Assembly (NCBI RefSeq): GCF_030128825.1
Contig: NZ_CP119127.1
Coordinates: 2,914,001 to 2,978,000 of the forward strand
DNA length: 64,000 bases
DNA from: Sphingobium sp. WTD-1
GTDB lineage: Bacteria > Pseudomonadota > Alphaproteobacteria > Sphingomonadales > Sphingomonadaceae
Direction: 5' to 3'
Both the position numbers and the translations under genes were made by a program. Numbering within the stretch: the stretch's first letter is position 1; each line of letters opens with the position of its first letter. The notes beneath the pieces are model-generated. The model saw nothing but the letters and a program-made list of their open reading frames with translations. It did no database searches and was not told where the DNA came from. This document shows, piece after piece, positions 1 through 64,000 of the stretch.

Positions 1-161
1 TCGGCTTCGGCGCCATCGGCAGCAGCGGTCATGCCGCGCTCGCCCAGCATTTCGGCCATGCGCTCGCCATCATAGACGTTCATCTGGCAGCCGAAGGATT
101 TGACCTGGAAGGTGGCCGGGCCCTTGCCGGCTTTATGTTCGGGGGCGTCGTTACGATTCAT
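1..161 (-). CDS. miaB: MiaB tRNA methylthiotransferase, N-terminal fragment
   Basis: Partial gene cut by the left edge of the window; only the first 53 or so residues are present. The start reads MNRNDAPEHKAGKGPATF and continues into VKSFGCQMNVYDGERMAEML, the hallmark N-terminus of the UPF0004 domain of MiaB, whose first cysteine (in FGCQMN) ligates the auxiliary 4Fe-4S cluster. MiaB is a radical-SAM enzyme that adds a methylthio group at C2 of N6-isopentenyl-A37 in tRNAs reading UNN codons. It lies 9 bases downstream of the acyltransferase stop on the same strand, so the order fur, acyltransferase, miaB is probably one transcription unit. The radical-SAM CxxxCxxC motif is off the window, so completeness cannot be judged. 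Confidence 0.93.
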   Translation of the reverse strand, partial: MNRNDAPEHKAGKGPATFQVKSFGCQMNVYDGERMAEMLGERGMTAAADGAEA

Positions 162-170
162 GCCGTCCAG

Positions 171-929
171 CTATACAGGCGCTTGGCCCGAAGAGGAAGG
201 TGGCAGCTGCGCGGCAATGCTTGCGGCGATCCGCTGGTGCGCGGTGGCGGCCAATATCTTGCGATCGGCGCAACTGGCCGGGTCGAACGGCTCCAGGAAA
301 CGGATGGTGACGGGCAGGCGGCCCTTGCGCTCCAGCAGCCGTTTGGCGTTGGCGCCGGCCGGCTCGTCACCATGCCAGGCGATCTCGGCGGTGGCGGCGC
401 CATAATCGATATGGACCGGCTGGATCATCACCGCGCGCGGCGGCGGCATTAGCACGGCGAGCAGCGAGGGCTTGAAGGGCAGCAGGCCACCGCCGTCGCT
501 GGTCGTGCCTTCCGGAAAAAGCGCGACCGGCTGGTGGCCGGCGAGCGCGGCACGCAGCGCATCGAGCTGGCCCGACAGGCTGCCGCGCTTCTCGCGCGAG
601 ACGAACAACGTGTTGTTCTGGGCCGCGAGCCAGCCGATCACCGGCCAGCTGGCAATGCCGTCATGCGCGACGAAAGCGGCTCCGGTGGCGTCAGCCAGGG
701 CAAGGATATCGACCCAGCTGACATGATTGGCGACCAGGAACATGTCGCTGTCGACCGGGCGACCTTCCACCCGGACGCGCGCGCCGACCGAGCGGGCCGC
801 CATCCCCAGGAAGCGGCGCGGCCAGGGAGATGGACGGCGAAACAGGCGCCACAAGAGGTGCGGGGGCAGGCAGAGCAGCAGGCTGCCCAGCAGGGCGCCG
901 ATGCGGCCTGCCCGACGCAGTGGCGCCAA
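171..929 (-). CDS. 1-acyl-sn-glycerol-3-phosphate acyltransferase family protein (PlsC-like)
   Basis: 252 residues, close to the usual PlsC length. Near the N-terminus is a hydrophobic stretch (IGALLGSLLLCLPPHLLW) suited to membrane anchoring. The acyltransferase block I HX4D is NHVSWVD near residues 68-74, and block III is FPEGTTSDGG near residue 138. These motifs define transfer of an acyl chain from acyl-ACP or acyl-CoA to lysophosphatidic acid at the inner membrane. The gene lies between fur (5 bases upstream) and miaB (9 bases downstream), a compact arrangement suggesting co-transcription. Family membership is clear; the exact acyl acceptor (LPA versus an ornithine- or other lyso-lipid) cannot be read from sequence. 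Confidence 0.9.
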   Translation of the reverse strand: MAPLRRAGRIGALLGSLLLCLPPHLLWRLFRRPSPWPRRFLGMAARSVGARVRVEGRPVDSDMFLVANHVSWVDILALADATGAAFVAHDGIASWPVIGWLAAQNNTLFVSREKRGSLSGQLDALRAALAGHQPVALFPEGTTSDGGGLLPFKPSLLAVLMPPPRAVMIQPVHIDYGAATAEIAWHGDEPAGANAKRLLERKGRLPVTIRFLEPFDPASCADRKILAATAHQRIAASIAAQLPPSSSGQAPV

Positions 930-933
930 GGCG

Positions 934-1356
934 TCAGTCCTTGCGGTCGAGGGCGACGCCGTACAGTTCCATGCGGTGGTCGACCAGGCGGAAGCCGAGC
1001 TTTTCGGCGATCTGCTTCTGCAGCAGTTCCAGTTCGGGATCGACGAATTCGATGACGTTGCCGGTTTCGACGTCGATCAGATGGTCATGATGCGATTCCG
1101 GGGCCGCTTCGTAGCGGGCACGGCCGTCGCCAAAATCGTGGCGCTCCAGAATGCCGGCTTCCTCGAACAGGCGCACGGTGCGGTAGACGGTGGCGATCGA
1201 GATGCCCGGATCGATGGTGGACGCGCGCTTGTGCAGTTCCTCGACATCGGGATGATCGGTCGCGTCGCTCAGCACCTGGGCGATGACCCGGCGCTGTTCG
1301 GTGATGCGCAGGCCCTTTTCGTGGCAAAGGGCTTCGACGTCGATCTTGCGGTTCAT
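934..1356 (-). CDS. fur: Fur-family metal-responsive transcriptional regulator (Fur/Mur)
   Basis: 140 residues, normal Fur length. The N-terminal winged helix contains the family signature ISIATVYRTVRLFEEAGIL (about residues 52-70). The dimerisation domain carries the metal ligands HHDH (residues 89-92) and a further glutamate-rich stretch. The CxxC pairs that bind structural zinc in enterobacterial Fur are absent, as in many alphaproteobacterial Fur/Mur proteins, some of which respond mainly to manganese. It would repress metal uptake genes when loaded with Fe2+ or Mn2+. It is the first gene of a fur-acyltransferase-miaB block, separated from the upstream mucR gene by an intrinsic terminator. 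Fur versus Mur cannot be decided from sequence. Confidence 0.93.
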   Translation of the reverse strand: MNRKIDVEALCHEKGLRITEQRRVIAQVLSDATDHPDVEELHKRASTIDPGISIATVYRTVRLFEEAGILERHDFGDGRARYEAAPESHHDHLIDVETGNVIEFVDPELELLQKQIAEKLGFRLVDHRMELYGVALDRKD

Positions 1357-1423
1357 GCGGGGGGCTGGCTCGCTTCAAAAATGGAAAAGTCGGACATTGC
1401 CTAGCCGCTTTTGTTCCAACGGA

Positions 1424-1452
1424 AAAGGGGCGCATCGTCGATGCGCCCCTTT
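1424..1452 (-). terminator. Intrinsic terminator of mucR
   Basis: A 12-bp perfect inverted repeat (AAAGGGGCGCAT at 1424-1435, paired with 1441-1452) with a 5-base loop lies between the mucR stop and the fur start. Read on the minus strand the stem is followed by TTTTCC, giving a modest U tract, so it should stop mucR transcription before fur. Confidence 0.8.
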
Positions 1453-1482
1453 CGCAATAGGTAAATACCGAAGTTGTGGGGC

Positions 1483-1908
1483 TTATTTGCCGCCACGGGT
1501 CCGGCGGCGCTTGGTGCCGAGGCCGATCTTCTTGGCCAGCGAGCGGCGCTGTTCGGCATAATTGGGGGCGACCATCGGGTAATCGGCCGGCAGGCCCCAC
1601 TTGGCGCGATAATCTTCGGGGGTCATCTGATAATGGGTCATCAGGTGACGCTTGAGCATCTTCAGCTTCTTACCGTCTTCCAGACAGATGATGTAATCCG
1701 GCTTGATCGATGCGCGCACCGAAACAGCCGGTTCCGGCTTGACTTCGGGGGCGGGCGCCGGGGTCGAAAGACCGGTCAGCGCGGCATGAACATTCTGGAT
1801 CAGGGTTGCGACGTCGGAAACAGCAACACTGTTGTTCGAAACGTGCGCAGCGACAATGTCGGAGGTCAGAGTGACGAGCAGTTCGCTCTGTGCCGATTCG
1901 TTTTCCAT
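1483..1908 (-). CDS. mucR: MucR/Ros-family zinc-finger transcriptional regulator
   Basis: 141 residues from the ATG at 1906-1908, chosen because AGGAA lies 9 bases upstream; a TTG 18 bases further upstream is an alternative without a better ribosome site. The C-terminal half has the MucR core IICLEDGKKLKMLKRHL followed by MTPEDYRAKWGLPADYPMV, including the Cys and His ligands of the prokaryotic C2H2-type zinc finger and the conserved YRAKWGLP segment. The N-terminal half is a low-complexity Ala/Pro linker. MucR proteins bind AT-rich DNA and control exopolysaccharide, motility and cell-cycle genes in alphaproteobacteria. The gene is monocistronic with its own terminator downstream; which genes it controls here is unknown. 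Confidence 0.93.
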   Translation of the reverse strand: MENESAQSELLVTLTSDIVAAHVSNNSVAVSDVATLIQNVHAALTGLSTPAPAPEVKPEPAVSVRASIKPDYIICLEDGKKLKMLKRHLMTHYQMTPEDYRAKWGLPADYPMVAPNYAEQRRSLAKKIGLGTKRRRTRGGK

Positions 1909-2019
1909 TTTTCTTGTTTCCTGCAAAGGCTTCTATTGTGCGACCCGCCTGAGGAAATGGATTCAGAGCGGTATATCTTGGCTAGACCCTGTGGCCTGCC
2001 TTCGCAAGAGAAGATTGCC

Positions 2020-2502
2020 TTAAACAAGCATGTCTATGCGAAAGCTCAATGCATCATGAAGCTTTCCGTCATTGCCGCGATAGTAACCGGGGCGACGATG
2101 TACATATTCGAAACCAATAGTCTCATAAAGTTTGACCGCCATGTTCGATGCGCGAACTTCCAGGTTCATCGACGTGATGCCACGGCGACGCGCCAGCGTC
2201 AGGCTGTGGCCCAGCAGGGACCGGCCAATGCCACGGCCACGCCATAGCGGATCGACCGCCAGCAGCAGTAGTTCGCATTCGTCCAGCACCGAACGGACCA
2301 GGGCGAAGCCGAGCGGGGCCGCATCGACATGGGCGATGGTCAGCCAGGTGCCGGGCATGGTCATGACGCCCGACAATTGGGGCAGGGTCCAGGCCTCGCC
2401 GAACAGCGGGTCGAAGGCGCGGGTCATCACTTCCATGGCGTCGGCGAGCGCATTGCGCTCGCCCTCATCATAGGTGTCGAGCGTCAGGCCGGCGGGGATC
2501 AT
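2020..2502 (-). CDS. rimI: RimI-like ribosomal protein alanine N-acetyltransferase (GNAT)
   Basis: 160 residues from the ATG at 2500-2502, which overlaps the tsaB stop as ATGA, so translation is coupled. The GNAT acetyl-CoA loop reads VDPLWRGRGIGRSLL (Q/RxxGxG/A motif), followed by MNLEVRASNMAVKLYETIGF, the standard RimI motif B (N-x-A-x-x-L-Y-x-x-x-G-F). RimI acetylates the N-terminal alanine of ribosomal protein S18 in E. coli; in many bacteria rimI follows tsaB as here. A much longer in-frame ORF extends upstream but that part is the out-of-frame shadow of tsaB. Confidence 0.9.
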   Translation of the reverse strand: MIPAGLTLDTYDEGERNALADAMEVMTRAFDPLFGEAWTLPQLSGVMTMPGTWLTIAHVDAAPLGFALVRSVLDECELLLLAVDPLWRGRGIGRSLLGHSLTLARRRGITSMNLEVRASNMAVKLYETIGFEYVHRRPGYYRGNDGKLHDALSFRIDMLV

Positions 2503-3131
2503 GAAGCGGCGCGCTCCGCGATCGTCTTGGCGTCGGCCTCGCGGCCATAGAGCGGGGAGGGGGCAAGCGGCGGCAGCTCTGCAATCAGGCTGTAGCGCGC
2601 AGCTTCGGGATAAAGGGCTATCGCGGTGCCGTCGCCGCGTGCGGTGACCAGCGCCTCGGCCCCGGTGCCGTAAAATTGCGTCATGTCCAGTTGGGTCGCG
2701 AGCGTGGCGATCGGCGTGGAGGCGGGCTGGGTCGTGGCGGTGCGGCCATCGGCCTCGAACAATTGCCAGAAGAGTTCGCCATGGCCGCCGGTGATGGTGA
2801 CGGCGATCGGACCTTCCTGATGGTCGGCGGCCGCCATCGCGGCGATCAGGCAAAAGGCGCTATAGCCATGGAGCGGCACCGACCAGGCGAGCGCCAAGGC
2901 GCGGGCGGCGGCGATGCCGATGCGCACGCCGGTAAAGCTGCCCGGCCCGACATCGACCGCGATCGCATCGGCGCGCCCGCCATCGGGCAGCGCGGCGATC
3001 GCGGGCAGCAGCGCTTCGGCATGGCCGCGGCCGACGATTTCATGAAAATGGCCGATTGGCTGGCCGTCTTCCAGCAGCGCAACGGACAGCGCCTGCGTGG
3101 CGGTGTCGATGACCAATATGCGCAAATTCAC
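2499..3131 (-). CDS. tsaB: tRNA N6-threonylcarbamoyladenosine biosynthesis protein TsaB
   Basis: 210 residues, ASKHA fold. The N-terminus ILVIDTATQALSVALLEDG is the phosphate-1 region, and DVGPGSFTGVRIGIAAARALALAW (residues about 60-83) is the signature of TsaB/YeaZ. TsaB is the non-catalytic partner of TsaD and TsaE in forming t6A37 in tRNAs reading ANN codons. Its stop overlaps the rimI start, and the nfuA gene ends upstream (82-base gap), the usual nfuA-tsaB-rimI arrangement in sphingomonads. Confidence 0.94.
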   Translation of the reverse strand: MNLRILVIDTATQALSVALLEDGQPIGHFHEIVGRGHAEALLPAIAALPDGGRADAIAVDVGPGSFTGVRIGIAAARALALAWSVPLHGYSAFCLIAAMAAADHQEGPIAVTITGGHGELFWQLFEADGRTATTQPASTPIATLATQLDMTQFYGTGAEALVTARGDGTAIALYPEAARYSLIAELPPLAPSPLYGREADAKTIAERAAS

Positions 3132-3213
3132 TCCCCCGAAGCCGCGGTGCCGATATGGATATGGCTGCGGTTAATCGATCCGGCGCGATTTGCCAAATCC
3201 GGTCATCGCAGCG

Positions 3214-3792
3214 TCAGACCGCGCGGACTTCCGTCACTTCCGGCACATAATGTTTGAGCAACTGCTCGATGCCGTTCTTGAGCGTGGCGGAGGAGGAGGG
3301 GCAGCCGGCACAGGCGCCCTGCATGCGCAGATAGACGGTGCCCTTGTCGAAGCCGCGATAGATGATGTCGCCGCCGTCATTGGCTACGGCCGGGCGCACG
3401 CGGGTTTCGATCAGATCCTTGATCTGGTCGACGATCTCGGCATCTTCTGGATCGTCGGTAAAAGCCTCTTCCTCGGCCGGGACGCTGAAGCCCGCAGCGG
3501 TGCCGGCGGCGAACAGCGGCATGTTGGCCGAGAAATGGTCAAGCAGGATCGAGAGGATTTCCGGCTTCACGTCGCTCCATTCGGCGCCTGGCGCGATCGT
3601 CACCGAAATGAAGTCGGCGCCGAAGAAGACGCCGGTCACGTCACCCAGGCCGAACAGCGCATCGGCCAACGGCGAGGCTTCCGCCTCTTCAGGGCTGGCG
3701 AAGTCGCGGGTTCCTGCAGCGCCCATGACGGCCTGGCCGGGGAGGAATTTGACGGTCGCCGGATTGGGCGTGAGTTCAGTCTCGATCAGCAT
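3214..3792 (-). CDS. nfuA: NfuA-type Fe-S cluster carrier (Nfu_N plus NifU C-terminal domain)
   Basis: 192 residues. Residues 1-90 form an Nfu_N (scaffold N-terminal) domain starting MLIETELTPNPATVKFLPG. The NifU-like C-terminal domain (about 118-190) contains RPAVANDGGDIIYRGF and the cluster-binding motif CAGCPSSSATLKNGIE with C161 and C164. Such proteins bind a 4Fe-4S cluster across a homodimer and deliver it to target apoproteins. The gene is divergent from the flavin-fold gene at 3898 with a 105-base gap that must hold both promoters. All key residues are present. Confidence 0.93.
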   Translation of the reverse strand: MLIETELTPNPATVKFLPGQAVMGAAGTRDFASPEEAEASPLADALFGLGDVTGVFFGADFISVTIAPGAEWSDVKPEILSILLDHFSANMPLFAAGTAAGFSVPAEEEAFTDDPEDAEIVDQIKDLIETRVRPAVANDGGDIIYRGFDKGTVYLRMQGACAGCPSSSATLKNGIEQLLKHYVPEVTEVRAV

Positions 3793-3897
3793 GGCCGCTA
3801 TGTGGCGACGTGCGCGCGCGAGATCAAGCGGTCAAACGGAACTTCGGCGGCGTCGGGCCATTTCCTTTGGTGAAGCCCCAGATAAGGAGATGGAAAG

Positions 3898-4368
3898 ATG
3901 AGCGACGACAAGGATATTCGCGAACGTTTCTGGACGGACCTGTCGAGCAGCCCGTTCCTGATGGTGGGGTTGCAGGGTGCCCATGCGCACAGCGTGCCGA
4001 TGACCGCGCAATTGGACAAAGATGCCGATCATTGCTTCTGGTTCTATACCAGTCGCGACAATCGGCTGGCGACGGGCGGCCCGGCGATGGCGCAGTTCGC
4101 GGCGAAGGATCATTATCTGTTCGCCTGCATCAACGGCACGCTGGTCCCCGAGACCGACGAGGCGGTGATCGACCGTTATTGGTCGAAGCAGGTCGAGGCC
4201 TGGTATCCGGGCGGACGGCAGGATCCCAACCTGCTGATGCTGCGCTTTGACCTTGGCACGGCGGAGATCTGGCGCGCTGATCTGTCGATCGGCGGGGTGT
4301 TCAAGATGATGTTCGGCGGCGATGTCCGGGCGGAGTTGCGCGACAAGCATGCCGAGGTCAGCCTCTAA
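3898..4368 (+). CDS. Pyridoxamine 5'-phosphate oxidase-fold (general stress protein 26-like) protein
   Basis: 156 residues. The split-barrel FMN-binding fold is suggested by SSPFLMVGLQG near the N-terminus, CFWFYTSRDNRLATGGPAMAQF (about residues 41-62) and the C-terminal EIWRADLSIGGVFKMMFGGDVR, which match general-stress-protein-26-like members of the PNPOx superfamily. These usually bind FMN or F420, with unknown substrate. AGGAGATGGAAAG precedes the start. It stands alone, divergent from nfuA and followed by a terminator. Confidence 0.85.
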   Translation: MSDDKDIRERFWTDLSSSPFLMVGLQGAHAHSVPMTAQLDKDADHCFWFYTSRDNRLATGGPAMAQFAAKDHYLFACINGTLVPETDEAVIDRYWSKQVEAWYPGGRQDPNLLMLRFDLGTAEIWRADLSIGGVFKMMFGGDVRAELRDKHAEVSL

Positions 4369-4387
4369 AGGACTGACATGATGTTGG

Positions 4388-4423
4388 GCGGCCGCGGGCG
4401 AAATCCCGTGGCCGCTTGCTTTT
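4388..4423 (+). terminator. Intrinsic terminator after the PNPOx-fold gene
   Basis: GCGGCCGCGGG (4388-4398) pairs with CCCGTGGCCGC (4405-4415), with one G-U pair, around a 6-base loop. TTGCTTTT follows. It sits 20 bases after the stop codon of the gene ending at 4368. Confidence 0.75.
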
Positions 4424-4647
4424 CGGCGGCATTTACCCCATATGTGCGGCAGCGCAGCATGGCCCTTGGGGCCCGATAGCGATTGGCAGCGTGATCGTTC
4501 CCGGCTCTGACAGGCCCTGGGGACCGGCCAATGACAGTCTGCGCCAAGCTTGAGGCTTCCCTATTCACGCGGGTCGTTTCCTAACCCGCCTTGCGCCCTT
4601 GCTGCGTCCGCAGACAGGTTGGCGCCCGGCCGACTTGTGAGTTTCTC

Positions 4648-6078
4648 ATGCATTTCAATGAACTTGGTCTTTCCGAGCCGATCATCAAGGCGCTTACCGC
4701 CAAGAAATATGCCGAGCCGACGCCGATCCAGCAAAAGGCCATTCCGGTCCTGCTGGAAGGCCGCGACCTGTGCGGCATCGCCCAGACCGGCACCGGCAAG
4801 ACCGCAGCCTTCGCGCTGCCCAGCCTCGACTATTTCGCGCGCAATCCCAAGCCGACGCCGATCAAGGGCTGTCGCATGCTGGTGCTGTCGCCGACCCGCG
4901 AGCTGGCCGCCCAGATCGCCCAGAGTTTCCGCGACTATGGCCGTTTCCTGCGCCTGTCGGTGGAAACCGTGTTCGGCGGCGTGCCGGTCAACAAGCAGAT
5001 CCGTGCCCTGTCGGCCGGCGTCGACATCGTCGTCGCCACCCCCGGCCGCCTGCTCGACCTGATCGACCAGCGCGCCTTCACCATCAAGGATACGGAAATC
5101 TTCGTCCTCGACGAAGCCGATCAGATGATGGACATGGGCTTCATCCACCCCCTGAAGCGTATTGCCAAGCTGTTGCCGCGCGATCGCCAGAACCTGTTCT
5201 TCTCGGCCACGATGCCCAAGGAGATCGAGGCGCTGGCCGGCCAGTTCCTCAATGATCCGGTCAAGGTCAGCGTCGCGCCGCAGTCGACCACGGCCGAGCG
5301 TGTCCGCCAGCAGCTGACCTTCGTCAACCAGGCGGAGAAGCAGGCGCTGCTGCATATCGTGCTGAAGACCGAGGAGATCGACCGCGCGCTGATCTTTACC
5401 CGTACCAAGCATGGCGCCGACCGCGTCGTGCGTTTCCTGGAGGGCGCGGGCATCCAGGCCTTCGCGATCCATGGCAACAAGAGCCAGGCGCAGCGCACCA
5501 CCGCGTTGCAGGCGTTCCGCCATGGCCATTGCAAGCTGCTGGTCGCGACCGACATTGCCGCGCGCGGCATCGACGTGTCGGGCGTGTCCCACGTCATCAA
5601 CTTCGAGATCCCGAACGTGCCGGAACAATATGTCCACCGGATCGGGCGCACGGCGCGTGCCGGCGCGGACGGCATCGCCATCAGCTTCGTGGCGGATGAT
5701 GAACGGCCTTATCTGAAGGCGATCGAGCGGGCGACCAAGGTGAAGCCCGAGATCGTGCCCCTGCCGGAGAATTTCCTGGAGGCCGTGCGCAACCTTCCCA
5801 AGCCCGCTCCGCAGCGCAAGGGGCCGAGCCAGAGCCCTGCCCAGCAGGCCAAGCGCGCCGAAGGCCAGCGTCGTTATCAGGATGGACAGAAGGCCCAGCG
5901 CGGCGCGCCCGACAAGGCTCGCCGGGGTGAAGGGGCCCATCGTGGCGAGGGTGCGCATCGTGGCGAAGGCGATGGTGCCGGCGCCAAGAAGAATTTCCGT
6001 CGTCGTCGTGGTGGCGGCGGTGGCGCCGTCGGCACGCACAAGGGCGCGGTCCAGCGCACCGGCGCACCGCGCGGCTAA
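4648..6078 (+). CDS. DEAD-box ATP-dependent RNA helicase, RhlE-like
   Basis: 476 residues from the ATG of MHFNELGLSE, the conserved start of the family. The Q motif is PTPIQQKAIP (residues 25-34), Walker A AQTGTGKT (45-52), then PTRELAAQI, a GG motif, TPGRLLDL, the DEAD box (VLDEADQM) and SAT. Domain 2 carries FTRTKHGAD, TDIAARGIDV and HRIGRTARAG. The last 100 residues are basic and low-complexity, with repeats HRGEGAHRGEG and an RRRRGG tract, a typical unstructured RNA-binding tail. RhlE-type helicases act in rRNA maturation, RNA decay and cold growth. The 279-base upstream gap contains the previous terminator and probably the promoter; I could not assign -35/-10 boxes. Confidence 0.93.
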   Translation: MHFNELGLSEPIIKALTAKKYAEPTPIQQKAIPVLLEGRDLCGIAQTGTGKTAAFALPSLDYFARNPKPTPIKGCRMLVLSPTRELAAQIAQSFRDYGRFLRLSVETVFGGVPVNKQIRALSAGVDIVVATPGRLLDLIDQRAFTIKDTEIFVLDEADQMMDMGFIHPLKRIAKLLPRDRQNLFFSATMPKEIEALAGQFLNDPVKVSVAPQSTTAERVRQQLTFVNQAEKQALLHIVLKTEEIDRALIFTRTKHGADRVVRFLEGAGIQAFAIHGNKSQAQRTTALQAFRHGHCKLLVATDIAARGIDVSGVSHVINFEIPNVPEQYVHRIGRTARAGADGIAISFVADDERPYLKAIERATKVKPEIVPLPENFLEAVRNLPKPAPQRKGPSQSPAQQAKRAEGQRRYQDGQKAQRGAPDKARRGEGAHRGEGAHRGEGDGAGAKKNFRRRRGGGGGAVGTHKGAVQRTGAPRG

Positions 6079-6087
6079 TAGCTGAGG

Positions 6088-6121
6088 CGTTCCGGGCGCT
6101 CCCCATGGGGCGTCCGGGACG
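6088..6121 (+). terminator. Probable terminator of the DEAD-box helicase gene
   Basis: An imperfect inverted repeat just after the stop codon: TCCGGGCGCTCCCC and GGGGCGTCCGGGA around a 2-base loop. There is no clear T run, so its strength is uncertain. Confidence 0.45.
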
Positions 6122-6278
6122 AACCGGTCTGGCGCACGCCATTTTGCTTCCGCGCCATATCTTCATTGTCGCATCGCGTGGGGCGCAAGAGCGGTTCCCC
6201 CTTCTGTGCGCGATGCTCCGAAGCCTCGGCGTGACCATCTTTGTCAGTGGTCATTCAGGAAAATGCCGTTAGGCTCCC

Positions 6279-9182
6279 ATGCCTATGCGTTTGACCTCTC
6301 GCCGTTCGGCCGCTTCGCTCACCATTCTTGCCCTGCTTCTGTCGGGCTCTCCCCTGCCGCTGGCGGCCAGAACCGATCCTTCGGTTGCCGGAGCAAAGGC
6401 TGCGCCGGGCGGTAGCCAGGCGGATATCCGCCCCTGGCTCTACGAAAATAGCGATGTGCCGATCGACACGGCGTGGCGGTTCGGTACGCTGTCCAACGGG
6501 CTGCGCTATGCCATCCGCCGCAACGGTGTGCCGCCGGGGCAGGTGTCGATCCGCCTGCGTATCGATGCCGGATCGCTGATGGAGCGTCCCGATGAACAGG
6601 GCTATGCCCATTTCATGGAACATCTGTCCATGCGCGGGTCGCGCCATGTGCCCGATGGCGAATCGAAGCGCATCTGGCAGCGGCTGGGCGTAACCTTCGG
6701 CAGCGACAGCAATGCCGCGACCACGCCGACCGGCACCACCTATGCGCTCGACCTGCCCCAGGCCAATCAGACGAGCCTTGGCGAAAGCCTGAAAATTCTG
6801 GCCGGCATGATGACCGACCCCAATATCGTCGACAGCGCGGTCGATGCCGAGCGGGCGGTGGTGCTGGCCGAACGGCGCGAGAGCGACGGTCCGCAGATGC
6901 GCATTTCCGACGCAAGTCGCCAGCATTTCTTCGCCGGCCAGCCCTTGGCCGACCATGCACCGATCGGCACGGTCGCGACGCTCAACGCGGCGACCGCGGC
7001 CAAGGCCGAAGCCTTCCACCAGCGCTGGTATCGCCCGGAAAACACGGTGATCGCGATTGCCGGCGATATCGACCCGGCGCTGGCCGAACAGTTGCTCAAG
7101 GATAATTTCGCCAGTTGGCAGGATAGCGGCAAGGGCGCCGAGCAGCCCGATTTCGGAGAACCGGACGCCAAGGCGCCGGCTACCCGCGTCGTGGTGGAAC
7201 CGGGCTCGCCGACGGGCCTCACCATGGCCTGGCTGCGTCCGTGGAAGCCCCATGCCGACACGATCGTCTATAATCAGGACAAGCTGACCGACATGCTGGC
7301 GCTGCAGATCGTCAGTCGGCGGCTGGAGCAGGCGGCACGGGCAGGGGGCAGCTTCCTGGCGGCGGGCGTCGATCAGCAGGATATCAGCCGGTCGGCCGAC
7401 GGCACCTTCATCACCATCACGCCCACCGGCGAGAATTGGGAGAAGGCGCTGGCCGATGTGCGCGCGATCATCGAGGATGCCAAGGCCGCGCCGCCGACCC
7501 AGCAGGAAATCGACCGCGAATATGCGCAGCTCGACACGGCGCTGGCGATCCAGGTCGAAAATGCCGACACGGAAGCCGGGGCCAAGCAGGCGAGCGATCT
7601 GGTGAGCGCGGTGGATATTCGCGAAACCACGGTCAGCCCGCAGGCGGCGCTCGACATCTTCCGCTCCGGCAAGCCGGCGATGACGCCGCAGAAGATACTG
7701 GATTGCACCCGCCGGCTCTTTTCCGCCGGGGTGTTCCGGGCGATGCTGATCACTGGCAAGGTCGAGGCGGGGCAGGACCAGAAGCTGGCCGCTGCGCTCG
7801 CCACGCCGGTCAAGGCGGCGACCAATGCCCGGCTGGCCGACAAGGCGGTGACGATGGACGACCTGCCCAAATTCGGTGCGCCCGCGACCGTCGTGTCGCG
7901 CACGCCGGTCGGGTTGCAGGGGATGGAGAGCATCACCTTTTCCAACGGCGTCAAGCTGACGCTATTCGCCAATGATGCGGAGACCGAGAAGGTACGCATC
8001 AATGTCCGCTTCGGTCATGGCCAGCAGGCCTTCTCACCCACCAAGCCGGTGGCAAGCTGGGCCGGCGATTATGCGCTGGTGGCGAGCGGCATCGGCAAGC
8101 TTGGCCAGCGGGAACTGGACGACCTGACCAATGGCCGGCGCATGGGCATGCAGTTTTCGACCGACGATGACGCGTTCGAATTGCAGGCAGTTACCCGTCC
8201 GGCCGATTACAAGGACCAGCTGCGCCTGTTCGCCGCCAAGCTGTATCAGCCGGGCTGGGATCCGGCGCCGATCGCGCGGGTGAAGACCGGCGCCTCGGTC
8301 GCCTATGACGCGATGTCGCGCGCGCCCGATGGCGTGCTGGGGCGCGACCTCAACTGGCTGCTGCATGACAAGGATGTGCGGTTCCGCACCCCGTCCAAGG
8401 CGGAAATCAACGCGCTGACGCCTGAAAGCTTCCGCCAGACCTGGGAGCCGATCCTGGCTTCGGGACCGATCGAGATCCAGATTTTCGGCCAGGTAAAGGC
8501 CGAAGAAGCGATCCAGGCCGTGGCGGCGACCTTTGGCGCGATGCCGGCTCGCCCGGACGTGCCGGTGCCGGCCGCGAACAAGGTGCAGCGTTTCCCCGCC
8601 CATGTCGAACAGCCGGTCATCCTGCGCCATGACGGCGACAAGGAGCAGGCGGCCGCCGTCATGGCCTGGCCGACGTCCGGCGGTTTTACAATGACCAAGG
8701 AGGCGCGCCAGCTCGAAATCCTGACCCAGATCTTCAATGACCGGTTGTTCGACAAGCTGCGCTCGACCGAGGGCGCTGCCTATTCGCCCAGCGTGCAGAA
8801 TAGCTGGCCCTTCTCCTATGATAGTGGCGGCTATATCTTGGTGACGAGCCAGGTGCGGCCGGACCGGGTCAATTATTTCTACAGCGTCGTGAAGGAAACG
8901 GCCGCCGATCTGGCGAAGACGCCGATCAGCGCCGACGAACTGCAACGGGCCGTGGCGCCGATGCGGCAATTGCTGATGCGCGCCAGCACCGGCAATGCCT
9001 TCTGGATGAGCCAGATGGAAGGGGCGACCCACGACCCGCGCTATGTGCAGGCGATGCAGACCATGAGCCAGGATCTGCTCAACGTCACGCCGGCCGACAT
9101 CCAGGCGCTGGCCACCAAATATCTGGTGCCGGGCAAGAGCTGGTCGGCAGTGGTGCTGCCACAGGGCGTCGCCGCCAAATAG
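6279..9182 (+). CDS. Periplasmic M16-family zinc metallopeptidase (insulinase/pitrilysin-like)
   Basis: 967 residues. A signal peptide occupies about residues 1-31 (RRSAASLTILALLLSG...LPLAA). The zinc site is the inverted HxxEH motif HFMEH at 111-115 in the first of four M16 repeats; the distal glutamate lies in ERAVVLAERRESD about 75 residues later. Later non-catalytic repeats include TPVGLQGMESITFSNGVKLT and LEILTQIFNDRLFDKLRSTEGAAYSPS, typical of the second half. The length fits fused-dimer M16 proteases such as PqqL-type periplasmic enzymes, which degrade peptides in the cell envelope. The gene has its own 200-base upstream region. A second ATG two codons in (6285) is equally possible as start. 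Confidence 0.9.
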   Translation: MPMRLTSRRSAASLTILALLLSGSPLPLAARTDPSVAGAKAAPGGSQADIRPWLYENSDVPIDTAWRFGTLSNGLRYAIRRNGVPPGQVSIRLRIDAGSLMERPDEQGYAHFMEHLSMRGSRHVPDGESKRIWQRLGVTFGSDSNAATTPTGTTYALDLPQANQTSLGESLKILAGMMTDPNIVDSAVDAERAVVLAERRESDGPQMRISDASRQHFFAGQPLADHAPIGTVATLNAATAAKAEAFHQRWYRPENTVIAIAGDIDPALAEQLLKDNFASWQDSGKGAEQPDFGEPDAKAPATRVVVEPGSPTGLTMAWLRPWKPHADTIVYNQDKLTDMLALQIVSRRLEQAARAGGSFLAAGVDQQDISRSADGTFITITPTGENWEKALADVRAIIEDAKAAPPTQQEIDREYAQLDTALAIQVENADTEAGAKQASDLVSAVDIRETTVSPQAALDIFRSGKPAMTPQKILDCTRRLFSAGVFRAMLITGKVEAGQDQKLAAALATPVKAATNARLADKAVTMDDLPKFGAPATVVSRTPVGLQGMESITFSNGVKLTLFANDAETEKVRINVRFGHGQQAFSPTKPVASWAGDYALVASGIGKLGQRELDDLTNGRRMGMQFSTDDDAFELQAVTRPADYKDQLRLFAAKLYQPGWDPAPIARVKTGASVAYDAMSRAPDGVLGRDLNWLLHDKDVRFRTPSKAEINALTPESFRQTWEPILASGPIEIQIFGQVKAEEAIQAVAATFGAMPARPDVPVPAANKVQRFPAHVEQPVILRHDGDKEQAAAVMAWPTSGGFTMTKEARQLEILTQIFNDRLFDKLRSTEGAAYSPSVQNSWPFSYDSGGYILVTSQVRPDRVNYFYSVVKETAADLAKTPISADELQRAVAPMRQLLMRASTGNAFWMSQMEGATHDPRYVQAMQTMSQDLLNVTPADIQALATKYLVPGKSWSAVVLPQGVAAK

Positions 9183-9191
9183 ACGGCTGGA

Positions 9192-9362
9192 TCAGGCGGA
9201 GGCTGCTTGCGCGTCCTCTGCCTGCAGCAATTGCTCGTAGAGCCGCGCATATTCCAGATGCATGTTGCGGAGCGCCGGTGTGGCCGATCGCGCGGCCAAC
9301 TGGCGATTGCGGTCCCGTCGCTGCTCGAAATAGGCGCGGCCGAAATTTGCTTCCAGATCCAT
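9192..9362 (-). CDS. Small conserved-looking protein of unknown function (56 aa)
   Basis: A 56-residue ORF, MDLEANFGRAYFEQRRDRNR and onward, with a very strong ribosome site (AGGGAGGT, 5 bases before ATG). It is predicted helical, charged, without membrane segments or cysteines. It lies tail-to-tail with the M16 gene (9 bases apart). The ribosome site and coding-like composition support a real gene. I do not recognise a family. Confidence 0.65.
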   Translation of the reverse strand: MDLEANFGRAYFEQRRDRNRQLAARSATPALRNMHLEYARLYEQLLQAEDAQAASA

Positions 9363-9589
9363 GAAATACCTCCCTCGATTGATCCTCCAATGGGCGAGGC
9401 GCCAACAGGTTGCGGGCAGGGCAGGGGCTTGCGGTGGACGGGGACGAAACAGGGGCGGGCGGCACGATGCGACCATCCATCTTTGCCCTTGATGCTGGCC
9501 GGCTTTGGTCGCTAGGTCAGGGGCGTGGGGCAATGATGATCCGGCCATACGCGGCCCGGACATCGATCGCCCAGGGGGATTTGCATCGC

Positions 9590-10870
9590 ATGTTGAAGAC
9601 TGTCCGGGCATCGGCCATGGCCACCACCATCCTGTTGTCGCTGGCTGCCGCGCCGGCGCTTGCCGAGCAGGTGGTCGTCACCGCGGATCATATGGTCGAT
9701 GTGCTGGCCGGCAAGACGGTCGATCATCCGGCTATCTTCATCACCGATGGTCGCATTACCGGCATCGCCGACGCGCGCACCGTGCGCTGGGGCAGCGACG
9801 TCAAGCATATCGATCTGTCGGGCAAGACCATCCTGCCGGGCCTCATCGACATGCACGTCCACCTGACCAGCCTGGCGGAAGTCGGCGGCTATCAGGGGCT
9901 GCGCTACACCGACAGTTTCTGGACCGCTGTGGGCGTCAAGAATGCGCGGATCACGCTGAAGGCCGGTTTTACCACCGTGCGCAATGTCGGGTCGGCGGAT
10001 TTCGCCGATGTGGGCCTCAAGCAGGCGATCGAGGAGGGGCAGATTGTCGGGCCGCGGATCATCCCGGCCGGCTATGCAATCGGCGCGACCGGCGGCCATT
10101 GCGATGGCGGTGGCCTGCCGCCCTCAATGGACCGCAAGGAGCCTTCGGTGGTCGACAGCCCGCAGGAGGGCCGCGCCAAGGTGCGCTGGCTGCACAAATA
10201 TGGCGCCCGCGTGATCAAGATCTGTGCGACCGGTGGTGTCTTCTCGCTGGGCGACGCGGTCGGCGCGCAGCAGCTGAGCTTTGACGAGATGAAGGCGATC
10301 GTCGACGAGGCGCATATGCTGGGACTCAAGGTCGCGGCCCATGCCCATGGCAATGACGGTATCCGCACCGCGATCGAGGCGGGGATCGACACGATCGAAC
10401 ATTGCAGCCTGGCCGATGACGAGACGATCAAGCTGGCGGCCAGCAAGAAGACCTGGTTCGACATGGATATCTATAATGACGATTATATCCTGGCGACCGG
10501 CACGGCCAATGGCACCGAGCAGGAAAGCCTGGACAAGGAAAAGCTGATCGGGCGGTTGCAGCGCGAAACCTTCCGCAAGGCGGTGAAGGCGGGCGTGCCG
10601 ATGCTGTTCGGGACCGATGCCGGCGTCTATCCCCATGGCGACAATGGCAAGCAGTTCGCCAAGATGGTCGAATGGGGCATGACGCCGATGCAGGCGATCC
10701 AGGCGGCGACCGTCAGCGGCGCCAAGGCGCTGGGTTGGGAAGCCGATGTCGGTGCGATCGCGGTCGGCCGCTATGGGGACATCGTTGCGGTGCAGGGCGA
10801 TCCGCTCAAGGACGTCACCTTGCTGCAGCATGTCAGCGACGTGGTGAAGGGCGGCGAACTGGTCGAATGA
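9590..10870 (+). CDS. Secreted metal-dependent amidohydrolase
   Basis: 426 residues from MLKTVRASAM, preceded by CAGGGGGAT. The signal peptide runs to about residue 25 (ILLSLAAAPALAE). The amidohydrolase TIM-barrel motifs are all visible: DMHVH (H89, H91), KICATGG (likely carboxylated Lys strand), HAHGND, IEHC and GTDAG (catalytic Asp). It resembles imidazolonepropionase/prolidase-like periplasmic amidohydrolases (cytosine-deaminase superfamily) that cleave dipeptide or amide bonds; the substrate is unknown. Its stop overlaps the start of the following glycosyltransferase as ATGA. An in-frame extension upstream to 9410 lacks a signal-peptide-like start and is rejected. Confidence 0.88.
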   Translation: MLKTVRASAMATTILLSLAAAPALAEQVVVTADHMVDVLAGKTVDHPAIFITDGRITGIADARTVRWGSDVKHIDLSGKTILPGLIDMHVHLTSLAEVGGYQGLRYTDSFWTAVGVKNARITLKAGFTTVRNVGSADFADVGLKQAIEEGQIVGPRIIPAGYAIGATGGHCDGGGLPPSMDRKEPSVVDSPQEGRAKVRWLHKYGARVIKICATGGVFSLGDAVGAQQLSFDEMKAIVDEAHMLGLKVAAHAHGNDGIRTAIEAGIDTIEHCSLADDETIKLAASKKTWFDMDIYNDDYILATGTANGTEQESLDKEKLIGRLQRETFRKAVKAGVPMLFGTDAGVYPHGDNGKQFAKMVEWGMTPMQAIQAATVSGAKALGWEADVGAIAVGRYGDIVAVQGDPLKDVTLLQHVSDVVKGGELVE

Positions 10871-12009
10871 GCGTGAAGGTCATATTGTCGGTGGAGGCGC
10901 TGGAGCCGCGTCTCTCGGGTATTGGTCGCTATAGTTGGGAACTGGCGCAACGCATTGGTGCAGCGCCCGAGGTGGATGGCGTTCGTTTCTATCGCAATGG
11001 CGAGTGGATCGCGGATCCGGCGAAGCTGCTGGATGAGCCTGTGACGCCTAAGCAGCGTCACAAGGTTCATCGCTGGCTGCGCAAGCGCACCACCGGATTG
11101 CGCAAGTGGGGCAGGGACGTGCGCGATGCTGCGGTCATGCGGTCGCACCTGTTCCATGGTCCCAATTATTTCCTGCCGGCAGCGACTGAGGGCGGGGTCA
11201 TCACCGTTCACGACCTGTCGGTATTCCGCTATCCCGAAACCCATCCCGAGGCGCGGTTGCGCCAGTTCGAGCGGAATTTTGAAGCGTCGGTTGCCCGCGC
11301 CGCCCATATCATCACCGACAGTGCGACCACGCGGAGCGAGGTGATCGATTTTCTTTCGCTTTCGCCCGAGCAGGTTACGGCAGTGCCATTGGCGGCCAGC
11401 CCGGCTTTCATGCCACGGGATCGCGATCAATTGCGCCCCGCATTGTCGCGCTATGATCTGGCGCCGCGGGGCTATGCGCTGTGCGTGTCGACGGTGGAGC
11501 CGCGCAAGCGCATCCCGCAACTGCTGCAGGCATGGGAAATGCTGCCGCCGGCTGTGCGAAGCCGCTGGCCGTTGATGGTGACAGGCGGGGCCGGCTGGCT
11601 GAGTGATGACATCCAGGCATTGATGGATCGCGGCGCACGAGAGGGCTGGGTGCGCTATCTGGGGTTCGTGCCGGAGGAAGATCTGCCGCTGCTCTATGCC
11701 GGTGCAGCGCTGTTCGTCTATCCGTCGGTTTATGAGGGCTTTGGCCTGCCGCCGGTCGAGGCGATGGCGAGCGGCGTGCCGACCGTCGTCGCCAATGCCT
11801 CCTGCCTCCCGGAAGTTACAGGCGGCGCGGCCATGCTGGTCGAACCCGAAGATATCGACGATTTTGCGCATCGACTGGAGCAGGCGCTGGTGGATGGTGA
11901 ATGGCGGGAGACAGCGCGCGCTGCCGGACTGGCCATCGCCGGTGGCTATAGCTGGGACCGGTGCGCGCGCGAAACTGTGGCGCTTTATGACCAGGTGGCA
12001 GGCCGTTAA
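10867..12009 (+). CDS. Glycosyltransferase family 4-type protein
   Basis: 380 residues, GT-B fold. The N-terminal domain holds the acceptor-side motif VEALEPRLSGIGRYSWELAQ; the C-terminal domain has VSTVEPRKRIPQLLQAW (donor strand) and the retaining-GT EX7E motif EGFGLPPVE beginning at E290. GT4 enzymes of this type transfer mannose or related sugars to lipid-linked or polysaccharide acceptors. Translation is probably coupled to the amidohydrolase by the ATGA overlap, an unusual partner. Its stop codon overlaps the tetR stop by three bases (convergent). Confidence 0.87.
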   Translation: MSVKVILSVEALEPRLSGIGRYSWELAQRIGAAPEVDGVRFYRNGEWIADPAKLLDEPVTPKQRHKVHRWLRKRTTGLRKWGRDVRDAAVMRSHLFHGPNYFLPAATEGGVITVHDLSVFRYPETHPEARLRQFERNFEASVARAAHIITDSATTRSEVIDFLSLSPEQVTAVPLAASPAFMPRDRDQLRPALSRYDLAPRGYALCVSTVEPRKRIPQLLQAWEMLPPAVRSRWPLMVTGGAGWLSDDIQALMDRGAREGWVRYLGFVPEEDLPLLYAGAALFVYPSVYEGFGLPPVEAMASGVPTVVANASCLPEVTGGAAMLVEPEDIDDFAHRLEQALVDGEWRETARAAGLAIAGGYSWDRCARETVALYDQVAGR

Positions 12010-12593
12010 CGCACGGCCTTCAGGCCTGCCACGATCATCTGGGCGGCGCGTCGGGCCGACGCCTCCGGGCTGAGATTGGGGCGCGACAGGCTGCGATGGC
12101 CCAGGCCGAACATGCAGGCCAGGATCATCTCCTCCGCGCCGTCCAGCGCTTCGCCTGAAAGCTCCGGATTGGCGGCGCAGGCAAAGTCGCGAATATCGTC
12201 GCGGAAACGGCCGCACATGGTCCCGATCATCTCGCCGACCGTCGGATTGCGGAAGCTTTCGGCCAAGATGTCGAACGACAGCGCCTCATCCTTTTCGTCA
12301 ATGACGTGCAGCATCAGTTGCTCGAACGTATCGTCGATGCTCAACTCGCCACTGTCGAGTCGTTTGCGCAGGATATCGACGTCCTCCGCCCACTGATCGG
12401 CGTCGGCATGGACGATAGCCTCGATGATATCTTCCTTTCCTTTGAAAAGCCGATATATTTGCCCCACTGATACCTGTGCGGCGGAAGCGAGTTCGGCCAT
12501 GGACGTCTGGTGGAAACCATGGCTGTTGAACAGGTCTCGCGCCGCTGCAAGAACACGGTCGCGACTGCTTTTTTCATGCTGCGCTGCAACCAT
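12006..12593 (-). CDS. TetR/AcrR-family repressor of the adjacent RND pump
   Basis: 195 residues. The N-terminal helix-turn-helix is DRVLAAARDLFNSHGFHQTSMAELASAAQVSVGQIYRLFKGKEDI (about residues 12-57, interrupted here only by description), the TetR_N signature. The C-terminal ligand domain is family-variable and includes three cysteines. The gene is divergent from the RND operon across a 116-base region that holds a 20-bp perfect palindrome; the classical arrangement implies that it represses the pump and is released by a drug-like ligand. Confidence 0.9.
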   Translation of the reverse strand: MVAAQHEKSSRDRVLAAARDLFNSHGFHQTSMAELASAAQVSVGQIYRLFKGKEDIIEAIVHADADQWAEDVDILRKRLDSGELSIDDTFEQLMLHVIDEKDEALSFDILAESFRNPTVGEMIGTMCGRFRDDIRDFACAANPELSGEALDGAEEMILACMFGLGHRSLSRPNLSPEASARRAAQMIVAGLKAVR

Positions 12594-12657
12594 TTTACCC
12601 TCGGAAAATTGTTTTTCTCTTGAATTCCCTCTGACAGCTTCTTAGGTGCGCGGCAAG

Positions 12658-12677
12658 CGGAATGAACGTTCATTCCG
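12658..12677. promoter_or_regulatory. TetR-type operator palindrome
   Basis: CGGAATGAACGTTCATTCCG is a 20-base perfect palindrome 33 bases before the efflux gene start and 65 bases from the tetR start. Its length and the GAATGAACGTTCATTC core resemble operators of AcrR/TetR-type repressors. It is the only such palindrome I saw in the divergent region. Confidence 0.75.
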
Positions 12678-12709
12678 GTCCTGCGATATTTATCGGATTG
12701 GGAAAATTG

Positions 12710-13876
12710 ATGCAAAAGGGGAACTTCTTCGGATTGCTGGCCTGTGTTTCGGCCCTTGCGCTGAGCGCTTGCGGTCAGGAAGCGCCGCCCGCACCGCCGC
12801 CGCCGAGCGTGGGCGTGGTGACGCTCAAGACCGAGTCGGCACCGTTGCTGAACGAACTGCCGGGCCGCATTTCAGCCTTTGAAACGGCCGAAGTCCGGCC
12901 GCAGATCAGCGGCATCATTCGTCGCCGTCTGTTTACCGAGGGCGGTAACGTCCAGGCCGGACAAGTGCTGTACGAGATCGATGACGCGCCCTACCGGGCC
13001 GCGCTCGCCCAGGCGCAGGGTTCGCTCGCCAACGCGCAAGCGGCGATCCGCTCGACCGGGCTTCAGGCTCAGCGCTACAAGGATCTGGTCGGCATCAATG
13101 CGGTGTCGAAGCAGGAATATGACGATGCCGATGCAGCGGCCCAGCAGGCGCGCGCCAATGTTGCGGCGCAGCAGGGCGCAGTGCAGGCGGCACAGGTGAA
13201 CCAGAATTTCACCCGTATTCGTGCGCCCATCTCGGGCCGTATCAGCCGTTCGCTGCTGACCCCGGGTGCGCTGGTCCAGACCGGTCAGGCCGATCCGCTG
13301 ACCACCATCCAGCGCACCGACCGCGTCTATGTCGACGTGACCCAGTCCGCCGCGCAGATCATCGACCTCAAGCAGGCGATGAAGGCCGGCGGCATCAGCG
13401 AGGCGCAGGGCGCCCGCATCCAGCTGATCCTGCCCAATGGCAGTGTCTATCCGGGTGAAGGCCGCTTGCAATTTGCCGATGTGACGGTGGATTCCAGCTC
13501 GGGCGCGGTCACGCTACGCGCAATCTTCCCCAACGCTGACGGGCTGTTGCTGCCGGGCATGTATGTCCGCGCCAAGCTGATCGAGGGTGAGCGCACCCAG
13601 GCGATCCTGGCCCCGCAACAGGGCATTTCGCGCGACGCGCGCGGCCGGGCGACGGCGATGGTCGTGGGCAAAGACAACAAGGTCGAGGTCCGCCAAGTCG
13701 AGGTCGATCGCGCGATCGGCGACAAGTGGATCGTCACCAGCGGCCTGAAGCCGGGCGACAAGCTGATCGTCGAGGGGCTGGTCAATCTGCGTCCCGGCAC
13801 GGTGGTCAAGCCCGGCGCGCCGCAGCAGGTGACCGCCCCCGAAGCTGGTGTGGCAGCCCAGGGCGGGGCGCACTAA
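12710..13876 (+). CDS. RND efflux periplasmic adaptor (membrane fusion protein)
   Basis: 388 residues from the ATG at 12710; an upstream in-frame ATG at 12662 lies inside the operator palindrome and is unlikely. The lipoprotein signal ends in LALSAC (lipobox, Cys about residue 20), then a Pro-rich linker. The HlyD/AcrA elements are in order: lipoyl motif VRPQISGIIRRRLFTEGGNVQAGQVLYEIDD, a coiled-coil hairpin (YRAALAQAQGSLANAQAAI ... AVSKQEYDDADAAAQQA), the second lipoyl half TRIRAPISGRIS, and the beta-barrel. It joins the inner-membrane pump and outer-membrane channel encoded just downstream (3-base gap). Confidence 0.93.
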   Translation: MQKGNFFGLLACVSALALSACGQEAPPAPPPPSVGVVTLKTESAPLLNELPGRISAFETAEVRPQISGIIRRRLFTEGGNVQAGQVLYEIDDAPYRAALAQAQGSLANAQAAIRSTGLQAQRYKDLVGINAVSKQEYDDADAAAQQARANVAAQQGAVQAAQVNQNFTRIRAPISGRISRSLLTPGALVQTGQADPLTTIQRTDRVYVDVTQSAAQIIDLKQAMKAGGISEAQGARIQLILPNGSVYPGEGRLQFADVTVDSSSGAVTLRAIFPNADGLLLPGMYVRAKLIEGERTQAILAPQQGISRDARGRATAMVVGKDNKVEVRQVEVDRAIGDKWIVTSGLKPGDKLIVEGLVNLRPGTVVKPGAPQQVTAPEAGVAAQGGAH

Positions 13877-13879
13877 GCC

Positions 13880-16800
13880 ATGGCCCGCTATTTTATCGAC
13901 AGGCCCATCTTCGCATGGGTCATCGCCATCGTCATCATGCTGGCAGGCCTGCTCGCGATCCGGTCGCTGCCGGTCGCGCAGTTCCCGGAAATCGCCCCGC
14001 CGGCGGTGACGATCCAGACCACCTATCCCGGTGCCAACGCCCAGACGCTGGAAAGCACGACGACGCAGATCATCGAGCAGCAGCTCAAGGGTATCGACAA
14101 TCTGCGTTATTTTGCTTCCACCAGCGACGGTTCGGGCAATCTGAGCATCACCCTGACCTTTGAGCAGGGCACCGATCCTGACATCGCGCAGGTGCAGGTG
14201 CAGAACAAGCTGTCGCAGGCGACCCCGCTGCTGCCGCAGGAAGTGCAGCAGCAGGGCCTGCGCGTGGGCAAGTCCACGTCCAGCTTCCTGCTGATCATGG
14301 CGGCCTATTCGGACGATGGCATTCATGACCAGGAGGACGCGGCGGACTTCATCGCGTCCAGCCTGCAGGATCCGCTGAGCCGTGTGACCGGCGTCGGCGA
14401 TACCCAGCTGTTCGGTTCGCAATATGCGATGCGCATCTGGCTCGATCCGTACAAGATGGCCAATCTGGGTGTGACCACCGGCGACGTGAAGTCGGCGATC
14501 ACCGCGCAGAATGCCCAGGTGTCGGCCGGCCAGATCGGTGGTTCGCCCTCGCCCAAGGGGCAAGCGCTCAACGCCACCGTCACCGCCCAGTCGCGCCTGC
14601 GCACGCCGGAGGAATTCGAGAATATCCGTCTGCGCAGCAACAGCGACGGTTCGGTCGTGCTGATGAAGGATGTCGCCAAAGTCGAGCTGGGCGCGGAAAC
14701 CTATGGTTTTGGCGTGAAGTTCAACGGCCATCCGGCGTCGGGCTTCGGCATCAAGCTGGCACCGGGCGCCAACGCGCTCGACACTGTGGAAGCCGTCAAG
14801 GCGCGCGTCGACCAGCTGTCGAAGAATTTTCCGAGCTGGGTCAAATATGACTTCCCGGTCGACAACTCGACCTTCGTCAAGCTGTCGGTGGAGCAGGTGG
14901 TCCATACCCTGTTCGAAGCCGTGCTGCTGGTGTTCGTCGTCATGTTCCTGTTCCTGCAGAACTGGCGCGCCACGCTGATCCCGACGATCGCGGTGCCGGT
15001 GGTTCTGCTGGGCGCGCTGGCGATCCTCAGCGCAGCCGGCTTCACCATCAACACCCTGACCCTGTTCGGCATGGTGCTGGCGATCGGCCTGCTGGTCGAT
15101 GACGCGATCGTCGTCGTCGAGAATGTCGAACGTCTGATCCAGGATGAAGGGCTCAGCCCCAAGGAAGCAGCCAAGAAGTCGATGGACGAGATCAGCGGCG
15201 CGCTGATCGGCATCGGCCTGGTGCTGTCTGCGGTTTTCCTGCCGATGGCCTTCTTCGGCGGGTCCACCGGCGTCATCTTCCGGCAATTCTCGATCACCAT
15301 CGTGTCGTCGATGATCCTGTCGGTGCTGGTCGCGTTGATCTTGACCCCGGCGCTGTGCGCCACCATCCTCAAGCCTGCATCGCACGGGCATAGCTGGAAC
15401 GGGCCGATCGGCTCGATCCTTGGCCGGTTCTTCGACTGGTTCAACCGGACCTTCGACAAGGGCGTGGTGCGCTATGGCGCGGGCGTCGAGAAGGTCGAGC
15501 GCAGCTGGGTGCGGACCATGCTGGTCTATGGCCTGGTCGTGGTCGGCATGGCGTTCATATTCCTGCGCCTGCCGAGCGGCTTCCTGCCGGATGAGGACCA
15601 GGGCATCATCATCAACCAGGTGTCGCTGCCCGCGGGCACGACGCTGGAAGAAACCGAACGTGCGCTGGCGCGGATGCGCGACCATTATCTGGTCGACGAG
15701 AAGAAGAATGTCTCGGCAGTGTTCACGGTCGCCGGCTTCGGCTTCGTGGGCCAGGGCCAAAATGTCGGCATCGTCTTTGCCCGCATGAAGGATTGGCATG
15801 AACGCAAGGGCGCCGACAGCCGCGTCCCCGCGATCGCTCTGCGCGCCAATATGGCGTTCCAGAAGATCTCGTCGGGCATGGCCTTCGCCTTCGTGCCGCC
15901 GGCCGTGCAGGAACTGGGTAACGCCTCCGGTTTCGACTTCCAACTGCTCGATCAGGCCAATCTGGGCCATGACAAGCTGCTGGCGGCGCGCAACCAGTTG
16001 CTGGGCATGGCGATGGGCGACAAGCGCCTGGCGCAGGTCCGTCCCAATGGCCTGGAAGATACGCCGCAATTGAAGCTGAACGTCGATCAGGCTGCGGCCG
16101 GTGCGCTGGGTATCGCCCAGGCGGACGTCAACGACACGATCAGCACCAATCTGGGCGGTACCTATGTCAACGACTTCATCGACCGTGACCGCGTGAAGCG
16201 CGTGTTCGTCCAGGCCGATGCACCGTTCCGGACTTCGCCCGATGCAATCAATGCCTTCCATGTCCGTGGCAGCACGGGCGTGATGGCACCGCTCTCGGCC
16301 TTCTCCACCACGGAATGGGTCCAGGGTCCGGCCCGTCTGGAACGCTATAATGGCGTGCCGTCGATGAACATTCAGGGTGCCCCGGCACCTGGCGTGTCCA
16401 GCGGCACCGCGATGCAGGCGATGGAGGAGTTTGCCGCCAAGCTGCCGGCCGGCATCGGCTTTGCCTGGAACGGCATTTCCTATGAGGAACAGACCTCCGG
16501 TGGTCAGGCGCCCTATGTCTATGCGCTCTCGATGCTGATCGTCTTCCTCTGCCTGGCTGCGCTCTATGAGAGCTGGTCGGTGCCGATCGCGGTCATGCTG
16601 GTCGTGCCGCTGGGCGTGCTCGGTGCGGTGATCGCGGCGACGCTGGCGGGCCTCAACAACGACATCTATCTGCAGGTGGGGCTGATCACGACCATCGGCG
16701 TGTCGGCGAAGAACGCGATCCTGATCGTGGAATTTGCCGAAGAGAAGATGCGTGAGGGGCTGCCGCCCGCCAAGGCGGCGCTGGAAGCGGGCAAGCTGCG

Positions 16801-17059
16801 TCTGCGGCCGATCCTGATGACCAGCTTCGCCTTCATCTTCGGCGTGCTGCCGCTGGCCGTGTCCAAGGGCGCGGGTGCGGGTGGCCAGAACGCCATCGGC
16901 TGGGCCGTGGTCGGCGGCATGCTGTCCGCCACCGTCCTCGCCATCTTCTTCGTGCCGGTCTTCTTCACCGTGGTGAAGCGGTTGTTCCGCGAACATCATG
17001 AAGGGGAAGAACAGCGTAACGCCGACGGCGAAACGCCGAACGCACCGCAGGAGGCATAA
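13880..17059 (+). CDS. RND multidrug efflux transporter, inner-membrane pump (AcrB/MexB-like, HAE1)
   Basis: 1059 residues, normal for HAE1 RND pumps. The start [24 protein letters not shown] is the canonical TM1. The TM4 proton-relay segment [24 protein letters not shown] carries the two adjacent aspartates, and the second half has [22 protein letters not shown] with the conserved TM10 lysine. Two large periplasmic loops hold the porter and docking domains. The pump uses the proton gradient to expel drugs or lipophilic compounds. It is the middle gene of a tightly packed operon (3 bases after the adaptor, 2 before the outer-membrane gene). Confidence 0.95.
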
Positions 17060-17061
17060 GA

Positions 17062-18480
17062 ATGTTGCGTAATATCAAAGCAATGTCGGTCGCCTCTCTG
17101 GCGCTGACGCTGGCCGCCTGTGACATGGCGCCCAAATATGCCCGCCCCGAACTGCCGGTGCCGCAGGCCAGCCCCCAGGGGCCGGCCTATGCGACCGCGG
17201 CGGACGGTGGCGCGGCGATCGTGCCGGCCGATACCGCCTGGCGCGATTTCTTCACCGACCCGCGCCTCGTGCGGGTGATCGAGACGAGCCTCGCCAACAA
17301 TCGCGATCTGCGCATTGCGGTCGCCAATGTCGAACAGGCGCGGGCACAATATAAGGTGCAGCGGGCCGATCTGTTGCCGACCGTCGGTGCCACCGGCACG
17401 GCGACCTATTCGGAACAGCCGCTGGTCCAGTTCGGCCAGAGCCAGCGCCTCAACACCGACGTCTATCAGGCACAGGTCGGCATCTCGTCCTGGGAAATCG
17501 ACCTGTTCGGCCGGGTGCGCAACCTGACCAAGGCGGCGCAGGAGCAATATTTCGCCTCGGTCGAAAACCGCAATGCGGCGCAGACCGCACTGGTGGCGGA
17601 AGTGGCGACAGCCTGGGTGAACATGGCCGCCGATCAGGAATTGCTGTCGATCTCGCGCACGCTGGCGACCGCGTTCAAGGAGACGCTGGACCTCAATAAG
17701 GCCCGCTTCGACAAGGGGATCGCGTCCGAACTGGAAGTGCGCGAGGCACAGACCAGCTATGATCAGGCGCGCGCCGCCATCGCCAGCGCCACCACGCTGG
17801 TCGCGCAGGACCAGAATGCGTTGAACCTGCTGGCGGGCACGACGCTCGGCAGCGAGGATCTGCCCTCGGCCCTGCCGGAAGGCCATGTCACGCTCGACAA
17901 TCTGCCGGCGGAACTGCCCTCGACCCTGTTGCTGCGCCGGCCCGACATCGCGTCGGCCGAGCATCAGCTGATCGCGGCCAACGCCAATATCGGTGCGGCG
18001 CGGGCGGCCTTCTTCCCGCAGCTGTCGCTGACGGCGGCGCTGGGTACGGTCAGTCTCGGCCTGTCCGGCCTGTTCGCGTCGGGCAGCGATAGCTGGTCGG
18101 TGGCGCCCAGCGCGACCCTGCCGATTTTCGACTTCGGCAGGAATAAGGGTAATCTGCGTTACGCCAGGGCGACCTATGACGCGATGCTCGCCACCTATGA
18201 AAAGAGCGTGCAGACCGGCTTCCGCGAAGTCGCCGATGCGCTCGCCCGACGCGGCACGATGACCGATCAGGTCGAGGCGCAGACCTCGCAGCGCGATGCA
18301 GCGCGCAAGGCCTATGACCTGACGCAGGCCCGCTTCCGCGCGGGTGTCGACGGCTTCCTGCCGACCCTGGTGTCGCAGCGGACCCTGTCGAGTGCGGAGC
18401 AGAGCCTGGTGACGACGCGCCTGGCGCGGCTCACCAACATGATCGAGCTGTATCGCGCCATGGGCGGTGGCCTGAAATGA
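17062..18480 (+). CDS. Outer-membrane efflux channel lipoprotein (NodT/OprM family)
   Basis: 472 residues. Lipoprotein signal SLALTLAAC, then CDMAPKYARPELPVP, the usual start of NodT-type channels. Two OEP repeats are visible, each with long helices; LPRRPDI-like segment STLLLRRPDIASAEHQLIAANANIGAARAAFFPQ is the family signature (written here in part: LLLRRPDIASAEHQL). It forms the trimeric duct across the outer membrane for the RND pump. A 14-bp hairpin follows the stop codon, ending the operon. Confidence 0.93.
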   Translation: MLRNIKAMSVASLALTLAACDMAPKYARPELPVPQASPQGPAYATAADGGAAIVPADTAWRDFFTDPRLVRVIETSLANNRDLRIAVANVEQARAQYKVQRADLLPTVGATGTATYSEQPLVQFGQSQRLNTDVYQAQVGISSWEIDLFGRVRNLTKAAQEQYFASVENRNAAQTALVAEVATAWVNMAADQELLSISRTLATAFKETLDLNKARFDKGIASELEVREAQTSYDQARAAIASATTLVAQDQNALNLLAGTTLGSEDLPSALPEGHVTLDNLPAELPSTLLLRRPDIASAEHQLIAANANIGAARAAFFPQLSLTAALGTVSLGLSGLFASGSDSWSVAPSATLPIFDFGRNKGNLRYARATYDAMLATYEKSVQTGFREVADALARRGTMTDQVEAQTSQRDAARKAYDLTQARFRAGVDGFLPTLVSQRTLSSAEQSLVTTRLARLTNMIELYRAMGGGLK

Positions 18481-18485
18481 AGCGG

Positions 18486-18520
18486 CCTGCCGCTTGCGGA
18501 TTTTGACCGCAAGCGGCAGG
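18486..18520 (+). terminator. Terminator of the RND efflux operon
   Basis: CCTGCCGCTTGCGG (18486-18499) and its perfect complement at 18507-18520 flank a 7-base loop, 5 bases after the outer-membrane gene. No T run follows, so it may be factor-assisted or only a stabilising 3' hairpin. Confidence 0.65.
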
Positions 18521-18574
18521 AAGCGGGGGCGGGGATCATCGCCTATCTCCAGCGATGACGCATGGAGGATGACG

Positions 18575-19108
18575 ATGACCCTGGCCTGTATGACGATGAC
18601 GTCGCCGGTGGGCGACCTGACGCTGGTCGCAAGCGACGAAGGGTTGAGGGCAGTACTGTGGCCCGACGATGATCCCGCCCGCGTCCACCTGGGCGCCCGG
18701 TCCGAAGCGACCGACCATCCGGTCCTGCGCGACGCGGCCTCCCAGCTATCAGAATATTTCGCCGGCCAGCGGCAGCATTTCTCCGTCCTGCTGCATTTTC
18801 AGGGCACGGATTTCCAGCGCCAGGTCTGGGCCGCGCTGCTCGACATCCCGTTCGGTGAGACGCGCAGCTACGCCGACATCGCGCGCGCTATCGGTCGCCC
18901 GACCGCGACCCGTGCCGTCGGCGCCGCCAATGGCCGCAACCCGATCTCGATCATTGCGCCCTGCCACCGGGTAGTGGGCAGCAACGGCGCGCTCACCGGC
19001 TTTGCCGGCGGGGTGGAAACCAAGAAATATCTGCTCGATCTGGAGCGGGGTGGGGATGACCTTTTTTCGTTCGCACCAGCGCCGCTTGTCGATGCCGGAG
19101 CGGGGTAG
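18575..19108 (+). CDS. ogt: Methylated-DNA-[protein]-cysteine S-methyltransferase
   Basis: 177 residues from the ATG at 18575, which has GGAGG six bases upstream; an ATG two codons earlier (18569) is too close to that site. The C-terminal domain has FQRQVWAALLDIPFGETRSYADIA, the helix-turn-helix region, and the active-site motif PCHRVVG with the methyl-accepting cysteine, followed by GALTGFAGGVETKKYLLDLE. It repairs O6-alkylguanine by suicidal transfer to the cysteine. The IS element starts 11 bases after the stop codon. Confidence 0.93.
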   Translation: MTLACMTMTSPVGDLTLVASDEGLRAVLWPDDDPARVHLGARSEATDHPVLRDAASQLSEYFAGQRQHFSVLLHFQGTDFQRQVWAALLDIPFGETRSYADIARAIGRPTATRAVGAANGRNPISIIAPCHRVVGSNGALTGFAGGVETKKYLLDLERGGDDLFSFAPAPLVDAGAG

Positions 19109-19119
19109 CGCCAGACTAG

Positions 19120-19134
19120 GCCGTGAACTCATAA
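19120..19134 (+). repeat. IS left terminal inverted repeat
   Basis: GCCGTGAACTCATAA, directly preceded by CTAG. It matches the right end with two adjacent transposed bases (GA versus AG). Confidence 0.75.
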
Positions 19135-19225
19135 ATGGCGGGATGGCTAACGTTCGCCTATAGCTCATGCTCGTTCGTGATTTGGGCGTGGAATGGGCTT
19201 TCACATAACGCATCGGCTGGGGAAT

Positions 19226-19501
19226 ATGGAGAAGGCGTCGCATTCGGCGTTTCCCGACCTGCTGCATGAGCTTGATGCCGACCCCGAAGACGAAGAGCAC
19301 ACGTCGGTCAGTGTGACCCACGAGAGCGAATGGTGCCTTGGCGCCTACCGAGGCGGGTACGTCGTCTTTGAGAATCTGGAAGAGGGTGATCCTCGACATA
19401 TGACCGACGTACCGCCTGAGAGGATCGTAGCGCTATGGCGGCTTTTGGCTGATGGCGATCTTGTTTCGCTCGAAAACGAGCCGTGGAAGCCGGGATATTG
19501 A
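19226..19501 (+). CDS. Unknown 91-aa passenger protein inside the IS element
   Basis: 91 residues from MEKASHSAFPDLL; an in-frame ATG at 19193 would add 11 residues (GGGGAATATGGAG suggests the inner start, although the ribosome site is GGGG only). The protein is acidic (DADPEDEEHTSVSV), with aromatic-rich ESEWCLGAYRGGYVVFENLEEG, and no membrane segment or known catalytic motif. It lies between the left inverted repeat and the transposase, so it would move with the element. I do not recognise a family; its small acidic nature would be compatible with an immunity or regulatory protein, but that is speculation. Confidence 0.65.
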   Translation: MEKASHSAFPDLLHELDADPEDEEHTSVSVTHESEWCLGAYRGGYVVFENLEEGDPRHMTDVPPERIVALWRLLADGDLVSLENEPWKPGY

Positions 19502-19532
19502 TCGAACGCCGCAGATCTGATTCAGCGTTGGC

Positions 19533-20299
19533 ATGAGCCGATATGACCTGACCGACTTCGAGTGGCGCGTGATTGAACCGCTGCTGCCCAACAACCCCAG
19601 AGGCGTGCCGCGGGTCGATGACCGGCGCGTGCTGAACGGTATCTTCTGGGTACTGCGCTCCGGTGCACCATGGCGCGATCTGCCGGAGCGCTATGGGCCG
19701 CGCACCACCTGCTACAACCGCTTCGTGCGATGGCGGAAGGCGGGCGTCTGGGATCGAATGATGGATGCCATCACCGCCACGTATGACGGTAACATACAGA
19801 TGATCGACAGCACTTCCGTTCGCGCTCATCAGCAAGCTGCGACGGCAAAAAGGGGGATCGAGATCATTGTCTCGGTCGCTCCCGAGGCGGGCTCACGACA
19901 AAAATCCACGCGGTAGTTGACGCGCATGGGCTCCCCATCCGGCTCGGGCTGACGGCAGGACAGGCGCACGACGGCCGGGTCGCAGACACGCTACTCGACC
20001 ATCTCGGCCCGCACACCATCGTGCTTGCCGACAAAGCCTACGACGCTGACCGCATCCGTGAACTGATCGAGCAGCAAGGAGCCACACCGAACATCCCCGC
20101 CAAATCCAATCGGAAGTGGAAACCCTGCTTCGGCAAACGGCTCTACCGCGAGCGCAATCTGATCGAGCGCTTCTTCTCCAAATTGAAGCACTTCCGCCGT
20201 GTCGCCATGCGTTACGACAAGCTGGCCGAAAACTTCCTCGCTATGGTCCAACTCGCCTCAATGCGGCTGTGGCTTCGCGCTTATGAGTCTACGGCCTAG
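19533..20299 (+). CDS. IS5-family (IS427 group) transposase made by -1 frameshifting
   Basis: Two overlapping frames. Frame one (19533-19916) encodes the N-terminal DUF4096-type domain MSRYDLTDFEWRVIEPLLP and the first catalytic segment QMIDSTSVRAHQ. At AAAAAGGGGG (about 19848-19857) the motif A AAA AAG permits a -1 shift into KKGDRDHCLGRSRGG, continuing GLTTKIHAVVDAHGLPIRL and the rest of the DDE domain, with LADKAYDAD (second D) and NLIERFFSKLKHFRRVAMRYDK (the E). This is the usual expression mode for the group. The stop codon TAG of the fused product lies in the flanking CTAG, so it is supplied by the target duplication. Confidence 0.85.
20281..20295 (-). repeat. IS right terminal inverted repeat
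   Basis: TTATGAGTCTACGGC, followed by CTAG at 20296-20299. It overlaps the last codons of the transposase. Confidence 0.75.
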
Positions 20300-20341
20300 C
20301 CTCATGTCATTGCTCATCACCCCCCCCATTGATGCTCGGCG

Positions 20342-21337
20342 TCAGTGCATCATGCCGAAGCTAGCCTTCAAAAAGAGGCCGAGAATCAGATCATCCTTGT
20401 CGGACGCATAGCCGATCTTGAAACCGGGCAGCACGGGTGATTTGGCAGATGGCAGGAAGTAGACAGGCAGTTCCGCACCGAAATCATCGTTCAGACTGTC
20501 ATAGGTGAATTTGGGCGACGTCGCGATATTCGCTCCAAAAATATTGAGGCCCGTCGCATAGCGATACTCCAAGGACAGGTTCAGTGAATCGTCGCGATCG
20601 GGGCCTTTCGGAGCCGCCTTAGCGCAATCCTTGTCCGGATCGGTCGCTACGGGTTTGCACAGGATCTGCTCTTCTGCCGCTTCATAGCTGGACTGATAGT
20701 CGATGCCGAAACTCATCATGGTCCTGCGATCGCCGGGGTAGAAGGCGAGGAAGCCGCCAATGCCCAGTTGCGGCTTCCAATCGCTATGCTTCGCCAAGCT
20801 GACGGGATCGCGATAATTAAATTGGTTCATGCCGATCGAAACTTCGCCGCCGAATTGCCATGCGTGGCTTTGGAGGCCCGTCGGCGCATCGCGCTTGGTT
20901 GCGCTGTAGCGGGAGAGGCTGAAAGACAAGGAGGGTCCGTCCGACAGCCCGTCGAGCAATTGCGGATCGATGAGGTCGGTGTCGTTGGCCAGCGGGACCG
21001 ACAATGTCAGGCCATAGCTGGTCTGACGGAAGCGGACGGCGCCATCGGCGTCCGATGGACAAATGCGGGGCGGCAGCTTGCCGCCATAACTGAGGCTGGT
21101 TCGGGCCTCGCCATTATTGACTTCCATCTCGCCGCCCAGACCCTGCAGCAGCGACGCGGTTCGGGCGGTAGGCGCTGCCATCTGTTGCAAGGACGGCGCC
21201 AGCCTTTGAGCTGTTGCCTTTTCATCCAGTGTCATTCCCGGCGCGCCTGGGCAGGAGGGCAAATCGGTTTGCGCGGCCGCGATGGCGGGAAAGGTCACTA
21301 GAGAAAGGCCTAGCAGGAGGTGGGCGCTCCGTTTCAT
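20342..21337 (-). CDS. Predicted outer-membrane beta-barrel protein, function unknown
   Basis: 331 residues from the ATG at 21335-21337, overlapping the preceding gene's stop as ATGA. Signal peptide MKRSAHLLLGLSLVTFPAIAAAQ. The mature protein alternates polar and aromatic residues (SFSLSRYSATKR, LNLSLEYRYATGLNIFGANIA) as in beta strands, and ends in hydrophobic residues (LGLFLKASFGMMH) although not in a classical terminal Phe. Two cysteines near residue 265 bracket an extracellular-loop-like insert. No enzyme motif. It is likely translated with the 93-aa gene upstream. Confidence 0.7.
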   Translation of the reverse strand: MKRSAHLLLGLSLVTFPAIAAAQTDLPSCPGAPGMTLDEKATAQRLAPSLQQMAAPTARTASLLQGLGGEMEVNNGEARTSLSYGGKLPPRICPSDADGAVRFRQTSYGLTLSVPLANDTDLIDPQLLDGLSDGPSLSFSLSRYSATKRDAPTGLQSHAWQFGGEVSIGMNQFNYRDPVSLAKHSDWKPQLGIGGFLAFYPGDRRTMMSFGIDYQSSYEAAEEQILCKPVATDPDKDCAKAAPKGPDRDDSLNLSLEYRYATGLNIFGANIATSPKFTYDSLNDDFGAELPVYFLPSAKSPVLPGFKIGYASDKDDLILGLFLKASFGMMH

Positions 21338-21615
21338 ACGGAGAACTTGGCGACGAGATGTTGGCCGGTCCGGTTGCCGGGAACTTCCAGCGTCAGCGGC
21401 CAGGTCGAGCCTTCGGGTAGCAACGTGGCCCCATCGATGGTGACAGTCACCGTCGCCCCGCTGCCATCGGCGTCGATCACCAGGCGGTGCTCGCCTTCTG
21501 CCAGCGTTACCAGCGATTCGAAGTCGCGATTGAAGTTGGTGATCGGCCGGCGGTCGATGAAAATTGCCCATGCCAAGACATCGTCGCTGGGTTCGACATG
21601 CAACAAATTCGCCAT
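21334..21615 (-). CDS. Small hypothetical protein (93 aa) with beta-sandwich-like sequence
   Basis: 93 residues from MANLLHVEPSDDVLAWAIF, with GGAGG six bases upstream; a TTG four codons earlier is the alternative. Alternating hydrophobic pattern (HRLVIDADGSGATVTVTIDG, WPLTLEVPGN) suggests an all-beta fold. No signal peptide. It overlaps the start of the outer-membrane protein gene by four bases, so the two are expressed together. I do not recognise it; it may be the last host gene before the prophage. Confidence 0.65.
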   Translation of the reverse strand: MANLLHVEPSDDVLAWAIFIDRRPITNFNRDFESLVTLAEGEHRLVIDADGSGATVTVTIDGATLLPEGSTWPLTLEVPGNRTGQHLVAKFSV

Positions 21616-21947
21616 GCGTGCCTCCAAAACAGCAAATGTTTCGGATGGCGAACGTACAGGGGGAGGGGATATGCGCCAGTCGAACTGGATCGGAAATGGA
21701 CCAATCAGTTCCAGCGTTACGCAACACTAAAATAGGGGGCATGCTGCGCGCCAGCCGATCTATGCGGCGTTTTGGTGCACCCAAGTGGAGCGTAAGATTG
21801 GGGCCAGCCATAGGGTTGGTTTGTCTAACGCGCGCGAAATCGCGATGTAAAACCCCAGAAAACCCGACCTTCATGGCTAACCGAAATCGGGCCGAAATGC
21901 TGCGCCAACAGCACTCCGGCCCTGACCAAGGCGCATGGAGGTGCGAC
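21616..21947. other. Gap at the host/prophage boundary
   Basis: 332 bases with no convincing gene. A 19-codon ORF (21671-21730, starting MRQSNWIG) follows GGGGGAGGGG but is too short to support. The stretch should contain the left attachment site and the promoter of the plus-strand phage genes, but I see no tRNA gene, no repeat with another part of the window, and no clear promoter boxes. Confidence 0.5.
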
Positions 21948-22547
21948 ATGGCTGCCACTGCCACTATTCGGATTTTGCCACAGATCCAAAGCCCGCGTGG
22001 TGCGGGTATTATCGAACGCTTCCACAGCCATGTGGATCGGCGCGGGCCGGATGAGTGCTGGCCTTGGACAGCCTCCTGCAAAGAGGGGTATGGCCGGTTC
22101 AAGATTTGCTCATACGAAGCGGTAGTGGCGAGCCGGTTTGCGCTCGTCCTGGCTGAGCGCGTCGAGCATATGGACCTCCATGTCCTGCATAGCTGCGACA
22201 ATCCGCCATGTTGCAACCCGGCTCATCTGCGGTGGGGCACGCCTGCCGACAATGCCGCTGACAAGGTGGAGCGCGACCGCTGGCGGGGAGGCGATCAGGC
22301 CGGCGCGTCGAATGGCGCTGCCAAGCTGGATCAGGACGGGCTGGCAAAGGTTATCGCCGGCCTAAAGCGCGGGCTGAATAACAAGCAGATCGCGCGCGAC
22401 CTACCGATCGGTCACGCCATGGTCAGCAAGATTCGCCTTGGCCACATGTGGAAGCAGGAGGCCGCTGCGCTCGGATGGGTTCCGGCTCAGCGCTATAGCA
22501 GTATCCGCGCCACCCGCCCCGCCGATCTGATGGGGAGGGGGATGTGA
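21948..22547 (+). CDS. HNH endonuclease, phage type
   Basis: 199 residues from the ATG at 21948, which has GGAGG seven bases upstream. The N-terminal half has the phage HNH layout RRGPDECWPWTASCKEGYGRF, and the nuclease core VLHSCDNPPCCNPAHLRWGT (residues about 78-97) provides the H-N-H and zinc cysteines. A C-terminal segment GLNNKQIARDLPIGHAMVSKIRLG is a helix-turn-helix-like DNA-binding tail. Freestanding HNH enzymes of this kind are homing endonucleases in phages. It opens a four- to five-gene plus-strand cluster with overlapping stop/start codons. Confidence 0.88.
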   Translation: MAATATIRILPQIQSPRGAGIIERFHSHVDRRGPDECWPWTASCKEGYGRFKICSYEAVVASRFALVLAERVEHMDLHVLHSCDNPPCCNPAHLRWGTPADNAADKVERDRWRGGDQAGASNGAAKLDQDGLAKVIAGLKRGLNNKQIARDLPIGHAMVSKIRLGHMWKQEAAALGWVPAQRYSSIRATRPADLMGRGM

Positions 22548-23509
22548 GCGAAGAGAACAGCCCAGGGATGCGCGCGCGTGCGTTGTTTCCTAACCAAGGG
22601 ATGCACCGCAATGCCGAGTTCATCGCAAATCTTCACCCATTGGCGATCGACTATCTAGAGCAGGCGCCAGTGCTAGCCGCTTCGTTTGGCGTGAAGGTCA
22701 ATAGTCGTGCGGATCGCTTATACATCGCAAGCCGGATCGGCGGCCCTATCGAGCGTGGCGAAAAGATCAAGACGGTCATGGCCGCTGTTGGCATAGCGAC
22801 GCCGCTCCGAAAGCTGAAAGCGTATGCGATCCAGCCATATATGTCGGATTTCGTCCGTGAGTTGAACGACCTTTCGCCATCAACCCTATCGCAGGTGATA
22901 CCAGATCGGCCTCATGCGCAGCGAAAGTGGCTTGGCGCGCTGAAGACGTATCGTCGGCGAATGCGGCTTAACCACTCTTCGCCAAAGGCTGGATTTGCCT
23001 GGATCGCGCAGCACGCCCACCGGTGCGCTGAAGGAGAGGCTAGCGACTTCGCGGATTTCGTGTCGCGGAACAAATCTGTCGATATCTCGCGGTGGTCATT
23101 TGAGCGCATGGCGAACGAGGTCCAGCTTTGGCACGACCGGCTCGCTGCCGACAATTCGCTGGGCAAGATAGGGATTGGCATTACTCCAACGACAGTCATC
23201 GACCTGAGCGACTGGCCGGATCACATAGAGCATGGCGGCTTTGAGTTCTTCAAGCTGTCCACCCCTTCGATGTTGATCGAAGAAGGGCGTCGAATGCGGC
23301 ACTGCGTCGCCAGCTACATTCCCCGCGTCATGAATGGTGGATGCCATATCTACTCGATCCGGGTGGATATGCGGCGAATGGCTACCCTCGAAATCGTTGG
23401 CCAGCGCGCCGCCCAGATCAAAGCGTTTGCCAACAAGTGGCCAGCGAAGGGCGTGATCGATGCCGCCGACACCTTTGTCAGGATCCATCAGCCTGGAGCC
23501 GCCGCATGA
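22544..23509 (+). CDS. PcfJ-domain-like protein
   Basis: 321 residues from the GTG at 22544 that overlaps the HNH stop (GTGA), with GGGGAGGGGG just upstream. The C-terminal third has EEGRRMRHCVASYIPRVMNGGCHIYSIR (about 245-272), the RMRHCVxxY signature of PcfJ-like proteins, which were named from conjugative plasmids and occur widely in phages without a known activity. The remainder is helical and Arg-rich. It sits between a nuclease and small zinc-binding genes in the prophage's left accessory arm. Confidence 0.75.
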   Translation: MSEENSPGMRARALFPNQGMHRNAEFIANLHPLAIDYLEQAPVLAASFGVKVNSRADRLYIASRIGGPIERGEKIKTVMAAVGIATPLRKLKAYAIQPYMSDFVRELNDLSPSTLSQVIPDRPHAQRKWLGALKTYRRRMRLNHSSPKAGFAWIAQHAHRCAEGEASDFADFVSRNKSVDISRWSFERMANEVQLWHDRLAADNSLGKIGIGITPTTVIDLSDWPDHIEHGGFEFFKLSTPSMLIEEGRRMRHCVASYIPRVMNGGCHIYSIRVDMRRMATLEIVGQRAAQIKAFANKWPAKGVIDAADTFVRIHQPGAAA

Positions 23510-23757
23510 CCCACCCCCAAGAAAAAGCGCTGGCGGGCGGGGAGGGGAGGCGGTGCCTTCGCTGCGACAACTCAGTCGGATCGGGGAGGCTTTGCGACGG
23601 CTGCCTAGCTGATGAACTGGCCGACCGGGATTGCGACGAAGAGTATGCCGAGCCTGAGTTTGAGTGCGCCGGCTACAACGATGGGACGGGCTTTTACTGT
23701 CCGCTCTGGGGCAGCGAGGAATGTGACTGGGAATGTCCGAGAGGAGGTATGGGATGA
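23506..23757 (+). CDS. Small cysteine-rich (zinc-binding-like) phage protein
   Basis: 83 residues, start ATG overlapping the previous stop (ATGA). CLRCDNSVGSGRLCDGCLAD gives a CxxC...CxxC zinc ribbon in the first 40 residues; a second cysteine cluster (CPLWGSEECDWECP) is near the end. Strongly acidic between the two. Function unknown. Confidence 0.7.
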   Translation: MTHPQEKALAGGEGRRCLRCDNSVGSGRLCDGCLADELADRDCDEEYAEPEFECAGYNDGTGFYCPLWGSEECDWECPRGGMG

Positions 23758-23939
23758 CCCCCGCCCACCAGATAGCCGAGAAGCTAACAGAGGCGCAGCG
23801 CGTGATTCCGGCTCGGCAATACACCCCAGACGGTCGCGGCTTTTTCTGCGCCAACTGCGGCAGGACTTCGATCAGGCACATCCCTTGGCACGGCAAGCGG
23901 CTGTGCGACCTTCCGAAAGGCCAAGAACATGACCACTGA
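23754..23939 (+). CDS. Small phage protein with one CxxC (61 aa)
   Basis: 61 residues starting MTPAHQIAEKLTEAQR; the start codon overlaps the previous stop, with GAGGAGGTAT before it. GRGFFCANCGRTSIRH carries the CxxC. It overlaps the next gene by 11 bases. Function unknown; the tight coupling with neighbours supports that it is translated. Confidence 0.65.
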   Translation: MTPAHQIAEKLTEAQRVIPARQYTPDGRGFFCANCGRTSIRHIPWHGKRLCDLPKGQEHDH

Positions 23940-24516
23940 CGGCGTTCTTATTTCCCGCGATATGCTGGCGTTCCTGTGCGGCGATGGCCCGCTGGAAGGC
24001 TATTATTTCGGGGAGAAGCCCGAGCATGAGCGCGGCAATTTCTGGTGGCGCAAGCATCTGCGCGAAGCCGAGAAGGTCGCCCTTGAGCAGGCCGGGGAGC
24101 CGTCAACTGTCAAGGAATGCTTGACGACTGCGGCCTATGCTGGCGTGACGCAGGGGGATATCGACCATCTGGACGGCCTGTTGGATTGCGCTGGCGACTG
24201 CGAGAAGATGCTGGCAGCCATTTCCGCCCACCGCCTCCAGTCCGTCGCCGCTGCAACCGCCGCGAAGGATGCGGAGGTTGCGCGGCTGCGGGAGGCGCTG
24301 GCGGCGGTCCAGCCGGTCGCTTGTGGCGATTGGTGCCGGGACGACAAGCATATTCCAGAATGCGAGAAGGCACGCGCCGCCCTCTCCGAATCGCGGGAGG
24401 CGGGGCCAGACGAGCTAACATGTATCCTTACACTTGGTCCGTCGCTCAGTATCGGCTCCGACCTATCCGAAGCGCGGGAGGCGGGGGATTCCCTTGCCGC
24501 CGGGGATCGGGTATAA
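23929..24516 (+). CDS. Ea22-like phage hypothetical protein
   Basis: 195 residues, starting inside the preceding gene. The middle has a helical segment AAATAAKDAEVARLREALAAV typical of lambda Ea22-like accessory proteins, followed by a cysteine cluster CGDWCRDDKHIPEC. The repeated SEAREAGDS/SESREAGPD segments suggest a duplicated C-terminal tail. No catalytic motif. It is the last gene of the plus-strand accessory arm, followed 42 bases later by the tRNA-like element. Confidence 0.65.
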   Translation: MTTDGVLISRDMLAFLCGDGPLEGYYFGEKPEHERGNFWWRKHLREAEKVALEQAGEPSTVKECLTTAAYAGVTQGDIDHLDGLLDCAGDCEKMLAAISAHRLQSVAAATAAKDAEVARLREALAAVQPVACGDWCRDDKHIPECEKARAALSESREAGPDELTCILTLGPSLSIGSDLSEAREAGDSLAAGDRV

Positions 24517-24558
24517 GGGATTGCCGCTTTGGACTGGGGGTTCCCGGTCGGCGGCACG

Positions 24559-24641
24559 GGTGACGGAGGTTCCGGGTTCAAGTCCCGGCTTCGGGGTGTA
24601 AGAGACTCCGGGTTAGCTCAACTGGATAGAGCGCCGTCACC
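24559..24641 (+). ncRNA. Permuted tRNA-like element: 3' half upstream of 5' half
   Basis: Upstream segment (24562-24588): GACGG (anticodon-stem 3' strand), variable AGGTT, T-stem CCGGG, T-loop TTCAAGT (matches TTCRANY), T-stem CCCGG, then TTCGGGG (24590-24596). After a 9-base link GTGTAAGAG comes the 5' half: acceptor-like CTCCGGG (24606-24612), TTA, D-stem GCTC, D-loop AACTGGATA with GG and flanking A's, GAGC, G, then CCGTC (24634-24638). CCGTCACC and GGTGACGG form 8 pairs; TTCGGGG and CTCCGGG form 7 (three G-U). So all four tRNA arms can form but in circularly permuted order, with the precursor ends at the anticodon arm. No normal anticodon loop with U33 can be read, so a decoding role is doubtful. 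Confidence 0.55.
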
Positions 24642-24644
24642 TAA

Positions 24645-24833
24645 CTATTCGGAATTCCCGAAAGGTTCGCGTCGGTCGCTGGGGTTGCGATGGGGATCGC
24701 TGGCCTCGTCTCCAGATGACCGCCGCCTGACCACATCGGCGAGGATATCGGGGCCATATTCCTCGGCCGCCGGCTTGACGATCTTCTTCAGCGCAAACTT
24801 GGCGATCGAGAGGATGGCTTTGCCGAGGCTCAT
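24645..24833 (-). CDS. Small phage protein (62 aa), lysis-region
   Basis: 62 residues, MSLGKAILSIAKFALKKIVK then a charged tail. The N-terminus is an amphipathic cationic helix. Its start overlaps the stop of the 40-aa membrane protein gene (ATGA). It ends four bases from the tRNA-like element. Function unknown; position suggests a late or lysis-associated product. Confidence 0.55.
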   Translation of the reverse strand: MSLGKAILSIAKFALKKIVKPAAEEYGPDILADVVRRRSSGDEASDPHRNPSDRREPFGNSE

Positions 24834-24952
24834 CCGCGGATGTCCTTCAAGATCGCCACAGCCGCGACGGTCAGCAGCGTGAAGGGCACCAGCGCGCCGA
24901 TGAACAGACAGGCCCCGATGAGCGCACCGAGTTCGCCGTAGGTCATGGTCAT
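24830..24952 (-). CDS. Tiny single-span membrane protein (40 aa)
   Basis: 40 residues, MTMTYGELGALIGACLFIG and onward; one long hydrophobic segment covers most of the protein and it ends ILKDIRG. Start overlaps the stop of the holin-like gene (ATGG/TGA within four bases). In the lysis cassette, so an auxiliary holin or antiholin role is possible but unproven. Confidence 0.6.
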   Translation of the reverse strand: MTMTYGELGALIGACLFIGALVPFTLLTVAAVAILKDIRG

Positions 24953-25218
24953 TGAGGCTCCACGGGAACGGGCTTCTCGGGCGGCTGATCGATCGTCACC
25001 GGCTGCGGCCCGGAGACCGATGCCTTGCCACCGCTGGACGAACCCAGCCAGAAGCCGAAAGCGAGGACGGCGAAGCTCTTCCACGTCCCTATGACATCGC
25101 CCTTGAGCGCGACATCGTTCGACCAGAGAACGACCCAGACGGAGAAGCCGAGATAGCCGAGAACCGCGGCGACGCAGGCCGCGACCACTATGCGGAGGTG
25201 GGGGACGGTGGGGTTCAT
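24949..25218 (-). CDS. Holin-like membrane protein
   Basis: 89 residues from MNPTVPHLR. Two hydrophobic segments (IVVAACVAAVLGYLGFSVWV and SFAVLAFGFWLGSSSGGK) followed by a Pro-rich hydrophilic tail. The FWLGSSSGGK ending of the second span is typical of a class of phage holins. It overlaps the lysin stop as ATGA and lies immediately downstream of the lysin. Confidence 0.65.
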   Translation of the reverse strand: MNPTVPHLRIVVAACVAAVLGYLGFSVWVVLWSNDVALKGDVIGTWKSFAVLAFGFWLGSSSGGKASVSGPQPVTIDQPPEKPVPVEPQ

Positions 25219-25808
25219 CGCGCCCACTCCCCGGTCTTCTTCTGCAACCACGCGAGGAACTCACCCACCGTCTTGTTCTGCAGGATCGACGGGTTGGCCT
25301 TGGTCGCTGCCTCGCCGGCAATCAGATCGGCCCGCGCCTTGGTATCCGCGCCGATCACCGCCGCAGCCGTCACCGGGCCGAAGAAGTGGGCCGCATAGAG
25401 CGAGGCCTTGTTGATCGGGATGCCCTTGCCGCGCAGATAGGCCGCGTTCTTGGCGGTGAACGTCTTGGCGCGGGCAAGCTGCTCATCGGCCGATGGCATC
25501 AGGCCGCCGAAGGCCTTGGACATGTCGGCGCCCCATTTGCCACCTTCGCCGATCCAGGTCGACTTGATGAACTGGTAGAGACCCGAAGCACTGGAGGTGC
25601 TGGCCTTGATGTAAGGCCGGTCACCGCTCTCTATCTTGGACAGCATCGGCCAATAGTCATCGGGCAAGCCGGTTGCTGGCGCGGGCTTGGGCGGTGCCAG
25701 CTTGTCCAGCATCGCAATCGTGTCGCGCCCCGCCCATCCGTCGATCGGCGAAAGGCCGGTGCGTTCCTGAAACAGCCGCACGAATTCGTCATCGGAAATG
25801 GTGGTCAT
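25215..25808 (-). CDS. Phage lysin, lytic transglycosylase-like
   Basis: 197 residues from the ATG at 25806-25808 (a TTG one codon earlier is possible; GAGAGGGGG precedes both). MLSKIESGDRPYIKASTSS then SASGLYQFIKSTW is the SLT-type catalytic region, with the Glu of KIESGD as likely acid and the GLYQF signature. Residues 1-45 resemble a short N-terminal binding segment with FQERTGLSPIDGWAG. It would cleave glycan strands of peptidoglycan at the end of infection. Confidence 0.82.
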   Translation of the reverse strand: MTTISDDEFVRLFQERTGLSPIDGWAGRDTIAMLDKLAPPKPAPATGLPDDYWPMLSKIESGDRPYIKASTSSASGLYQFIKSTWIGEGGKWGADMSKAFGGLMPSADEQLARAKTFTAKNAAYLRGKGIPINKASLYAAHFFGPVTAAAVIGADTKARADLIAGEAATKANPSILQNKTVGEFLAWLQKKTGEWAR

Positions 25809-26179
25809 CAATGCCCCCTCTCAAATAGCAGCTTCACCAAGAACAGGATGATTGTGACCGAGATCGTGAACACCGCAGCGACGCCGCCATAAAAGCCGAC
25901 GCTCTTCTCCTGCTTGAGGTTGACGGCGTTCAGGCTGTCCTTGAGCGCGTCCACCTTGTCACTGATGACCTTGTGGTTCTCCTCGATTTTGCCGGCCAGC
26001 TTCTCTTCCAGCTTCTCGATGCGCTCATCGAACTTGTCCTGCTTCTTTTCCATGCGCTCCAGGTGTCGTTCGAAGTTGATCTGGGCTTGCCGGTCGTTGT
26101 TGAGGTCATGCTTGACGACGCGGATCAGCTCGTGCGCCTTCGCAACTTCCATGCGCAGTTCGGCGATTTCGTCAGGCAT
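25808..26179 (-). CDS. Coiled-coil protein with C-terminal membrane anchor, lysis cassette
   Basis: 123 residues from MPDEIAELRMEV (a GTG six codons earlier is an alternative). Residues 1-88 are heptad-rich (LERMEKKQDKFDERIEKLEE), then one transmembrane segment GVAAVFTISVTIILFLVKLLF and a short tail. This topology, adjacent to the lysin, resembles phage holin/spanin-accessory or gp-of-unknown coiled-coil proteins. Its stop overlaps the lysin start by one base (TGATG). Confidence 0.65.
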   Translation of the reverse strand: MPDEIAELRMEVAKAHELIRVVKHDLNNDRQAQINFERHLERMEKKQDKFDERIEKLEEKLAGKIEENHKVISDKVDALKDSLNAVNLKQEKSVGFYGGVAAVFTISVTIILFLVKLLFERGH

Positions 26180-26242
26180 GGAGATGGGCCGCCTCACCCC
26201 ATGGCGTCATCGCCGCTGCTCCTTGGTTTGTTGTTATAGACA

Positions 26243-26311
26243 TCACGCAATTTCCACCGTCACCATCCCTGCCGCCGACTGTATGCCTGCGATATGCTCG
26301 TCTGCGGTCAT
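26243..26311 (-). CDS. Possible micro-ORF (22 aa)
   Basis: MTADEHIAGIQSAAGMVTVEIA, preceded by AAGGACCATCCC. It fills the 150-base gap between the tail gene ending at 26330 and the coiled-coil gene. Only the ribosome site and position support it. Confidence 0.25.
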   Translation of the reverse strand: MTADEHIAGIQSAAGMVTVEIA

Positions 26312-26329
26312 GGGATGGTCCTTGTCAGG

Positions 26330-27160
26330 TTACGGGGTCGGGATGGAGTAGCGCGCCCGGATCACGCCCTCGACCAGATCGCGCAGCGCGGTGTCGAAGT
26401 GCAGGGCGATGTCGAAGATCATGACGAGGCTGAGGTCGCCGCCAATCAGCGCGCCGCTTGCCGCCGAGCCAAATGGGTTGACTGCGCCGACATGGAATTC
26501 GCGGTGGACGTTCGGGAGCGCGCCGTTCGCGGTGTCGCCCTGCGTCTCACTGATGACGCCGGTGTCGACCCGCATCGTGCGGATGCACATGTTGTTGCCT
26601 AGCGCGCCGACTTCCTGCGGCTTGTTGGCGATCCACTGCATTGCCGGGCCGTCTGCATATTTCAGAACGGCGGTGTCGGTCAGCGATCCGCCCAGCGTCA
26701 CGCCGTCATTGACGCGAAGGCCCTGGCTGCCTGGCCCAGCGTCCTGATCATTATTCTGGATATAGGTTCTGTCCGTGCGGCCGACCGTTGCGGCGCCCGC
26801 GATGAATGTGTTCTGGTTCGGGCCGCTGCGTCCGACCACCAGCAGCGTGAACTCGCCCGCGGGAAACAGGTTCTGGCCATTGTCCCAGAGCTGGTTATTA
26901 GCGCTTGCGAAGAATAGCGACGGGATGCTGCGATAGGCGGCGATATTCTGGAGGGTCGGCAGAGCGGTGCGCTCCTTGACCAGCATTTTGCGGTCCTTGC
27001 GGCAGCGCCAGCCATCCTTGTCGAAGCCATGGCCCGCGTCCCACCAGTGCAGCAGGCGCGGATGACGAACCAGCAGACGTTCGTCGGCGGTCGGGGAAAT
27101 GATCGGCGTGCCGGCGCTGGCCGGATTTGCGTAGGCGGTCTTGGTTTCGCGACTGGTCAT
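26330..27160 (-). CDS. Phage tail-associated protein, concanavalin-like
   Basis: 276 residues from the ATG at 27158-27160, with AAGGATCAGCGC before it. The sequence RLLVRHPRLLHWWDAGHGFD, the middle SLFFASANNQLWDNGQNLF, and the C-terminal IGGDLSLVMIFDIALHFDTALRDLVEGVIRARYSIP resemble LamG-like proteins at the distal tail end; the last segment closely parallels the end of the 249-aa protein at 28842. It probably belongs to the receptor-binding complex. Confidence 0.6.
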   Translation of the reverse strand: MTSRETKTAYANPASAGTPIISPTADERLLVRHPRLLHWWDAGHGFDKDGWRCRKDRKMLVKERTALPTLQNIAAYRSIPSLFFASANNQLWDNGQNLFPAGEFTLLVVGRSGPNQNTFIAGAATVGRTDRTYIQNNDQDAGPGSQGLRVNDGVTLGGSLTDTAVLKYADGPAMQWIANKPQEVGALGNNMCIRTMRVDTGVISETQGDTANGALPNVHREFHVGAVNPFGSAASGALIGGDLSLVMIFDIALHFDTALRDLVEGVIRARYSIPTP

Positions 27161-27171
27161 GCGCTGATCCT

Positions 27172-28836
27172 TCAGGAAAGCACGGGGAGGATGACGACCT
27201 GCTTGCAGGCCCAATGATAGAGGACAGCGCTATCCTGCGGGTCTGTCCCATAGCTGGCGGCCGAGCGGATACCGCTACGGCCACCAGCAAGGCGACCAAC
27301 GCCGGTCGCCGTTCCACGATTGGCGATCAGGAGGCGCTGGCGCAGGCCGGTCGGCGCCGCGGCAAGGGTGATCTCGATCGTGTCGGTGGTGCCAGCGACC
27401 AGCGCAATCCCGGTGATGGCCGGCGGCGATCCCGAACCGTCATCGAAGTTGACCCCCTTGGCCGCGCCCAGGCTGGTGATCTCGACCAGCGTGTCGGTCG
27501 TCTCGATCGCGATCGGCATGGTGAATTGGGCGCGGACTTTGGTGGTGCTGAACCACCATGCATCCTTGACCTTGAGCGGGATAAAGCCGCGTCCGAACTG
27601 GTCTTCGCAGATTGCATGACCGAACATCTGGCCGATGCGGCGATAGGCGCGGCATGACGGATGCACGTTGTCGCCGCTGTCATCGGTCCAGTAGATCGGC
27701 CCGACCGTGCGGACATACTGGTTGTCGTCGGGCACCAGCTGGCCCATGGCGATGGGGATCTCGGTGGTGATCGTGCCCACATCCTTGGGTCGATCGGTCT
27801 GGCTCAGGAAGAAGAGAGGCGTGCGAGCCTGATCCGGGTTGAGGCGGCGCACGATGTCCACGAATGCGGTGTGCCACTGCGACATATCGCGGCGGTAAAC
27901 CTCGGCTGATGTCCCGTAGGTCGTGTCCTGCTCACCCAGCAGGATCGGCGCGCAAAGCACTTCCAGACGCGCGCCAGCCTTGGCCACGGTCAGGCGCGAG
28001 TTGACGATGAGATTTTGCAGATAGCGCCAGGGGATGCCGCCTTCCTTCAGGCCCGTCCCGCCCGGATTGCCTGCATAGGAGGTGCCGCCCCACGCGCAAT
28101 TGGCGAAGATGATCTTCGGCTTGAAGCCAAGGTCCGCCTGCATCCGGCGCATGATGGCGTCGGCCATGCCAGAACAGATCGATTCCTTGTTGTGATCGTC
28201 GTCCTTCTTCACCTCGATCAGGTCGGAGAAGGACGTGAAAACGGTGTCTTCGGGCCATGGCGTGGTGCCCGGCATCAGCGCATAGCCGGCATGCTCGGCA
28301 ACCGTCGTGACCGGGTTGTCCGCCGCGTTGGAGTTGAACCCGCCGGCGAGGCTCTGGCCCATGACGACGACGAGATAGATGACATTGGCTTCGTTCGGGA
28401 AGGTCAACGCGGTGGTGGCGTTATAGCCATAGGTCAGCGCAGCCTTGGCCGTGATGGAGCCTCCGACTGTGACGATCGCGCCATCCGCCGCCGCCTTGGT
28501 CGCGCCGGTGATTTCCTTGCCTTCGATCAGGCGCCCGGTGCTGTCGCAGGAGTAGCGATCCAACATGCCGACGAGCGGGACGATTTCCTCTGTCGGCGCC
28601 TTCAGCTTCTCGACCAATATCCCGCTCTGATATTCATATTCCTTGTCGCCTATCCAGCCGGAGACAAGTCGCCCATCTGGATCGGAGGTGAAACTGTCGA
28701 ACAGCCCGGTGAGGGGTACGATATCCTCAACCACGACCGGCTCTTCGGCTTCCGCAGCCAGGCGCTCCAGCTCAGCATCGACATCCTCAAGGGCAGCTTC
28801 TTCGTAAAGCCCTGGCTTGGTATAGCTCATCGTCAT
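27172..28836 (-). CDS. Tail protein with SGNH-hydrolase/sialate-O-acetylesterase-like domain
   Basis: 554 residues (ATG at 28834-28836; a second at 28828-28830 has better spacing from GAGGGGG). Residues 1-110 contain two similar Tyr/Asp-rich repeats (IVPLTGLFDSFTSDPDGRLV and IVPLVGMLDRYSCDSTGRLI), probably for assembly or carbohydrate binding. The SGNH core follows: block I VVVMGQSLAGGFN (Ser162), block III-like NCAWGGTS, and the catalytic Asp-His block DNVHPS near residue 390. Such domains deacetylate surface polysaccharides to open a path for the tail. It is one of two unrelated-looking SGNH proteins in this tail module. Confidence 0.75.
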   Translation of the reverse strand: MTMSYTKPGLYEEAALEDVDAELERLAAEAEEPVVVEDIVPLTGLFDSFTSDPDGRLVSGWIGDKEYEYQSGILVEKLKAPTEEIVPLVGMLDRYSCDSTGRLIEGKEITGATKAAADGAIVTVGGSITAKAALTYGYNATTALTFPNEANVIYLVVVMGQSLAGGFNSNAADNPVTTVAEHAGYALMPGTTPWPEDTVFTSFSDLIEVKKDDDHNKESICSGMADAIMRRMQADLGFKPKIIFANCAWGGTSYAGNPGGTGLKEGGIPWRYLQNLIVNSRLTVAKAGARLEVLCAPILLGEQDTTYGTSAEVYRRDMSQWHTAFVDIVRRLNPDQARTPLFFLSQTDRPKDVGTITTEIPIAMGQLVPDDNQYVRTVGPIYWTDDSGDNVHPSCRAYRRIGQMFGHAICEDQFGRGFIPLKVKDAWWFSTTKVRAQFTMPIAIETTDTLVEITSLGAAKGVNFDDGSGSPPAITGIALVAGTTDTIEITLAAAPTGLRQRLLIANRGTATGVGRLAGGRSGIRSAASYGTDPQDSAVLYHWACKQVVILPVLS

Positions 28837-28841
28837 CCCCC

Positions 28842-29591
28842 TCAGATGGCCAGGCCGATGGTGGCGAAATGCGCCTTGAGACGCGCGTAGAGGTCATCGA
28901 CATCTGCGTTACCGAGGAAGCCGGAGATCATCCCGGCGCCTGCGATTGCCAGATTGGCAGGCGTGCTCACCGTGTGGTCGTTGTTGTTGCCGATCGTGAG
29001 CGGCACGGAGCCGTAGACACCCGAGGCAGTGAACGAGGCTGTGACATCGGCCGAGGTGGTTAGGCTGCGCCGATGCAGCGCGCAGCCATTGGGCTGGACG
29101 CAGCCGACCAGAAGATCCCAGCCGACGCCAGTGCCAGCGGTCAGCGGCAGTGCAGGCGAAGCGATGAAGCCGGAGCCAGCGCCATTGCTGAGTAGCATCT
29201 TGTAATAGCCCGGCGCAGTCGGATCGATGAGCAGGTCAACAAAGCGCTGGTTGGTCCCGCCGGACGAACCGAGGAAGGTTTCAGCGACCGGCGAACCGGA
29301 GGTGCTATGCGTCTTCACCAGCGCCCAGACGGTAAAGGCGTCGCCCAGATCGCGCGGCGCAACCGGCGTGTCGATCCAGCCGCCGTTGAACCAGCCCGAG
29401 CCGAAGGTGACTCCCTCGGGGGAAGTGTCGCGGCCATTCAGGCTATAGTCCCATCCCGGTGCATTTGGCTGGTCGATGCCAGGCAGATAGGTAGCATATT
29501 CGCCGTCCCAATCGACCGGGCGGCCATACCAGCCAAGTCCCAGCCCGGAGGCGTCTGCGCTATCGGATAGGATGATTTGCGGGACGGTCAT
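28842..29591 (-). CDS. Tail protein, LamG/concanavalin A-like
   Basis: 249 residues, MTVPQIILSDSADASG. Beta-rich with repeats of Gly/Trp (WYGRPVDWDGEYATYLPG, SGWFNGGWIDTPV) and the LamG-like pattern FTVWALVKTHS and LTIGNNNDHTVSTPANLAIAGAG. The end DVDDLYARLKAHFATIGLAI matches the end of the protein at 26330. Likely part of the tail fibre/receptor-binding layer, between the two SGNH proteins. Confidence 0.6.
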   Translation of the reverse strand: MTVPQIILSDSADASGLGLGWYGRPVDWDGEYATYLPGIDQPNAPGWDYSLNGRDTSPEGVTFGSGWFNGGWIDTPVAPRDLGDAFTVWALVKTHSTSGSPVAETFLGSSGGTNQRFVDLLIDPTAPGYYKMLLSNGAGSGFIASPALPLTAGTGVGWDLLVGCVQPNGCALHRRSLTTSADVTASFTASGVYGSVPLTIGNNNDHTVSTPANLAIAGAGMISGFLGNADVDDLYARLKAHFATIGLAI

Positions 29592-29600
29592 GTCAGGCCC

Positions 29601-31370
29601 TCAGACTTTGATCGGAATGCGGAAGTGGAGGCAGTAATTGCGCAGCCGGCGGTTGATCCCGGCGGGGTCAAAGACATGATCCTCGCTGTCTGCCAGGTTG
29701 CCTCGGGCGCCCTTGATGCGACCGGTTTCCCAATTCTCGCCCACGACCTGACTATCGCGCAGGCCGTAGCAAAGCATGTCGCCGGCCTTCAGATCGAAGC
29801 TTGAATTGATGCGAACGCGGTTGCGCGCGTGGATGACGGGAGCGCCGGATAGTGCGATATCGCCGGCACCTGGACGCTCGATGTAGAAGCCGTAATTCGT
29901 CGCCGCAGCAATCCATGACGTGTCCCAGACCAGCGGCGGCTTAGGCACGTGGAACAGCACATCAACGACGCGCGGCCCCTGGCGCTTGGCCCTGATTGGC
30001 TGGAGCGGCCGGAACTTGCGATCGGGGTCGAAGGCCAGCGTCCCATCCGCATTCTCGTAGACGGACTGGAGATAGGCCCGGCTGATATATGCTCCCAGCA
30101 CCTTGGAAGAAGTGGCGGTCAGATGCAGGCCTGAAACCGTCACCCCATCGCCGGGGATATAGTCCAGCATGTACATCGGGCAGGCCATGACGAACCACGG
30201 ACTTTGCTCGCACAGCTCAGCCTGCGCGAACGTGATCCCGGTGGGATCGGGCAGGCCGTATCCCGCCAGGTTGAAGCTGGAGGTCTGCGTGTGGACGCAG
30301 ATGACGGGGCGCTGCTCGCCAACCGCGCCAGCGACATCACGCTCGTAGTCGCGGCGCTCCTTCGCCACGATACCGCGCCATGTCGCGCCCGGCGTCTGGA
30401 GCGAGATATCCGCCTCGCCCTGCACCCGTGCATAATAGGGCACGCTGACGGTCTGGCTCAGCGAGCGCGCATATTGGACGCCGAAGCGCATCTGACTGGT
30501 CAGGCGGTTGTAATAGCCGCTGCCCCGCGCCAGCCGGATTGCTTCGGTTCCCGCCTCGCCCGCCGAGTGGAAGAGTTGAACCGAACCCATATCATCCAGC
30601 GTGACGCCAAAGCGATCAGGCATCGTTTCCAGCGTGGCAAGGCCGGCGCCAGAGGCAGGCGTTTCGCCGCGGATGCCTGATGCCGTTTCGTGGAGCGGAA
30701 CGACGCTGGCATAGTCCGCGCCGGTGGTGCCATCGTCCTGAGGCCTCACGCCGCCGACGAACATCACCAGCCGGGGCGAGAACGCAACCGGGGTGATGAT
30801 GGGCAGGCTTTCATAGCCCTCGCTCAGCGATTGTCCGTAGAAGGAGACGATCCCTACTTCGGTGTCGAGCGCGTTGATCGGGGATACGACATGCTCGATG
30901 CCGTTCGCATCGGTGCGGCGCGGCGCGGTGAGCGCATAGCCGTTGCGGTCAGTCTCGACATGCGAATAGATGCCGCGCGTGTGGCGGGCCGGTTCGCGAA
31001 CCATCGACCGCCTGGCGTGGCCGTCCGCCTCGATGACGAGCGCAGCATATCTATCCTTGTCGGTGATGACGGCGAGAGGGGCAACGCTGCGCTTGCCGAT
31101 CGTGCTGGCGACTTCGGCCACGGTGTCAGCCGCCTCTTCGGCGCTATCCGCTGCGGCATCCGCCGCCGCTTCAGCAGCATCCACCAAAGGCTGGAGAATG
31201 GCGACCGCCTCCTCAAGGTCGCCCATGCCAGCCGCCGCGATGTCGATGGCGAGAGCATCCAGACCGTCCCGGATTTCCTGCTTTACCGGCTCGTTTTCGC
31301 CGGTTCCAGGAACGCCATTGGTGACATAATCACGCCAGGCCAGCTTGAGTGCGTCAGTGCCGAGGGTCAT
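29601..31370 (-). CDS. Tail fibre protein with SGNH/sialate-O-acetylesterase domain
   Basis: 589 residues. Residues 1-45 begin MTLGTDALKLAWRDYVTNGV, a common tail-fibre start; 50-92 form an Ala/Glu coiled coil (ILQPLVDAAEAAADAAADSAE). The SGNH core starts at about 174: VSFYGQSLSEGY (Ser181), followed by VQGEADISL, the QGExD motif of sialate O-acetylesterases, and the Asp-His block SGLHLTATSSKVLG. The rest is a beta-rich C-terminal domain. It probably removes acetyl groups from the host capsule or O-antigen during adsorption. Confidence 0.75.
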   Translation of the reverse strand: MTLGTDALKLAWRDYVTNGVPGTGENEPVKQEIRDGLDALAIDIAAAGMGDLEEAVAILQPLVDAAEAAADAAADSAEEAADTVAEVASTIGKRSVAPLAVITDKDRYAALVIEADGHARRSMVREPARHTRGIYSHVETDRNGYALTAPRRTDANGIEHVVSPINALDTEVGIVSFYGQSLSEGYESLPIITPVAFSPRLVMFVGGVRPQDDGTTGADYASVVPLHETASGIRGETPASGAGLATLETMPDRFGVTLDDMGSVQLFHSAGEAGTEAIRLARGSGYYNRLTSQMRFGVQYARSLSQTVSVPYYARVQGEADISLQTPGATWRGIVAKERRDYERDVAGAVGEQRPVICVHTQTSSFNLAGYGLPDPTGITFAQAELCEQSPWFVMACPMYMLDYIPGDGVTVSGLHLTATSSKVLGAYISRAYLQSVYENADGTLAFDPDRKFRPLQPIRAKRQGPRVVDVLFHVPKPPLVWDTSWIAAATNYGFYIERPGAGDIALSGAPVIHARNRVRINSSFDLKAGDMLCYGLRDSQVVGENWETGRIKGARGNLADSEDHVFDPAGINRRLRNYCLHFRIPIKV

Positions 31371-32059
31371 TCGTAGCTCCCGGTCATATCTTCCACCAGC
31401 GTGAGGGAACCAGTGGCAAAGCGCGGGCCGTTGAGCGGCGCCGACATGTCACCGGACAACCGCATCACACAGCGAGGATCGGAGAAATTGAGATTGGTCC
31501 CAGCCGGGACTGCTTCACGAAGCGGCGGCCGAAACGTGATTTCGTTGCCAATGACGGTCGCGATCTCATAGAGACGATGGCGCCATGTCGGATGATCGAT
31601 GCTGAACCGCTCGCCGCCGATCAGGGGTTTGCCGAGCGTCACGATGGTCAGGGTCATCGAAGTGGCGCGCAGCGGGGCATCGGCGGCGGCCTCAACCTCG
31701 CAATCGCCAGCGGTGTAAAGCGTCCCATCACTGAACGGCGTGCCATCGCTATGCGGGACATGCTGGCGCGATGCGACGGGCTGGTGGCGTGCATCGCAAA
31801 TTGGGAAGATGATTGCCCGAGTGCCGCTGTTCAGCAGCGCCCGCAGCGCGCGCCAGGACAAGACCTTCTCACGGCGGTTGAGTGGCGCGTTCTGGTAATC
31901 GGCAACCCAACGGCCGCCGCCATCGGTGACGATCGCGCTTTCATCGCCGTTGATCGCAACCCCGCCCGAAATCACGTTGGCGCGCACCATCATTTCGCGC
32001 GAAGCGAAGCTGAACTGGCACGTCGGAAAGGTCGCGAGCATGTGCGCAAGCGTGGCCAT
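31367..32059 (-). CDS. Distal tail protein, hypothetical
   Basis: 230 residues starting MATLAHMLATFPTCQFSFASREMMVRANV. Beta-rich, with LSWRALRALLNSGTRAIIFPICDARHQ and a C-terminal ECVMRLSGDMS-like stretch. Position directly after the tail-tip protein and before the fibre suggests a tip-fibre connector. Its ribosome site is poor; a CGTCCGTAG motif lies 16 bases upstream. Confidence 0.6.
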   Translation of the reverse strand: MATLAHMLATFPTCQFSFASREMMVRANVISGGVAINGDESAIVTDGGGRWVADYQNAPLNRREKVLSWRALRALLNSGTRAIIFPICDARHQPVASRQHVPHSDGTPFSDGTLYTAGDCEVEAAADAPLRATSMTLTIVTLGKPLIGGERFSIDHPTWRHRLYEIATVIGNEITFRPPLREAVPAGTNLNFSDPRCVMRLSGDMSAPLNGPRFATGSLTLVEDMTGSYE

Positions 32060-32074
32060 AGCCAGGGTGCCAAG

Positions 32075-32083
32075 CTACGGACG
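32075..32083 (-). promoter_or_regulatory. CGTCCGTAG junction motif, copy 1
   Basis: CGTCCGTAG on the minus strand, between the tail-tip stop codon (six bases upstream) and the start of the 230-aa gene (16 bases downstream). One of five identical copies, all on this strand and all between late genes. Confidence 0.6.
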
Positions 32084-32089
32084 GGACAG

Positions 32090-34402
32090 TTAAGCGACCG
32101 TCACCGCGCCTGTCCCGACTGCACCAGATTGTGCGCCAGATGCGCTAAACGCGCGAACGAAATAATAATATGTCCCGGCAGCGATCGTATCGACATAGCT
32201 TTGTGTGGCACCAGGCGCTGACGGTAGATCCCCGCTCGCAAGAGACGCGCCGACGATGGTGTTCGTGCTGTTGCGATAGACCCGGCTATAGGACAGGTTG
32301 GCCGAGCTGGAGTTTGTCCATTGGATCGTCGCTTGGCCGGTTCCGGCACTGGCGGAAACAGACGCCGGCGGCGATGGTGCGAGGGCTGCGGTGGAGGTGC
32401 TGACCGATTCAATGGCGGACCATTCCGAGCGCCGGCCATCGCCAACGCCATAGGCGACCGCCACATCTATGCTGACATCGATCGGCACCAGACTGGAGAG
32501 CAGGACCGCCGCCGGGCCGGGATCGATGTCGGTATATTCCTGTTCGTTCCATGTCGTGTCGGTAGTGATCCGCCAGCGCGCATACCAAGTCACATCATCC
32601 CGGTCGAAGCCATCAACGGTGATCCGCACCCGCGCATCGGCACCGCCTTCGCCAAGTTCCGCTTCGGCGTCGGTGATCGTCGGAGTGGGTAGGGGCACAA
32701 CCGCAGGCCGCGCGCCGACTGGGGCCGGCTCGCCTTCCTCGGTTGCTGCGTTCCATGCGTCCACGTTCGGGTTGGCGCGCACCCAATCGAACTGGACACC
32801 GGTCTGTGTCCGCCGGATGCGCACGATCTCGGCCGGGCCGGAATAGAAAACGGTCCCCGCTTCCTCGATATGGAGCGGAATGAAGCGCTTGCCCCTGATC
32901 TTGCGGCCCTTGGGATTGGTCGCGATCGTGCCGCGCTTCGGCGCCATCGTCTTGTCGAGCAGGCGCTTTGCCAGCCGCGCCGCCTGCGCATGGCTTGGCA
33001 CCGCGTTCTCCAGCGAAGTCGGCTTCTCGCCAACCTCATCAATGCTGTCCTCGTCGCGCCAATCGCTGGTCGGCACAGTCGTGAAATCGTGATCGGCAGA
33101 CAGATAGGTCAGCGCGACGACGTTGGCCTGATCCTCATCAACGATCCCGTCGTCCATCGACCAAGTGACGATCTCGCCGGGGCCAATCAGGTCATCAGGA
33201 TCAGGATCGACATAGCGGCCAGACCACGGGACCAGCGCGCCGTCAGCGCGCGTCGTCACCATGCCATCGCAAGCCGCCAGCAGGTTGCCCAGCGTCACCT
33301 TATGCGCATCGGTGTGCTTGTGTGCGAGGGCGACGCGATAGCGCGGTTCAGTCCCGCCGCCGATCCAGCGAAGGACCGTGCCGGCCTTGTAATCGTCGCC
33401 CAGCGATGTCGTCAGCGTGACGGTGTTGCCCACCACGCTACCCACCACCTTGTCGATGCCATAGGCCGCCAAGGTGACGGTCTTGCCCGGCGCCAGCCCT
33501 TCAACACTGGTCAGTTCAAAGCTGGTGTCGCCGGAATCCGCATCATCCACGAACACACCAGCGCCGTGATAGACCTCCATGGGCGCATCGCAGTCATCGG
33601 CGAAGGCGGTCCAGTAGGAGATGGTGGGCGCGAAATGCGTGTCCCAATCCTTGTTGTTTCGGATGAGGTAATAGTGAGCGATGGCAAGGGCCGCGTTGTC
33701 CGACCATTTCCATGTCGTCGGATCATTGATGTCCTGCGCCGGATCGCGCCAGTCGAAGACCATCTGAGCACGTGCGACGATCGACATGACGTTCGCATCC
33801 GGCCCGCCGGTCGGATAGACCTCGTTATAGTTCTTGGCCTTCACCGGCTTGGAGATCATGCATCCGGTCGCCACGCCATCGCCTCGGTGGTTGCTGGTCC
33901 AGATGCCGGGCAGACGCGCGATGACCTCTGCAAATGCGGTTTCTGTCGGCAGGCCGAGCCGCGTCCCGATCTTGATGGTGTCGCCGTCGCCGAACTCGCC
34001 ATCATTCTGCTTGATGACGAAGCCGCCGCCGTTCAGCTTGACCTGCTTGTCGCCCAGATAGATGCGCTCAATGAAGTCGAGCTGGCCGTCATGGAAAGCC
34101 CAGACATCGACCGCATAGCCGTCATCGTTCGTGACATAGAGGATATAGGCGCCGAACAACCGGACACGGCCATAGGCCGACACGCGAGGCGGAACTGCCG
34201 TCTTGATAGACCGCTCCTGCTGCTCAGGCTTTGGCCCCTTCGGCCTGTAGAGGACGGCAAGGGCCAGCGCTGCTGCTGCGGCGAATGGCTGTCCTCCAGG
34301 GATGAAATTGCCAGCAACTGCCACGATCTGGAGGGAGAGACGGCCCAGACCCTTATCAATGATGCTGAGCGGCGAGACGATCGCCCTTGCAACACCGCCC
34401 AT
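32090..34402 (-). CDS. Tail-tip/host-specificity protein (gpJ-like) with fibronectin type III domain
   Basis: 770 residues. The N-terminus has a hydrophobic helix LSLQIVAVAGNFIPGGQPFAAAAALALAVLY, then a conserved tip domain (RVRLFGAYILYVTNDDGYAVDVWAFHDGQLDFIERIYLGD). The central baseplate-hub-like part has ADGALVPWSGRYVDPD. The C-terminal 90 residues (APSPPASVSASAGTGQATIQW to SAVGTGAVTVA) are a fibronectin III repeat. Such proteins close the tail tube and contact the receptor complex. It overlaps the peptidase gene by one base. Confidence 0.82.
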   Translation of the reverse strand: MGGVARAIVSPLSIIDKGLGRLSLQIVAVAGNFIPGGQPFAAAAALALAVLYRPKGPKPEQQERSIKTAVPPRVSAYGRVRLFGAYILYVTNDDGYAVDVWAFHDGQLDFIERIYLGDKQVKLNGGGFVIKQNDGEFGDGDTIKIGTRLGLPTETAFAEVIARLPGIWTSNHRGDGVATGCMISKPVKAKNYNEVYPTGGPDANVMSIVARAQMVFDWRDPAQDINDPTTWKWSDNAALAIAHYYLIRNNKDWDTHFAPTISYWTAFADDCDAPMEVYHGAGVFVDDADSGDTSFELTSVEGLAPGKTVTLAAYGIDKVVGSVVGNTVTLTTSLGDDYKAGTVLRWIGGGTEPRYRVALAHKHTDAHKVTLGNLLAACDGMVTTRADGALVPWSGRYVDPDPDDLIGPGEIVTWSMDDGIVDEDQANVVALTYLSADHDFTTVPTSDWRDEDSIDEVGEKPTSLENAVPSHAQAARLAKRLLDKTMAPKRGTIATNPKGRKIRGKRFIPLHIEEAGTVFYSGPAEIVRIRRTQTGVQFDWVRANPNVDAWNAATEEGEPAPVGARPAVVPLPTPTITDAEAELGEGGADARVRITVDGFDRDDVTWYARWRITTDTTWNEQEYTDIDPGPAAVLLSSLVPIDVSIDVAVAYGVGDGRRSEWSAIESVSTSTAALAPSPPASVSASAGTGQATIQWTNSSSANLSYSRVYRNSTNTIVGASLASGDLPSAPGATQSYVDTIAAGTYYYFVRAFSASGAQSGAVGTGAVTVA

Positions 34403-34794
34403 CAGACCCTCCAGATCATCAAAGGATCGCCCGGCGCGCAGATAAGGCCGTGACGATGGACGCTGGCCCAGCGCTGCCCGGTCCAGATTCCGGTTGTTCG
34501 GTTGTGGCCGTCGTCGGTTGGCGCGCTTAGGATCGCAGCGTCCCCCATCTGCGGCTCATCGACCACGGCCAGCCCGATCGCCTCCATGCCGCGCTGCCAG
34601 AGCGAGAGAAGTCCGCCTCCGCGCACAATGACGCGCGCCGCCGAACGCTCGCTATCATAGGCAATGCCGGTCGCCTCCATGGCGCTGGCGTGGCCACGAA
34701 GGACCAGCCACCGGTCGAGCCAGCGGGAGCAGTCATGCGTCTGCCAGTCCCATGCCGGCCGCCGGGCGCGGAGATATTCGCCAAGCTCCATCAT
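34402..34794 (-). CDS. Phage tail-assembly NlpC/P60-like cysteine peptidase (DUF6950-like)
   Basis: 130 residues, start ATGA overlap with the previous gene. WDWQTHDCSRWLDRW contains the candidate catalytic Cys (residue about 23); a downstream histidine (ASVHRHGLI) and the position between tail proteins and the tip match the NlpC/P60-like peptidase of lambda gpK type. It could cleave peptidoglycan stems during DNA entry. Confidence 0.7.
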   Translation of the reverse strand: MMELGEYLRARRPAWDWQTHDCSRWLDRWLVLRGHASAMEATGIAYDSERSAARVIVRGGGLLSLWQRGMEAIGLAVVDEPQMGDAAILSAPTDDGHNRTTGIWTGQRWASVHRHGLICAPGDPLMIWRV

Positions 34795-35336
34795 TTCGGC
34801 CCGAACCGGCGCAGCACGCCCTGGTAGATTTGGGCGACATGGCTGAATATCGCGTCGGCGGGCGACTTGCGCCGCTGGTCAGCATCGGTCCAATATGCCT
34901 GCGGCGAGCGATTGCGATCCGTGTCTTCGGTGGCGATCGAGAGGGTCAGCACCCGCGACCGGCCTTCGTCAGTTTCCTCGCTGCTGAAGGTCAGCTTGTC
35001 GGCGATGAAGGCGTTGTCATATTCGACATCTTCAAGCTGCCAGTCCTCATTGAAGTAGAAGCGTACGAAGTGGACCTTGGCGCCCTTCACGGAGGCCGCT
35101 TCGCCGATCGCGATGGCCAGCACTTCGGCGCTGACACCGGACAGGCGGATATCGATGCGCTCGGCCTGGCCGTTGATCGGGATTTCGAAGTCGGGCGCGT
35201 TGAGCAGTTCGCCGCCGCCGAGGTAGACAGCCGGTTCGCTCTCCACGATGTCCGCAGGGATTTCGAGGTCGCCGAAGCCGCCCCAGAGCCGGGCCGGGGG
35301 ATCGGAGGCTATGCGGATGCCGAAGGACTCGTTCAT
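34791..35336 (-). CDS. Tail protein, distal (DUF2163-like position)
   Basis: 181 residues, MNESFGIRIASDPPARLWGGFGDLEIPADIV. A beta-rich protein (ERIDIRLSGVSAEVLAIAIGEA, RVLTLSIATEDTDRN) located between the tape measure and the peptidase, where siphoviruses encode the distal tail/hub protein. No catalytic motif. Confidence 0.65.
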   Translation of the reverse strand: MNESFGIRIASDPPARLWGGFGDLEIPADIVESEPAVYLGGGELLNAPDFEIPINGQAERIDIRLSGVSAEVLAIAIGEAASVKGAKVHFVRFYFNEDWQLEDVEYDNAFIADKLTFSSEETDEGRSRVLTLSIATEDTDRNRSPQAYWTDADQRRKSPADAIFSHVAQIYQGVLRRFGPK

Positions 35337-37801
35337 CAGCCGCCCTTCAACTGCGTGAACTTGTTGAGGGTGCCGGGCATCGACTGCTGACTTTGCGCAT
35401 ATGCCGCACCTGCCGCCCTCGCGGAACTGTCGCGGGAAATGCGCTCCATGTCGGCATAGAGTTCGGCGGTGACGACCGCGCCGGCCAGGTTGAACTGCGG
35501 CGCATAGACGGTGGGCTGGCTGCCGCCGCCGGCGCGGATCGCCTTGCTGCCCACGCTCAAGGTCTCGCCGCGCGTCACGTTCGCGATCGGCCGCCCGTTC
35601 AGCGACAGGGTGTTGCGATCGGTGCCGCCGCGACCGCCGAGCGTCGCCGTGCCGCCGGATGCGAAGCCGACGCCGGTGCCGGTTTCGCCGCCGCCTGCGG
35701 AGCCTTGGAAGAAGGTGCTGATGGAGGTCAGGATATTGCCGAACGTGCCGCCCGATTCACCCGTGCGGCGCATGGAGTTCAGGAACGGCTCGATGATATT
35801 CTTGTTGATGAAGATATCGATCAGCCCAGCCAGGAACGGGTCTTTCACCCCGAGCCGCTTGGTGATGCTGTCCCGGATTCCGTCACGCACATAGTCCAGT
35901 TCCTGCGTGATCAGCTCCTCGACCTGATCCTGCGTGCTGGTTTCGTCCATGCGGCGGCGATAGCGGGCCAGGGGGCCTTCATTGTCGCGCTCGATCGACG
36001 CACGGTCGTTGGCCATCTGCCCGCCGAGCGCGTCAATGCGCGCCTGGAAGGCGTCGCGTTCAGCCTGAGACGTGGCGTTCTTCTGCTGAAATTCGAGCTG
36101 GCGGCGGCGCTCTTCATACTCAAGGTTGAGCAGTTCAAGCTGGACCTTCTGGCGCTCCTCGCGGGTGCCGGCCATGCGTTCCTGCCATGCCAAGGCGTCG
36201 TGGGCGATATCATACTGCGCCTCCGCCTGCATGTTGGCGGCATCCTCAAGGCGCTTCTGGAGGTCGCGCATGACGGCGCGTGGCAGCAGGCCGCCGCCGT
36301 CGACAATGATCTCGTCGCCCTGGCCGGCTGAGCCGTAGAGCTTGTTGATCGCCGCCATGCGGGCCTTGCGCTGCTCGGCAGACAATTCCTTATTCTGCGC
36401 CAACTCCGCGATGCGCTGCTGGCGTTCAATCTCCAGCATTTCTCGCTCGAATTGGGCCTTCGCTTCGATGTTGTCGGTGAGATCAGACTGAGCGCGCAGC
36501 ACCTCGATTTGGATTTGCCGATCTTCTTGGGCGTTTTGATATGCCTCGCGAGCGCGCTGCTCCGCCTCGCGCGCCGCCTTCTTCTCGGCTGCTAGACGCT
36601 TCTTTTTGTCTGCATCGGATTCGCCTGTTGAACCGGACGCTGTTGCGGGCGAACTCGCCAAGGGCTTGCCATTGTTGGCAGACGCCCCGAACGATTCGAG
36701 CCTTTGACGAAATGCGGCTACGCTGGGATTGTTGGCTAGCTCCAGTTCTCGCTCAAGTGCCTGCCTGTTCCGTTGGGCTTGGGCCTTGTCGGCGGACGAA
36801 GTGAGAAACCCATTCTCCACGCTCTGTTGCTGACGAATGCCAACCTCAAGCCGCCATTTGCGCCACGCCAGCGCGAGATCGCCAATCACACTGGCCGCAC
36901 CAGCGCCGAGGCGGATAACGGTCCCGAGGAACGAGCCGACAGCCTCAAGGGCGCCGCTCGCCTGCATGTCTTTCAGCACCTTGGTCAGGTCGTCAGTGGC
37001 GTCACCCAACTGGCGCATGAACCCATCGGCCGTGCTATTCGCGATGTCATCGAGAGCTGTCTGGAAACGCTGGAACGATGCGTCTGCTGTCTGCAGGGCG
37101 TTGGGCAATTCTTTCCCCAACTGCGCCGCGAACTTGGGTAGAAAGACATCGGCCGCGACATCGCCCTTTTCGAGCATTTTATCCAGTTCGGCGGTTGTGA
37201 CGCCCATCGCGCGCGCTGCGATCTGGAATGCGCCTGGCAGTCGCTCTCCGAGTTGTCCGCGCAACTCCTCTGCCTGGACATTGCCCTTCGACACCATCTG
37301 CTGGACAGCAAGTAGGGCGCCGTTCAACTGCTCGGTCGATCCGCCGGTAGCAACGATCGCTTTCGTGATCGCCTCGAAAATGTCGCGGGCCTTTTCGCCC
37401 TCAAGATTGGTGCCGCGCGCCGCCGCAGCGAAACCAGTGAAGTTTTCGGCCAGATCAACAAAGCGGAGGCCGAGGCTATCCGCGAGATCGCGAAGAAAGC
37501 GGATTTCCTCGCCGGCTTTTTCGGTCGATCCGACTGCGATAGCCAGACCCTGCTCAAAGCGCCGGAAGCGCAAGGCGGTATCAACGGCGGCCTTGCCCAG
37601 CGCGATGAAGCCGATAGACCCGATGGCGGTCGCCATACCGAGCGCTGCGCGTGACACGACTTGCTCTGTGACCTTGGCGCTGCGCTGGATGCCACTCATC
37701 GCTTTGTCGAAACGGGTTTCCGCGCGCGCGACATTGGCCTCGTATCGATCAAGCCGGGCCTCAAGCTCGACAACGACGCGATCGGCAGTAATCCCGGACA
37801 T
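35336..37801 (-). CDS. Tail tape measure protein
   Basis: 821 residues. The N-terminal tape-measure domain includes YEANVARAETRFDKAMSGIQR, ALRFRRFEQGLAIAVGSTEKAGEEI and QMVSKGNVQAEELRGQLGERLPGAFQIAARAMGVTTAEL (described in parts), typical of TIGR02675 proteins. A long coiled-coil follows (about 395-640), then a Gly-rich C-terminus. A hydrophobic stretch (VVSRAALGMATAIGSIGFIALG) near residue 50 is usual. About 820 residues predicts a tail of roughly 120 nm by the common 1.5 angstrom per residue rule. Start overlaps the chaperone stop. Confidence 0.88.
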   Translation of the reverse strand: MSGITADRVVVELEARLDRYEANVARAETRFDKAMSGIQRSAKVTEQVVSRAALGMATAIGSIGFIALGKAAVDTALRFRRFEQGLAIAVGSTEKAGEEIRFLRDLADSLGLRFVDLAENFTGFAAAARGTNLEGEKARDIFEAITKAIVATGGSTEQLNGALLAVQQMVSKGNVQAEELRGQLGERLPGAFQIAARAMGVTTAELDKMLEKGDVAADVFLPKFAAQLGKELPNALQTADASFQRFQTALDDIANSTADGFMRQLGDATDDLTKVLKDMQASGALEAVGSFLGTVIRLGAGAASVIGDLALAWRKWRLEVGIRQQQSVENGFLTSSADKAQAQRNRQALERELELANNPSVAAFRQRLESFGASANNGKPLASSPATASGSTGESDADKKKRLAAEKKAAREAEQRAREAYQNAQEDRQIQIEVLRAQSDLTDNIEAKAQFEREMLEIERQQRIAELAQNKELSAEQRKARMAAINKLYGSAGQGDEIIVDGGGLLPRAVMRDLQKRLEDAANMQAEAQYDIAHDALAWQERMAGTREERQKVQLELLNLEYEERRRQLEFQQKNATSQAERDAFQARIDALGGQMANDRASIERDNEGPLARYRRRMDETSTQDQVEELITQELDYVRDGIRDSITKRLGVKDPFLAGLIDIFINKNIIEPFLNSMRRTGESGGTFGNILTSISTFFQGSAGGGETGTGVGFASGGTATLGGRGGTDRNTLSLNGRPIANVTRGETLSVGSKAIRAGGGSQPTVYAPQFNLAGAVVTAELYADMERISRDSSARAAGAAYAQSQQSMPGTLNKFTQLKGG

Positions 37802-38391
37802 CAGTGGATCTTCCCGATACCAGCGCGCTCCATACGCAGGAACATGCTGCTCACGTCATCGGCCGAAGGCGGCGCTTCCTCGCCGTCCTCATTGGCCAGT
37901 TCATGATGATGGATCAGCGCGGCATATTCCGGCATGGTGATGGCCTCCGCATCGCTCAGGCTAAGCCCGAGGGTTCGGCAGTTGTGGAGGACGAGGCCCC
38001 AGTCGATTTTCGACGGCTCGGCCGCTTCACCGGGGCTTTTTTTTTTAGCCTCCTGCGCGGGCGCATAGCCGACATAGAGCGCGGCAATGACGGCCTTGGC
38101 AGTCAGGTGGTGTTCGGCCAGGGCGTGGCCGTCGACATAGTTCTCGATCAGGCTGTTCGCGCGAAGGGAGGTTACGTCGATCGCCTTGCCGTTCACTTCA
38201 CCCTTGGCGCCGCCGATCAGGCCCTGCCGCAGCGTCTCGACCACATCATGGATCGACCAGCCACCATGCATCAGCCGATGCTTCACAAGGTCGATCGGGC
38301 CGGCCTTTTCCTCGATTTCGATGATGCGCTTGATGGGCAACCGGAACAGATAAGTCCCGTCAGCGAAGGGCAGGGCGATCTCGGTTTGCAT
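37801..38391 (-). CDS. Tail assembly chaperone (GTA gp10-like)
   Basis: 196 residues. ALPFADGTYLFRLPIKRIIEIEEKAGPIDLVKHRL resembles the tail-chaperone/gp10 family of alphaproteobacterial phages and gene-transfer agents; the C-terminal half has WGLVLHNCRTLGLSLSDAEAITMPEYAALI. It lies immediately upstream of the tape measure as expected. A run of ten A's interrupts the coding strand near residue 115 (EAKKKSP). A CGTCCGTAG motif is 34 bases upstream, and no Shine-Dalgarno is evident. Confidence 0.75.
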   Translation of the reverse strand: MQTEIALPFADGTYLFRLPIKRIIEIEEKAGPIDLVKHRLMHGGWSIHDVVETLRQGLIGGAKGEVNGKAIDVTSLRANSLIENYVDGHALAEHHLTAKAVIAALYVGYAPAQEAKKKSPGEAAEPSKIDWGLVLHNCRTLGLSLSDAEAITMPEYAALIHHHELANEDGEEAPPSADDVSSMFLRMERAGIGKIH

Positions 38392-38424
38392 GGGGGAACG
38401 CTATGTGCGAGGCATGGCGCGGTG

Positions 38425-38433
38425 CTACGGACG
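38425..38433 (-). promoter_or_regulatory. CGTCCGTAG junction motif, copy 2
   Basis: Minus-strand CGTCCGTAG, 34 bases before the tail-chaperone start and within the divergent region shared with the plus-strand lipoprotein gene. Preceded by CC as in copies 1 and 4. Confidence 0.6.
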
Positions 38434-38446
38434 GGAGAGGTGCCAA

Positions 38447-39091
38447 GTGAAGAGGGCTTTTGTAGCTTTGGCCATGGTAGCATCGAGCTGCCAAGCGCCA
38501 CCCGATATCGCTGATAACTCAGCGAGCAATATTTCGGCGCAGCGGGTAGGCGCTGCCCCGATAGATCCAGGCGTCTATTCGCCGTATGTTCGTGAAAACG
38601 GTTGGCAGAAGACATTCGCAAAGTGGGGCGACGCAGGCGTTAGGCGCATCCAGAAGCTGCGAGAGGCGGCTGCAGAAACGGTTGCTCAAAATCCCAAATG
38701 TGACGCGGTCGAACTGTCAGAAATCTCCGATCAGCGTTCCGCTCCGCCGGACAGCCCGGTTGTCTATGTCGACTGCCGAAACTCTGAGCGCTTCTATTTA
38801 AGCGAAGCGGATGTGGGCGGCCAACTTTCGTCGGAGAAAGAAAAGGGATCTCGCTTCTCAAGCGCAGAATTAATCAGCCGCTGCACAAGCGAGGTTAAAT
38901 CGAGGCTGAACCTCCCATCAACGTTTGATAGGGATTTTTTCAGTGTTTCCGATAGGCAGGGGACATCAGGGAATAGAGTTGTCGAATTTACGTTTGAGGC
39001 GAAGAACGCCCTTGGCCTGACTTTGCCAGCCTCGGCTCGCTGCGTAATGACCACGCAAGGCCAGTTTGAGGTGGAGATCAATGAAAGGTAG
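38447..39091 (+). CDS. Predicted prophage lipoprotein (moron)
   Basis: 214 residues from the GTG at 38447, chosen for GGGAGAGG seven bases upstream and because it gives a proper lipoprotein signal: MKRAFVALAMVASSCQAP (lipobox ASSC, Cys15). The mature part is soluble and charged, with RENGWQKTFAKWGDAGVRRIQKLREAAAE and a C-terminal beta-like VVEFTFEAKNALGLTLPASARC. It runs opposite to every surrounding tail gene, its base composition is more AT-rich, and a hairpin follows its stop, so it is an independently expressed cargo gene. Phage lipoproteins often act in superinfection exclusion; that role is inference. Confidence 0.75.
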   Translation: MKRAFVALAMVASSCQAPPDIADNSASNISAQRVGAAPIDPGVYSPYVRENGWQKTFAKWGDAGVRRIQKLREAAAETVAQNPKCDAVELSEISDQRSAPPDSPVVYVDCRNSERFYLSEADVGGQLSSEKEKGSRFSSAELISRCTSEVKSRLNLPSTFDRDFFSVSDRQGTSGNRVVEFTFEAKNALGLTLPASARCVMTTQGQFEVEINER

Positions 39092-39108
39092 GCGGCCCGA
39101 AGGCCGCC
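39091..39108. terminator. Bidirectional hairpin between convergent genes
   Basis: GGCGGCC, loop CGAA, GGCCGCC: a 7-bp stem between the lipoprotein stop and the stop of the 98-aa gene on the other strand. Confidence 0.65.
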
Positions 39109-39111
39109 CCA

Positions 39112-39408
39112 TTAGGCCGCGAGCCGTCGAGCGTCACGCCAGAGGCCAATCATGATCTTATCACCCGTAAGATCGCGGTCGTCGCAGAGGACAAGGAACT
39201 TCTGCATGAATTGCTCTGGGGTTTGCGGCTTCCATGCTATTACGGAGTCGAGAGCGGCGAGGTATTCAGTCTCCTCCACCGTTCCCCCATTAAGGCCGTG
39301 GTGAGCGCTCCAATAGGCGGAGATGGGGCTGGACGATGCTACCGCAGGCGCCGAGATAGCGACGGGCGCCACCAGCGCGGCGGTGAGGAATGCGCGACGA
39401 TCGGTCAT
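39112..39408 (-). CDS. Small exported protein with twin-arginine-like signal
   Basis: 98 residues. The N-terminus TDRRAFLTAALVAPVAISAPAVAS has the Tat pattern (RR-x-F-L) and a cleavable hydrophobic core, leaving about 70 mature residues with two cysteines absent except one (LVLCDD). Overlaps the stop/start of the 98-aa gene behind it. Unknown function; an exported phage cargo product in the moron island. Confidence 0.6.
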   Translation of the reverse strand: MTDRRAFLTAALVAPVAISAPAVASSSPISAYWSAHHGLNGGTVEETEYLAALDSVIAWKPQTPEQFMQKFLVLCDDRDLTGDKIMIGLWRDARRLAA

Positions 39409-39704
39409 CAGTGCGCTCCGTTCTGGCTGGGTTGGGCGCGATAGGTGAGGCCGGCGTGGCGCATGGTGTCTCCTGCCTCCAGAAGCTCACGTTTGACCTT
39501 GGCCTCTTCCAGCATTTCCTGCCACATTTCGATCATAGGCGGCGCAACGGCGGCCCTGATCTGCATGTCGACATTCGACGGGAAGCGGCCGGCATCCTCG
39601 ATATGGCCTAGAAGCTTGGCAATCATCCGTTCGGCTTCGCGGACTTTCTGGTCAGCAACCACTTGGGGCGGGAACGCAATGATGTTATTGGGGCGGGTAG
39701 CCAT
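39408..39704 (-). CDS. Hypothetical phage protein (98 aa)
   Basis: 98 residues from MATRPNNIIAFPPQVVADQKV (AAAGGACC upstream; an ATG six codons earlier has no ribosome site). Mostly helical: VREAERMIAKLLGHIEDAGRF and MIEMWQEMLEEAKVKRELLE. Located between the antirepressor and Tat-signal genes. No family recognised. Confidence 0.6.
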   Translation of the reverse strand: MATRPNNIIAFPPQVVADQKVREAERMIAKLLGHIEDAGRFPSNVDMQIRAAVAPPMIEMWQEMLEEAKVKRELLEAGDTMRHAGLTYRAQPSQNGAH

Positions 39705-39777
39705 GGCGCATGGTCCTTTCATGCGTTCAGGGGTTAGGAGCGGCGCTGGGAGGGCAATCCCGGCGCCGTTCTGTTAT

Positions 39778-40281
39778 TCAGCTCGGAATGAACAGGTCAG
39801 ATTGCGTCGGGCCAGCCAACATTGCCGGGACGATCGGCAGGCCCATACGAACCCACATCTGCTTGGCGGCGGGCTTTCCCCATGTGAACCGGGTTTCCCG
39901 AACGGCGCTCAAGCCGTCCGCCAGTGAAGGCTGGTCGGAAATCTGGTTGTACGGCGAATACTGACCGGTCTTGCGGATTGACGGGATCACCTCGCCGGTA
40001 ACCCAGCGCGTGAACCGGTAGGCAGTTGTCCCCGGCTTGATCGCGTCATCGCTGCGCAGGACGATCAGATACAGACCAGATTCGCTGACGATGATCGCGT
40101 CCGATCCCGACCCTAAGTTAAACTTAGCCTTCTGGTCGCCCGCCAGAACCTTGGACGCTTCGGAAGGGTTTTTCAGGGTCAGCGTTTTGCAGACATCAGC
40201 CAGCACGAACCATGGTTCGCCATCCTGATCGATCACGCGGATGGATTGGCTTTCAAACGTAAATGGGATAAGATGTTTCAT
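39778..40281 (-). CDS. Bro-N domain antirepressor-like protein
   Basis: 167 residues. The Bro-N domain is plain: IRVIDQDGEPWFVLADVCKTL, LAGDQKAKF, IIVSESGLYLIVLRSDDAIKPGTTAYRFTRWVTGEVIPSIRKTGQY. Bro-N proteins in phages are antirepressors or DNA-binding regulators (KilA-N/Ant relatives). The C-terminal part is short, without a KilAC-type domain. It is the second gene after an Arc-like protein, a pairing known from P22 ImmI (arc-ant). Confidence 0.88.
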   Translation of the reverse strand: MKHLIPFTFESQSIRVIDQDGEPWFVLADVCKTLTLKNPSEASKVLAGDQKAKFNLGSGSDAIIVSESGLYLIVLRSDDAIKPGTTAYRFTRWVTGEVIPSIRKTGQYSPYNQISDQPSLADGLSAVRETRFTWGKPAAKQMWVRMGLPIVPAMLAGPTQSDLFIPS

Positions 40282-40319
40282 AGCTCATTCCTTTTGGGTG
40301 AGGCGTCGAACCGGGTTTC

Positions 40320-40487
40320 TCAGGCCGGATGGTTCGACGCCGCTTTCTCTGCGGCGAGGCCGCGTTCGATCAGCATCGCTGCTTCATTGCTGATAGAGCG
40401 ATAATTCTCTTTGGCCCGCGCCCTAAGCAAGTTACCCACAGCTGCGGGGACGCTAACCAGCACGCGGCCAGCTTCTTTGGCTGGCAT
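40320..40487 (-). CDS. Arc-family ribbon-helix-helix repressor
   Basis: 55 residues, MPAKEAGRVLVSVPAAVGN and LLRARAKENYRSISNEAAMLI. The N-terminal strand VLVSVPAAV and helix NYRSISNEAAMLIERGL match the Arc/CopG fold, and the Shine-Dalgarno AAGGAGG is perfect. It would bind DNA as dimers of dimers and repress its own promoter and the antirepressor 38 bases downstream. The divergent gene at 40595 is on the other side of the same promoter region. Confidence 0.85.
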   Translation of the reverse strand: MPAKEAGRVLVSVPAAVGNLLRARAKENYRSISNEAAMLIERGLAAEKAASNHPA

Positions 40488-40594
40488 AATTACCTCCTTT
40501 TCAGAGCAACATCATTGTTGCGTCCGAAACAACGGTTGCCACTGTTTACGGGCGATGGCAAGAGAAAAATAAATTTGCGCTGGAAAGGTGAAAA

Positions 40595-41209
40595 GTGGAT
40601 TTTAGCCTGCCTCGATCCGGAATGATCGACCTCCTAGCTGAATCGATGGAGGTGCCTGAGAATCGGCGATCAGCCATGCTCGGACGCTTTCAACACCTTC
40701 AGCGCCTTTCTTTGATTGATGGTATCAATCCCGGCCGTGGCCGTGCGGCTGAGTATCGCGCTCATCAGGTACTCGTTGTCGCCGTGGCGTTTGAAATGCT
40801 TCAATTGGGCCTGTCGCCCGAGCGCGTCGTCCAAACAATCAAAGCTAACCAAGACGCCATTCGTTTGGCTATCGGCCTTGCCGTTGGAAAGAAAGGTGAG
40901 ATCCAACCTTCTGTGATCTGGTTCGATCCAGCCATCGTAAATGGGGCAGCAGATGGGTTTGATCCAGCAGAAGCGACGTTTGATTATGGCGGAGAGGGAT
41001 CCGCTGTCGATCGCTTTAAATGGTTCGTATCAAATTCGTGGGTGGAGCGTATGGCTGTCATCAGCATCAGTGGCACGCTGTGGCACATTATCGCCGCGGC
41101 CGAGGGCCATAGCGGTTCAAGCCGCCCGCCAATCGGCCCGACCAGTTTGGCATTCCTTGACGCTCTGCATGACTGGTATAGGGGATCAGCGCCGGATAGC
41201 TTAACCTAA
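40595..41209 (+). CDS. Putative MerR-like/winged-helix phage regulator
   Basis: 204 residues from the GTG at 40595 (AAAGGTGAAAA upstream; ATG at 40622 is an alternative). LLAESMEVPENRRSAMLGRFQHLQRLSLIDG then GRGRAAEYRAHQVLVVAVAFEMLQLGLSPERVVQTI resembles the winged helix of MerR-type phage regulators, in which a short specificity arm is followed by helices. The C-terminal 100 residues are unlike known effectors (SAVDRFKWFVSNSWVERMAVISISGTLWHII). Divergent from arc, in a position equivalent to P22 mnt. Function inferred from context. Confidence 0.55.
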   Translation: MDFSLPRSGMIDLLAESMEVPENRRSAMLGRFQHLQRLSLIDGINPGRGRAAEYRAHQVLVVAVAFEMLQLGLSPERVVQTIKANQDAIRLAIGLAVGKKGEIQPSVIWFDPAIVNGAADGFDPAEATFDYGGEGSAVDRFKWFVSNSWVERMAVISISGTLWHIIAAAEGHSGSSRPPIGPTSLAFLDALHDWYRGSAPDSLT

Positions 41210-41266
41210 AGTCCTGCGGGCTTTTCATTGAGGCTGTAACCACGCAGCTTAAGGAGGCGCAAATAA

Positions 41267-41286
41267 GGGCGGCCTTTCGACCGCCC
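41267..41286. terminator. Hairpin between convergent regulator and tail-tube genes
   Basis: GGGCGG (41267-41272) pairs with CCGCCC (41281-41286) around CCTTTCGA, between the stops of the plus-strand regulator and the minus-strand tail-tube gene. Confidence 0.55.
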
Positions 41287-41314
41287 CTCAAGGTTCGCTG
41301 GCAGATGGAGAGGG

Positions 41315-41770
41315 TTAGGGGTTGGCGACGAACGCGACCGGGCCTGCGCCGCTGATCGTGATGCTGATGTTGACATATTCGCCATTCGTGCCGGTGATGT
41401 TGAAGTCGGTGACGATGCCTGGCCCCTGATAATAGCCGTCGATCACCTCGTTTCCGGTGGCTTCATCGAACACGAAGCGGAAATTGGTCGGGTTGCCGCT
41501 GTCGAACGCGGCCTGGAGATCGGCCAGAAGCGAACGGTGCAGCAGGCCCGAGCCGGTGATGGTCCAGTCTTTCGCGCCGATATCGCGAACCGTGATCGGC
41601 GAAGCATCGGGATCGGCGCAATCCCAATCAACGGTGTCGTTCGTCGCGCGGGTCTGCTGGAAGCCTTTGGTGTTGATTCCGCACATCGGCGCGAAGACTT
41701 CGGTCGGGGTCGCGCCATCGCCCATCGCGATATAGACGCGCGTCGATTTCAGCTTGTCGGTATAGGCCAT
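41315..41770 (-). CDS. Major tail tube protein
   Basis: 151 residues, MAYTDKLKSTRVYIAMGDGATPTEVFAPMCGI. Beta-sandwich pattern with KDWTITGSGLLHRSLLADLQAAFDSGNPTNFRFVF and a C-terminal NGEYVNISITISGAGPVAF, as in TP901-1/lambda-type tail tube proteins. It follows the tail terminator and precedes the interrupted chaperone position. GGAGTTGCGG lies before the start and a CGTCCGTAG motif 54 bases upstream. Confidence 0.85.
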   Translation of the reverse strand: MAYTDKLKSTRVYIAMGDGATPTEVFAPMCGINTKGFQQTRATNDTVDWDCADPDASPITVRDIGAKDWTITGSGLLHRSLLADLQAAFDSGNPTNFRFVFDEATGNEVIDGYYQGPGIVTDFNITGTNGEYVNISITISGAGPVAFVANP

Positions 41771-41824
41771 TCCGCAACTCCAGCGAGGATTTGCGGGCAG
41801 GCTATGGGGGAGGGGGCTGGCGCT

Positions 41825-41833
41825 CTACGGACG
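41825..41833 (-). promoter_or_regulatory. CGTCCGTAG junction motif, copy 3
   Basis: Directly abuts the TAG stop of the tail-terminator gene and lies 54 bases upstream of the tail-tube gene. Confidence 0.6.
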
Positions 41834-42286
41834 CTAGGTGGCAGTAGCGCGAACTGTGACCATGCCGTGATATGCATCAGCCTCGGCGCCGTCCTCGATC
41901 ACCTGCGTCTGGGTGGTATGAACTCCCAGAGATTCCCCGTCGCCAAGGTCCACATCATCGATGCCGCTGACGATGCGGACGATGTGGCGGTTGATGGTCG
42001 CGGCCTGCGCTTCGGGATCTTTGATGTCTTCAGGGGCAGGAGGCTTGCTCAACTTTAGCTTGGTGAAGCAATGGATCACGCCCGACTGCTCCGACCCGCT
42101 GCCTCCGTCCAACTCAGCCACTGTGCCGATCAGCATGGGCACGCGAATGAAGGGGAAGACGGGAGAGGCGGGTGGCTTGCCAGGATAGATCCGCGCCGCC
42201 GGCACGATCGCGGTCAGTTGCCCGTCAGCCTTGAGGCTCGCTATGATCTTGCCCCTGACCGATAGGGATGGGTCCAACGTCGTCAT
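41834..42286 (-). CDS. Tail terminator (DUF3168-like)
   Basis: 150 residues. LSVRGKIIASLKADGQLTAIVPAARIYPGKPPASPVFPFIRV is the DUF3168 start (P-x-x-P-x-Y strand), and the C-terminus HTTQTQVIEDGAEADAYHGMVTVRATAT matches the terminal strand. The protein caps the tail tube and joins it to the head. Confidence 0.8.
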   Translation of the reverse strand: MTTLDPSLSVRGKIIASLKADGQLTAIVPAARIYPGKPPASPVFPFIRVPMLIGTVAELDGGSGSEQSGVIHCFTKLKLSKPPAPEDIKDPEAQAATINRHIVRIVSGIDDVDLGDGESLGVHTTQTQVIEDGAEADAYHGMVTVRATAT

Positions 42287-42288
42287 CG

Positions 42289-42567
42289 TTATCCGGCCCC
42301 ATCCACCTGCGGATCGAGAACGACGGCCCCCACATCAGGAGCATCGTTTGATCCAGCCACTCGTCCACCTCGTCGGCTGTCGGAAATCGCGGGGGTTTCG
42401 CCATTGGCCGCAGCCTTACCACGGCGCTTGACCTCTGTCGCCCTGCCTTTCGCGATGGCGCGTTCTCCGACCTCGCGGCGCACTGTGCCCTCGTAGCCGG
42501 CGGGGAAGAACGTCATGGCGCGCGACGGCCACTTGTGGTCGTAGTCGGCGGTGAACTTTACCCTCAT
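42289..42567 (-). CDS. Small hypothetical phage protein (92 aa)
   Basis: MRVKFTADYDHKWPSRAMTFFPAGYEGTV: a short SH3-like beta start followed by a basic, disordered tail. Such genes recur between HK97-gp10-like and terminator genes in alphaproteobacterial prophages. The start overlaps the next gene by four bases. Confidence 0.65.
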   Translation of the reverse strand: MRVKFTADYDHKWPSRAMTFFPAGYEGTVRREVGERAIAKGRATEVKRRGKAAANGETPAISDSRRGGRVAGSNDAPDVGAVVLDPQVDGAG

Positions 42568-43082
42568 AGCGTGCCTCCTTTGACCACCCGCTTGACCGCT
42601 TCTTGGACGAGGCGCTGGGCTTTGGGTCGGGTCTTGTTGGCCGCTGGCTGCATGAATGGGCGAGCGGCTGTCTTCGAATCGCCGAACTCCATCTTAACCG
42701 GCCCCTGCTTCGCCCGGCTTGGCCCGTAATCAGTGATATTGGAGGCGAATGAACGGGCCGCCTTGCCCGCCTTGCGTTCGGACCCTTGCTCCAGTGCTGC
42801 GGCATATGGGGCGTCCGCGACGGATAGCGCCATCAACTGGCTTTCGCGCTGAGTGTGGATGGAGCGATCGAGCATGTGCGTGTCAGCGTTGGGCGGGTCA
42901 CCTGGGTCACTGGCGACATGGTTCTTGCCGCTAACGGCGCCGTTCGTGATCGACAGGGCGGCTTCGGTGCTGAGATAGTCGGCCGCAACGTAGATCGCCT
43001 TGCCGACCTCCGCGCGCATCGCTGCGCCACGGATGCGCTTGAGGCGGGCCTTGTGGGCTTTCTGGCCGGTGATGGCGACCAT
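42564..43082 (-). CDS. HK97 gp10-like tail/neck protein
   Basis: 172 residues from MVAITGQKAHKARLKRIRGAA, start codon overlapping the preceding stop (ATGA). Features: basic helix, PNADTHMLDRSIHTQRESQLMALSV (the conserved central region), APYAAALEQGSERKAGKAAR, and the terminal RPFMQPAANKTRPKAQRL, all as in HK97 gp10 family proteins involved in tail completion. Confidence 0.8.
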   Translation of the reverse strand: MVAITGQKAHKARLKRIRGAAMRAEVGKAIYVAADYLSTEAALSITNGAVSGKNHVASDPGDPPNADTHMLDRSIHTQRESQLMALSVADAPYAAALEQGSERKAGKAARSFASNITDYGPSRAKQGPVKMEFGDSKTAARPFMQPAANKTRPKAQRLVQEAVKRVVKGGTL

Positions 43083-43441
43083 CAGCCTGCCGCCCGCCCC
43101 CGGCAAACCCAATGCGAGCTGGCCGCGTCCAGATCGGCGCTCCCGACCATCCACCGCTTGCCGCTGACGGTGATCTGGCAGTCAGTCGTCACCTCAGCGC
43201 CAAGCCCGGCGGTCAGGATGATGATCCGCACATCGCCTTCGGAATAGCCCTCGCTCTGGCGCATGGCATAGGTCGCGGCGTCCATCTGCGCGCGGCACGG
43301 GACGTCGGTTCCGGGGCCATAGGAGATATTGCCCTCTTCGTCGTCGGTGCGCGTGCCTGGCACATGCAGGGTGGCCGGCAGGTATAGCCCGCCCAGCGCC
43401 GCGCCGAAGATGCTGGCGATGCCGCCATCCAACAAACCCAT
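43082..43441 (-). CDS. Head closure/neck protein
   Basis: 119 residues from MGLLDGGIASIFGAALGGLYLPATLHVPG. Central YGPGTDVPCRAQMDAATYAMRQSEGYSEGDVRIIIL and C-terminal SGKRWMVGSADLDAASSHWVCRGRAAG are typical of head-tail joining proteins in this type of phage. ATGA overlaps on both sides. Confidence 0.65.
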   Translation of the reverse strand: MGLLDGGIASIFGAALGGLYLPATLHVPGTRTDDEEGNISYGPGTDVPCRAQMDAATYAMRQSEGYSEGDVRIIILTAGLGAEVTTDCQITVSGKRWMVGSADLDAASSHWVCRGRAAG

Positions 43442-43899
43442 CACCACCCCCCATAAGGCAGCGGCCCGGCGAACCCGTTGAAGCCGCAGCCACCGATGAC
43501 GGGACCAGTGCCGGTTACGCGCGGGCCAGCCAAGCAAGCCTTGAGCATCGGATAGGCCTGCTGGCCATAGCTGGTCGTGCCATATTCGCCCATGTCGGCA
43601 CCACTGGACGCCGCGTCGCCGCGCTCCAGTTCGATCGTGCCCGACTTGATGCGCTTGAACCCGCTGGCGCCCTGTGCGGCCATTTCCGCCTCTGTGCCGG
43701 TGCCGATGCCCTGGAGCGTCAGATAGTGCGCCGTGAGCAGCATGGCGGCCAGATCGGCGTCCTCGCCAAGGCACGCCTGCATTGGGTCCACGATCCGCCC
43801 GGCGCGCGCAGACCAGAACGCATAGCCCTCGTCCGTCACTGCGGCGAAGGCGGGGAAGATCGCAATGAACGTCGCCTTGTTGGGCGGGGTGTAGGCCAT
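43441..43899 (-). CDS. Head-tail adaptor (DUF4054-like)
   Basis: 152 residues, MAYTPPNKATFIAIFPAFAAVTDEGYAFWSARAGRIV. The N-terminal helical region with F-x-x-x-F-P-x-F and LTAHYLTLQG at about 55-65 matches DUF4054 adaptor proteins (HK97 gp6-like). The terminal part is Gly-rich (GPVIGGCGFNGFAGPLPYGGW). Confidence 0.8.
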   Translation of the reverse strand: MAYTPPNKATFIAIFPAFAAVTDEGYAFWSARAGRIVDPMQACLGEDADLAAMLLTAHYLTLQGIGTGTEAEMAAQGASGFKRIKSGTIELERGDAASSGADMGEYGTTSYGQQAYPMLKACLAGPRVTGTGPVIGGCGFNGFAGPLPYGGW

Positions 43900-43918
43900 G
43901 GGTCAGTCCTTACGAATA

Positions 43919-43946
43919 GGGCCGCCGCCCGGTTGAGCAGCGGCCC
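43919..43946 (-). terminator. Hairpin between capsid and neck genes
   Basis: GGGCCGC (43919-43925) pairs with GCGGCCC (43940-43946). Read on the minus strand it is followed by TATTCG. It could reduce neck/tail transcription relative to capsid. Confidence 0.5.
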
Positions 43947-43968
43947 CGTTTGCCCCCGGAGGTGGCGG

Positions 43969-44286
43969 TTACTTCTTCGTGTCGGCGGGCTTGGTCAGGG
44001 CCTCGACCTGCTTGGTGAGGTCTTCCTTGTCCTTCGCCAGGCCGTCACGCTCGGTGGTCAGGGCCTCGACCTGCTTGGTGAGGTCAGCGACCTGCGCGGC
44101 GAGGGCTTCGACAGCGCCATCATCGGCATTTGCCGAAGCGTCGGCAGCCTTGCCCAGATCGGGCACCTTGCCGTCGATCGTCTTCGGGTCGATCTCGACC
44201 GTCTGGCCGGGATCTATCCATACTGTCGCCCCGCCGGTGATGTTGATGCCCTTGGGGCCTGCGGTGTGGTTGGTGAACGACTTCAT
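43969..44286 (-). CDS. Small coiled-coil capsid-region protein
   Basis: 105 residues: MKSFTNHTAGPKGINITGGATVWIDPGQ (beta) followed by a regular heptad tract LTKQVEALTTERDGLAKDKEDLTKQVEALTK in which LTKQVEALT is repeated. Located right after the capsid gene; similar small proteins with an N-terminal beta fold occur in this position. Role unknown. Confidence 0.65.
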   Translation of the reverse strand: MKSFTNHTAGPKGINITGGATVWIDPGQTVEIDPKTIDGKVPDLGKAADASANADDGAVEALAAQVADLTKQVEALTTERDGLAKDKEDLTKQVEALTKPADTKK

Positions 44287-44289
44287 GGC

Positions 44290-45246
44290 TTAGATCCCAT
44301 CCCGGTAGCTGATGCCCTTTGGGCGATAGATTTCGGTCTGGCCGACGTTCATGATCCCGTCGACGCGCCAGGACATGGACGACAGCGGATGCAGCGGCAG
44401 GAAGGTGAAGGCGCCGGGCAGGAAGAATTCGAGGATGCCCGGATTGCGCGCATAGGCGACCATGCGCTTGGTGCCGCCCGCGCCCGCGGTTTCCAGCTCG
44501 CGCGCCGGCATGATGTTCAGCGGCAGGCCGGTGATCGCGGTATAGGCGTTGTTCTGCTGCAGGAACGCCAGAACCGTCATGCCCGTGTCACCCATGCGGG
44601 TGGTCGAGGCATCGAGGAAGCTGGAGGTCGGCAGGAGCAGGGTGTCCGCGAGTTCCGTTTCCTTGGTCGCGGTGTACACGTCAGTCAGCGCAAGATTGAT
44701 GTCTCGCGCCTTCTGGTCCGCATTTTTCGCCGACCAACTGGTGACGGAACCCGTGCCGTCCGCAGGAACGTTGGCTACCGGGACGGTGGCGTTGTTCAGC
44801 AGGCCGGTGAAGCCCTTTTCGGTCGAGCCGGTCATGGCACGATCATAGATGAACTTTTCGGCGATCTTGCGTGCGTCCGAAGCGTCGCGGGTGTTAATGT
44901 CGACACCCATCTTGGAGGCGCGATTGACCTCCTGCAGCGACAGTTCGTAGCCGCAGCCCGCCAGGTAGAAGTTGCTGACGCCCTGCGACATCTGGGCCGA
45001 CACGTTGGGAATGTCGAAACCCTTGCCCGAGAGATATTCGGCGCGGCCAGCGGGACCGTTCAGCGAGGTCACGACGGTGCCGACATCCCACATGTCGCCG
45101 TCTTCGTTGGTGGGGATGTACTTGGCATATTGGAATGCCGGGTACTTTTCCTCCATGACGGTGGAGTGAGTGCGATAGAGCGCGGGGCGGGCGAAGCCGA
45201 TTGCCTGCTGCGCGTCGGTGAAGATCAGGCCAGTCATTTGGGTCAT
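44290..45246 (-). CDS. Major capsid protein (DUF2184-type, HK97 fold)
   Basis: 318 residues. TDAQQAIGFARPALYRTHSTVMEEKYPAFQYAKYIPTNE is the DUF2184 start; YELSLQEVNRASKMGVDINTRDASDARKIAEKFIYDRAMTG the spine helix; and GGTKRMVAYARNPGILEFFLPGAFTFLPLHPLSSMSWRVDGIMNVGQTEIYRP (quoted in essence) the conserved C-terminal region. The order protease/scaffold, cement, capsid supports the call. Confidence 0.88.
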   Translation of the reverse strand: MTQMTGLIFTDAQQAIGFARPALYRTHSTVMEEKYPAFQYAKYIPTNEDGDMWDVGTVVTSLNGPAGRAEYLSGKGFDIPNVSAQMSQGVSNFYLAGCGYELSLQEVNRASKMGVDINTRDASDARKIAEKFIYDRAMTGSTEKGFTGLLNNATVPVANVPADGTGSVTSWSAKNADQKARDINLALTDVYTATKETELADTLLLPTSSFLDASTTRMGDTGMTVLAFLQQNNAYTAITGLPLNIMPARELETAGAGGTKRMVAYARNPGILEFFLPGAFTFLPLHPLSSMSWRVDGIMNVGQTEIYRPKGISYRDGI

Positions 45247-45253
45247 TCCCCCC

Positions 45254-45727
45254 TTAGCGGCGCACGATACGGCAGATGCCGTTCGTCACGGTTTCGTCCG
45301 CGACCCACCCGGTCGCGATGTGGGTTGCGTCGGCAGCAGTTCCGCCAATGCCATCGGCGGCGCCCGCACCGGTGCCGACCGTGATCGCCGCGCCATCCGC
45401 CACCGAACCGGTGATGGTGACGTAGATTGCGCCATCGGTGAGGATGCCGGCGGTCGAATATTGCGGGTAGGTGTCCACCGCGCCGGTCACCACAGTCGGG
45501 ACGATGCCGCGATCGGCAATGGCCCAGCCCAGGAAGGTGGCCAGCGTTCCAACGGTGGTGACACAGCCGTGATCGCCTGCGCCACGATAGAGCGGCGCAC
45601 CGAACGCAGCGCCCGCAGCGGTTTCGACCGTGCGGCTGATGCGGTTGGAGGTTTCGCCATTGGCGACCATGCCGGGGTAACCCTTGGCATAGTCCTCGGC
45701 GTAAGTGGTCTGGATGGTGATTGCCAT
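45254..45727 (-). CDS. Capsid cement/decoration protein (structural)
   Basis: 157 residues, MAITIQTTYAEDYAKGYPGMVANGETSNRISRTVE. Beta-rich, Gly/Thr/Ala-rich, consistent with a bacteriophage structural cement protein located between protease/scaffold and capsid. Spacing to the capsid start is seven bases. Confidence 0.75.
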   Translation of the reverse strand: MAITIQTTYAEDYAKGYPGMVANGETSNRISRTVETAAGAAFGAPLYRGAGDHGCVTTVGTLATFLGWAIADRGIVPTVVTGAVDTYPQYSTAGILTDGAIYVTITGSVADGAAITVGTGAGAADGIGGTAADATHIATGWVADETVTNGICRIVRR

Positions 45728-45739
45728 GTCGCGGTTTCC

Positions 45740-47122
45740 TTACGCTGCGGCCGAGGTGGCGGGGGTCTTCCAGGCGTTGCGGCGCTCTTCGCTGGCCTTG
45801 CGCTGGGCGTCGGCGAAGGCGGCTTCAGCATCGCCGAAACTCTGCACGCCATCCGAAATCACCTGCCGCAGCGGGTCTGCCGGCTTGGCGTCCTTGGTCA
45901 GCACGGCGAACGAGGCGGCGATCGATTCATCCGACCAGTCCTTGGCCTTCTCGCCCATGTGCTTGTCGACGGTGGCGCGCATGATCTGCGCTTCGTCCAT
46001 CGCGTCGGTGACGGCGATGCCGAGGGTCTTGGCCTTGTCGGCGGTCTGCATCAGCGACTTGCCGGCTTCACGAAGCTGCGCGGGCGTCGGCTTGGCGTCC
46101 TTCACCTGCTGTTCGAGCGTGCTGATCTGCGCGTCCTTGGTCTGGCCGGCAGCGGTCAGGGTCGCCACCTGCGTTTCGAGGCCGGCAACCTTCGCTCCGG
46201 CCGCATCACGCGAGGCGATGAGGGTCTTGATCGTGGCCTCGGCCGTATCGGCGTTGGACACGTCGACGGTCAGCCCGTCGATCAACATGGTCTTCACAGG
46301 CTTCTCCTGTTCAAGGATGTGGAAGGGGTAAACGTCCATCTTCATGCCGGTCTCGCCGGACTTGGCGTCGCCGCCCCCAAGTTCGGCCAGCGCGTTCTTC
46401 ATCTGCTCCATCATGAGCATCTGACTCTTCTCGCCCTCTTTGCCGGTAGTCGGGGCAGAGCCGTTCATGTGTTTCTCGTGGAGCGCTATGGCCTTCTTGA
46501 GCCATGCGGCGGCCTCTTTCGCTCCATCCTGCAACGCGATAGGCAACGCGTCGCAGATCGCGGCATCGCCGATGCGGCACGACGGACCGGCCCTGCCACG
46601 GTCCACGATTGCGACATGGTTTCCGACGATTGCGGCCTGCCGCGCTTGGCACTTCTCGCCAGCGGGGCCAGCGAAGTCGCCGAACTCAAGTGTGGCGGCA
46701 TAGCCATTGGAGAGCTCGGCCTTGCCCGCCTCAACCTTTGAGATCGTGCCCGCATCCATCAGAACGAGGTCAAATGCGAGGTAGTCGCCGTCCCGTACGG
46801 CGCCCATGACGATGCCACGGCCATGATCGCGCCAGTTGCTCGCGTTCACCGCCTCGCGGGGATGGTCGTCGGTGATCGGCTTGGCGATGAAGCTGCGAAC
46901 CGCGCGCTCGTCGAACACAGCGGCCTCGTCACGCAGCACGTTAACGATGGCTTGGTCGCGCAGCCCGTGCTCGTTGTTCGGGTCTACTTCGCGACCGGTA
47001 TACTGGTAGACGCCGGTGCGAGCCGCCTTCGCCCGCACGGCCATGTAGCCGTCACTGGTCCGGCGGGGCGCGTCAAGGGTCAGGGCGTCGGAGAATAGCA
47101 CCATGGGGCTTGTCTGCCGCAT
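45740..47122 (-). CDS. DUF2213 prohead protease fused to scaffold
   Basis: 460 residues (ATG at 47120-47122; a second at 47102-47104). Residues 20-190 are the DUF2213 domain: RTGVYQYTGREV, AKPITDDHPREAVNASNW, GRGIVMGAVRDGDYLAFDLVLMDAGTISKVEAGKAELSNGYAATLEF and GNHVAIVDRGRAG, with the His and Ser expected of a herpes-protease-like fold. Residues 300-440 form the scaffold: a long coiled coil with repeats such as LETQVATLTAAGQTKDAQISTLEQQV. The protease should mature the capsid and remove the scaffold. Confidence 0.85.
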   Translation of the reverse strand: MRQTSPMVLFSDALTLDAPRRTSDGYMAVRAKAARTGVYQYTGREVDPNNEHGLRDQAIVNVLRDEAAVFDERAVRSFIAKPITDDHPREAVNASNWRDHGRGIVMGAVRDGDYLAFDLVLMDAGTISKVEAGKAELSNGYAATLEFGDFAGPAGEKCQARQAAIVGNHVAIVDRGRAGPSCRIGDAAICDALPIALQDGAKEAAAWLKKAIALHEKHMNGSAPTTGKEGEKSQMLMMEQMKNALAELGGGDAKSGETGMKMDVYPFHILEQEKPVKTMLIDGLTVDVSNADTAEATIKTLIASRDAAGAKVAGLETQVATLTAAGQTKDAQISTLEQQVKDAKPTPAQLREAGKSLMQTADKAKTLGIAVTDAMDEAQIMRATVDKHMGEKAKDWSDESIAASFAVLTKDAKPADPLRQVISDGVQSFGDAEAAFADAQRKASEERRNAWKTPATSAAA

Positions 47123-47137
47123 GGTCTTGGCTAGGCT

Positions 47138-47146
47138 CTACGGACG
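47138..47146 (-). promoter_or_regulatory. CGTCCGTAG junction motif, copy 4
   Basis: Lies four bases after the Mu F-like gene's stop (TAACTCC then CGTCCGTAG) and 15 bases before the DUF2213 start. Confidence 0.6.
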
Positions 47147-47150
47147 GGAG

Positions 47151-47999
47151 TTATTCAATATCTGACAGGATCGGTATCCACGCTTGGGCGCGGCAACCAC
47201 AAAATGGTTTCATGCCGGGCCTATCATCTGCAGCAACCTGTCCAGACCCGTCGCGTTCTTTGCCCGTCCGCAGGTTATAAATCTTTCCGTCTCTGGCAAG
47301 GTGATCCTGCCTCGGGAAGCGCTTGGCTGAATGGCGCCACTTAAAGAAATCCAATCCAGCTTCTGCTTGCCGTTCCGTGTCCAGCGCCGCTGACAGGGAT
47401 GAATTTTGATGGCTGGCGATGCGGATCGCCCGGGCCCGACTGCCGCCGACGCTCTCCCTGATCTCCTTCGCCACATCCCTGACAGGCGTTCGGTTCTGGT
47501 ATCCACGGAACACCGCGTCTGCGATTTTACTTTGCGTTACGTCCGACACGTTGCGCACGAGTGCAGCGTTTCGCCCGATCCAGGAACCCAGCGTCTCCTC
47601 CACCGGCTGCGCGGAAAGGATCAGGTCGAGATCGACGCCCACGCCTGCCTTGATCGCCGCCGACCATTTCGACCGGTGCGTCCTCTCTGCTTTTACCACC
47701 CATTGCCGCAACCCCGGCGCGATCCGTGCGGTGAGGATTGTCAGGAACTCCTGCGCCACGCTGCTGATGGCGGCCTGAACCTGATCCACGGTGTCGATCG
47801 TCAGCGTGTCGGCGGTGGAAAGCGGCTGCGGATCATACCCGGCGAGGATGCGGTCGATGTTGTCGGCCCATATCTGCCAGGCGGGCGCGTAGATCGCGGC
47901 GAGGTCCGTTGCGGCAGCTTGGGTCGGGATGATGGGGCGCAGGGTGATGTCGCGCCGCTTGCCTGCTTGGCGGGCCATGCGGGGGAGGGAATAGGGCAC
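47151..47999 (-). CDS. Mu gpF-like minor head protein
   Basis: 282 residues from the GTG at 47997-47999, which has GGAGG ahead and overlaps the portal stop region; ATG at 47978 (MARQAGKRR) is an alternative. Features: the helical N-terminal half, RTPVRDVAKEIRESVGGSRARAIRIASHQNSSLSAALDTERQAEAG, then YFKWRHSAKRFPRQDHLARDGKIY-like HSAKRFPRQDHLARDG and a terminal CGCRAQAW, the Mu F signature (H, D and Cys). A minor capsid protein bound to the portal. Confidence 0.85.
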   Translation of the reverse strand: MPYSLPRMARQAGKRRDITLRPIIPTQAAATDLAAIYAPAWQIWADNIDRILAGYDPQPLSTADTLTIDTVDQVQAAISSVAQEFLTILTARIAPGLRQWVVKAERTHRSKWSAAIKAGVGVDLDLILSAQPVEETLGSWIGRNAALVRNVSDVTQSKIADAVFRGYQNRTPVRDVAKEIRESVGGSRARAIRIASHQNSSLSAALDTERQAEAGLDFFKWRHSAKRFPRQDHLARDGKIYNLRTGKERDGSGQVAADDRPGMKPFCGCRAQAWIPILSDIE

Positions 48000-48001
48000 C
48001 G

Positions 48002-49924
48002 TCAGGCCTCCGCTATCTTCGACTTCCAATCCAGATCGAGCGCCTCGAAAATCTCAGGCCCGAACCGCAGCGCACCGTTGAACGGCTTGAGCGAGTCAAG
48101 GTCGATACCCTCGGGCGCGGTGTAGCTGATCGTCACATGCGGCGCATATTCCGGCCAGTCATGCGACCCGCCGGCTTCGATCATGTCCTTGTGCCGCCAG
48201 TCGAGATCGGGACAAGCGAAGCGCAGCACAACGGCATTCTCGCCCAGCTTCTCGATGGCCCGCGGGCCACCGGGGCGAACGATGATCTGGCCCTTCTCGT
48301 CCTCACGCCAGTCTCGGCCCATCTTCATGGGATCGACCGGACTGCGGGAGTAGAGAACTGTGACGTGCATGTCGCTGGCGGGCAGGGTGGTGGCAAAGCC
48401 GTTATCCTTGGCCCACGCGATCAGGTCGGCGGCGTTCAGCAGCTTGCGCTGGACATAGAGCGGGCGCGGCGTGGCGTCTGACAGCCAGGTCGCAGCATCA
48501 TTCACAGCACGGCGGGCGGGATTGGGGTCAGCATTCCCGCCGCTACCGGCAGATCCCTGACCACCTCCTTTCTCTCCGAGGGGCACGATCCCCAGTTCGG
48601 ATTCGTCAACCTTTTTGGGAAGCTCTTTGCCAGCGGCCTCCGCGTCCTCGATCGCCTTCTTCAGGCCCGGCCAGCGTCCGCTCTCGATCAGGCGGTTCTG
48701 GACGGTCTTGGCCATCGCGGTTTCGGGCACCAAGGCGAGGCTCACGATCTTTTCGAGGGCTTGGGCTTCCTTCAGTTCGATGTCGGCCGCCTGCTGCTCC
48801 GTCAGCACCATGAGCGTCGAGAAGGTCCACGGCAGATCGGCGGGCACGCCGGCGGACGGGAGCATGACCGCATCGATCTGCTGCATGGGCGGGCGAAGCT
48901 GCATGTCCTGCTTGGCGCCGACGCCCTGGAAATAGTTGGCAAGGTCGCTTTCGCCGGTGGCGTTCATACCATCGGGGGATTTGCCGAACAGGCGCACCGC
49001 CGGCATGTCAGCGGCGCCGGCACATCGGCCGTCGTAGGTGGTGATGACATCGCGCACACCAGCCAGCGAAAGCTGGCGCTGCTCCCACTCGTCTTCCTTG
49101 TCGAGAATGACCGCGCGATGGACGCTCTTGCCCGTATTGGTCAGCTTCACGCGCTTCATCAGCTTCTCTTCGCCATCGGGCTGGCTGAGCTGGTCGACCG
49201 TTCCGTTGAACCGGAACACGTCGATCTTGGCCTCATCGATCAGCGCGGAGAAGCCGGCGCAGGCGGTGGTGGCCTGCTGAACAGCTTCGTCGCAGGCTTC
49301 CACGACGGACATGCCCCAGAAGTTATCCTCCCACAATGTCATGCGGATCGCGGGGATGGGCAACCCCTTGAATACGGCGACGCGCGAGGGGTGGATATCG
49401 ACTTGGCGCCCTGTGCCCGACAGGCGGAAATGGCGCCCTGTGCTCGACAGGCGGAAATAGCGGGGCTGGCCGAAGTTGTTGCTCTCCGGGTCCGTCTCCA
49501 TTTCGCCAAGCGACAACTGCCAGCGCGAGAGGACGGACAGGTAGCGGATCTGGCCAGGCCGGATCGAGGCAGGCAGGGGCTTGGTCGGATCGTCGCCAAG
49601 GCCGATCAGGATAGCGCCGCCGCCGAGGCGTCCGAGGGTCAGCGCCTCATACAGCTTGGGCCAGTAGCCTAGGCGCTTTTCCTCTTTCTCGATGGCGCTG
49701 ATCTGGTCGTCCGACGCGTCCCAATCGCGGCCGGCGCGGGTCATGTCCTGCGCGGGGATGTCCACGATCTTGCGATGCAGCCAGGAGCCGAGATAGGCGC
49801 TCTCGATCTGCTCGGGGGTGGTGAACCGGCGCATCCAGAAGTTGTGCGCTGAGCGGTCGACTGTCGTGCCGCGCCCGGTCAAAACGTTGGCCAGGCCATC
49901 CCAGAGGCGCGTCACGGTTCCCAT
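48002..49924 (-). CDS. Portal protein (DUF1073-type) fused to a C-terminal 2H-phosphoesterase (Acb1-like) domain
   Basis: 640 residues. Residues 1-445 are a DUF1073-type portal: SAYLGSWLHRKIVDIPAQDMTRAGRDW, GRLGGGAILIGLGDD, and ATGESDLANYFQGVGAKQD. After a Gly/Ser/Pro linker (GGGQGSAGSGGNADPN, about 458-473) comes a domain with two HxT motifs: SDMHVTVLYS (H520, T522) and APHVTISYT (H596, T598), the 2H-phosphoesterase signature seen in the anti-CBASS nuclease Acb1, which degrades cyclic oligonucleotide signals. A 27-base tandem duplication sits near residue 165. An overlap with the Mu F gene suggests translational coupling. Confidence 0.85.
   Translation of the reverse strand: MGTVTRLWDGLANVLTGRGTTVDRSAHNFWMRRFTTPEQIESAYLGSWLHRKIVDIPAQDMTRAGRDWDASDDQISAIEKEEKRLGYWPKLYEALTLGRLGGGAILIGLGDDPTKPLPASIRPGQIRYLSVLSRWQLSLGEMETDPESNNFGQPRYFRLSSTGRHFRLSGTGRQVDIHPSRVAVFKGLPIPAIRMTLWEDNFWGMSVVEACDEAVQQATTACAGFSALIDEAKIDVFRFNGTVDQLSQPDGEEKLMKRVKLTNTGKSVHRAVILDKEDEWEQRQLSLAGVRDVITTYDGRCAGAADMPAVRLFGKSPDGMNATGESDLANYFQGVGAKQDMQLRPPMQQIDAVMLPSAGVPADLPWTFSTLMVLTEQQAADIELKEAQALEKIVSLALVPETAMAKTVQNRLIESGRWPGLKKAIEDAEAAGKELPKKVDESELGIVPLGEKGGGQGSAGSGGNADPNPARRAVNDAATWLSDATPRPLYVQRKLLNAADLIAWAKDNGFATTLPASDMHVTVLYSRSPVDPMKMGRDWREDEKGQIIVRPGGPRAIEKLGENAVVLRFACPDLDWRHKDMIEAGGSHDWPEYAPHVTISYTAPEGIDLDSLKPFNGALRFGPEIFEALDLDWKSKIAEA
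49404..49457 (-). repeat. In-frame 27-bp tandem duplication in the portal gene
   Basis: Two copies of a 27-base unit (49404-49430 and 49431-49457) that differ at one position. The encoded nine residues (FRLSSTGRH / FRLSGTGRQ) are duplicated. The near-identity suggests a recent event. Confidence 0.85.
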
Positions 49925-49957
49925 GCTTGCGACGGTGCGGGGAGGGGCCGCTTATCG

Positions 49958-49966
49958 CTACGGACG
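49958..49966 (-). promoter_or_regulatory. CGTCCGTAG junction motif, copy 5
   Basis: Abuts the TAA stop of terL directly (TTTAACGTCCGTAG) and lies 33 bases before the portal start, which lacks a clear Shine-Dalgarno. Confidence 0.6.
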
Positions 49967-52387
49967 TTAAAGCACGTCGAATGCGCTGCCCTTGCCGTTC
50001 AGCATCAGCTCAGTGAGCGCCCACACCATAGCATCAGCCCGGTCAGGCGATCCCTCTCCGACGAACCCCGACGCGGTGAAGTTGCACATCTGGTCCTCAA
50101 GGTCTGGGAAATCGCCAACATGGCTGACCTTCCCCTGCTCGTAGAGCGCTGATATCGGCTCTGCGCGGACGACCTTGCCGCGCGTCGCGTTCGCCTCCTT
50201 GTAAGGGACCGAATTGTCGGCCGTCTTCACCACAAACTCGACCATGGCGCCGCCAAAGTTGCGTTCGCCAACGACGCGATCGGCACCCCACCGACGATAC
50301 ATCTCGACCGAGCGCCGGCCCCACCCATCAGGCGATAGCTGGCAGGTCGCATCCTGCAGCACATAGCCGCGGCCATCAATACCCTTTGCCGCGACCACGA
50401 TGCCAATATCGTCGCCGCCGCCGTCTCCTTTTGTGCCGCTCGGATCGACCGCGACCACGATGCGCTGGAGGTCGATCACTGCCCCGGCATATCGAACCTG
50501 AGGCCTGCCGTCGTCTGGGCTGCGCTCCAGCGTCGCCCGGTGTACGTCAATGCCAGGTATCGTTCCGCCCTCGGTCTGGCGGTCCTCCAACGCCCACAGC
50601 GCCCCGTTGACCTCGCTCGCCCATTCGCCAGCCTCGAAACGGAGCCGTTTGGCCGCCGACATGGACGCCAGCACCTCGAAATATTCCGCCGGCAGATTGT
50701 CCGCATTGTCGGACGGGTTGACCTTCATTTCGGCATAGTCGTCAGGGTTCGGCAGCGGCTCCTTTGTGCCCGGCTTCACCTTGGCGCGGAACATCTGGAA
50801 CGACCAGTGCAGCTTACTCGGCGGGTTGCAGTTATGGCTGACAAACCCATTGGCGAGATAATGCCGAGAAAAAGGCACATCCACTGTGTAAAATGCAACG
50901 GTGGTTGGTTGACTAATATCAACCACTGTTTCATATTCATGCCCTGCGACGACAGGGGTATCAGATGCCAGCGAGAGACTTTTCCGCCCTTCACGACCGG
51001 GGCCATTCGGATCAAGAGATAGCCGCGCTAGAAGGTTGCAGCGTAGCCACTGTCTGCCGATGGCGGCAGCGTCACGGGCTGTCCGCCAATACCAAGCGAG
51101 AGTTAGTCGAGGGCGAGCAATGGCAGGAGGTTCGCCGCCTGATTGAGCAAGGCGAACCGCTGTCAGAGGTGTCGCGTCAGACCGGGATTTTCGTTGAGAC
51201 GATCCGCAAATTTGCTGCGCGGCGTGGGCTGGAATACGCCCGCGCTGATCGCCGGACGCCTGCGAAAGAGGTTCACGGGACGATTGGCTATGGAGGCTAT
51301 GTCGAGCTTCGGGTTGATCGAGACGGCCCATACGGGAACCTGATCCGTCATGGAGGCAAGCACACCGGCTATGCTGCCCTGCATCGGATGCGGATGCAGG
51401 ACAAACTTGGTCGCCATCTACTGCCGGGCGAAGTTGTCCATCACATTGATGGAGACATCTACAACAATTCTCCGGCCAATCTGGCGGTGTTTGCGTCTGA
51501 GCGGGATCACCTTGACCATCATGCGGAAACTGGGATTGAGCGCTGCAAAGAAGCTCGTGACCGATGGCGATAGCATCTAGCCGCTTCCACCCGTCTCGCG
51601 TCCAGAACCGATGCGAGGCGGTGGCGCGAATTGTGCGGCCTGCCGAGGTCGTGACAGTGAACACTTCACCGTAGCCGTTCAGCCACGGCGCAGACGAAAG
51701 GCGCGGGCCGTGCGTGGTCATCACCGTGATTGGCTCACCAGTCTCCGCAAGCTCCGCAATGGTCTTTGTGTGGCCGTCCAGCACCGTTTCGCCTGCAACG
51801 CAGTCGTAGTAGGCCTTGAGCGGCAGATGGGTTCGCCCGGTGGCCGCCGCGATCTTGGGTGCCAGCTCGCACTTCTGCGCGAGACGAGACATGGCGATTT
51901 CCACCGATCCCCAAGGAATCTGGCTGCTCTCGTTGAAGTAGAGCGTGCAATATTCCGCGCCAAGGATCTTCTCGACCCGCTCCTTGTCGTCCAGGCCAGC
52001 GATCCAGATTTGCGACCCGTTGGGCAGTTCGACATAGAAATCCGTCTTGTCGAACCGGACGCGAAGGGCAGGGAAGCATAGCTTCAGCACCTTGGGGAGC
52101 GTGTCGGCCCAGATGCTTGTTTTCGCGTGATTGAAGCGGAAGCGGAATATCGCGTGCCGGCTGCCTGGGGCGTTGATGGCGCGCTGGACGATCGCGCGGC
52201 ACAGCAGGAAGGTCTTTCCCGAGCGCGAGCCGCCGCGGAGCATGATGTTGCGAGCAGGGGAGGCAAGGAGGTCGCGCGCCTCTTCCTGCCTCGGGGTCAG
52301 CTTGGCGATCGGCGGGCCGCCGTTATGGCCTATGCCAACCGGCCGCTCGGCAGTGATTTCATCAGCAAATCCAGTTTCTGGACTCAA
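49967..52387 (-). CDS. Terminase large subunit interrupted by an intein
   Basis: 806 residues precursor. Exteins: residues 1-195 and 520-806, which fuse to a 482-residue TerL. ATPase: Walker A LRGGSRSGKTF (50-60), Walker B CTLYFNESSQI (147-157) and coupling SAT-like AAATG. The extein junction lies at YYD|C196 and N519|C520-NPP, in the conserved DCNPPSK motif, so insertion is in an essential site. The nuclease domain has VVAVDPSGTKGDGGGDD, and ends with DRADAMVWALTEL. TerL packages and cuts concatemeric phage DNA. Start overlaps the terS stop. Confidence 0.92.
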   Translation of the reverse strand: MSPETGFADEITAERPVGIGHNGGPPIAKLTPRQEEARDLLASPARNIMLRGGSRSGKTFLLCRAIVQRAINAPGSRHAIFRFRFNHAKTSIWADTLPKVLKLCFPALRVRFDKTDFYVELPNGSQIWIAGLDDKERVEKILGAEYCTLYFNESSQIPWGSVEIAMSRLAQKCELAPKIAAATGRTHLPLKAYYDCVAGETVLDGHTKTIAELAETGEPITVMTTHGPRLSSAPWLNGYGEVFTVTTSAGRTIRATASHRFWTRDGWKRLDAIAIGHELLCSAQSQFPHDGQGDPAQTQTPPDWPENCCRCLHQCDGQLRPAVDGDQVCPASASDAGQHSRCACLHDGSGSRMGRLDQPEARHSLHSQSSREPLSQASGDQRGRIPAHAAQQICGSSQRKSRSDATPLTAVRLAQSGGEPPAIARPRLTLAWYWRTARDAAAIGRQWLRCNLLARLSLDPNGPGREGRKSLSLASDTPVVAGHEYETVVDISQPTTVAFYTVDVPFSRHYLANGFVSHNCNPPSKLHWSFQMFRAKVKPGTKEPLPNPDDYAEMKVNPSDNADNLPAEYFEVLASMSAAKRLRFEAGEWASEVNGALWALEDRQTEGGTIPGIDVHRATLERSPDDGRPQVRYAGAVIDLQRIVVAVDPSGTKGDGGGDDIGIVVAAKGIDGRGYVLQDATCQLSPDGWGRRSVEMYRRWGADRVVGERNFGGAMVEFVVKTADNSVPYKEANATRGKVVRAEPISALYEQGKVSHVGDFPDLEDQMCNFTASGFVGEGSPDRADAMVWALTELMLNGKGSAFDVL
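50831..51802 (-). other. TerL intein (mini-intein splicing domain around an antisense insertion)
   Basis: 324 residues, 196-519 of the precursor. Block A is CVAGETVLDGHTKTIAEL (Cys1); block B is GRTIRATASHRFWTRDG (T-x-x-H); block F/G is TVDVPFSRHYLANGFVSHN with the terminal His-Asn, followed by Cys+1 of the extein. The splicing segments (76 and 44 residues) sum to a mini-intein. Between them, residues about 272-475 show strange composition (Ser/Gln/Cys/Pro-rich) and are exactly antisense to the HNH gene at 50965-51573. No LAGLIDADG or sense HNH is present in the intein frame. Confidence 0.88.
50965..51573 (+). CDS. HNH homing endonuclease gene nested antisense inside the TerL intein
   Basis: 202 residues. 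Two helix-turn-helix units (HSDQEIAALEGCSVATVCRW, then EPLSEVSRQTGIFVETIRKF) are followed by GYVELRVDRDGPYGNLIRHGGKHTGY and the HNH core GEVVHHIDGDIYNNSPANLA and FASERDHLDHH. This is the common phage HNH layout, and this frame, not the opposite one, has protein-like composition. The ORF lies wholly within the intein on the opposite strand, in the site where homing endonucleases usually lie in sense. The intein frame has no stop over these 609 bases. The start has only a weak ribosome site (AGGGGTATCAG). Confidence 0.85.
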   Translation: MPARDFSALHDRGHSDQEIAALEGCSVATVCRWRQRHGLSANTKRELVEGEQWQEVRRLIEQGEPLSEVSRQTGIFVETIRKFAARRGLEYARADRRTPAKEVHGTIGYGGYVELRVDRDGPYGNLIRHGGKHTGYAALHRMRMQDKLGRHLLPGEVVHHIDGDIYNNSPANLAVFASERDHLDHHAETGIERCKEARDRWR

Positions 52388-52878
52388 AGCGCAGCGTCCT
52401 TAGGATCAATCACCAGCGTCATCGCCGCAGCGACCTCCAGCTTCTCCTTGAAGGCCTGCACGTCGACATGCTTGCCGATCAGTTCGACCCGCTTGATCCG
52501 CTCGCTAATCTTGACCTTCGTGACCTGGCCAGCGCCTGCGCCGATCGTCTCGACCTCGATGCCCGCGACAAGGCCTTGGCGCCAAACCAATGGCCAATCC
52601 TTCACCGGTTTCACCCGGCCATGTTCATCATACAGATCAGCAAGGTCAGCGAAGGCTTCGGCGGCGAGCCGGCTCAATACCCATGCGGCATCAATTCCCG
52701 TTTCCTTCGACCGCTTGGCCTTGGCCTCTGAGACGGCATTACGGACGCTAACATTCGCTAACAGTCGCGCCCCTTGCTCGTTTGCCGTCTTCGCGCTGTA
52801 GCCTGCCCGAATGGCCGCCTGAGTGGCATTCAGGTCGATCAGGTATTCATCCACGAAGCGCTGTTGCTTCGGAGTCAT
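52384..52878 (-). CDS. Terminase small subunit
   Basis: 164 residues. MTPKQQRFVDEYLIDLNATQAAIRAGYSAKTANEQGARLLANVSV is the typical Terminase_2 helix-turn-helix; the region near residue 70 (AFADLADLYDEHGRV) and C-terminal coiled segment (RIKRVELIGKHVDVQAF) complete the oligomerisation part. It recognises the packaging site and loads TerL; the two genes overlap. Confidence 0.92.
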   Translation of the reverse strand: MTPKQQRFVDEYLIDLNATQAAIRAGYSAKTANEQGARLLANVSVRNAVSEAKAKRSKETGIDAAWVLSRLAAEAFADLADLYDEHGRVKPVKDWPLVWRQGLVAGIEVETIGAGAGQVTKVKISERIKRVELIGKHVDVQAFKEKLEVAAAMTLVIDPKDAAL

Positions 52879-53102
52879 CCCTTCCGCCTCCCAGCCATAT
52901 ACTCGCGCCGCAGCCGCTTAAGCTCGCGCTCCCCGCCGGCCATGGCGATCCACTTGCGCACCAAATCGTTCCGCGCCCCATAGACCCGCTCGATGCGCCG
53001 CCATCCGCCTTCCACGAACTGCTGCGCGAACTCGGGCGGCAGGGGCGGGATCAGCTTGGATGATGGGCGACGATGGGCACCCCGTGATCCGTGATTAAGC
53101 AT
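52875..53102 (-). CDS. Small basic phage protein (75 aa)
   Basis: 75 residues, rich in Arg/Pro; FVEGGWRRIERVYGARNDLVRKWIAMAGG and the ending LKRLRREYMAGRRKG suggest nucleic-acid binding, compatible with packaging or late-gene control. The stop overlaps the terS start. No family recognised. Confidence 0.6.
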   Translation of the reverse strand: MLNHGSRGAHRRPSSKLIPPLPPEFAQQFVEGGWRRIERVYGARNDLVRKWIAMAGGERELKRLRREYMAGRRKG

Positions 53103-53631
53103 CGATGCACCTCATGTGGCTTTGGGATACGAGTTCAGCGATGTCTTCCCGAGCGGCTACGCTGGCGCGGTTCCAGACATGCAGGAATTGCATCCGGGAA
53201 AGGTCGTCCCATTCCTCCTGGCTCAACATCGCCGCGCGCCCCGTCTCCACCTTGCGCGTGATTGTCTGCTTGCGCAGGTCGTCCGCGTTCCAGTGCTGAT
53301 CCTTGGCCATGCCGAGCAGTTCAAACTGTTCGTCGCGTGGGAGGTCAGCGACCTGAATGTGATGCTCGACCGTCAGCGCGGAATCGCGAAGGTGCGGCGG
53401 GAATGCCTTGGAGGCACGGTGAACCTCGCGGATGCGCTTCGGGGAAAGGCCCAACTCTCCCCCCAGAAGCTCGAACTTGCCCTGATCGCACCAACCCTCC
53501 TGCTCGCCTCTATTTGCCCAATCGCCAAGTTCCCATGTGGCGGCGGTGATGCGGCCAGCGATCGCGCGGCCTTCATTCACCCAAGCGTTCAGCGGCGTCA
53601 CCGCCGCCTCAATCACAGCAACAGCGTTCAT
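53095..53631 (-). CDS. Hypothetical phage protein (178 aa), probably DNA-associated
   Basis: 178 residues from MNAVAVIEAAVTPLNAWV (GGAGGTGATGGG ahead; start overlaps the HTH gene's stop as ATGA). Mostly helical: ITAATWELGDWANRGEQEGWCDQGKFELLGGELGLSPKRIREVHRASKAFPPHLRDSALTVEHHIQVA (summarised), features reminiscent of ParB-like helix-turn-helix proteins. Function unknown. A longer in-frame ORF to 53835 is the shadow of the upstream gene. Confidence 0.6.
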   Translation of the reverse strand: MNAVAVIEAAVTPLNAWVNEGRAIAGRITAATWELGDWANRGEQEGWCDQGKFELLGGELGLSPKRIREVHRASKAFPPHLRDSALTVEHHIQVADLPRDEQFELLGMAKDQHWNADDLRKQTITRKVETGRAAMLSQEEWDDLSRMQFLHVWNRASVAAREDIAELVSQSHMRCIDA

Positions 53632-53828
53632 CCCATCACCTCCCTCAAATCGACCCCACAAGTGGTAAGCACGCGCTCCATGCGCTCGACGCGGTGCTGC
53701 GTTGGGGCGCGGGCGTATCGGCTGCTCGGCTGCTCCCATCTCTTGGTCGTCAGCACGGACACCCCCATGGCCCTTGCCCATTCGTTGCGGGTCATGCCGC
53801 TGGCCTGGCGGGCGGCGCGGGGGTTCAT
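53628..53828 (-). CDS. Small helix-turn-helix protein
   Basis: 66 residues, MNPRAARQASGMTRNEWARAM then GVSVLTTKRWEQ, a lambda-repressor-like HTH core with NEWARAMGVSVLTTKRWEQ. Overlaps neighbours by four bases on each side. Likely an early-region regulator. Confidence 0.7.
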   Translation of the reverse strand: MNPRAARQASGMTRNEWARAMGVSVLTTKRWEQPSSRYARAPTQHRVERMERVLTTCGVDLREVMG

Positions 53829-53962
53829 GATTCAAACCCCTTGCGCCAGGCGCCGCATTCTCTCGCGCATGTTTCTATCGGTGGCAGCCTCCGGCGTTTC
53901 GGCAGATAGGGATGGGGAACGTGCCAACGATGCAGCCCAATGAGGCAAAGCAACCTCCCCAT
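53825..53962 (-). CDS. Small phage protein with Cys/His pattern (45 aa)
   Basis: 45 residues starting MGRLLCLIGLHRWHVPHPYL, ending CARECGAWRKGFES. C6, H11, H14, H17 and two Cys at 36 and 40 could bind metal; this start (GLHRW) is common in short phage proteins. Ribosome site GGAGGAAG. Start overlaps the previous stop by one base, stop overlaps the HTH start. Too short for ordinary ORF scans. Confidence 0.6.
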   Translation of the reverse strand: MGRLLCLIGLHRWHVPHPYLPKRRRLPPIETCARECGAWRKGFES

Positions 53963-54108
53963 CACTTCCTCCCCTCAACCTTGGCGATCTCATCCCGAAC
54001 GAGGGAGCCGGCGTCCCACTGGCCGGAGAGGATCGCGCGCTGGTGATACGGCTGCGCATACCGGGCCGCGACGTTCTCGCGGGCTTGCTGGAGGGTGTCC
54101 TTGCTCAT
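53962..54108 (-). CDS. Small hypothetical phage protein (48 aa)
   Basis: 48 residues, MSKDTLQQARENVAARYAQP and onward. Ribosome site GGAGGT lies eight bases upstream. Helical, charged, no motif. Chained by one-base overlap to the next gene. Confidence 0.6.
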   Translation of the reverse strand: MSKDTLQQARENVAARYAQPYHQRAILSGQWDAGSLVRDEIAKVEGRK

Positions 54109-54111
54109 CGG

Positions 54112-54327
54112 TCAAACCTCCCCCGCTGGCCAAACCAGCTCGTAGTCCTTGCCCTCGGCGGGCTGCCACGAAACGATGTCCATGCTGTCGTCGCGACCGG
54201 GCCAGCGAACCCAGCGGCGCTTGTTCGGATCGACAGCGCGAGCGACGAGGCCACAGCGGTATCGGATATCGACAAGCGGCGGGCTGTCGTTGCCCTCGAA
54301 GGGGTTGCGGCCGGGATTTGCGGGCAT
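54112..54327 (-). CDS. Small hypothetical phage protein (71 aa)
   Basis: 71 residues from MPANPGRNPFEGNDSPPLVDI. Contains DPNKRRWVRWPGRDDSMDIVSW, a basic-aromatic strand pair. No family recognised. Just downstream of the 179-aa gene. Confidence 0.6.
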   Translation of the reverse strand: MPANPGRNPFEGNDSPPLVDIRYRCGLVARAVDPNKRRWVRWPGRDDSMDIVSWQPAEGKDYELVWPAGEV

Positions 54328-54331
54328 GGCA

Positions 54332-54871
54332 TCAGATCCGCCCCTCGGCCGCGACCTTGGCCTGCATTTCCTTGACCAGATCGCCCATGCCCTTGACGAC
54401 GCCGCGTCGATCCTCAGGGTTCTCTTCCGCTTCGGCCAAGCGCGGAGCGCCAATGTTCGCCAGCTTGGCGCGCTCGATGCGGAGGCGATTGCTCAGGAAT
54501 CCCTCGGAAATATAATGACCGGGCTGATAGCGCAGGATGGCCGGAACGATCTTCGACGGATGATCGCAGGTCCGGCGAGCCTCGGCGCAAGCCTCATCGA
54601 AAATGCACGACGGCACGGCCAGCAATTCCATCGCGGCAACGGTCAGCCATTCAACGCGATCGTCCTGGGACATGCCGGAGGGCGCCGTCAGGGTCAGGCA
54701 GCGCGAGAGTTCCGCCATGATCTCTTCCATGGAGCGCGGCGCCAGCATGCCCTCCAGCCTGTCGATTTCCGCCGACAGCGATGCGAGCAAGAGCTGCGCG
54801 GCCCGCTGCTTCTGTTCGTCCCATGCTGCGTCCGTCCGGGGTTGCCTGAACTGGTCGTGGTGCTGATCCAT
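54332..54871 (-). CDS. Phage replication-region hypothetical protein (179 aa)
   Basis: MDQHHDQFRQPRTDAAWDEQK; helical, with LASLSAEIDRLEGMLAPRSMEEIMAELSRCLTL and VEWLTVAAMELLAVPSCIFDEACAEARRTCDHPSKIVPAILRY (abridged). This pattern occurs downstream of DnaT-like replication genes in sphingomonad phages. Possibly a helicase-loader-like role, but there is no Walker motif. Its first 220 bases overlap the 3' part of the frameshifted gene. Confidence 0.55.
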   Translation of the reverse strand: MDQHHDQFRQPRTDAAWDEQKQRAAQLLLASLSAEIDRLEGMLAPRSMEEIMAELSRCLTLTAPSGMSQDDRVEWLTVAAMELLAVPSCIFDEACAEARRTCDHPSKIVPAILRYQPGHYISEGFLSNRLRIERAKLANIGAPRLAEAEENPEDRRGVVKGMGDLVKEMQAKVAAEGRI

Positions 54872-55389
54872 GCTTCGCGATCCTTTCGTCGGCTGAGATC
54901 AGCCAGTTGGTCCATGTGCGCTGCCATTCTGTTTTCACAGCGTCCTTGCCTGGCTTGGCGAGCCAGTAGTTTCGGAACTTGGCGAGTTCCCGCTCAACAG
55001 CGCCCGGCGGCCATATCGCCACCATTTCGGCGGCCTTCCCGGACAGTGGCTGCGGCTCCCAATCCTCATCCAAGCGGGTTCCCTTACGCGCGGGCGTGGT
55101 GTTCGCGGGGGTGTGGGTGGGGGCGGGGGGTTGTTGGGGGTCTGGGGGGAAGAAGGGGGGAGGGGGCGGGAGAGGGGGTATTGTCACGCTCAGTCACGCT
55201 ACATCCCGTGATGTCACGTGACGTCACGTTATCCCGCTGACGTTTTGCAGCCTGACGCTCCCTATCTTTCGCCCGGCGCTCGGTGATTGCCTCCTGCGCC
55301 GCCTGCGAGCGAGCAAGCTCCAGCGCGACCTCTGCAACGAGATCAGCGGGAGTGCCGGCGGCGATCAGGCGGGCCAGGAGGTTGCTCAC
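54651..55389 (-). pseudogene. Replication protein split by a frameshift in a C-rich run
   Basis: The 5' frame (55389 down to about 55084) encodes MSNLLARLIAAGTPADLVAEV and a basic helix AAKRQRDNVTSRDITG; the 3' frame (from about 55187) encodes the Pro-rich linker and KGTRLDEDWEPQPLSGKAAEM then RELAKFRNYWLAKPGKDAVKTEWQRTWTNWL, the DnaT-like C-terminal signature. The two overlap over 104 bases that are almost pure C/T runs (several C6), in different registers. Either one indel (biological or sequencing) or slippage at the C runs is needed to make the full protein. The 3' frame's end is uncertain because it reads into the next gene. Confidence 0.6.
55183..55228. repeat. Phased GTCACG iterons, candidate replication origin
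   Basis: GTCACG occurs at 55183, 55193, 55213 and 55223, spaced 10, 20 and 10 bases, so on one helix face; a GTGATGTCACGTGACGTCAC palindromic cluster covers the last two. The location inside a replication-initiator gene parallels lambda ori within O. The same DNA encodes VTSRDIT/VTERD. Confidence 0.5.
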
Positions 55390-55769
55390 AGCGGAAGCAC
55401 CTCCACCTCAACCCGCCCCGGCGCCTCGGGCGCGGCGAACTCATAGGCCGGCACGAACCGGCTATCGTTCACGCCCAGCGCATCAGCGATGCCGTCGAAA
55501 TACGGCTTCATCCGATTGGGATAGTTCACCCGATCGCCGCGCCGGTTCGCGGGCACAAAGCGGACGCGCACGGTGATATCGCCCGTGGCCGGCATGGCGG
55601 CGCGAACGGCAAGCGCGGCATTGCGCGCCCACTCGCGGTGCTTCTTGGTGTCCTCGATCTTCTTCCACTGGCCGTTGCCCTTGGCGTGGCCAGCGAGAGA
55701 GGATGCGGGAAAGGGCAGGTCGAATTTCATATCGCGTCCACTGGTTTCATCCTCGCCCCGGATTTCCAT
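55386..55769 (-). CDS. RusA-family crossover junction endodeoxyribonuclease
   Basis: 127 residues (ATG at 55767-55769, GGAG eight bases upstream; MKFDLPFP at 55730 lacks one). FDLPFPASSL and NRRGDRVNYPNRMKPYFDGIADALGVNDSRF carry the RusA motif with the catalytic Asp residues (DR, D-G-I-A-D-A-L, ND). It resolves Holliday junctions in phage recombination or replication. It overlaps the split replication gene. Confidence 0.88.
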   Translation of the reverse strand: MEIRGEDETSGRDMKFDLPFPASSLAGHAKGNGQWKKIEDTKKHREWARNAALAVRAAMPATGDITVRVRFVPANRRGDRVNYPNRMKPYFDGIADALGVNDSRFVPAYEFAAPEAPGRVEVEVLPL

Positions 55770-55845
55770 CTATATTCTCCGTGGCGTAGAAAAGGGCCGT
55801 GTCTCGCTTTCCTCGGGGCGCGGCCCATCCCGCCCCGGCGAATGG

Positions 55846-56022
55846 TCAGCCGCTCGGGCGAACTCCTGTTTCAATGATGGTGCGGATGCGGGCCTGACGT
55901 TCGGCCGGAAGCTGGGCGCGGCGCTTGGCGGCCCATGGGGCGTTGGCGGCGCGGGTGGTGGCGACCAGAGCGTCCAGCGACAGGGCCGGGCGACGGCGCG
56001 CGAAGATGCGGCGCCAGTTCAT
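55846..56022 (-). CDS. Small basic phage protein (58 aa)
   Basis: 58 residues, MNWRRIFARRRPALSLDALV, ending TIIETGVRPSG. Very Arg/Ala-rich. Start overlaps the zinc-finger gene's stop (ATGA). Function unknown. Confidence 0.55.
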   Translation of the reverse strand: MNWRRIFARRRPALSLDALVATTRAANAPWAAKRRAQLPAERQARIRTIIETGVRPSG

Positions 56023-56168
56023 GCCGCCCTCCGATGCACGCCGCGCAGCAGCAGAGCCTTGATCGACCAGCAGTGGCGGCAAAGACCCGTCTTGGGAGCG
56101 CGACGGCGTATGGGGAATGCCTTGCCGCATTGCTCGCAGCAGGGGCCGGCTTCCTGGGGGCCGGTCAT
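56019..56168 (-). CDS. Small zinc-ribbon phage protein (49 aa)
   Basis: 49 residues, MTGPQEAGPCCEQCGKAFPI then TGLCRHCW: two CxxC pairs 17 residues apart form a zinc ribbon. Overlaps both neighbours by four bases. Probable nucleic-acid-binding accessory. Confidence 0.65.
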   Translation of the reverse strand: MTGPQEAGPCCEQCGKAFPIRRRAPKTGLCRHCWSIKALLLRGVHRRAA

Positions 56169-56866
56169 GCTGCGGCCTCCGTGAAGAAGTCGCCTTGGCG
56201 CTGGGCATCCTCGATGCGGCGGCAGGCGATGTCGAAATACTTCGGGTCGCGCTCGATTCCGATGAACTGGCGGCCCATCTGGACGGCGGCGACGCCGGTT
56301 GTGCCTGAACCCATGAAGGGATCGCAGATGCTGGCACCGGTCACATTGCCGATGATCTTGAGCATCACCTTGAGGGGCTTCACCGTAGGGTGGTCGATAT
56401 CGCCGTCTTGCCCGTTCGGCGCGAGGATGAAGCGTTGCTTCTGCGGCAACTCCCCCGCCGGGTGATAGCCGGGCTTCCAGGCATGGACGTAGATCTCGGT
56501 GTCGGGCTGATAATGCTTGTTCGCCACCGGCATCGGGTTCGTCTTGTGCCACTGGCAAATGGCATAGCGCGGAAACTCGGCGGCGAGGTGGGGCAGCAGG
56601 CCAGCCCACTGGTCGTTATGCGCGAACACGACCGCGCAGCCGAATTGCGCGGCCGACAGCAGCGAATAGTCGAAGCCCTTGTCCAGCCCAGCGGCTGCGA
56701 TCTGGTCCATGTTCTCCCGGCCCCGGCGGAAGATGCCGCCGCCGCTCGTTTCGAACTCATAGGGTGGGTCGGTAACCACCGCGTCGACATTGCCGAGCGT
56801 CGGCAGGATGTCCCGGCAGTCGCCCAGATACAGCGTGGCGCGCCCGATGGTTTCGACGCGGCTCAT
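56165..56866 (-). CDS. Site-specific DNA methyltransferase (phage orphan)
   Basis: 233 residues. Catalytic motif IV is DPPYEF (residues 34-39) and the SAM-binding motif I DPFMGSGTT is near residue 190, giving the circularly ordered beta-type layout. FIGIERDPKYFDIACRRIEDA is the C-terminal motif. No restriction partner lies nearby, so it is an orphan, probably protecting phage DNA or regulating. N6-adenine versus N4-cytosine specificity is unclear. Confidence 0.88.
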   Translation of the reverse strand: MSRVETIGRATLYLGDCRDILPTLGNVDAVVTDPPYEFETSGGGIFRRGRENMDQIAAAGLDKGFDYSLLSAAQFGCAVVFAHNDQWAGLLPHLAAEFPRYAICQWHKTNPMPVANKHYQPDTEIYVHAWKPGYHPAGELPQKQRFILAPNGQDGDIDHPTVKPLKVMLKIIGNVTGASICDPFMGSGTTGVAAVQMGRQFIGIERDPKYFDIACRRIEDAQRQGDFFTEAAA

Positions 56867-57291
56867 GCCGCCACCGCCCGAAGGCGCGCAGCCCTCGCAT
56901 CCAGAGCGTCATCTTCACACGAACTAATCTCGCGCCCATCAGGGCTATCGGGATGGTGTGCCTTGCCCTTGGCCGCCAGATAGTCGCGGCAGGCGGCTTC
57001 CATCTCGTCGTGGTCGATTTCCTCGGGGGCGCGGACGATCTGGAACCCAGCAGGCAGCAGCATCGACAGGAGGTCAGCAGGCAGCGCTCCCGTCTCCAGC
57101 AGACGGAACAGCGAGGCGACCGACATGGTGGCCGGCTGCTTGCCTTCGTCGGCGGGGAAATAGGACAGGACGGTAGAGGGGGATTCCCACTGGCCGTCAT
57201 ACTGCACCTGCTTGATGGAAATCCGGCGCACGTCCATCTGGCGGCGAATGGTCGCCTGCCGATCCCGCACGATCTTGTCGTAGTCAGCCAT
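56863..57291 (-). CDS. Hypothetical phage protein (142 aa)
   Basis: 142 residues from MADYDKIVRDRQATIRRQMDV. Has TVLSYFPADEGKQPATMSVASLFRLLETGALPADLLSMLL (abridged) and a C-terminal acidic tail. An upstream in-frame extension to 57345 overlaps the next gene. No family recognised; position is early region. Confidence 0.6.
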   Translation of the reverse strand: MADYDKIVRDRQATIRRQMDVRRISIKQVQYDGQWESPSTVLSYFPADEGKQPATMSVASLFRLLETGALPADLLSMLLPAGFQIVRAPEEIDHDEMEAACRDYLAAKGKAHHPDSPDGREISSCEDDALDARAARLRAVAA

Positions 57292-57598
57292 GATCCTGTT
57301 GCGCCTTTCCGTTAGCGGTTGCAGCATGATCGAGAGTGGAAACATTGGCGCCGAGAGCCGGAGAGAGGGAACGACCCTCGGCGCCGTCCTGGGTGCGACC
57401 CTCAGGAACAGAATTGGTGGCGGACGAACGATCGCAGGGAGACGCGGGTACGACCGGACGCCCGCCGACGCCGCCGTTAGTCACGGTGGCGATGGCAAAG
57501 AACACCGCCCCGAAGCCGAAGCTATGGCCGCCGATGCGAACCGCGCAGGGGGCATGGATCGGCGTGGGGGACAGGTGATCGGTGAGGTGGTGGGGCAT
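57284..57598 (-). CDS. Hypothetical small protein (104 aa)
   Basis: MPHHLTDHLSPTPIHAPCAV; includes a hydrophobic stretch SFGFGAVFFAIATVTNGGVGG that may be a membrane segment, followed by a polar tail. Overlaps the next gene by eight bases. The weak ribosome site and unusual composition leave its reality uncertain. Confidence 0.45.
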   Translation of the reverse strand: MPHHLTDHLSPTPIHAPCAVRIGGHSFGFGAVFFAIATVTNGGVGGRPVVPASPCDRSSATNSVPEGRTQDGAEGRSLSPALGANVSTLDHAATANGKAQQDHG

Positions 57599-57604
57599 GT
57601 GCTG

Positions 57605-58075
57605 TCAGGCCTCATTCGGGAAATTGAGGATGGCGGCAGATCCGTGGAACTGGACAGCGAGGGCATCGTATGCCCTGGCGGCATCCTCCGCGGAGGAGAA
57701 GCCATGCAGCTGGCGCCTTTCACCCTTCATGGTGATCGCGACAGAAAAGCTGGATTGATGATTCCGTCGCACGCCTCGATAGCCGCAGCTATTGGCGTAT
57801 CTGCGGTTGATGTTGTTGAGCGACAGGTCACCCGCGCGAAGGTTCGATTTACGGCAGTCAAGGCCATTGCCGTTGATATGATCGACAATTTGCCCCGGCT
57901 GTGCGCCGATGACAAAACGGTGCAGGTATATGCGTCCACCGGGGGTCGGGTTGCTTCCGCCGCGGCCATGCACCGCATATCGGTGCGCACGATACCACCG
58001 CAAAGCAAGGACGCGATCGGCATCTTCATCGTCGATGATAGCTGCGTATCCGCCCGCAAGTTCGATCTGCGCCAT
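57605..58075 (-). CDS. HNH homing endonuclease with AP2-like DNA-binding domain
   Basis: 156 residues. Strand DDEDADRVLALRWYRA, then RIYLHRFVIGAQPGQIVDHINGNGLDCRKSNLRAG, the HNH core (H-I-N-G and N), followed by YRGVRRNHQSSFSVAITMKG, an AP2-type YRGVRR sheet, and FSSAEDAARAYDALAVQFHG. AP2-HNH proteins are freestanding phage homing endonucleases. It is inserted between two early genes with one-base overlap. Confidence 0.88.
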   Translation of the reverse strand: MAQIELAGGYAAIIDDEDADRVLALRWYRAHRYAVHGRGGSNPTPGGRIYLHRFVIGAQPGQIVDHINGNGLDCRKSNLRAGDLSLNNINRRYANSCGYRGVRRNHQSSFSVAITMKGERRQLHGFSSAEDAARAYDALAVQFHGSAAILNFPNEA

Positions 58076-58389
58076 TACGCCGCCGCGCTCGCGGGCTTGG
58101 TGGGGCGCCAGAACGGATGTTCGTATGCGGCTTCAATCTGCTTGAGGAAGCTATGACCGCGAACCAATTTCAGGAAACGGCTGCTCCAAAAACCTTCCAC
58201 ACCAAGCGGGTGGCGAACCTCTTGAAGGGTAAGGCCGCAGTTCAACATATGCGCCAGCACCTTCACCGTCTCGACGGTGTATATCCGACCAGCAACGAGC
58301 ATGGCGGCGCTCCCTCCCGCGTTGACGCAGTATGCGAGGTCGCCAGGATGCCAGCCATCAGCAGGTTCAACGGGGCGGAAGCGGATCAT
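58075..58389 (-). CDS. Hypothetical phage protein (104 aa)
   Basis: 104 residues from MIRFRPVEPADGWHPGDLAY (overlaps the cro-like stop). Central VAGRIYTVETVKVLAHMLNCGLTLQEVRHPLGVEGFWSSRFLKL resembles small beta proteins that follow Cro in alphaproteobacterial prophages. Unknown function. Confidence 0.65.
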   Translation of the reverse strand: MIRFRPVEPADGWHPGDLAYCVNAGGSAAMLVAGRIYTVETVKVLAHMLNCGLTLQEVRHPLGVEGFWSSRFLKLVRGHSFLKQIEAAYEHPFWRPTKPASAAA

Positions 58390-58604
58390 GCGGCCACCTG
58401 CTTGGTGGGGCGGGTCGAAGCCTTGAGCCACACTTCAGTCGGCACCTTCCCGCCGGTCGCGTCTTCGATCCTGTGAGCGAGATCCAGCGCGGGGCGCAGG
58501 GTGCCGGCGACGAGGCGCGAAACGGTGGCGGGCGTGGTCTTCGCCTTCTCAGCAAATTCGGCTTGCCGAACGTTCGCGGTTTCGAGATAGGTTTTAAGGT
58601 CCAT
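58386..58604 (-). CDS. Cro-like helix-turn-helix regulator
   Basis: 72 residues from MDLKTYLETANVRQAEFAEK. HTH: QAEFAEKAKTTPATVSRLVAG. Directly divergent from the cI-like gene with 94 bases between the starts, which contain three copies of the 17-bp operator. First gene of the leftward early/late transcription unit. Confidence 0.85.
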   Translation of the reverse strand: MDLKTYLETANVRQAEFAEKAKTTPATVSRLVAGTLRPALDLAHRIEDATGGKVPTEVWLKASTRPTKQVAA

Positions 58605-58614
58605 GGCCGCTGAT

Positions 58615-58631
58615 ATTACGCAATACGAAAG
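58615..58631. promoter_or_regulatory. Repressor operator O1
   Basis: ATTACGCAATACGAAAG: one good half (ATTACGC) and one weak half of the consensus ATTRCGC-N3-GCGYAAT. Adjacent to O2, 11 bases from the cro start. Confidence 0.6.
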
Positions 58632-58648
58632 TTTGCGCAAGGCGGAAT
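58632..58648. promoter_or_regulatory. Repressor operator O2
   Basis: TTTGCGCAAGGCGGAAT: 12 of 14 half-site positions match the 17-bp consensus. Immediately follows O1 without gap. Confidence 0.7.
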
Positions 58649-58672
58649 TTTCGTATCACGGCATGGTTCGGC

Positions 58673-58689
58673 GTTGCGCGCTGCGTAAT
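58673..58689. promoter_or_regulatory. Repressor operator O3
   Basis: GTTGCGCGCTGCGTAAT: 13 of 14 half-site positions match. Ends nine bases before the cI-like start codon. Confidence 0.75.
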
Positions 58690-58698
58690 ATCGCAACG

Positions 58699-59328
58699 AT
58701 GGAACCCAATGGACTGAAAGCCGCCCGTAAGCGATTGAAGGTAGGGCAGGCTGTTATCGCCGAACGTTTGGGCGTTTCGGTGCCTCAGGTGTCGCGATGG
58801 GAAAATGGTATCGACAATGTGCCGAGCGCGCGGCTCACCGCATTCGCTGATGCTTATGAGGCGGGGCTAGGCGAGCTGTTTGGCGGCGACCAGCCTGAAG
58901 AGCCGTCCGACATCCCCGAAGGCGCGATCCCGGTAATGCCGATCCCGATGCTGGGCGATGTACCCGCCGGCCCGTGGCAAGAAGCGGTGCGCCGCTCGCA
59001 TCACTACATCCCGGCGCCGCAGCCGGGCATGCCGTCATCAGCCTATGCGCTCAAGGTGTCGGGCAATTCGATGGACCGCGTTGTGCGGGATGGAGCCACG
59101 ATCATCATCGATCCAGAGGACCGCGACCTGTTCGACCGCTGGTTCTATGTCGTGCGCAACGACGAATACGAGGTGACGTTCAAGCAGTATCGCGAGAACC
59201 CGGCGCGCCTGGTGCCATGTTCGACCGACCCGTCGCACACCACGATCCCTATCACCGATCGGGATTTCGAGATCGTCGGCCGCGTCATCAAGATCATCCT
59301 AGATCCAAGTCAGGCCGCCCTAGACTGA
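58699..59328 (+). CDS. CI-like repressor with S24 (LexA-type) autoprotease domain
   Basis: 209 residues from MEPNGLKAARKRLKVGQAVI; an in-frame upstream start at 58603 would cover the operators. HTH: QAVIAERLGVSVPQVSRWENG. The protease domain contains SGNSMDRVVRDGATIII (Ser nucleophile) and DEYEVTFKQYREN (Lys). Self-cleavage is triggered by RecA during SOS, inducing the prophage. The operator trio lies between it and cro. Confidence 0.9.
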   Translation: MEPNGLKAARKRLKVGQAVIAERLGVSVPQVSRWENGIDNVPSARLTAFADAYEAGLGELFGGDQPEEPSDIPEGAIPVMPIPMLGDVPAGPWQEAVRRSHHYIPAPQPGMPSSAYALKVSGNSMDRVVRDGATIIIDPEDRDLFDRWFYVVRNDEYEVTFKQYRENPARLVPCSTDPSHTTIPITDRDFEIVGRVIKIILDPSQAALD

Positions 59329-59498
59329 TGGGCCACATATTCCCATTCCATGTCGCCCGGCACGACGATGTAGAATCGGCCCCATTCGTCATAGGCGCCA
59401 AGGTCAAGAGCAATCAGATCGCGGCGCGCCAGATCGCGGCTTGTGCGCCAAGGGCCAACCGGACGCCGAAGGCAAATGGCCCTGTATCTGTATTGCAT
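59310..59498 (-). CDS. Small hypothetical protein antisense-convergent to the repressor gene
   Basis: 62 residues from MQYRYRAICLRRPVGPWRTS with GGGAGGCGGT ahead; ends YIVVPGDMEWEYVAHQSRAA, a plausible beta-rich tail. It overlaps the 3' end of the repressor gene by 19 bases on the opposite strand. Function unknown. Confidence 0.5.
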   Translation of the reverse strand: MQYRYRAICLRRPVGPWRTSRDLARRDLIALDLGAYDEWGRFYIVVPGDMEWEYVAHQSRAA

Positions 59499-59593
59499 AC
59501 CGCCTCCCGAATCGATGGCGGCAGGATGGAACAAAAAAAGAACATTGATCAAGTGGGCGCGCGAATTTAGCTGTGGATAAGTGGGGGCGAATT

Positions 59594-59686
59594 TTGACCG
59601 ATAACCAAAACGTAGCACCTGAGACGGCATATGACGGCGAACTGCATGTCGTCGGCCGCGTCGTGGCTATCGTGCGGAAGATGTGA
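59594..59686 (+). pseudogene. Remnant resembling an S24 repressor C-terminus
   Basis: 30 codons from a TTG (or no start): reads MTDNQNVAPETAYDGELHVV and GRVVAIVRKM then stop. The end closely parallels the end of the full repressor (DFEIVGRVIKIIL), so it may be the tail of a second, decayed LexA-like gene or a short leader peptide. It stops eight bases before the next gene. Confidence 0.4.
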
Positions 59687-59693
59687 GGGGCGG

Positions 59694-60542
59694 ATGAGCG
59701 ATTTAGTGGGGGCGGCGCAGCTCGGCAATAGCATCGTCATTAGATACGACGGATTGGATGCCGACCGTCATGTCGTTGAGATTGGAGACCTGTCTGTTTC
59801 CCTTCGCGGGCTGGGGCGCATCATCACTGTGGCGGGCACGTTTGCGGCGCAACAGCGGCTCATGGAGAGGTCGTCCGCACGCCCAGTGCGTGTGCTGGTC
59901 GGTCCACCTAGGGATGGCAGTTTAACCGTTGAGGCAGCCATGATGTGGCTGGATCAACATGCTTTCGCGGCAAGTACTGTTAGCGGCCTGACTGTTCTTC
60001 TGATAGGATACGTGTTCAAAAGCGCTGCTGGACAACGGGAAGAAATGAAGCATCTCCGGGCCTCACTAGAGACTGCAATTAAGGAGTTGGGGCACCGCGA
60101 TCAGCCAGTGGTCGAGCGGCTGTTGGACACCATTGATCGAATGGCAGACATTTTGAAGCCTGCCGCGAGGCAGGCGGTTGCGCCGATCGGGCGTAGCGCC
60201 GGGACGTTGGAAATCGGCGAACAGGGTGCCCATGGCGGTGGCATTACATTGGGCAAAGTTGAGCGCGATGCCATAGATGCGTCTGAGCCGATCGAGATAG
60301 GGGCCGAGGTTTCTATAGGCGTCAGATTCAGTGAAATGAATTGGGATGCCCGCACTTGCAAGGTTGAGTTGGTTTCCGAGCCAGAGCTTCGATACCCTGC
60401 CGAAATAACTGATCCTGAAGTGCTGGTGCCCAACAATGCCTATGCGGATGCTTTTGCCGGCCAAACCGTCTTGGAGGTTCGCGCCAAGCCAACAATGCGG
60501 AATGGAGTGATTGAGCGCTGGTACATCAGCAATCATAGTTGA
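59694..60542 (+). CDS. Hypothetical phage protein with membrane segment (282 aa)
   Basis: 282 residues from MSDLVGAAQLGNSIVIRYDG (TGAGGGGCGG ahead). Residues 95-118 include a probable transmembrane segment (FAASTVSGLTVLLIGYVFKSA) preceded by an N-terminal soluble beta part and followed by a coiled-coil-like helix and a beta C-terminal domain (EIGAEVSIGVRFSEMNWDARTCKVELVSEPELRYP). Lies directly downstream of the immunity region, where superinfection or lysogenic conversion genes often sit. Role unknown. Confidence 0.6.
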   Translation: MSDLVGAAQLGNSIVIRYDGLDADRHVVEIGDLSVSLRGLGRIITVAGTFAAQQRLMERSSARPVRVLVGPPRDGSLTVEAAMMWLDQHAFAASTVSGLTVLLIGYVFKSAAGQREEMKHLRASLETAIKELGHRDQPVVERLLDTIDRMADILKPAARQAVAPIGRSAGTLEIGEQGAHGGGITLGKVERDAIDASEPIEIGAEVSIGVRFSEMNWDARTCKVELVSEPELRYPAEITDPEVLVPNNAYADAFAGQTVLEVRAKPTMRNGVIERWYISNHS

Positions 60543-60695
60543 AGGTGCCAGACCTACCCCGGCCTTCACCGGATCAGACTGGCTTATGCACAATGCATCA
60601 CAATGCGATTCGTTGCAACCTGAGGTTAGTTCCTGGCGCCCGACCAGCTCACGGCGGGGTTTTTCGTGCGCGCGATTCCCGGCGAACCAAAATAA

Positions 60696-60712
60696 ATTGC
60701 GCATCACGTAAT
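60696..60712. promoter_or_regulatory. Repressor operator O4
   Basis: ATTGCGCATCACGTAAT matches the 17-bp operator in 13 of 14 half-site positions; 109 bases before the DUF6745 gene start. Confidence 0.72.
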
Positions 60713-60730
60713 TTTTCCTCTTGCGCTTAA

Positions 60731-60747
60731 ATTGCGCAATGCGTAAT
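60731..60747. promoter_or_regulatory. Repressor operator O5
   Basis: ATTGCGCAATGCGTAAT: perfect match to both halves of ATTGCGC-N3-GCGTAAT. With O4, it should control the rightward early operon. It also covers a potential upstream ATG at 60739. Confidence 0.78.
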
Positions 60748-60804
60748 TATCACTCCATCGCCGGTCGCACCACCGCAGACCCGGCACCAGCGGGAAACCG
60801 CGAG

Positions 60805-62046
60805 ATGGAGGAAGCCTTGTCGAAGATCACGAAACTCACGCCAGAGCAGGAGGTCGAGCTTCCGGCGTTCCGTCAGAAGTATCTGGACATCGCTTGCGGC
60901 GGGTCGCGCATCAATCGCGACATCCTCCAGAGTCATCTGAATGACGCATATGCGCTGATCGGAAAGCCGGCCCCGGCGCTGTTTATCTTCGATAGCCCGG
61001 CAGCTTGCATGCTGGCGATCAAGATCTTCAAGATGGGCGGCGATAAGCTGAGCCAGCTCGACAGCCAGCTCTACAGCCAGCTCGACAGCCAGCTCGACAG
61101 CCAGCTCTACAGCCAGCTCCGCAGCCAGCTCTACAGCCAGCTCTACAGCCAGCTCGAAAGCCAGCTCCGCAGCCAGCTCTACAGCCAGCTCCGCAGCCAG
61201 CTCTACAGCCAGCTCTACAGCCAGCTCTACAGCCAGCTCCGCAGCCAGCTCGACAGCCAGCTCGACAGCCAGCTCTACAGCCAGCTCTACAGCCAGCTCC
61301 GCAGCCAGCTCGAAAGCCAGCTCTACAGCCAGCTCTACAGCCAGCTCTACAGCCAGCTCTACAGCCAGCTCTACAGCCAGCTCCGCAGCCAGCTCGAAAG
61401 CCAGAACCTCTATGAAAGCGGGTTCCTGTGGGGTTCGATGGATCTCTACTGGCTCGCCTTTTGCCGCTTCGGACAGAAGATCGGCGTCAAATACGATGCG
61501 GAGAGTGCGCGTCGCTTCGACATCATGGAAGGTATCTCGCAGCAGTGCGGATACTGGTGGCCTTTCGATGGTATTGTCATCGCATCCGAGAAGCCGCGCC
61601 ATGTTCGCTGGGACGACAACCGGCTGTTGCATGGCGAGACCGGCCCGTCTGTCGAGTTCTCGGACGGATATTCTCTGCATACGTGGCACGGTCAGTCGAT
61701 CCCAGCAGAATGGGTCACCGGTAATCCGCCGTCGCCCGCCGAATGCCTGACCTGGCGCAATCTCGACCAGCGCGCGGCTGCCTGTGAAATTGTTGGCTGG
61801 CATCGCATCCTCGATGAGGTCGGCGCCCGCACGATCGATGACAGTGGTGATCCCGTCTGGGGCAAGCTGGTCGAGGTCGATCTGCCCGACAACGGGCCTC
61901 AGCGGATGCTTGACGCTATGTGCGGCACCGGCCGCCGGTTCGCGCTTCTCACCACCATGAACGTCAACACTGTCGATGAGGCTCAGAGCGAGCTTCACGG
62001 CGGCATCCCCGCGCACATCCTGCGCAATTCTGTCGAAAGGACGTAA
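60805..62046 (+). CDS. DUF6745-type phage protein with a 30-fold SQLx repeat tract
   Basis: 413 residues from MEEALSKITKLTPEQEVELP (no strong ribosome site; ATG at 60739 overlaps an operator and would add 22 residues). Residues about 83-200 are tetrapeptide repeats S-Q-L-(D/Y/R/E) predicted as a highly regular helix or beta solenoid. The C-terminal half holds the conserved SGFLWGSMDLYWLAFCRFGQKIG, RRLLHGETGPSVEFSDGYSLHTWHG and PxxWxE-like segments typical of DUF6745. Early operon under the CI-like operators. Biochemical function unknown. Confidence 0.75.
   Translation: MEEALSKITKLTPEQEVELPAFRQKYLDIACGGSRINRDILQSHLNDAYALIGKPAPALFIFDSPAACMLAIKIFKMGGDKLSQLDSQLYSQLDSQLDSQLYSQLRSQLYSQLYSQLESQLRSQLYSQLRSQLYSQLYSQLYSQLRSQLDSQLDSQLYSQLYSQLRSQLESQLYSQLYSQLYSQLYSQLYSQLRSQLESQNLYESGFLWGSMDLYWLAFCRFGQKIGVKYDAESARRFDIMEGISQQCGYWWPFDGIVIASEKPRHVRWDDNRLLHGETGPSVEFSDGYSLHTWHGQSIPAEWVTGNPPSPAECLTWRNLDQRAAACEIVGWHRILDEVGARTIDDSGDPVWGKLVEVDLPDNGPQRMLDAMCGTGRRFALLTTMNVNTVDEAQSELHGGIPAHILRNSVERT
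61051..61404 (+). repeat. 12-bp minisatellite coding for SQLx repeats
   Basis: 354 bases, about 29.5 units of AGCCAGCTCNNN (last triplet GAC, TAC, CGC or GAA) in frame, encoding SQL followed by Asp, Tyr, Arg or Glu. Unit identity outside the last triplet is complete. Confidence 0.95.
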
Positions 62047-62050
62047 TGTC

Positions 62051-62410
62051 ATGAAGTTCGAATTTGATGCGTCGCGCAAAGCCATCCCGCAGGGCGATGT
62101 CTACCTTGTGCCGATCATCGCCGTGCCGGCGGAAGCCATGGACAAGGCTGTGGCAGCGGAAAACGGCAAGTTCATCGTCACCCACTCGGAAACGGGCCAC
62201 CACCATGTCGTGCTGGAACGGCCGAACGTGAAGATGTTCAGCGCCATGGATACCTTCCGCGACTTTCTGCTGATCGAGGGCGAACCGGCTACTCTGGAGC
62301 ATTTGCGCGACCATCACACCCATGCCCCGCAGGAAATCCCTGCCGGCGCCTGGCTGATCCAGCGCCAACGCCAACCGTCCCCCGAAGGCTGGCAGCGCGC
62401 CGCCGACTGA
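62051..62410 (+). CDS. Hypothetical protein paired with DUF6745 gene (119 aa)
   Basis: 119 residues from MKFEFDASRKAIPQGDVYLV, four bases after the DUF6745 stop. Motifs: FIVTHSETGHHHVVLERPNV with a His trio, and LEHLRDHHTHAPQEIPAGAWLIQRQRQPSPEGW. The histidines may bind metal. The two genes recur together in alphaproteobacterial prophages as far as I recall. Function unknown. Confidence 0.7.
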   Translation: MKFEFDASRKAIPQGDVYLVPIIAVPAEAMDKAVAAENGKFIVTHSETGHHHVVLERPNVKMFSAMDTFRDFLLIEGEPATLEHLRDHHTHAPQEIPAGAWLIQRQRQPSPEGWQRAAD

Positions 62411-62473
62411 CGTGACCGGACCCCGGCTTCGCGCCGGGGCGAGGATGACATCAGTTCACCGATGGAGCGTCCC

Positions 62474-62635
62474 ATGAGACACGAAATCATCACGAAGGCA
62501 GCGGAACGGGGCGAACCCACTGATCCCGCCTCGTATCGCAACATGCTCAACGACCTTAACGCGAAGGGCGCTGCGAAGGCTGCCCGCGCGATCGAGGCTG
62601 CCATGCAGTCCCAGATGAAGGGGCGCCGGGCATGA
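62474..62635 (+). CDS. Small hypothetical phage protein (53 aa)
   Basis: 53 residues, MRHEIITKAAERGEPTDPAS and onward; Ala/Lys-rich helical. Its stop overlaps the next start (ATGA). Coding-like composition and chaining support translation. Confidence 0.6.
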   Translation: MRHEIITKAAERGEPTDPASYRNMLNDLNAKGAAKAARAIEAAMQSQMKGRRA

Positions 62636-63009
62636 TCGGCGCCACCCTCATCGACGCAACGTCGCACACCGCCCTTGAAGCCGCTGCCGAGAAGGCTGGC
62701 AACTGGCTGGTGACCGCCAAGCCCGTGATCCGCGCCATGATCGCGCTGTTCGACATGGATGCGAACGAGCTGTCTGGCTGCGATCCGCGCACCTTCGACG
62801 CCGCCTGGCCGCATATCGAGAAGGCCGCCAACCGCCTGCACCAGCAGATCGAGGATATCCGCGAGGAAGCCATCTGCGACCACAGCGTGAGCGGCACCAG
62901 TGAAATGACCGAAGCCGAATGGGATGCGGTCGAGGAGTTCAACGATGCGCTGCGCCGGGACGTGGTTTCCGTGGCGATGGCCATCCGGATTGTGAGGATC
63001 GAAGCGTGA
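62632..63009 (+). CDS. Hypothetical phage protein (125 aa)
   Basis: MIGATLIDATSHTALEAAAEKAGNW; helical with DMDANELSGCDPRTFDAAWPHIEKAANRLHQQIEDI (abridged). Overlaps both neighbours. No family recognised; early operon. Confidence 0.65.
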   Translation: MIGATLIDATSHTALEAAAEKAGNWLVTAKPVIRAMIALFDMDANELSGCDPRTFDAAWPHIEKAANRLHQQIEDIREEAICDHSVSGTSEMTEAEWDAVEEFNDALRRDVVSVAMAIRIVRIEA

Positions 63010-63311
63010 CCCACTACCTCAACGGCTTCGTGCCCGAAGTCGAATGCACCACCTGCAACGGAAATGGCGAAGTGTGCGGGGTCAACCCCAACCGCCGTTC
63101 GCGCTTCGTCGGCATGGACGATCTTTCGCCTGACGATTTCACGGTCGAGTGCGCCGACTGCGCTGGCCATGGATGGCGCCCGATGACGCAGGACGAAATG
63201 GACGACGCCGCGGCCGATGCCTTTTCCGACATGTGCGAGGGTGAACCGCCGGTCAGCATGGATGAAATGCACCAGCGCGCCCACCGCGAGAAGATGGAGA
63301 GCAGGTCATGA
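63006..63311 (+). CDS. Zinc-ribbon phage protein (101 aa)
   Basis: GTG start overlapping the previous stop. VECTTCNGNGEVCG and VECADCAGHGWRP form two CxxC knuckles like a DnaJ-type zinc finger, followed by an acidic helical tail. Function unknown. Confidence 0.65.
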   Translation: MTHYLNGFVPEVECTTCNGNGEVCGVNPNRRSRFVGMDDLSPDDFTVECADCAGHGWRPMTQDEMDDAAADAFSDMCEGEPPVSMDEMHQRAHREKMESRS

Positions 63312-63439
63312 TCAGCAAAATCCGCGCCGCCCTGACCAACCGCGACGCCCGCATCGGCCTCCACCCTCCCTATGCCGAGCTGATCGGGGCGGGGGCTGTG
63401 GTGTTCATGATGGGGTTGTTGATGGGGAGTCACATATGA
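63308..63439 (+). CDS. Tiny membrane protein (43 aa)
   Basis: 43 residues, MISKIRAALTNRDARIGLHP then one transmembrane helix near the C-terminus (IGAGAVVFMMGLLMG). Start overlaps the previous stop and its stop overlaps the recombinase start. Unknown function. Confidence 0.55.
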   Translation: MISKIRAALTNRDARIGLHPPYAELIGAGAVVFMMGLLMGSHI

Positions 63440-64000
63440 ACGCCGTGACCAACATCATGGCCGGGGATGGCGACGACGCTTTCCGCGCATCGGTGGTCGG
63501 AGCTTCCGAGGTCGCCGCTCTGTTCGGCCAGCATCCCTGGCTGACCGAGTTCGAGCTTTGGCACCGGAAGGCCGGCAATGTCGCCACGCCAGACTTCACT
63601 GGCAATGAGCGCGCGGAATGGGGCGTTCGCCTTGAGCCGGTCATTATCGAAGGCGCCTGCGATCGCTTTGGCTACCAGAAGATGGAAACGCCCAAGCGGC
63701 TGACGAACGAAGCCGGCCTGGGCGGCCACCCTGACCAGATGGTGATGTGCCCGCAGAGCGGGCGCGGCATCCTTGAGGTGAAGACGGCAGACTGGATCGT
63801 GGCCAAGGGCTGGGGCGATGAGCCGCCGCTGAATTATTTGCTGCAGGTCATGTCCTACATGGGGCTGGCCGGATGCGATTGGGGCGATGTCATCGTGCTG
63901 GTCGGCGGCAATGAACTGCGCCGGTTCCAGTATCAGTTCCGCCCGGTCATCTGGGCCGACATAGAGGCGCGGGTTGCAGCGTTCTGGCGCTCCATCGCTG
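63436..64000 (+). CDS. YqaJ-type viral recombinase/exonuclease (partial)
   Basis: First 188 residues, cut by the window edge. RASVVGASEVAALFGQHPWLTEFELWHRKAG is the YqaJ start; RLEPVIIEGACDRFG, the catalytic segment GGHPDQMV and GRGILEVKTADWIV (Asp, Glu-x-Lys of the PD-(D/E)XK core), and the glutamine LLQVMSYMGLAG motif are all present. It would be the 5'-3' exonuclease of a lambda-Red-like recombination pair, with an annealing partner expected further right. Confidence 0.9.
   Translation, partial: MNAVTNIMAGDGDDAFRASVVGASEVAALFGQHPWLTEFELWHRKAGNVATPDFTGNERAEWGVRLEPVIIEGACDRFGYQKMETPKRLTNEAGLGGHPDQMVMCPQSGRGILEVKTADWIVAKGWGDEPPLNYLLQVMSYMGLAGCDWGDVIVLVGGNELRRFQYQFRPVIWADIEARVAAFWRSIA

What the first reader, a model, noticed from the sequence alone, without database searches (positions are those of the whole stretch)
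50831..51802. Intein in TerL carries its homing endonuclease gene on the opposite strand
Seen: terL has blocks A, B, F and G of an intein (C196 to N519, followed by Cys+1). The space between B and F is antisense to a 202-codon HNH gene with two HTH domains and an intact HHIDG...N...H core. The intein frame has no stop across those 609 bases although its translation there is unlike a protein domain. Known: homing endonucleases are normally in frame in the intein or lie outside the gene. Inference: an HNH gene invaded a mini-intein in reverse and both strands are now under coding constraint. I know of no described intein with this architecture. It may be a way to regulate homing separately from terminase expression, and antisense transcription could interfere with terL.
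Basis: partly seen in the sequence, partly recalled or inferred. Interest (0 to 1): 0.93.

Follow-up and report, generated by a model that had tools for sequence, protein, structure and literature searches.

The report
Intein with antisense homing-endonuclease gene
In this prophage, and in many other phages, a self-splicing protein insert in a packaging or helicase gene carries the gene for its likely DNA-cutting enzyme on the opposite DNA strand, so one stretch of DNA encodes two different products in two directions.

Summary
The prophage TerL carries a complete intein (C196-N519, 324 aa); a 95%-identical intein-free TerL has exactly the predicted spliced length, 482 aa. The part between blocks B and F is antisense to an intact two-HTH + HNH gene. 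The same architecture, always in one phase (codon position 1 opposite position 1), occurs in 203 fetched loci (redundant; 115 clusters at 90% nt), nearly all uncultured phages, mostly at Walker A motifs, typically of TerL, also in helicases and in nine cultured phages. In 202 of 203 the intein frame is open. Synonymous shuffling predicts 789 intein-frame stops over the 115 clusters; 0 are seen. HNH amino acids are under purifying selection; the intein-frame residues opposite evolve almost neutrally and only must lack stops. The HNH gene usually has its own ATG and Shine-Dalgarno, sometimes a sigma-70-like promoter, inside the block F coding region, and co-diverges with the splicing domain (rho 0.73). 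Best reading: a widespread mobile-intein class whose homing endonuclease is encoded and expressed from the opposite strand. Splicing, cleavage and expression are not shown. My paper searches (open-licence library) found no description.

The parts
49967..52387 (-). terL ORF, 806 aa (TTG start), interrupted in frame by an intein; exteins 51803-52387 and 49967-50830
50831..51802 (-). intein, 324 aa, C196 to N519, followed by Cys520 (+1)
   Evidence: empty site D|CNPPSK in the 482-aa homologue P0047
51545..51802 (-). intein N-terminal splicing part (blocks A and B: CVAGETVLDG ... TASHRFW)
   Evidence: residues 201-280 have block-mean pLDDT 58-85
50831..50965 (-). intein C-terminal splicing part (blocks F and G: FYTVDVPF ... 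LANGFVSHN|C)
   Evidence: residues 481-520 have block-mean pLDDT 56-82
50965..51573 (+). antisense HNH endonuclease gene, 202 aa, inside the intein; codon position 1 opposite intein codon position 1
50989..51078 (+). first HTH of the HNH protein (HTH_23, residues 9-38)
51115..51204 (+). second HTH (HTH_7, residues 51-80)
51376..51492 (+). HNH_3 nuclease domain (residues 138-176; HHIDGD...N...N core)
   Evidence: invariant residues in A2
50954..50958 (+). Shine-Dalgarno-like AGGGG, 6 nt before the HNH ATG; reads as part of TP in the intein frame
50909..50937 (+). sigma-70-like promoter candidate TTGACT-17-CATATT (9 of 12), ending 27 nt before the HNH ATG, inside the block F coding region
   Evidence: 1 found, 0.4 expected in shuffles; alone not significant (P 0.13)

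Best explanation
This is a mobile intein whose homing endonuclease is encoded antisense to its splicing domain. The terL mRNA is translated straight through; the read of the antisense HNH gene is a roughly 190-residue linker, probably disordered, between the two halves of the splicing domain, and the intein excises itself to give the 482-aa TerL. Separately, an HNH protein with two helix-turn-helix domains is made from the opposite strand, using its own start codon and Shine-Dalgarno and probably its own promoter inside the block F coding region. It would cut the intein-free terL allele of a co-infecting phage, and repair copies the intein with its antisense gene into the gap. Shown here by sequence: complete splicing motifs, empty-site homologue, intact HNH, fixed phase, absence of stops on both strands, purifying selection on HNH (in relatives), SD and promoter-like signals, co-divergence. 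Inferred: splicing, expression, target-site cleavage, homing.
For: Empty site of the exact predicted length. Same architecture, same phase, in 203 of 336 loci with an HNH hit, 202 of 203 with the intein frame open and in register (redundant loci); 115 clusters at 90% nt. 0 intein-frame stops against 789.2 expected over 25,211 codons of all 115 clusters; of the other two antisense phases one is unchanged by this shuffle and so says nothing (960), the other is slightly above expectation (1226 against 1129.8); Phe followed by Met/Ile/Thr/Asn/Lys, which always makes an intein-frame stop, occurs 0 times (82.0 expected), against 50 (48.3 expected) in 129 control loci. 34 disjoint pairs: transition rate 0.0947 for HNH-synonymous/intein-nonsynonymous changes, 0.0273 for HNH-nonsynonymous/intein-synonymous ones, 0.1180 for synonymous changes in intein flanks; transversions 0.0483, 0.0176, 0.0525. 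HNH starts: 104 of 114 ATG, median SD duplex -7.3 against -4.1 at internal starts; promoter score 10 or more in 27 of 114, against 2 of 114 on the other strand of the same DNA and 0 of 114 inside HNH. Splicing domain and HNH distances correlate, rho 0.73 (permutation maximum 0.072), against 0.48 for splicing domain and extein (111 clusters). HNH-less 155-aa mini-inteins in a sister site.
Against: No splicing, cleavage, transcript or protein was observed. For the window alone the stop test is only P 0.03 and its promoter P 0.13. Pfam's intein model is insensitive here: of 34 antisense-HNH ORFs scanned 31 match it at E 0.1 or better but only 12 reach its cut-off, and L032, L276 and L280 do not match; the window is just under it. 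For many clusters the intein call rests on flank profiles trained on the first loci. Control HNH genes also show a mild deficit in this phase (931 against 1040.2). In the Pectobacterium phages synonymous sites of HNH change three times less than in flanks (pS 0.068 against 0.20-0.23), so the linker or another element may be constrained there. No DNA of a close relative of the window's own element was available, so selection was measured on relatives only. The families were found by HNH, or by inteins already known to carry it, so 100 of 106 is not a frequency among all inteins. L261 has a broken intein frame and L418 a broken HNH.
Confidence: 0.86

Rival explanations
1. Shadow ORF: the + strand reading frame is a chance by-product of a GC-rich gene and the intein frame is the only real one.
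For: The window is GC-rich and its own stop test is weak (P 0.03).
Against: The HNH frame has 42 homologues and HTH and HNH domains above curated cut-offs; selection acts on the HNH frame, not on the intein frame opposite it; members with less GC such as PHS3 (45%) expect 8 stops and have none.
Confidence: 0.01
2. Packaging nuclease: the HNH protein works with the terminase in DNA packaging, as described for HK97 gp74-type HNH proteins (recalled; the start of one abstract, on GVE2 HNH, was seen in the listing), and its place in terL reflects that.
For: Most members whose host protein could be named sit in terL (Pfam terminase match in 17 of 34 ORFs scanned, some weak; PHROG terminase match in 9 of 13).
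Against: The gene is inside an intein at the usual endonuclease position, also occurs in a DNA helicase gene (L020) and a helicase-like gene (L060, weak matches), is absent together with the intein from a 95%-identical TerL (P0047), carries two HTH domains in the window, and tracks the splicing domain better than the extein (0.73 against 0.50).
Confidence: 0.06
3. The HNH protein is a relic or a repressor: both frames persist because a stop would kill TerL, but HNH no longer drives homing and at most binds its own locus through its HTH domains.
For: Stop avoidance alone protects only the intein frame; HTH domains could autoregulate.
Against: Purifying selection on HNH amino acids, nuclease motif kept, only 1 of 100 HNH broken inside the domain in the intein-first set, intein-free close homologue (P0047).
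Confidence: 0.07

Closest known systems
Mobile inteins with an in-frame homing endonuclease domain, e.g. the HNH_3 intein of cyanophage CL131 dCTP deaminase (PMC6293099, passages read); phage TerL inteins (PMC5050341, passages read)
   Same: Splicing blocks A, B, F, G; endonuclease at the site between B and F; TerL ATPase-domain host sites
   Different: Here the endonuclease is a separate gene on the opposite strand; the intein frame opposite it encodes a linker of no conserved sequence
[quoted passage not shown]
   Same: HNH gene overlapping a host frame that stays open
   Different: [quoted passage not shown] here the gene is antisense and inside a complete intein
Fractured genes with split inteins (Dassa 2009; recalled, seen here only as a reference title, the paper is not held)
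   Same: A separate endonuclease gene between the intein halves
   Different: There the host gene is broken in two and splices in trans (recalled); here the host gene stays one uninterrupted ORF
Antisense homing endonuclease genes in nuclear group I introns (PMC9548176, abstract and outline read)
   Same: Endonuclease gene antisense to the host of the element; there expression and cleavage were shown
   Different: An intron RNA need not stay translatable; here both strands are protein-coding

Membership tests
Intein (PF14890) | N-terminal Cys/Ser, block B TxxH, block F, block G His-Asn, +1 Cys/Ser/Thr | tested here: met
   C196, TASH, FYTVDVP, SHN|C; Pfam 32.9 bits against cut-off 35.8; NCBIfam C-terminal model above, N-terminal model below cut-off
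Intein (PF14890) | Intein-free alleles with an uninterrupted host gene | tested here: met
   P0047, 482 aa, 95% identity
Intein (PF14890) | Self-splicing | not testable with these tools
   needs expression
HNH homing endonuclease | Intact HNH nuclease motif with a DNA-binding module | tested here: met
   HNH_3, HTH_23, HTH_7 above curated cut-offs
HNH homing endonuclease | Cuts the empty insertion site | not testable with these tools
   needs cleavage assay
Classical intein with in-frame endonuclease domain | Endonuclease in the same frame as the splicing domain | tested here: not met
   HNH on the opposite strand
Fractured gene / split intein | Host gene split into two ORFs around a free-standing endonuclease gene | tested here: not met
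   terL is one ORF of 806 codons
ShiLan-type hidden HNH insertion | Out-of-frame HNH without a splicing domain | tested here: not met
   splicing blocks present and antisense strand
Packaging HNH (HK97 gp74 type) | Needed for terminase function | not testable with these tools
   indirect evidence against: absent with the intein in P0047; present in helicase-type genes

The most novel reading that the evidence does not exclude
The antisense layout is a working regulatory device kept for its own sake: a promoter buried in the block F coding sequence makes the endonuclease early, or from the prophage, apart from the late terL message, and converging antisense transcription holds back terL. That would explain why one ancestral arrangement in one fixed phase spread with the intein over many TerL and helicase sites instead of a sense in-frame domain.
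Probability: 0.25. Interest if true: 0.95.

Novelty: new variant of a known kind. Interest (0 to 1): 0.88.

Why it matters
It would be an unrecognised and apparently common architecture for mobile inteins, and a large natural set of long antisense overlapping genes (overlaps of 167-305 codons, median 232, in 115 clusters) in which both products can be assayed. It could separate endonuclease expression from host-gene expression, explains annotation errors (TerL called hypothetical or cut short in cultured phages), offers many new splicing domains that seem to tolerate long linkers of free sequence, and gives a clean test bed for how overlapping genes are kept open.

Tried and rejected
Shadow-ORF reading: rejected by stop avoidance, dipeptide avoidance and selection counts. 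'Both strands equally constrained': rejected, the intein-frame residues are nearly neutral; in the Pectobacterium phages HNH synonymous change is unusually low, left unexplained. Fold search of the HNH model in the PDB gave nothing below E 0.001. GTDB genome contigs: 0 of 63 loci with an antisense intein; only the window's own genome gave a full-length match among 396 genomes of the order (8 with any match) and 385 of the class (16 with any match). DNA search of INPHARED with the window intein: no match. Brochothrix BL3 and Klebsiella KLB22 regions were fetched for comparison; BL3 was not analysed further. First HNH ORF calling placed some ORFs wrongly; redone. There the motif-and-no-stop filter passed 101 of 115 clusters; the other 14 were read by eye and show a continuous HNH domain, the flagged stops lying at the natural end or before the start, or the motif differing from the pattern.

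Counts and redundancy: loci include the same contigs more than once; the 203 loci are redundant and include the window twice (L001, L146), and the 40 elements and 106 loci are redundant too; the 115 clusters (202 elements, single linkage at 90% nt over 70% of the length) are not. Searches returned only the best 80 of more matches, another the best 80 of 99. Four further loci had only the C-terminal flank (L019, L039, L193, L209) and were not counted (L019 and L039 are among the 40). Controls: 112 of the loci without intein flanks, those with at least 300 bases of ORF. In one search, 4 of 115 clusters with cut flanks were left out (111 used); a start could be chosen in 114 of 115, and 113 served for the null. 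Starts were chosen partly by SD strength; the null picked the same number of internal candidates by nearly the same rule.

Paper searches were seen as listings; passages, sections or outlines were read; the word search found none of its terms. None of these describes an intein with an antisense endonuclease; only open-licence papers are held.
Full report
What is there. terL is a single ORF on the minus strand (49967-52387, 806 aa) between a terminase small subunit (52384-52878) and a portal gene (48002-49924). Residues 196-519 are an intein: Cys1, block B TASH, block F FYTVDVP, block G ending SHN, then Cys+1. P0047, 95% identical and without the intein, is 482 aa, exactly the spliced length. 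Between B and F the opposite strand carries a 202-codon gene with two helix-turn-helix domains and an HNH_3 domain, with 42 homologues, 24 of them 53-95% identical.

How far it extends. Scans of IMG/VR with HNH queries, GTDB contigs, INPHARED and reading of the loci gave 336 loci with an HNH hit; in 203 the HNH gene lies between N- and C-terminal intein flanks found on the other strand without regard to frame. In 202 of 203 both flanks are in one frame with no stop between them; L261 is broken. All 203 have the same phase: HNH codon position 1 opposite intein codon position 1. At 90% nucleotide identity they form 115 clusters. By source: 27 of 80 loci, 75 of 77 new loci, 9 of 12, 80 of 80, 0 of 63 GTDB loci. 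In 108 of 115 clusters the junction reads like a Walker A loop; 69 continue with SGKS or SGKT. The window's site (D|CNPP) is shared by L002 and L003. The host protein was tested for a sample only: a Pfam terminase match at E 0.1 or better in 17 of 34 ORFs, some weak; a PHROG terminase match in 9 of 13, a DNA helicase in one (L020), none in three; L060 has weak helicase matches. The Pfam intein model matches 31 of the 34 at E 0.1 or better and 12 above its cut-off; L032, L276 and L280 do not match, and there the intein call rests on the flank profiles and motifs. Nine cultured phages carry the element: Pectobacterium phages Taid, Ymer, Pappous, Koroua, Amona, Sabo and Abuela, Dickeya phage Setonix (record marked unverified), and Pseudoalteromonas phage PHS3. 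In the seven Pectobacterium records the intein-bearing TerL is called a hypothetical protein; in PHS3 the HNH gene is annotated and terL only as its C-terminal part.

From the intein side. Scanning IMG/VR with intein N-terminal alignments (built from inteins already known to carry the antisense gene) gave 106 loci: 100 have an antisense HNH and an open intein frame, 3 (L433-L435, the same intein) are 155-aa mini-inteins without HNH, 1 (L449) has a sense out-of-frame HNH, and 2 are unclear (L450, L451). Of the 100, seven were flagged for stops in the HNH frame; reading them, six have the stop before the likely start and one (L418) inside the domain.

Both frames are kept open, but for different reasons. 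In this phase an intein-frame stop arises from HNH dicodons NTT-A, NCT-A and NTC-A. Shuffling synonymous codons within each gene predicts 789.2 such stops over 25,211 codons of the 115 clusters; none is seen. Of the other antisense phases, one cannot change under this shuffle (960) and the other shows 1226 against 1129.8. An earlier run on 40 redundant elements gave 0 against 237.6; 112 control HNH genes gave 931 against 1040.2, a mild deficit. For the window alone the expectation is 2.68 (P 0.03). In 34 disjoint pairs of equal length (1-22% different), changes silent in HNH but altering the intein residue occur at 0.0947 per transition opportunity, close to the 0.1180 of synonymous changes in intein flanks, while changes altering HNH but silent in the intein frame occur at 0.0273. 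A few changes scored singly as intein stops appear there (26 sites) because neighbouring changes in the same codon were not considered. Five Pectobacterium-phage haplotypes (8 records) give pN/pS 0.23 in the HNH frame and 0.98 in the intein frame of the overlap, 0.05 in intein flanks and 0.03 in exteins, though there HNH pS is itself low (0.068 against 0.20-0.23). So HNH is a selected protein and the segment opposite it is a tolerated linker. AlphaFold2 agrees as far as it goes: HNH mean pLDDT 84.7; in a weak TerL model (mean 56.1, pTM 0.35) residues 285-476 are below 50 throughout while the splicing parts have block means of 58-85 and 56-82, but the N-terminus and most of 520-594 are also below 50.

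Expression. In 114 of 115 clusters a start could be chosen; 104 are ATG and the median Shine-Dalgarno duplex is -7.3 kcal/mol against -4.1 for internal starts. Upstream of the start the best sigma-70-like score is 10 or more in 27 of 114, against 2 of 114 on the other strand of the same DNA and 0 of 114 inside HNH (means 8.52, 6.52, 5.93; Wilcoxon P 9e-15 and 2e-18); 32% of clusters reach P 0.05 against shuffles of their own sequence. PHS3 has TTGACA-17-GATAAT (11 of 12, where 2 sites were found and 2.6 expected in the region); the window has TTGACT-17-CATATT, 27 nt before the ATG, not significant alone (P 0.13); Taid shows none on that strand. In the window and L002-L003 the SD reads as part of a shared SDTP/FDTP in the intein frame, with DTP also in L004-L007.

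Evolution. Distances between splicing domains and between HNH proteins correlate (rho 0.73, 111 clusters, permutation maximum 0.072), more than splicing domain with extein (0.48) or HNH with extein (0.50). With the invariant phase this points to one ancestral insertion, after which intein and antisense gene moved as one unit. That the phase is invariant for another reason is not excluded.

Mechanism and rivals. The best-supported reading is homing: the intein protects the host protein, the antisense gene supplies the nuclease. Splicing, expression, cutting and homing are inferred. A packaging role is less likely because members occur in helicase-type genes and the gene is absent from a 95%-identical TerL; a relic or regulator is less likely because of selection on the nuclease. 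Relatives of the Pectobacterium-phage terminase without this intein are common: 913 records match the C-terminal extein, 9 records the intein N-terminal part; one, KLB22, was checked and is a 449-codon terL.

Novelty. Antisense endonuclease genes are known in group I introns (PMC9548176, abstract), out-of-frame HNH in a methylase without splicing domain (PMC11855218), and, from memory, endonuclease genes between split-intein halves. The searches listed in Tried and rejected found no intein with an antisense endonuclease gene; the library holds only open-licence papers. I therefore call it a new variant of a known kind, with high interest because it is widespread, statistically solid and testable in cultured phages.

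Noticed in passing
L449 (1568-2575) and L159 (about 2352-3700): Sister layout: an HNH ORF of 313 or 296 codons on the SAME strand in another frame, with the host frame open. L449 is an intein by Pfam (53.2 bits) in a protein with a weak terminase match; L159 is a DNA methylase (N6_N4_Mtase) of a 484-kb phage record whose intein is seen by eye and a profile hit only, not by Pfam.
   Followed up: partly
L433-L435, about 3001-3465: 155-aa mini-intein without HNH at the TerL Walker A site also used by L004-L008; a natural HNH-less version of the element.
   Followed up: partly
L155 1571-3835 (and L157, L161-L165); L156 1616-3594: Annotation errors in cultured phages: TerL with intein is called hypothetical protein in the Pectobacterium phages; in PHS3 only the C-terminal part of terL is annotated, next to an HNH gene on the other strand.
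   Followed up: yes
L005 1569-5078 and L006 1770-4838: The same ORF has a second Hint-type match further downstream (L006 PT-HINT 695-775; weak in L005), so terL may hold two inteins.
   Followed up: no
window 48002-49924 (-), residues 490-635: The portal protein has a C-terminal domain matching a phage 'RNA ligase' family (phrog_755); by eye it looks like a 2H phosphoesterase fused to a portal.
   Followed up: no
window 50906-50925: 7-bp inverted repeat TGGTTGA...TCAACCA overlapping the -35-like hexamer of the HNH promoter candidate; possible operator.
   Followed up: no
L036 1226-5329, L050 2-6304, L136 2-6397 (-): HNH genes antisense to very long open frames in a different phase; no intein match in L036 and L050 (L136 not scanned with Pfam). 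May be ordinary or another overlap type.
   Followed up: no
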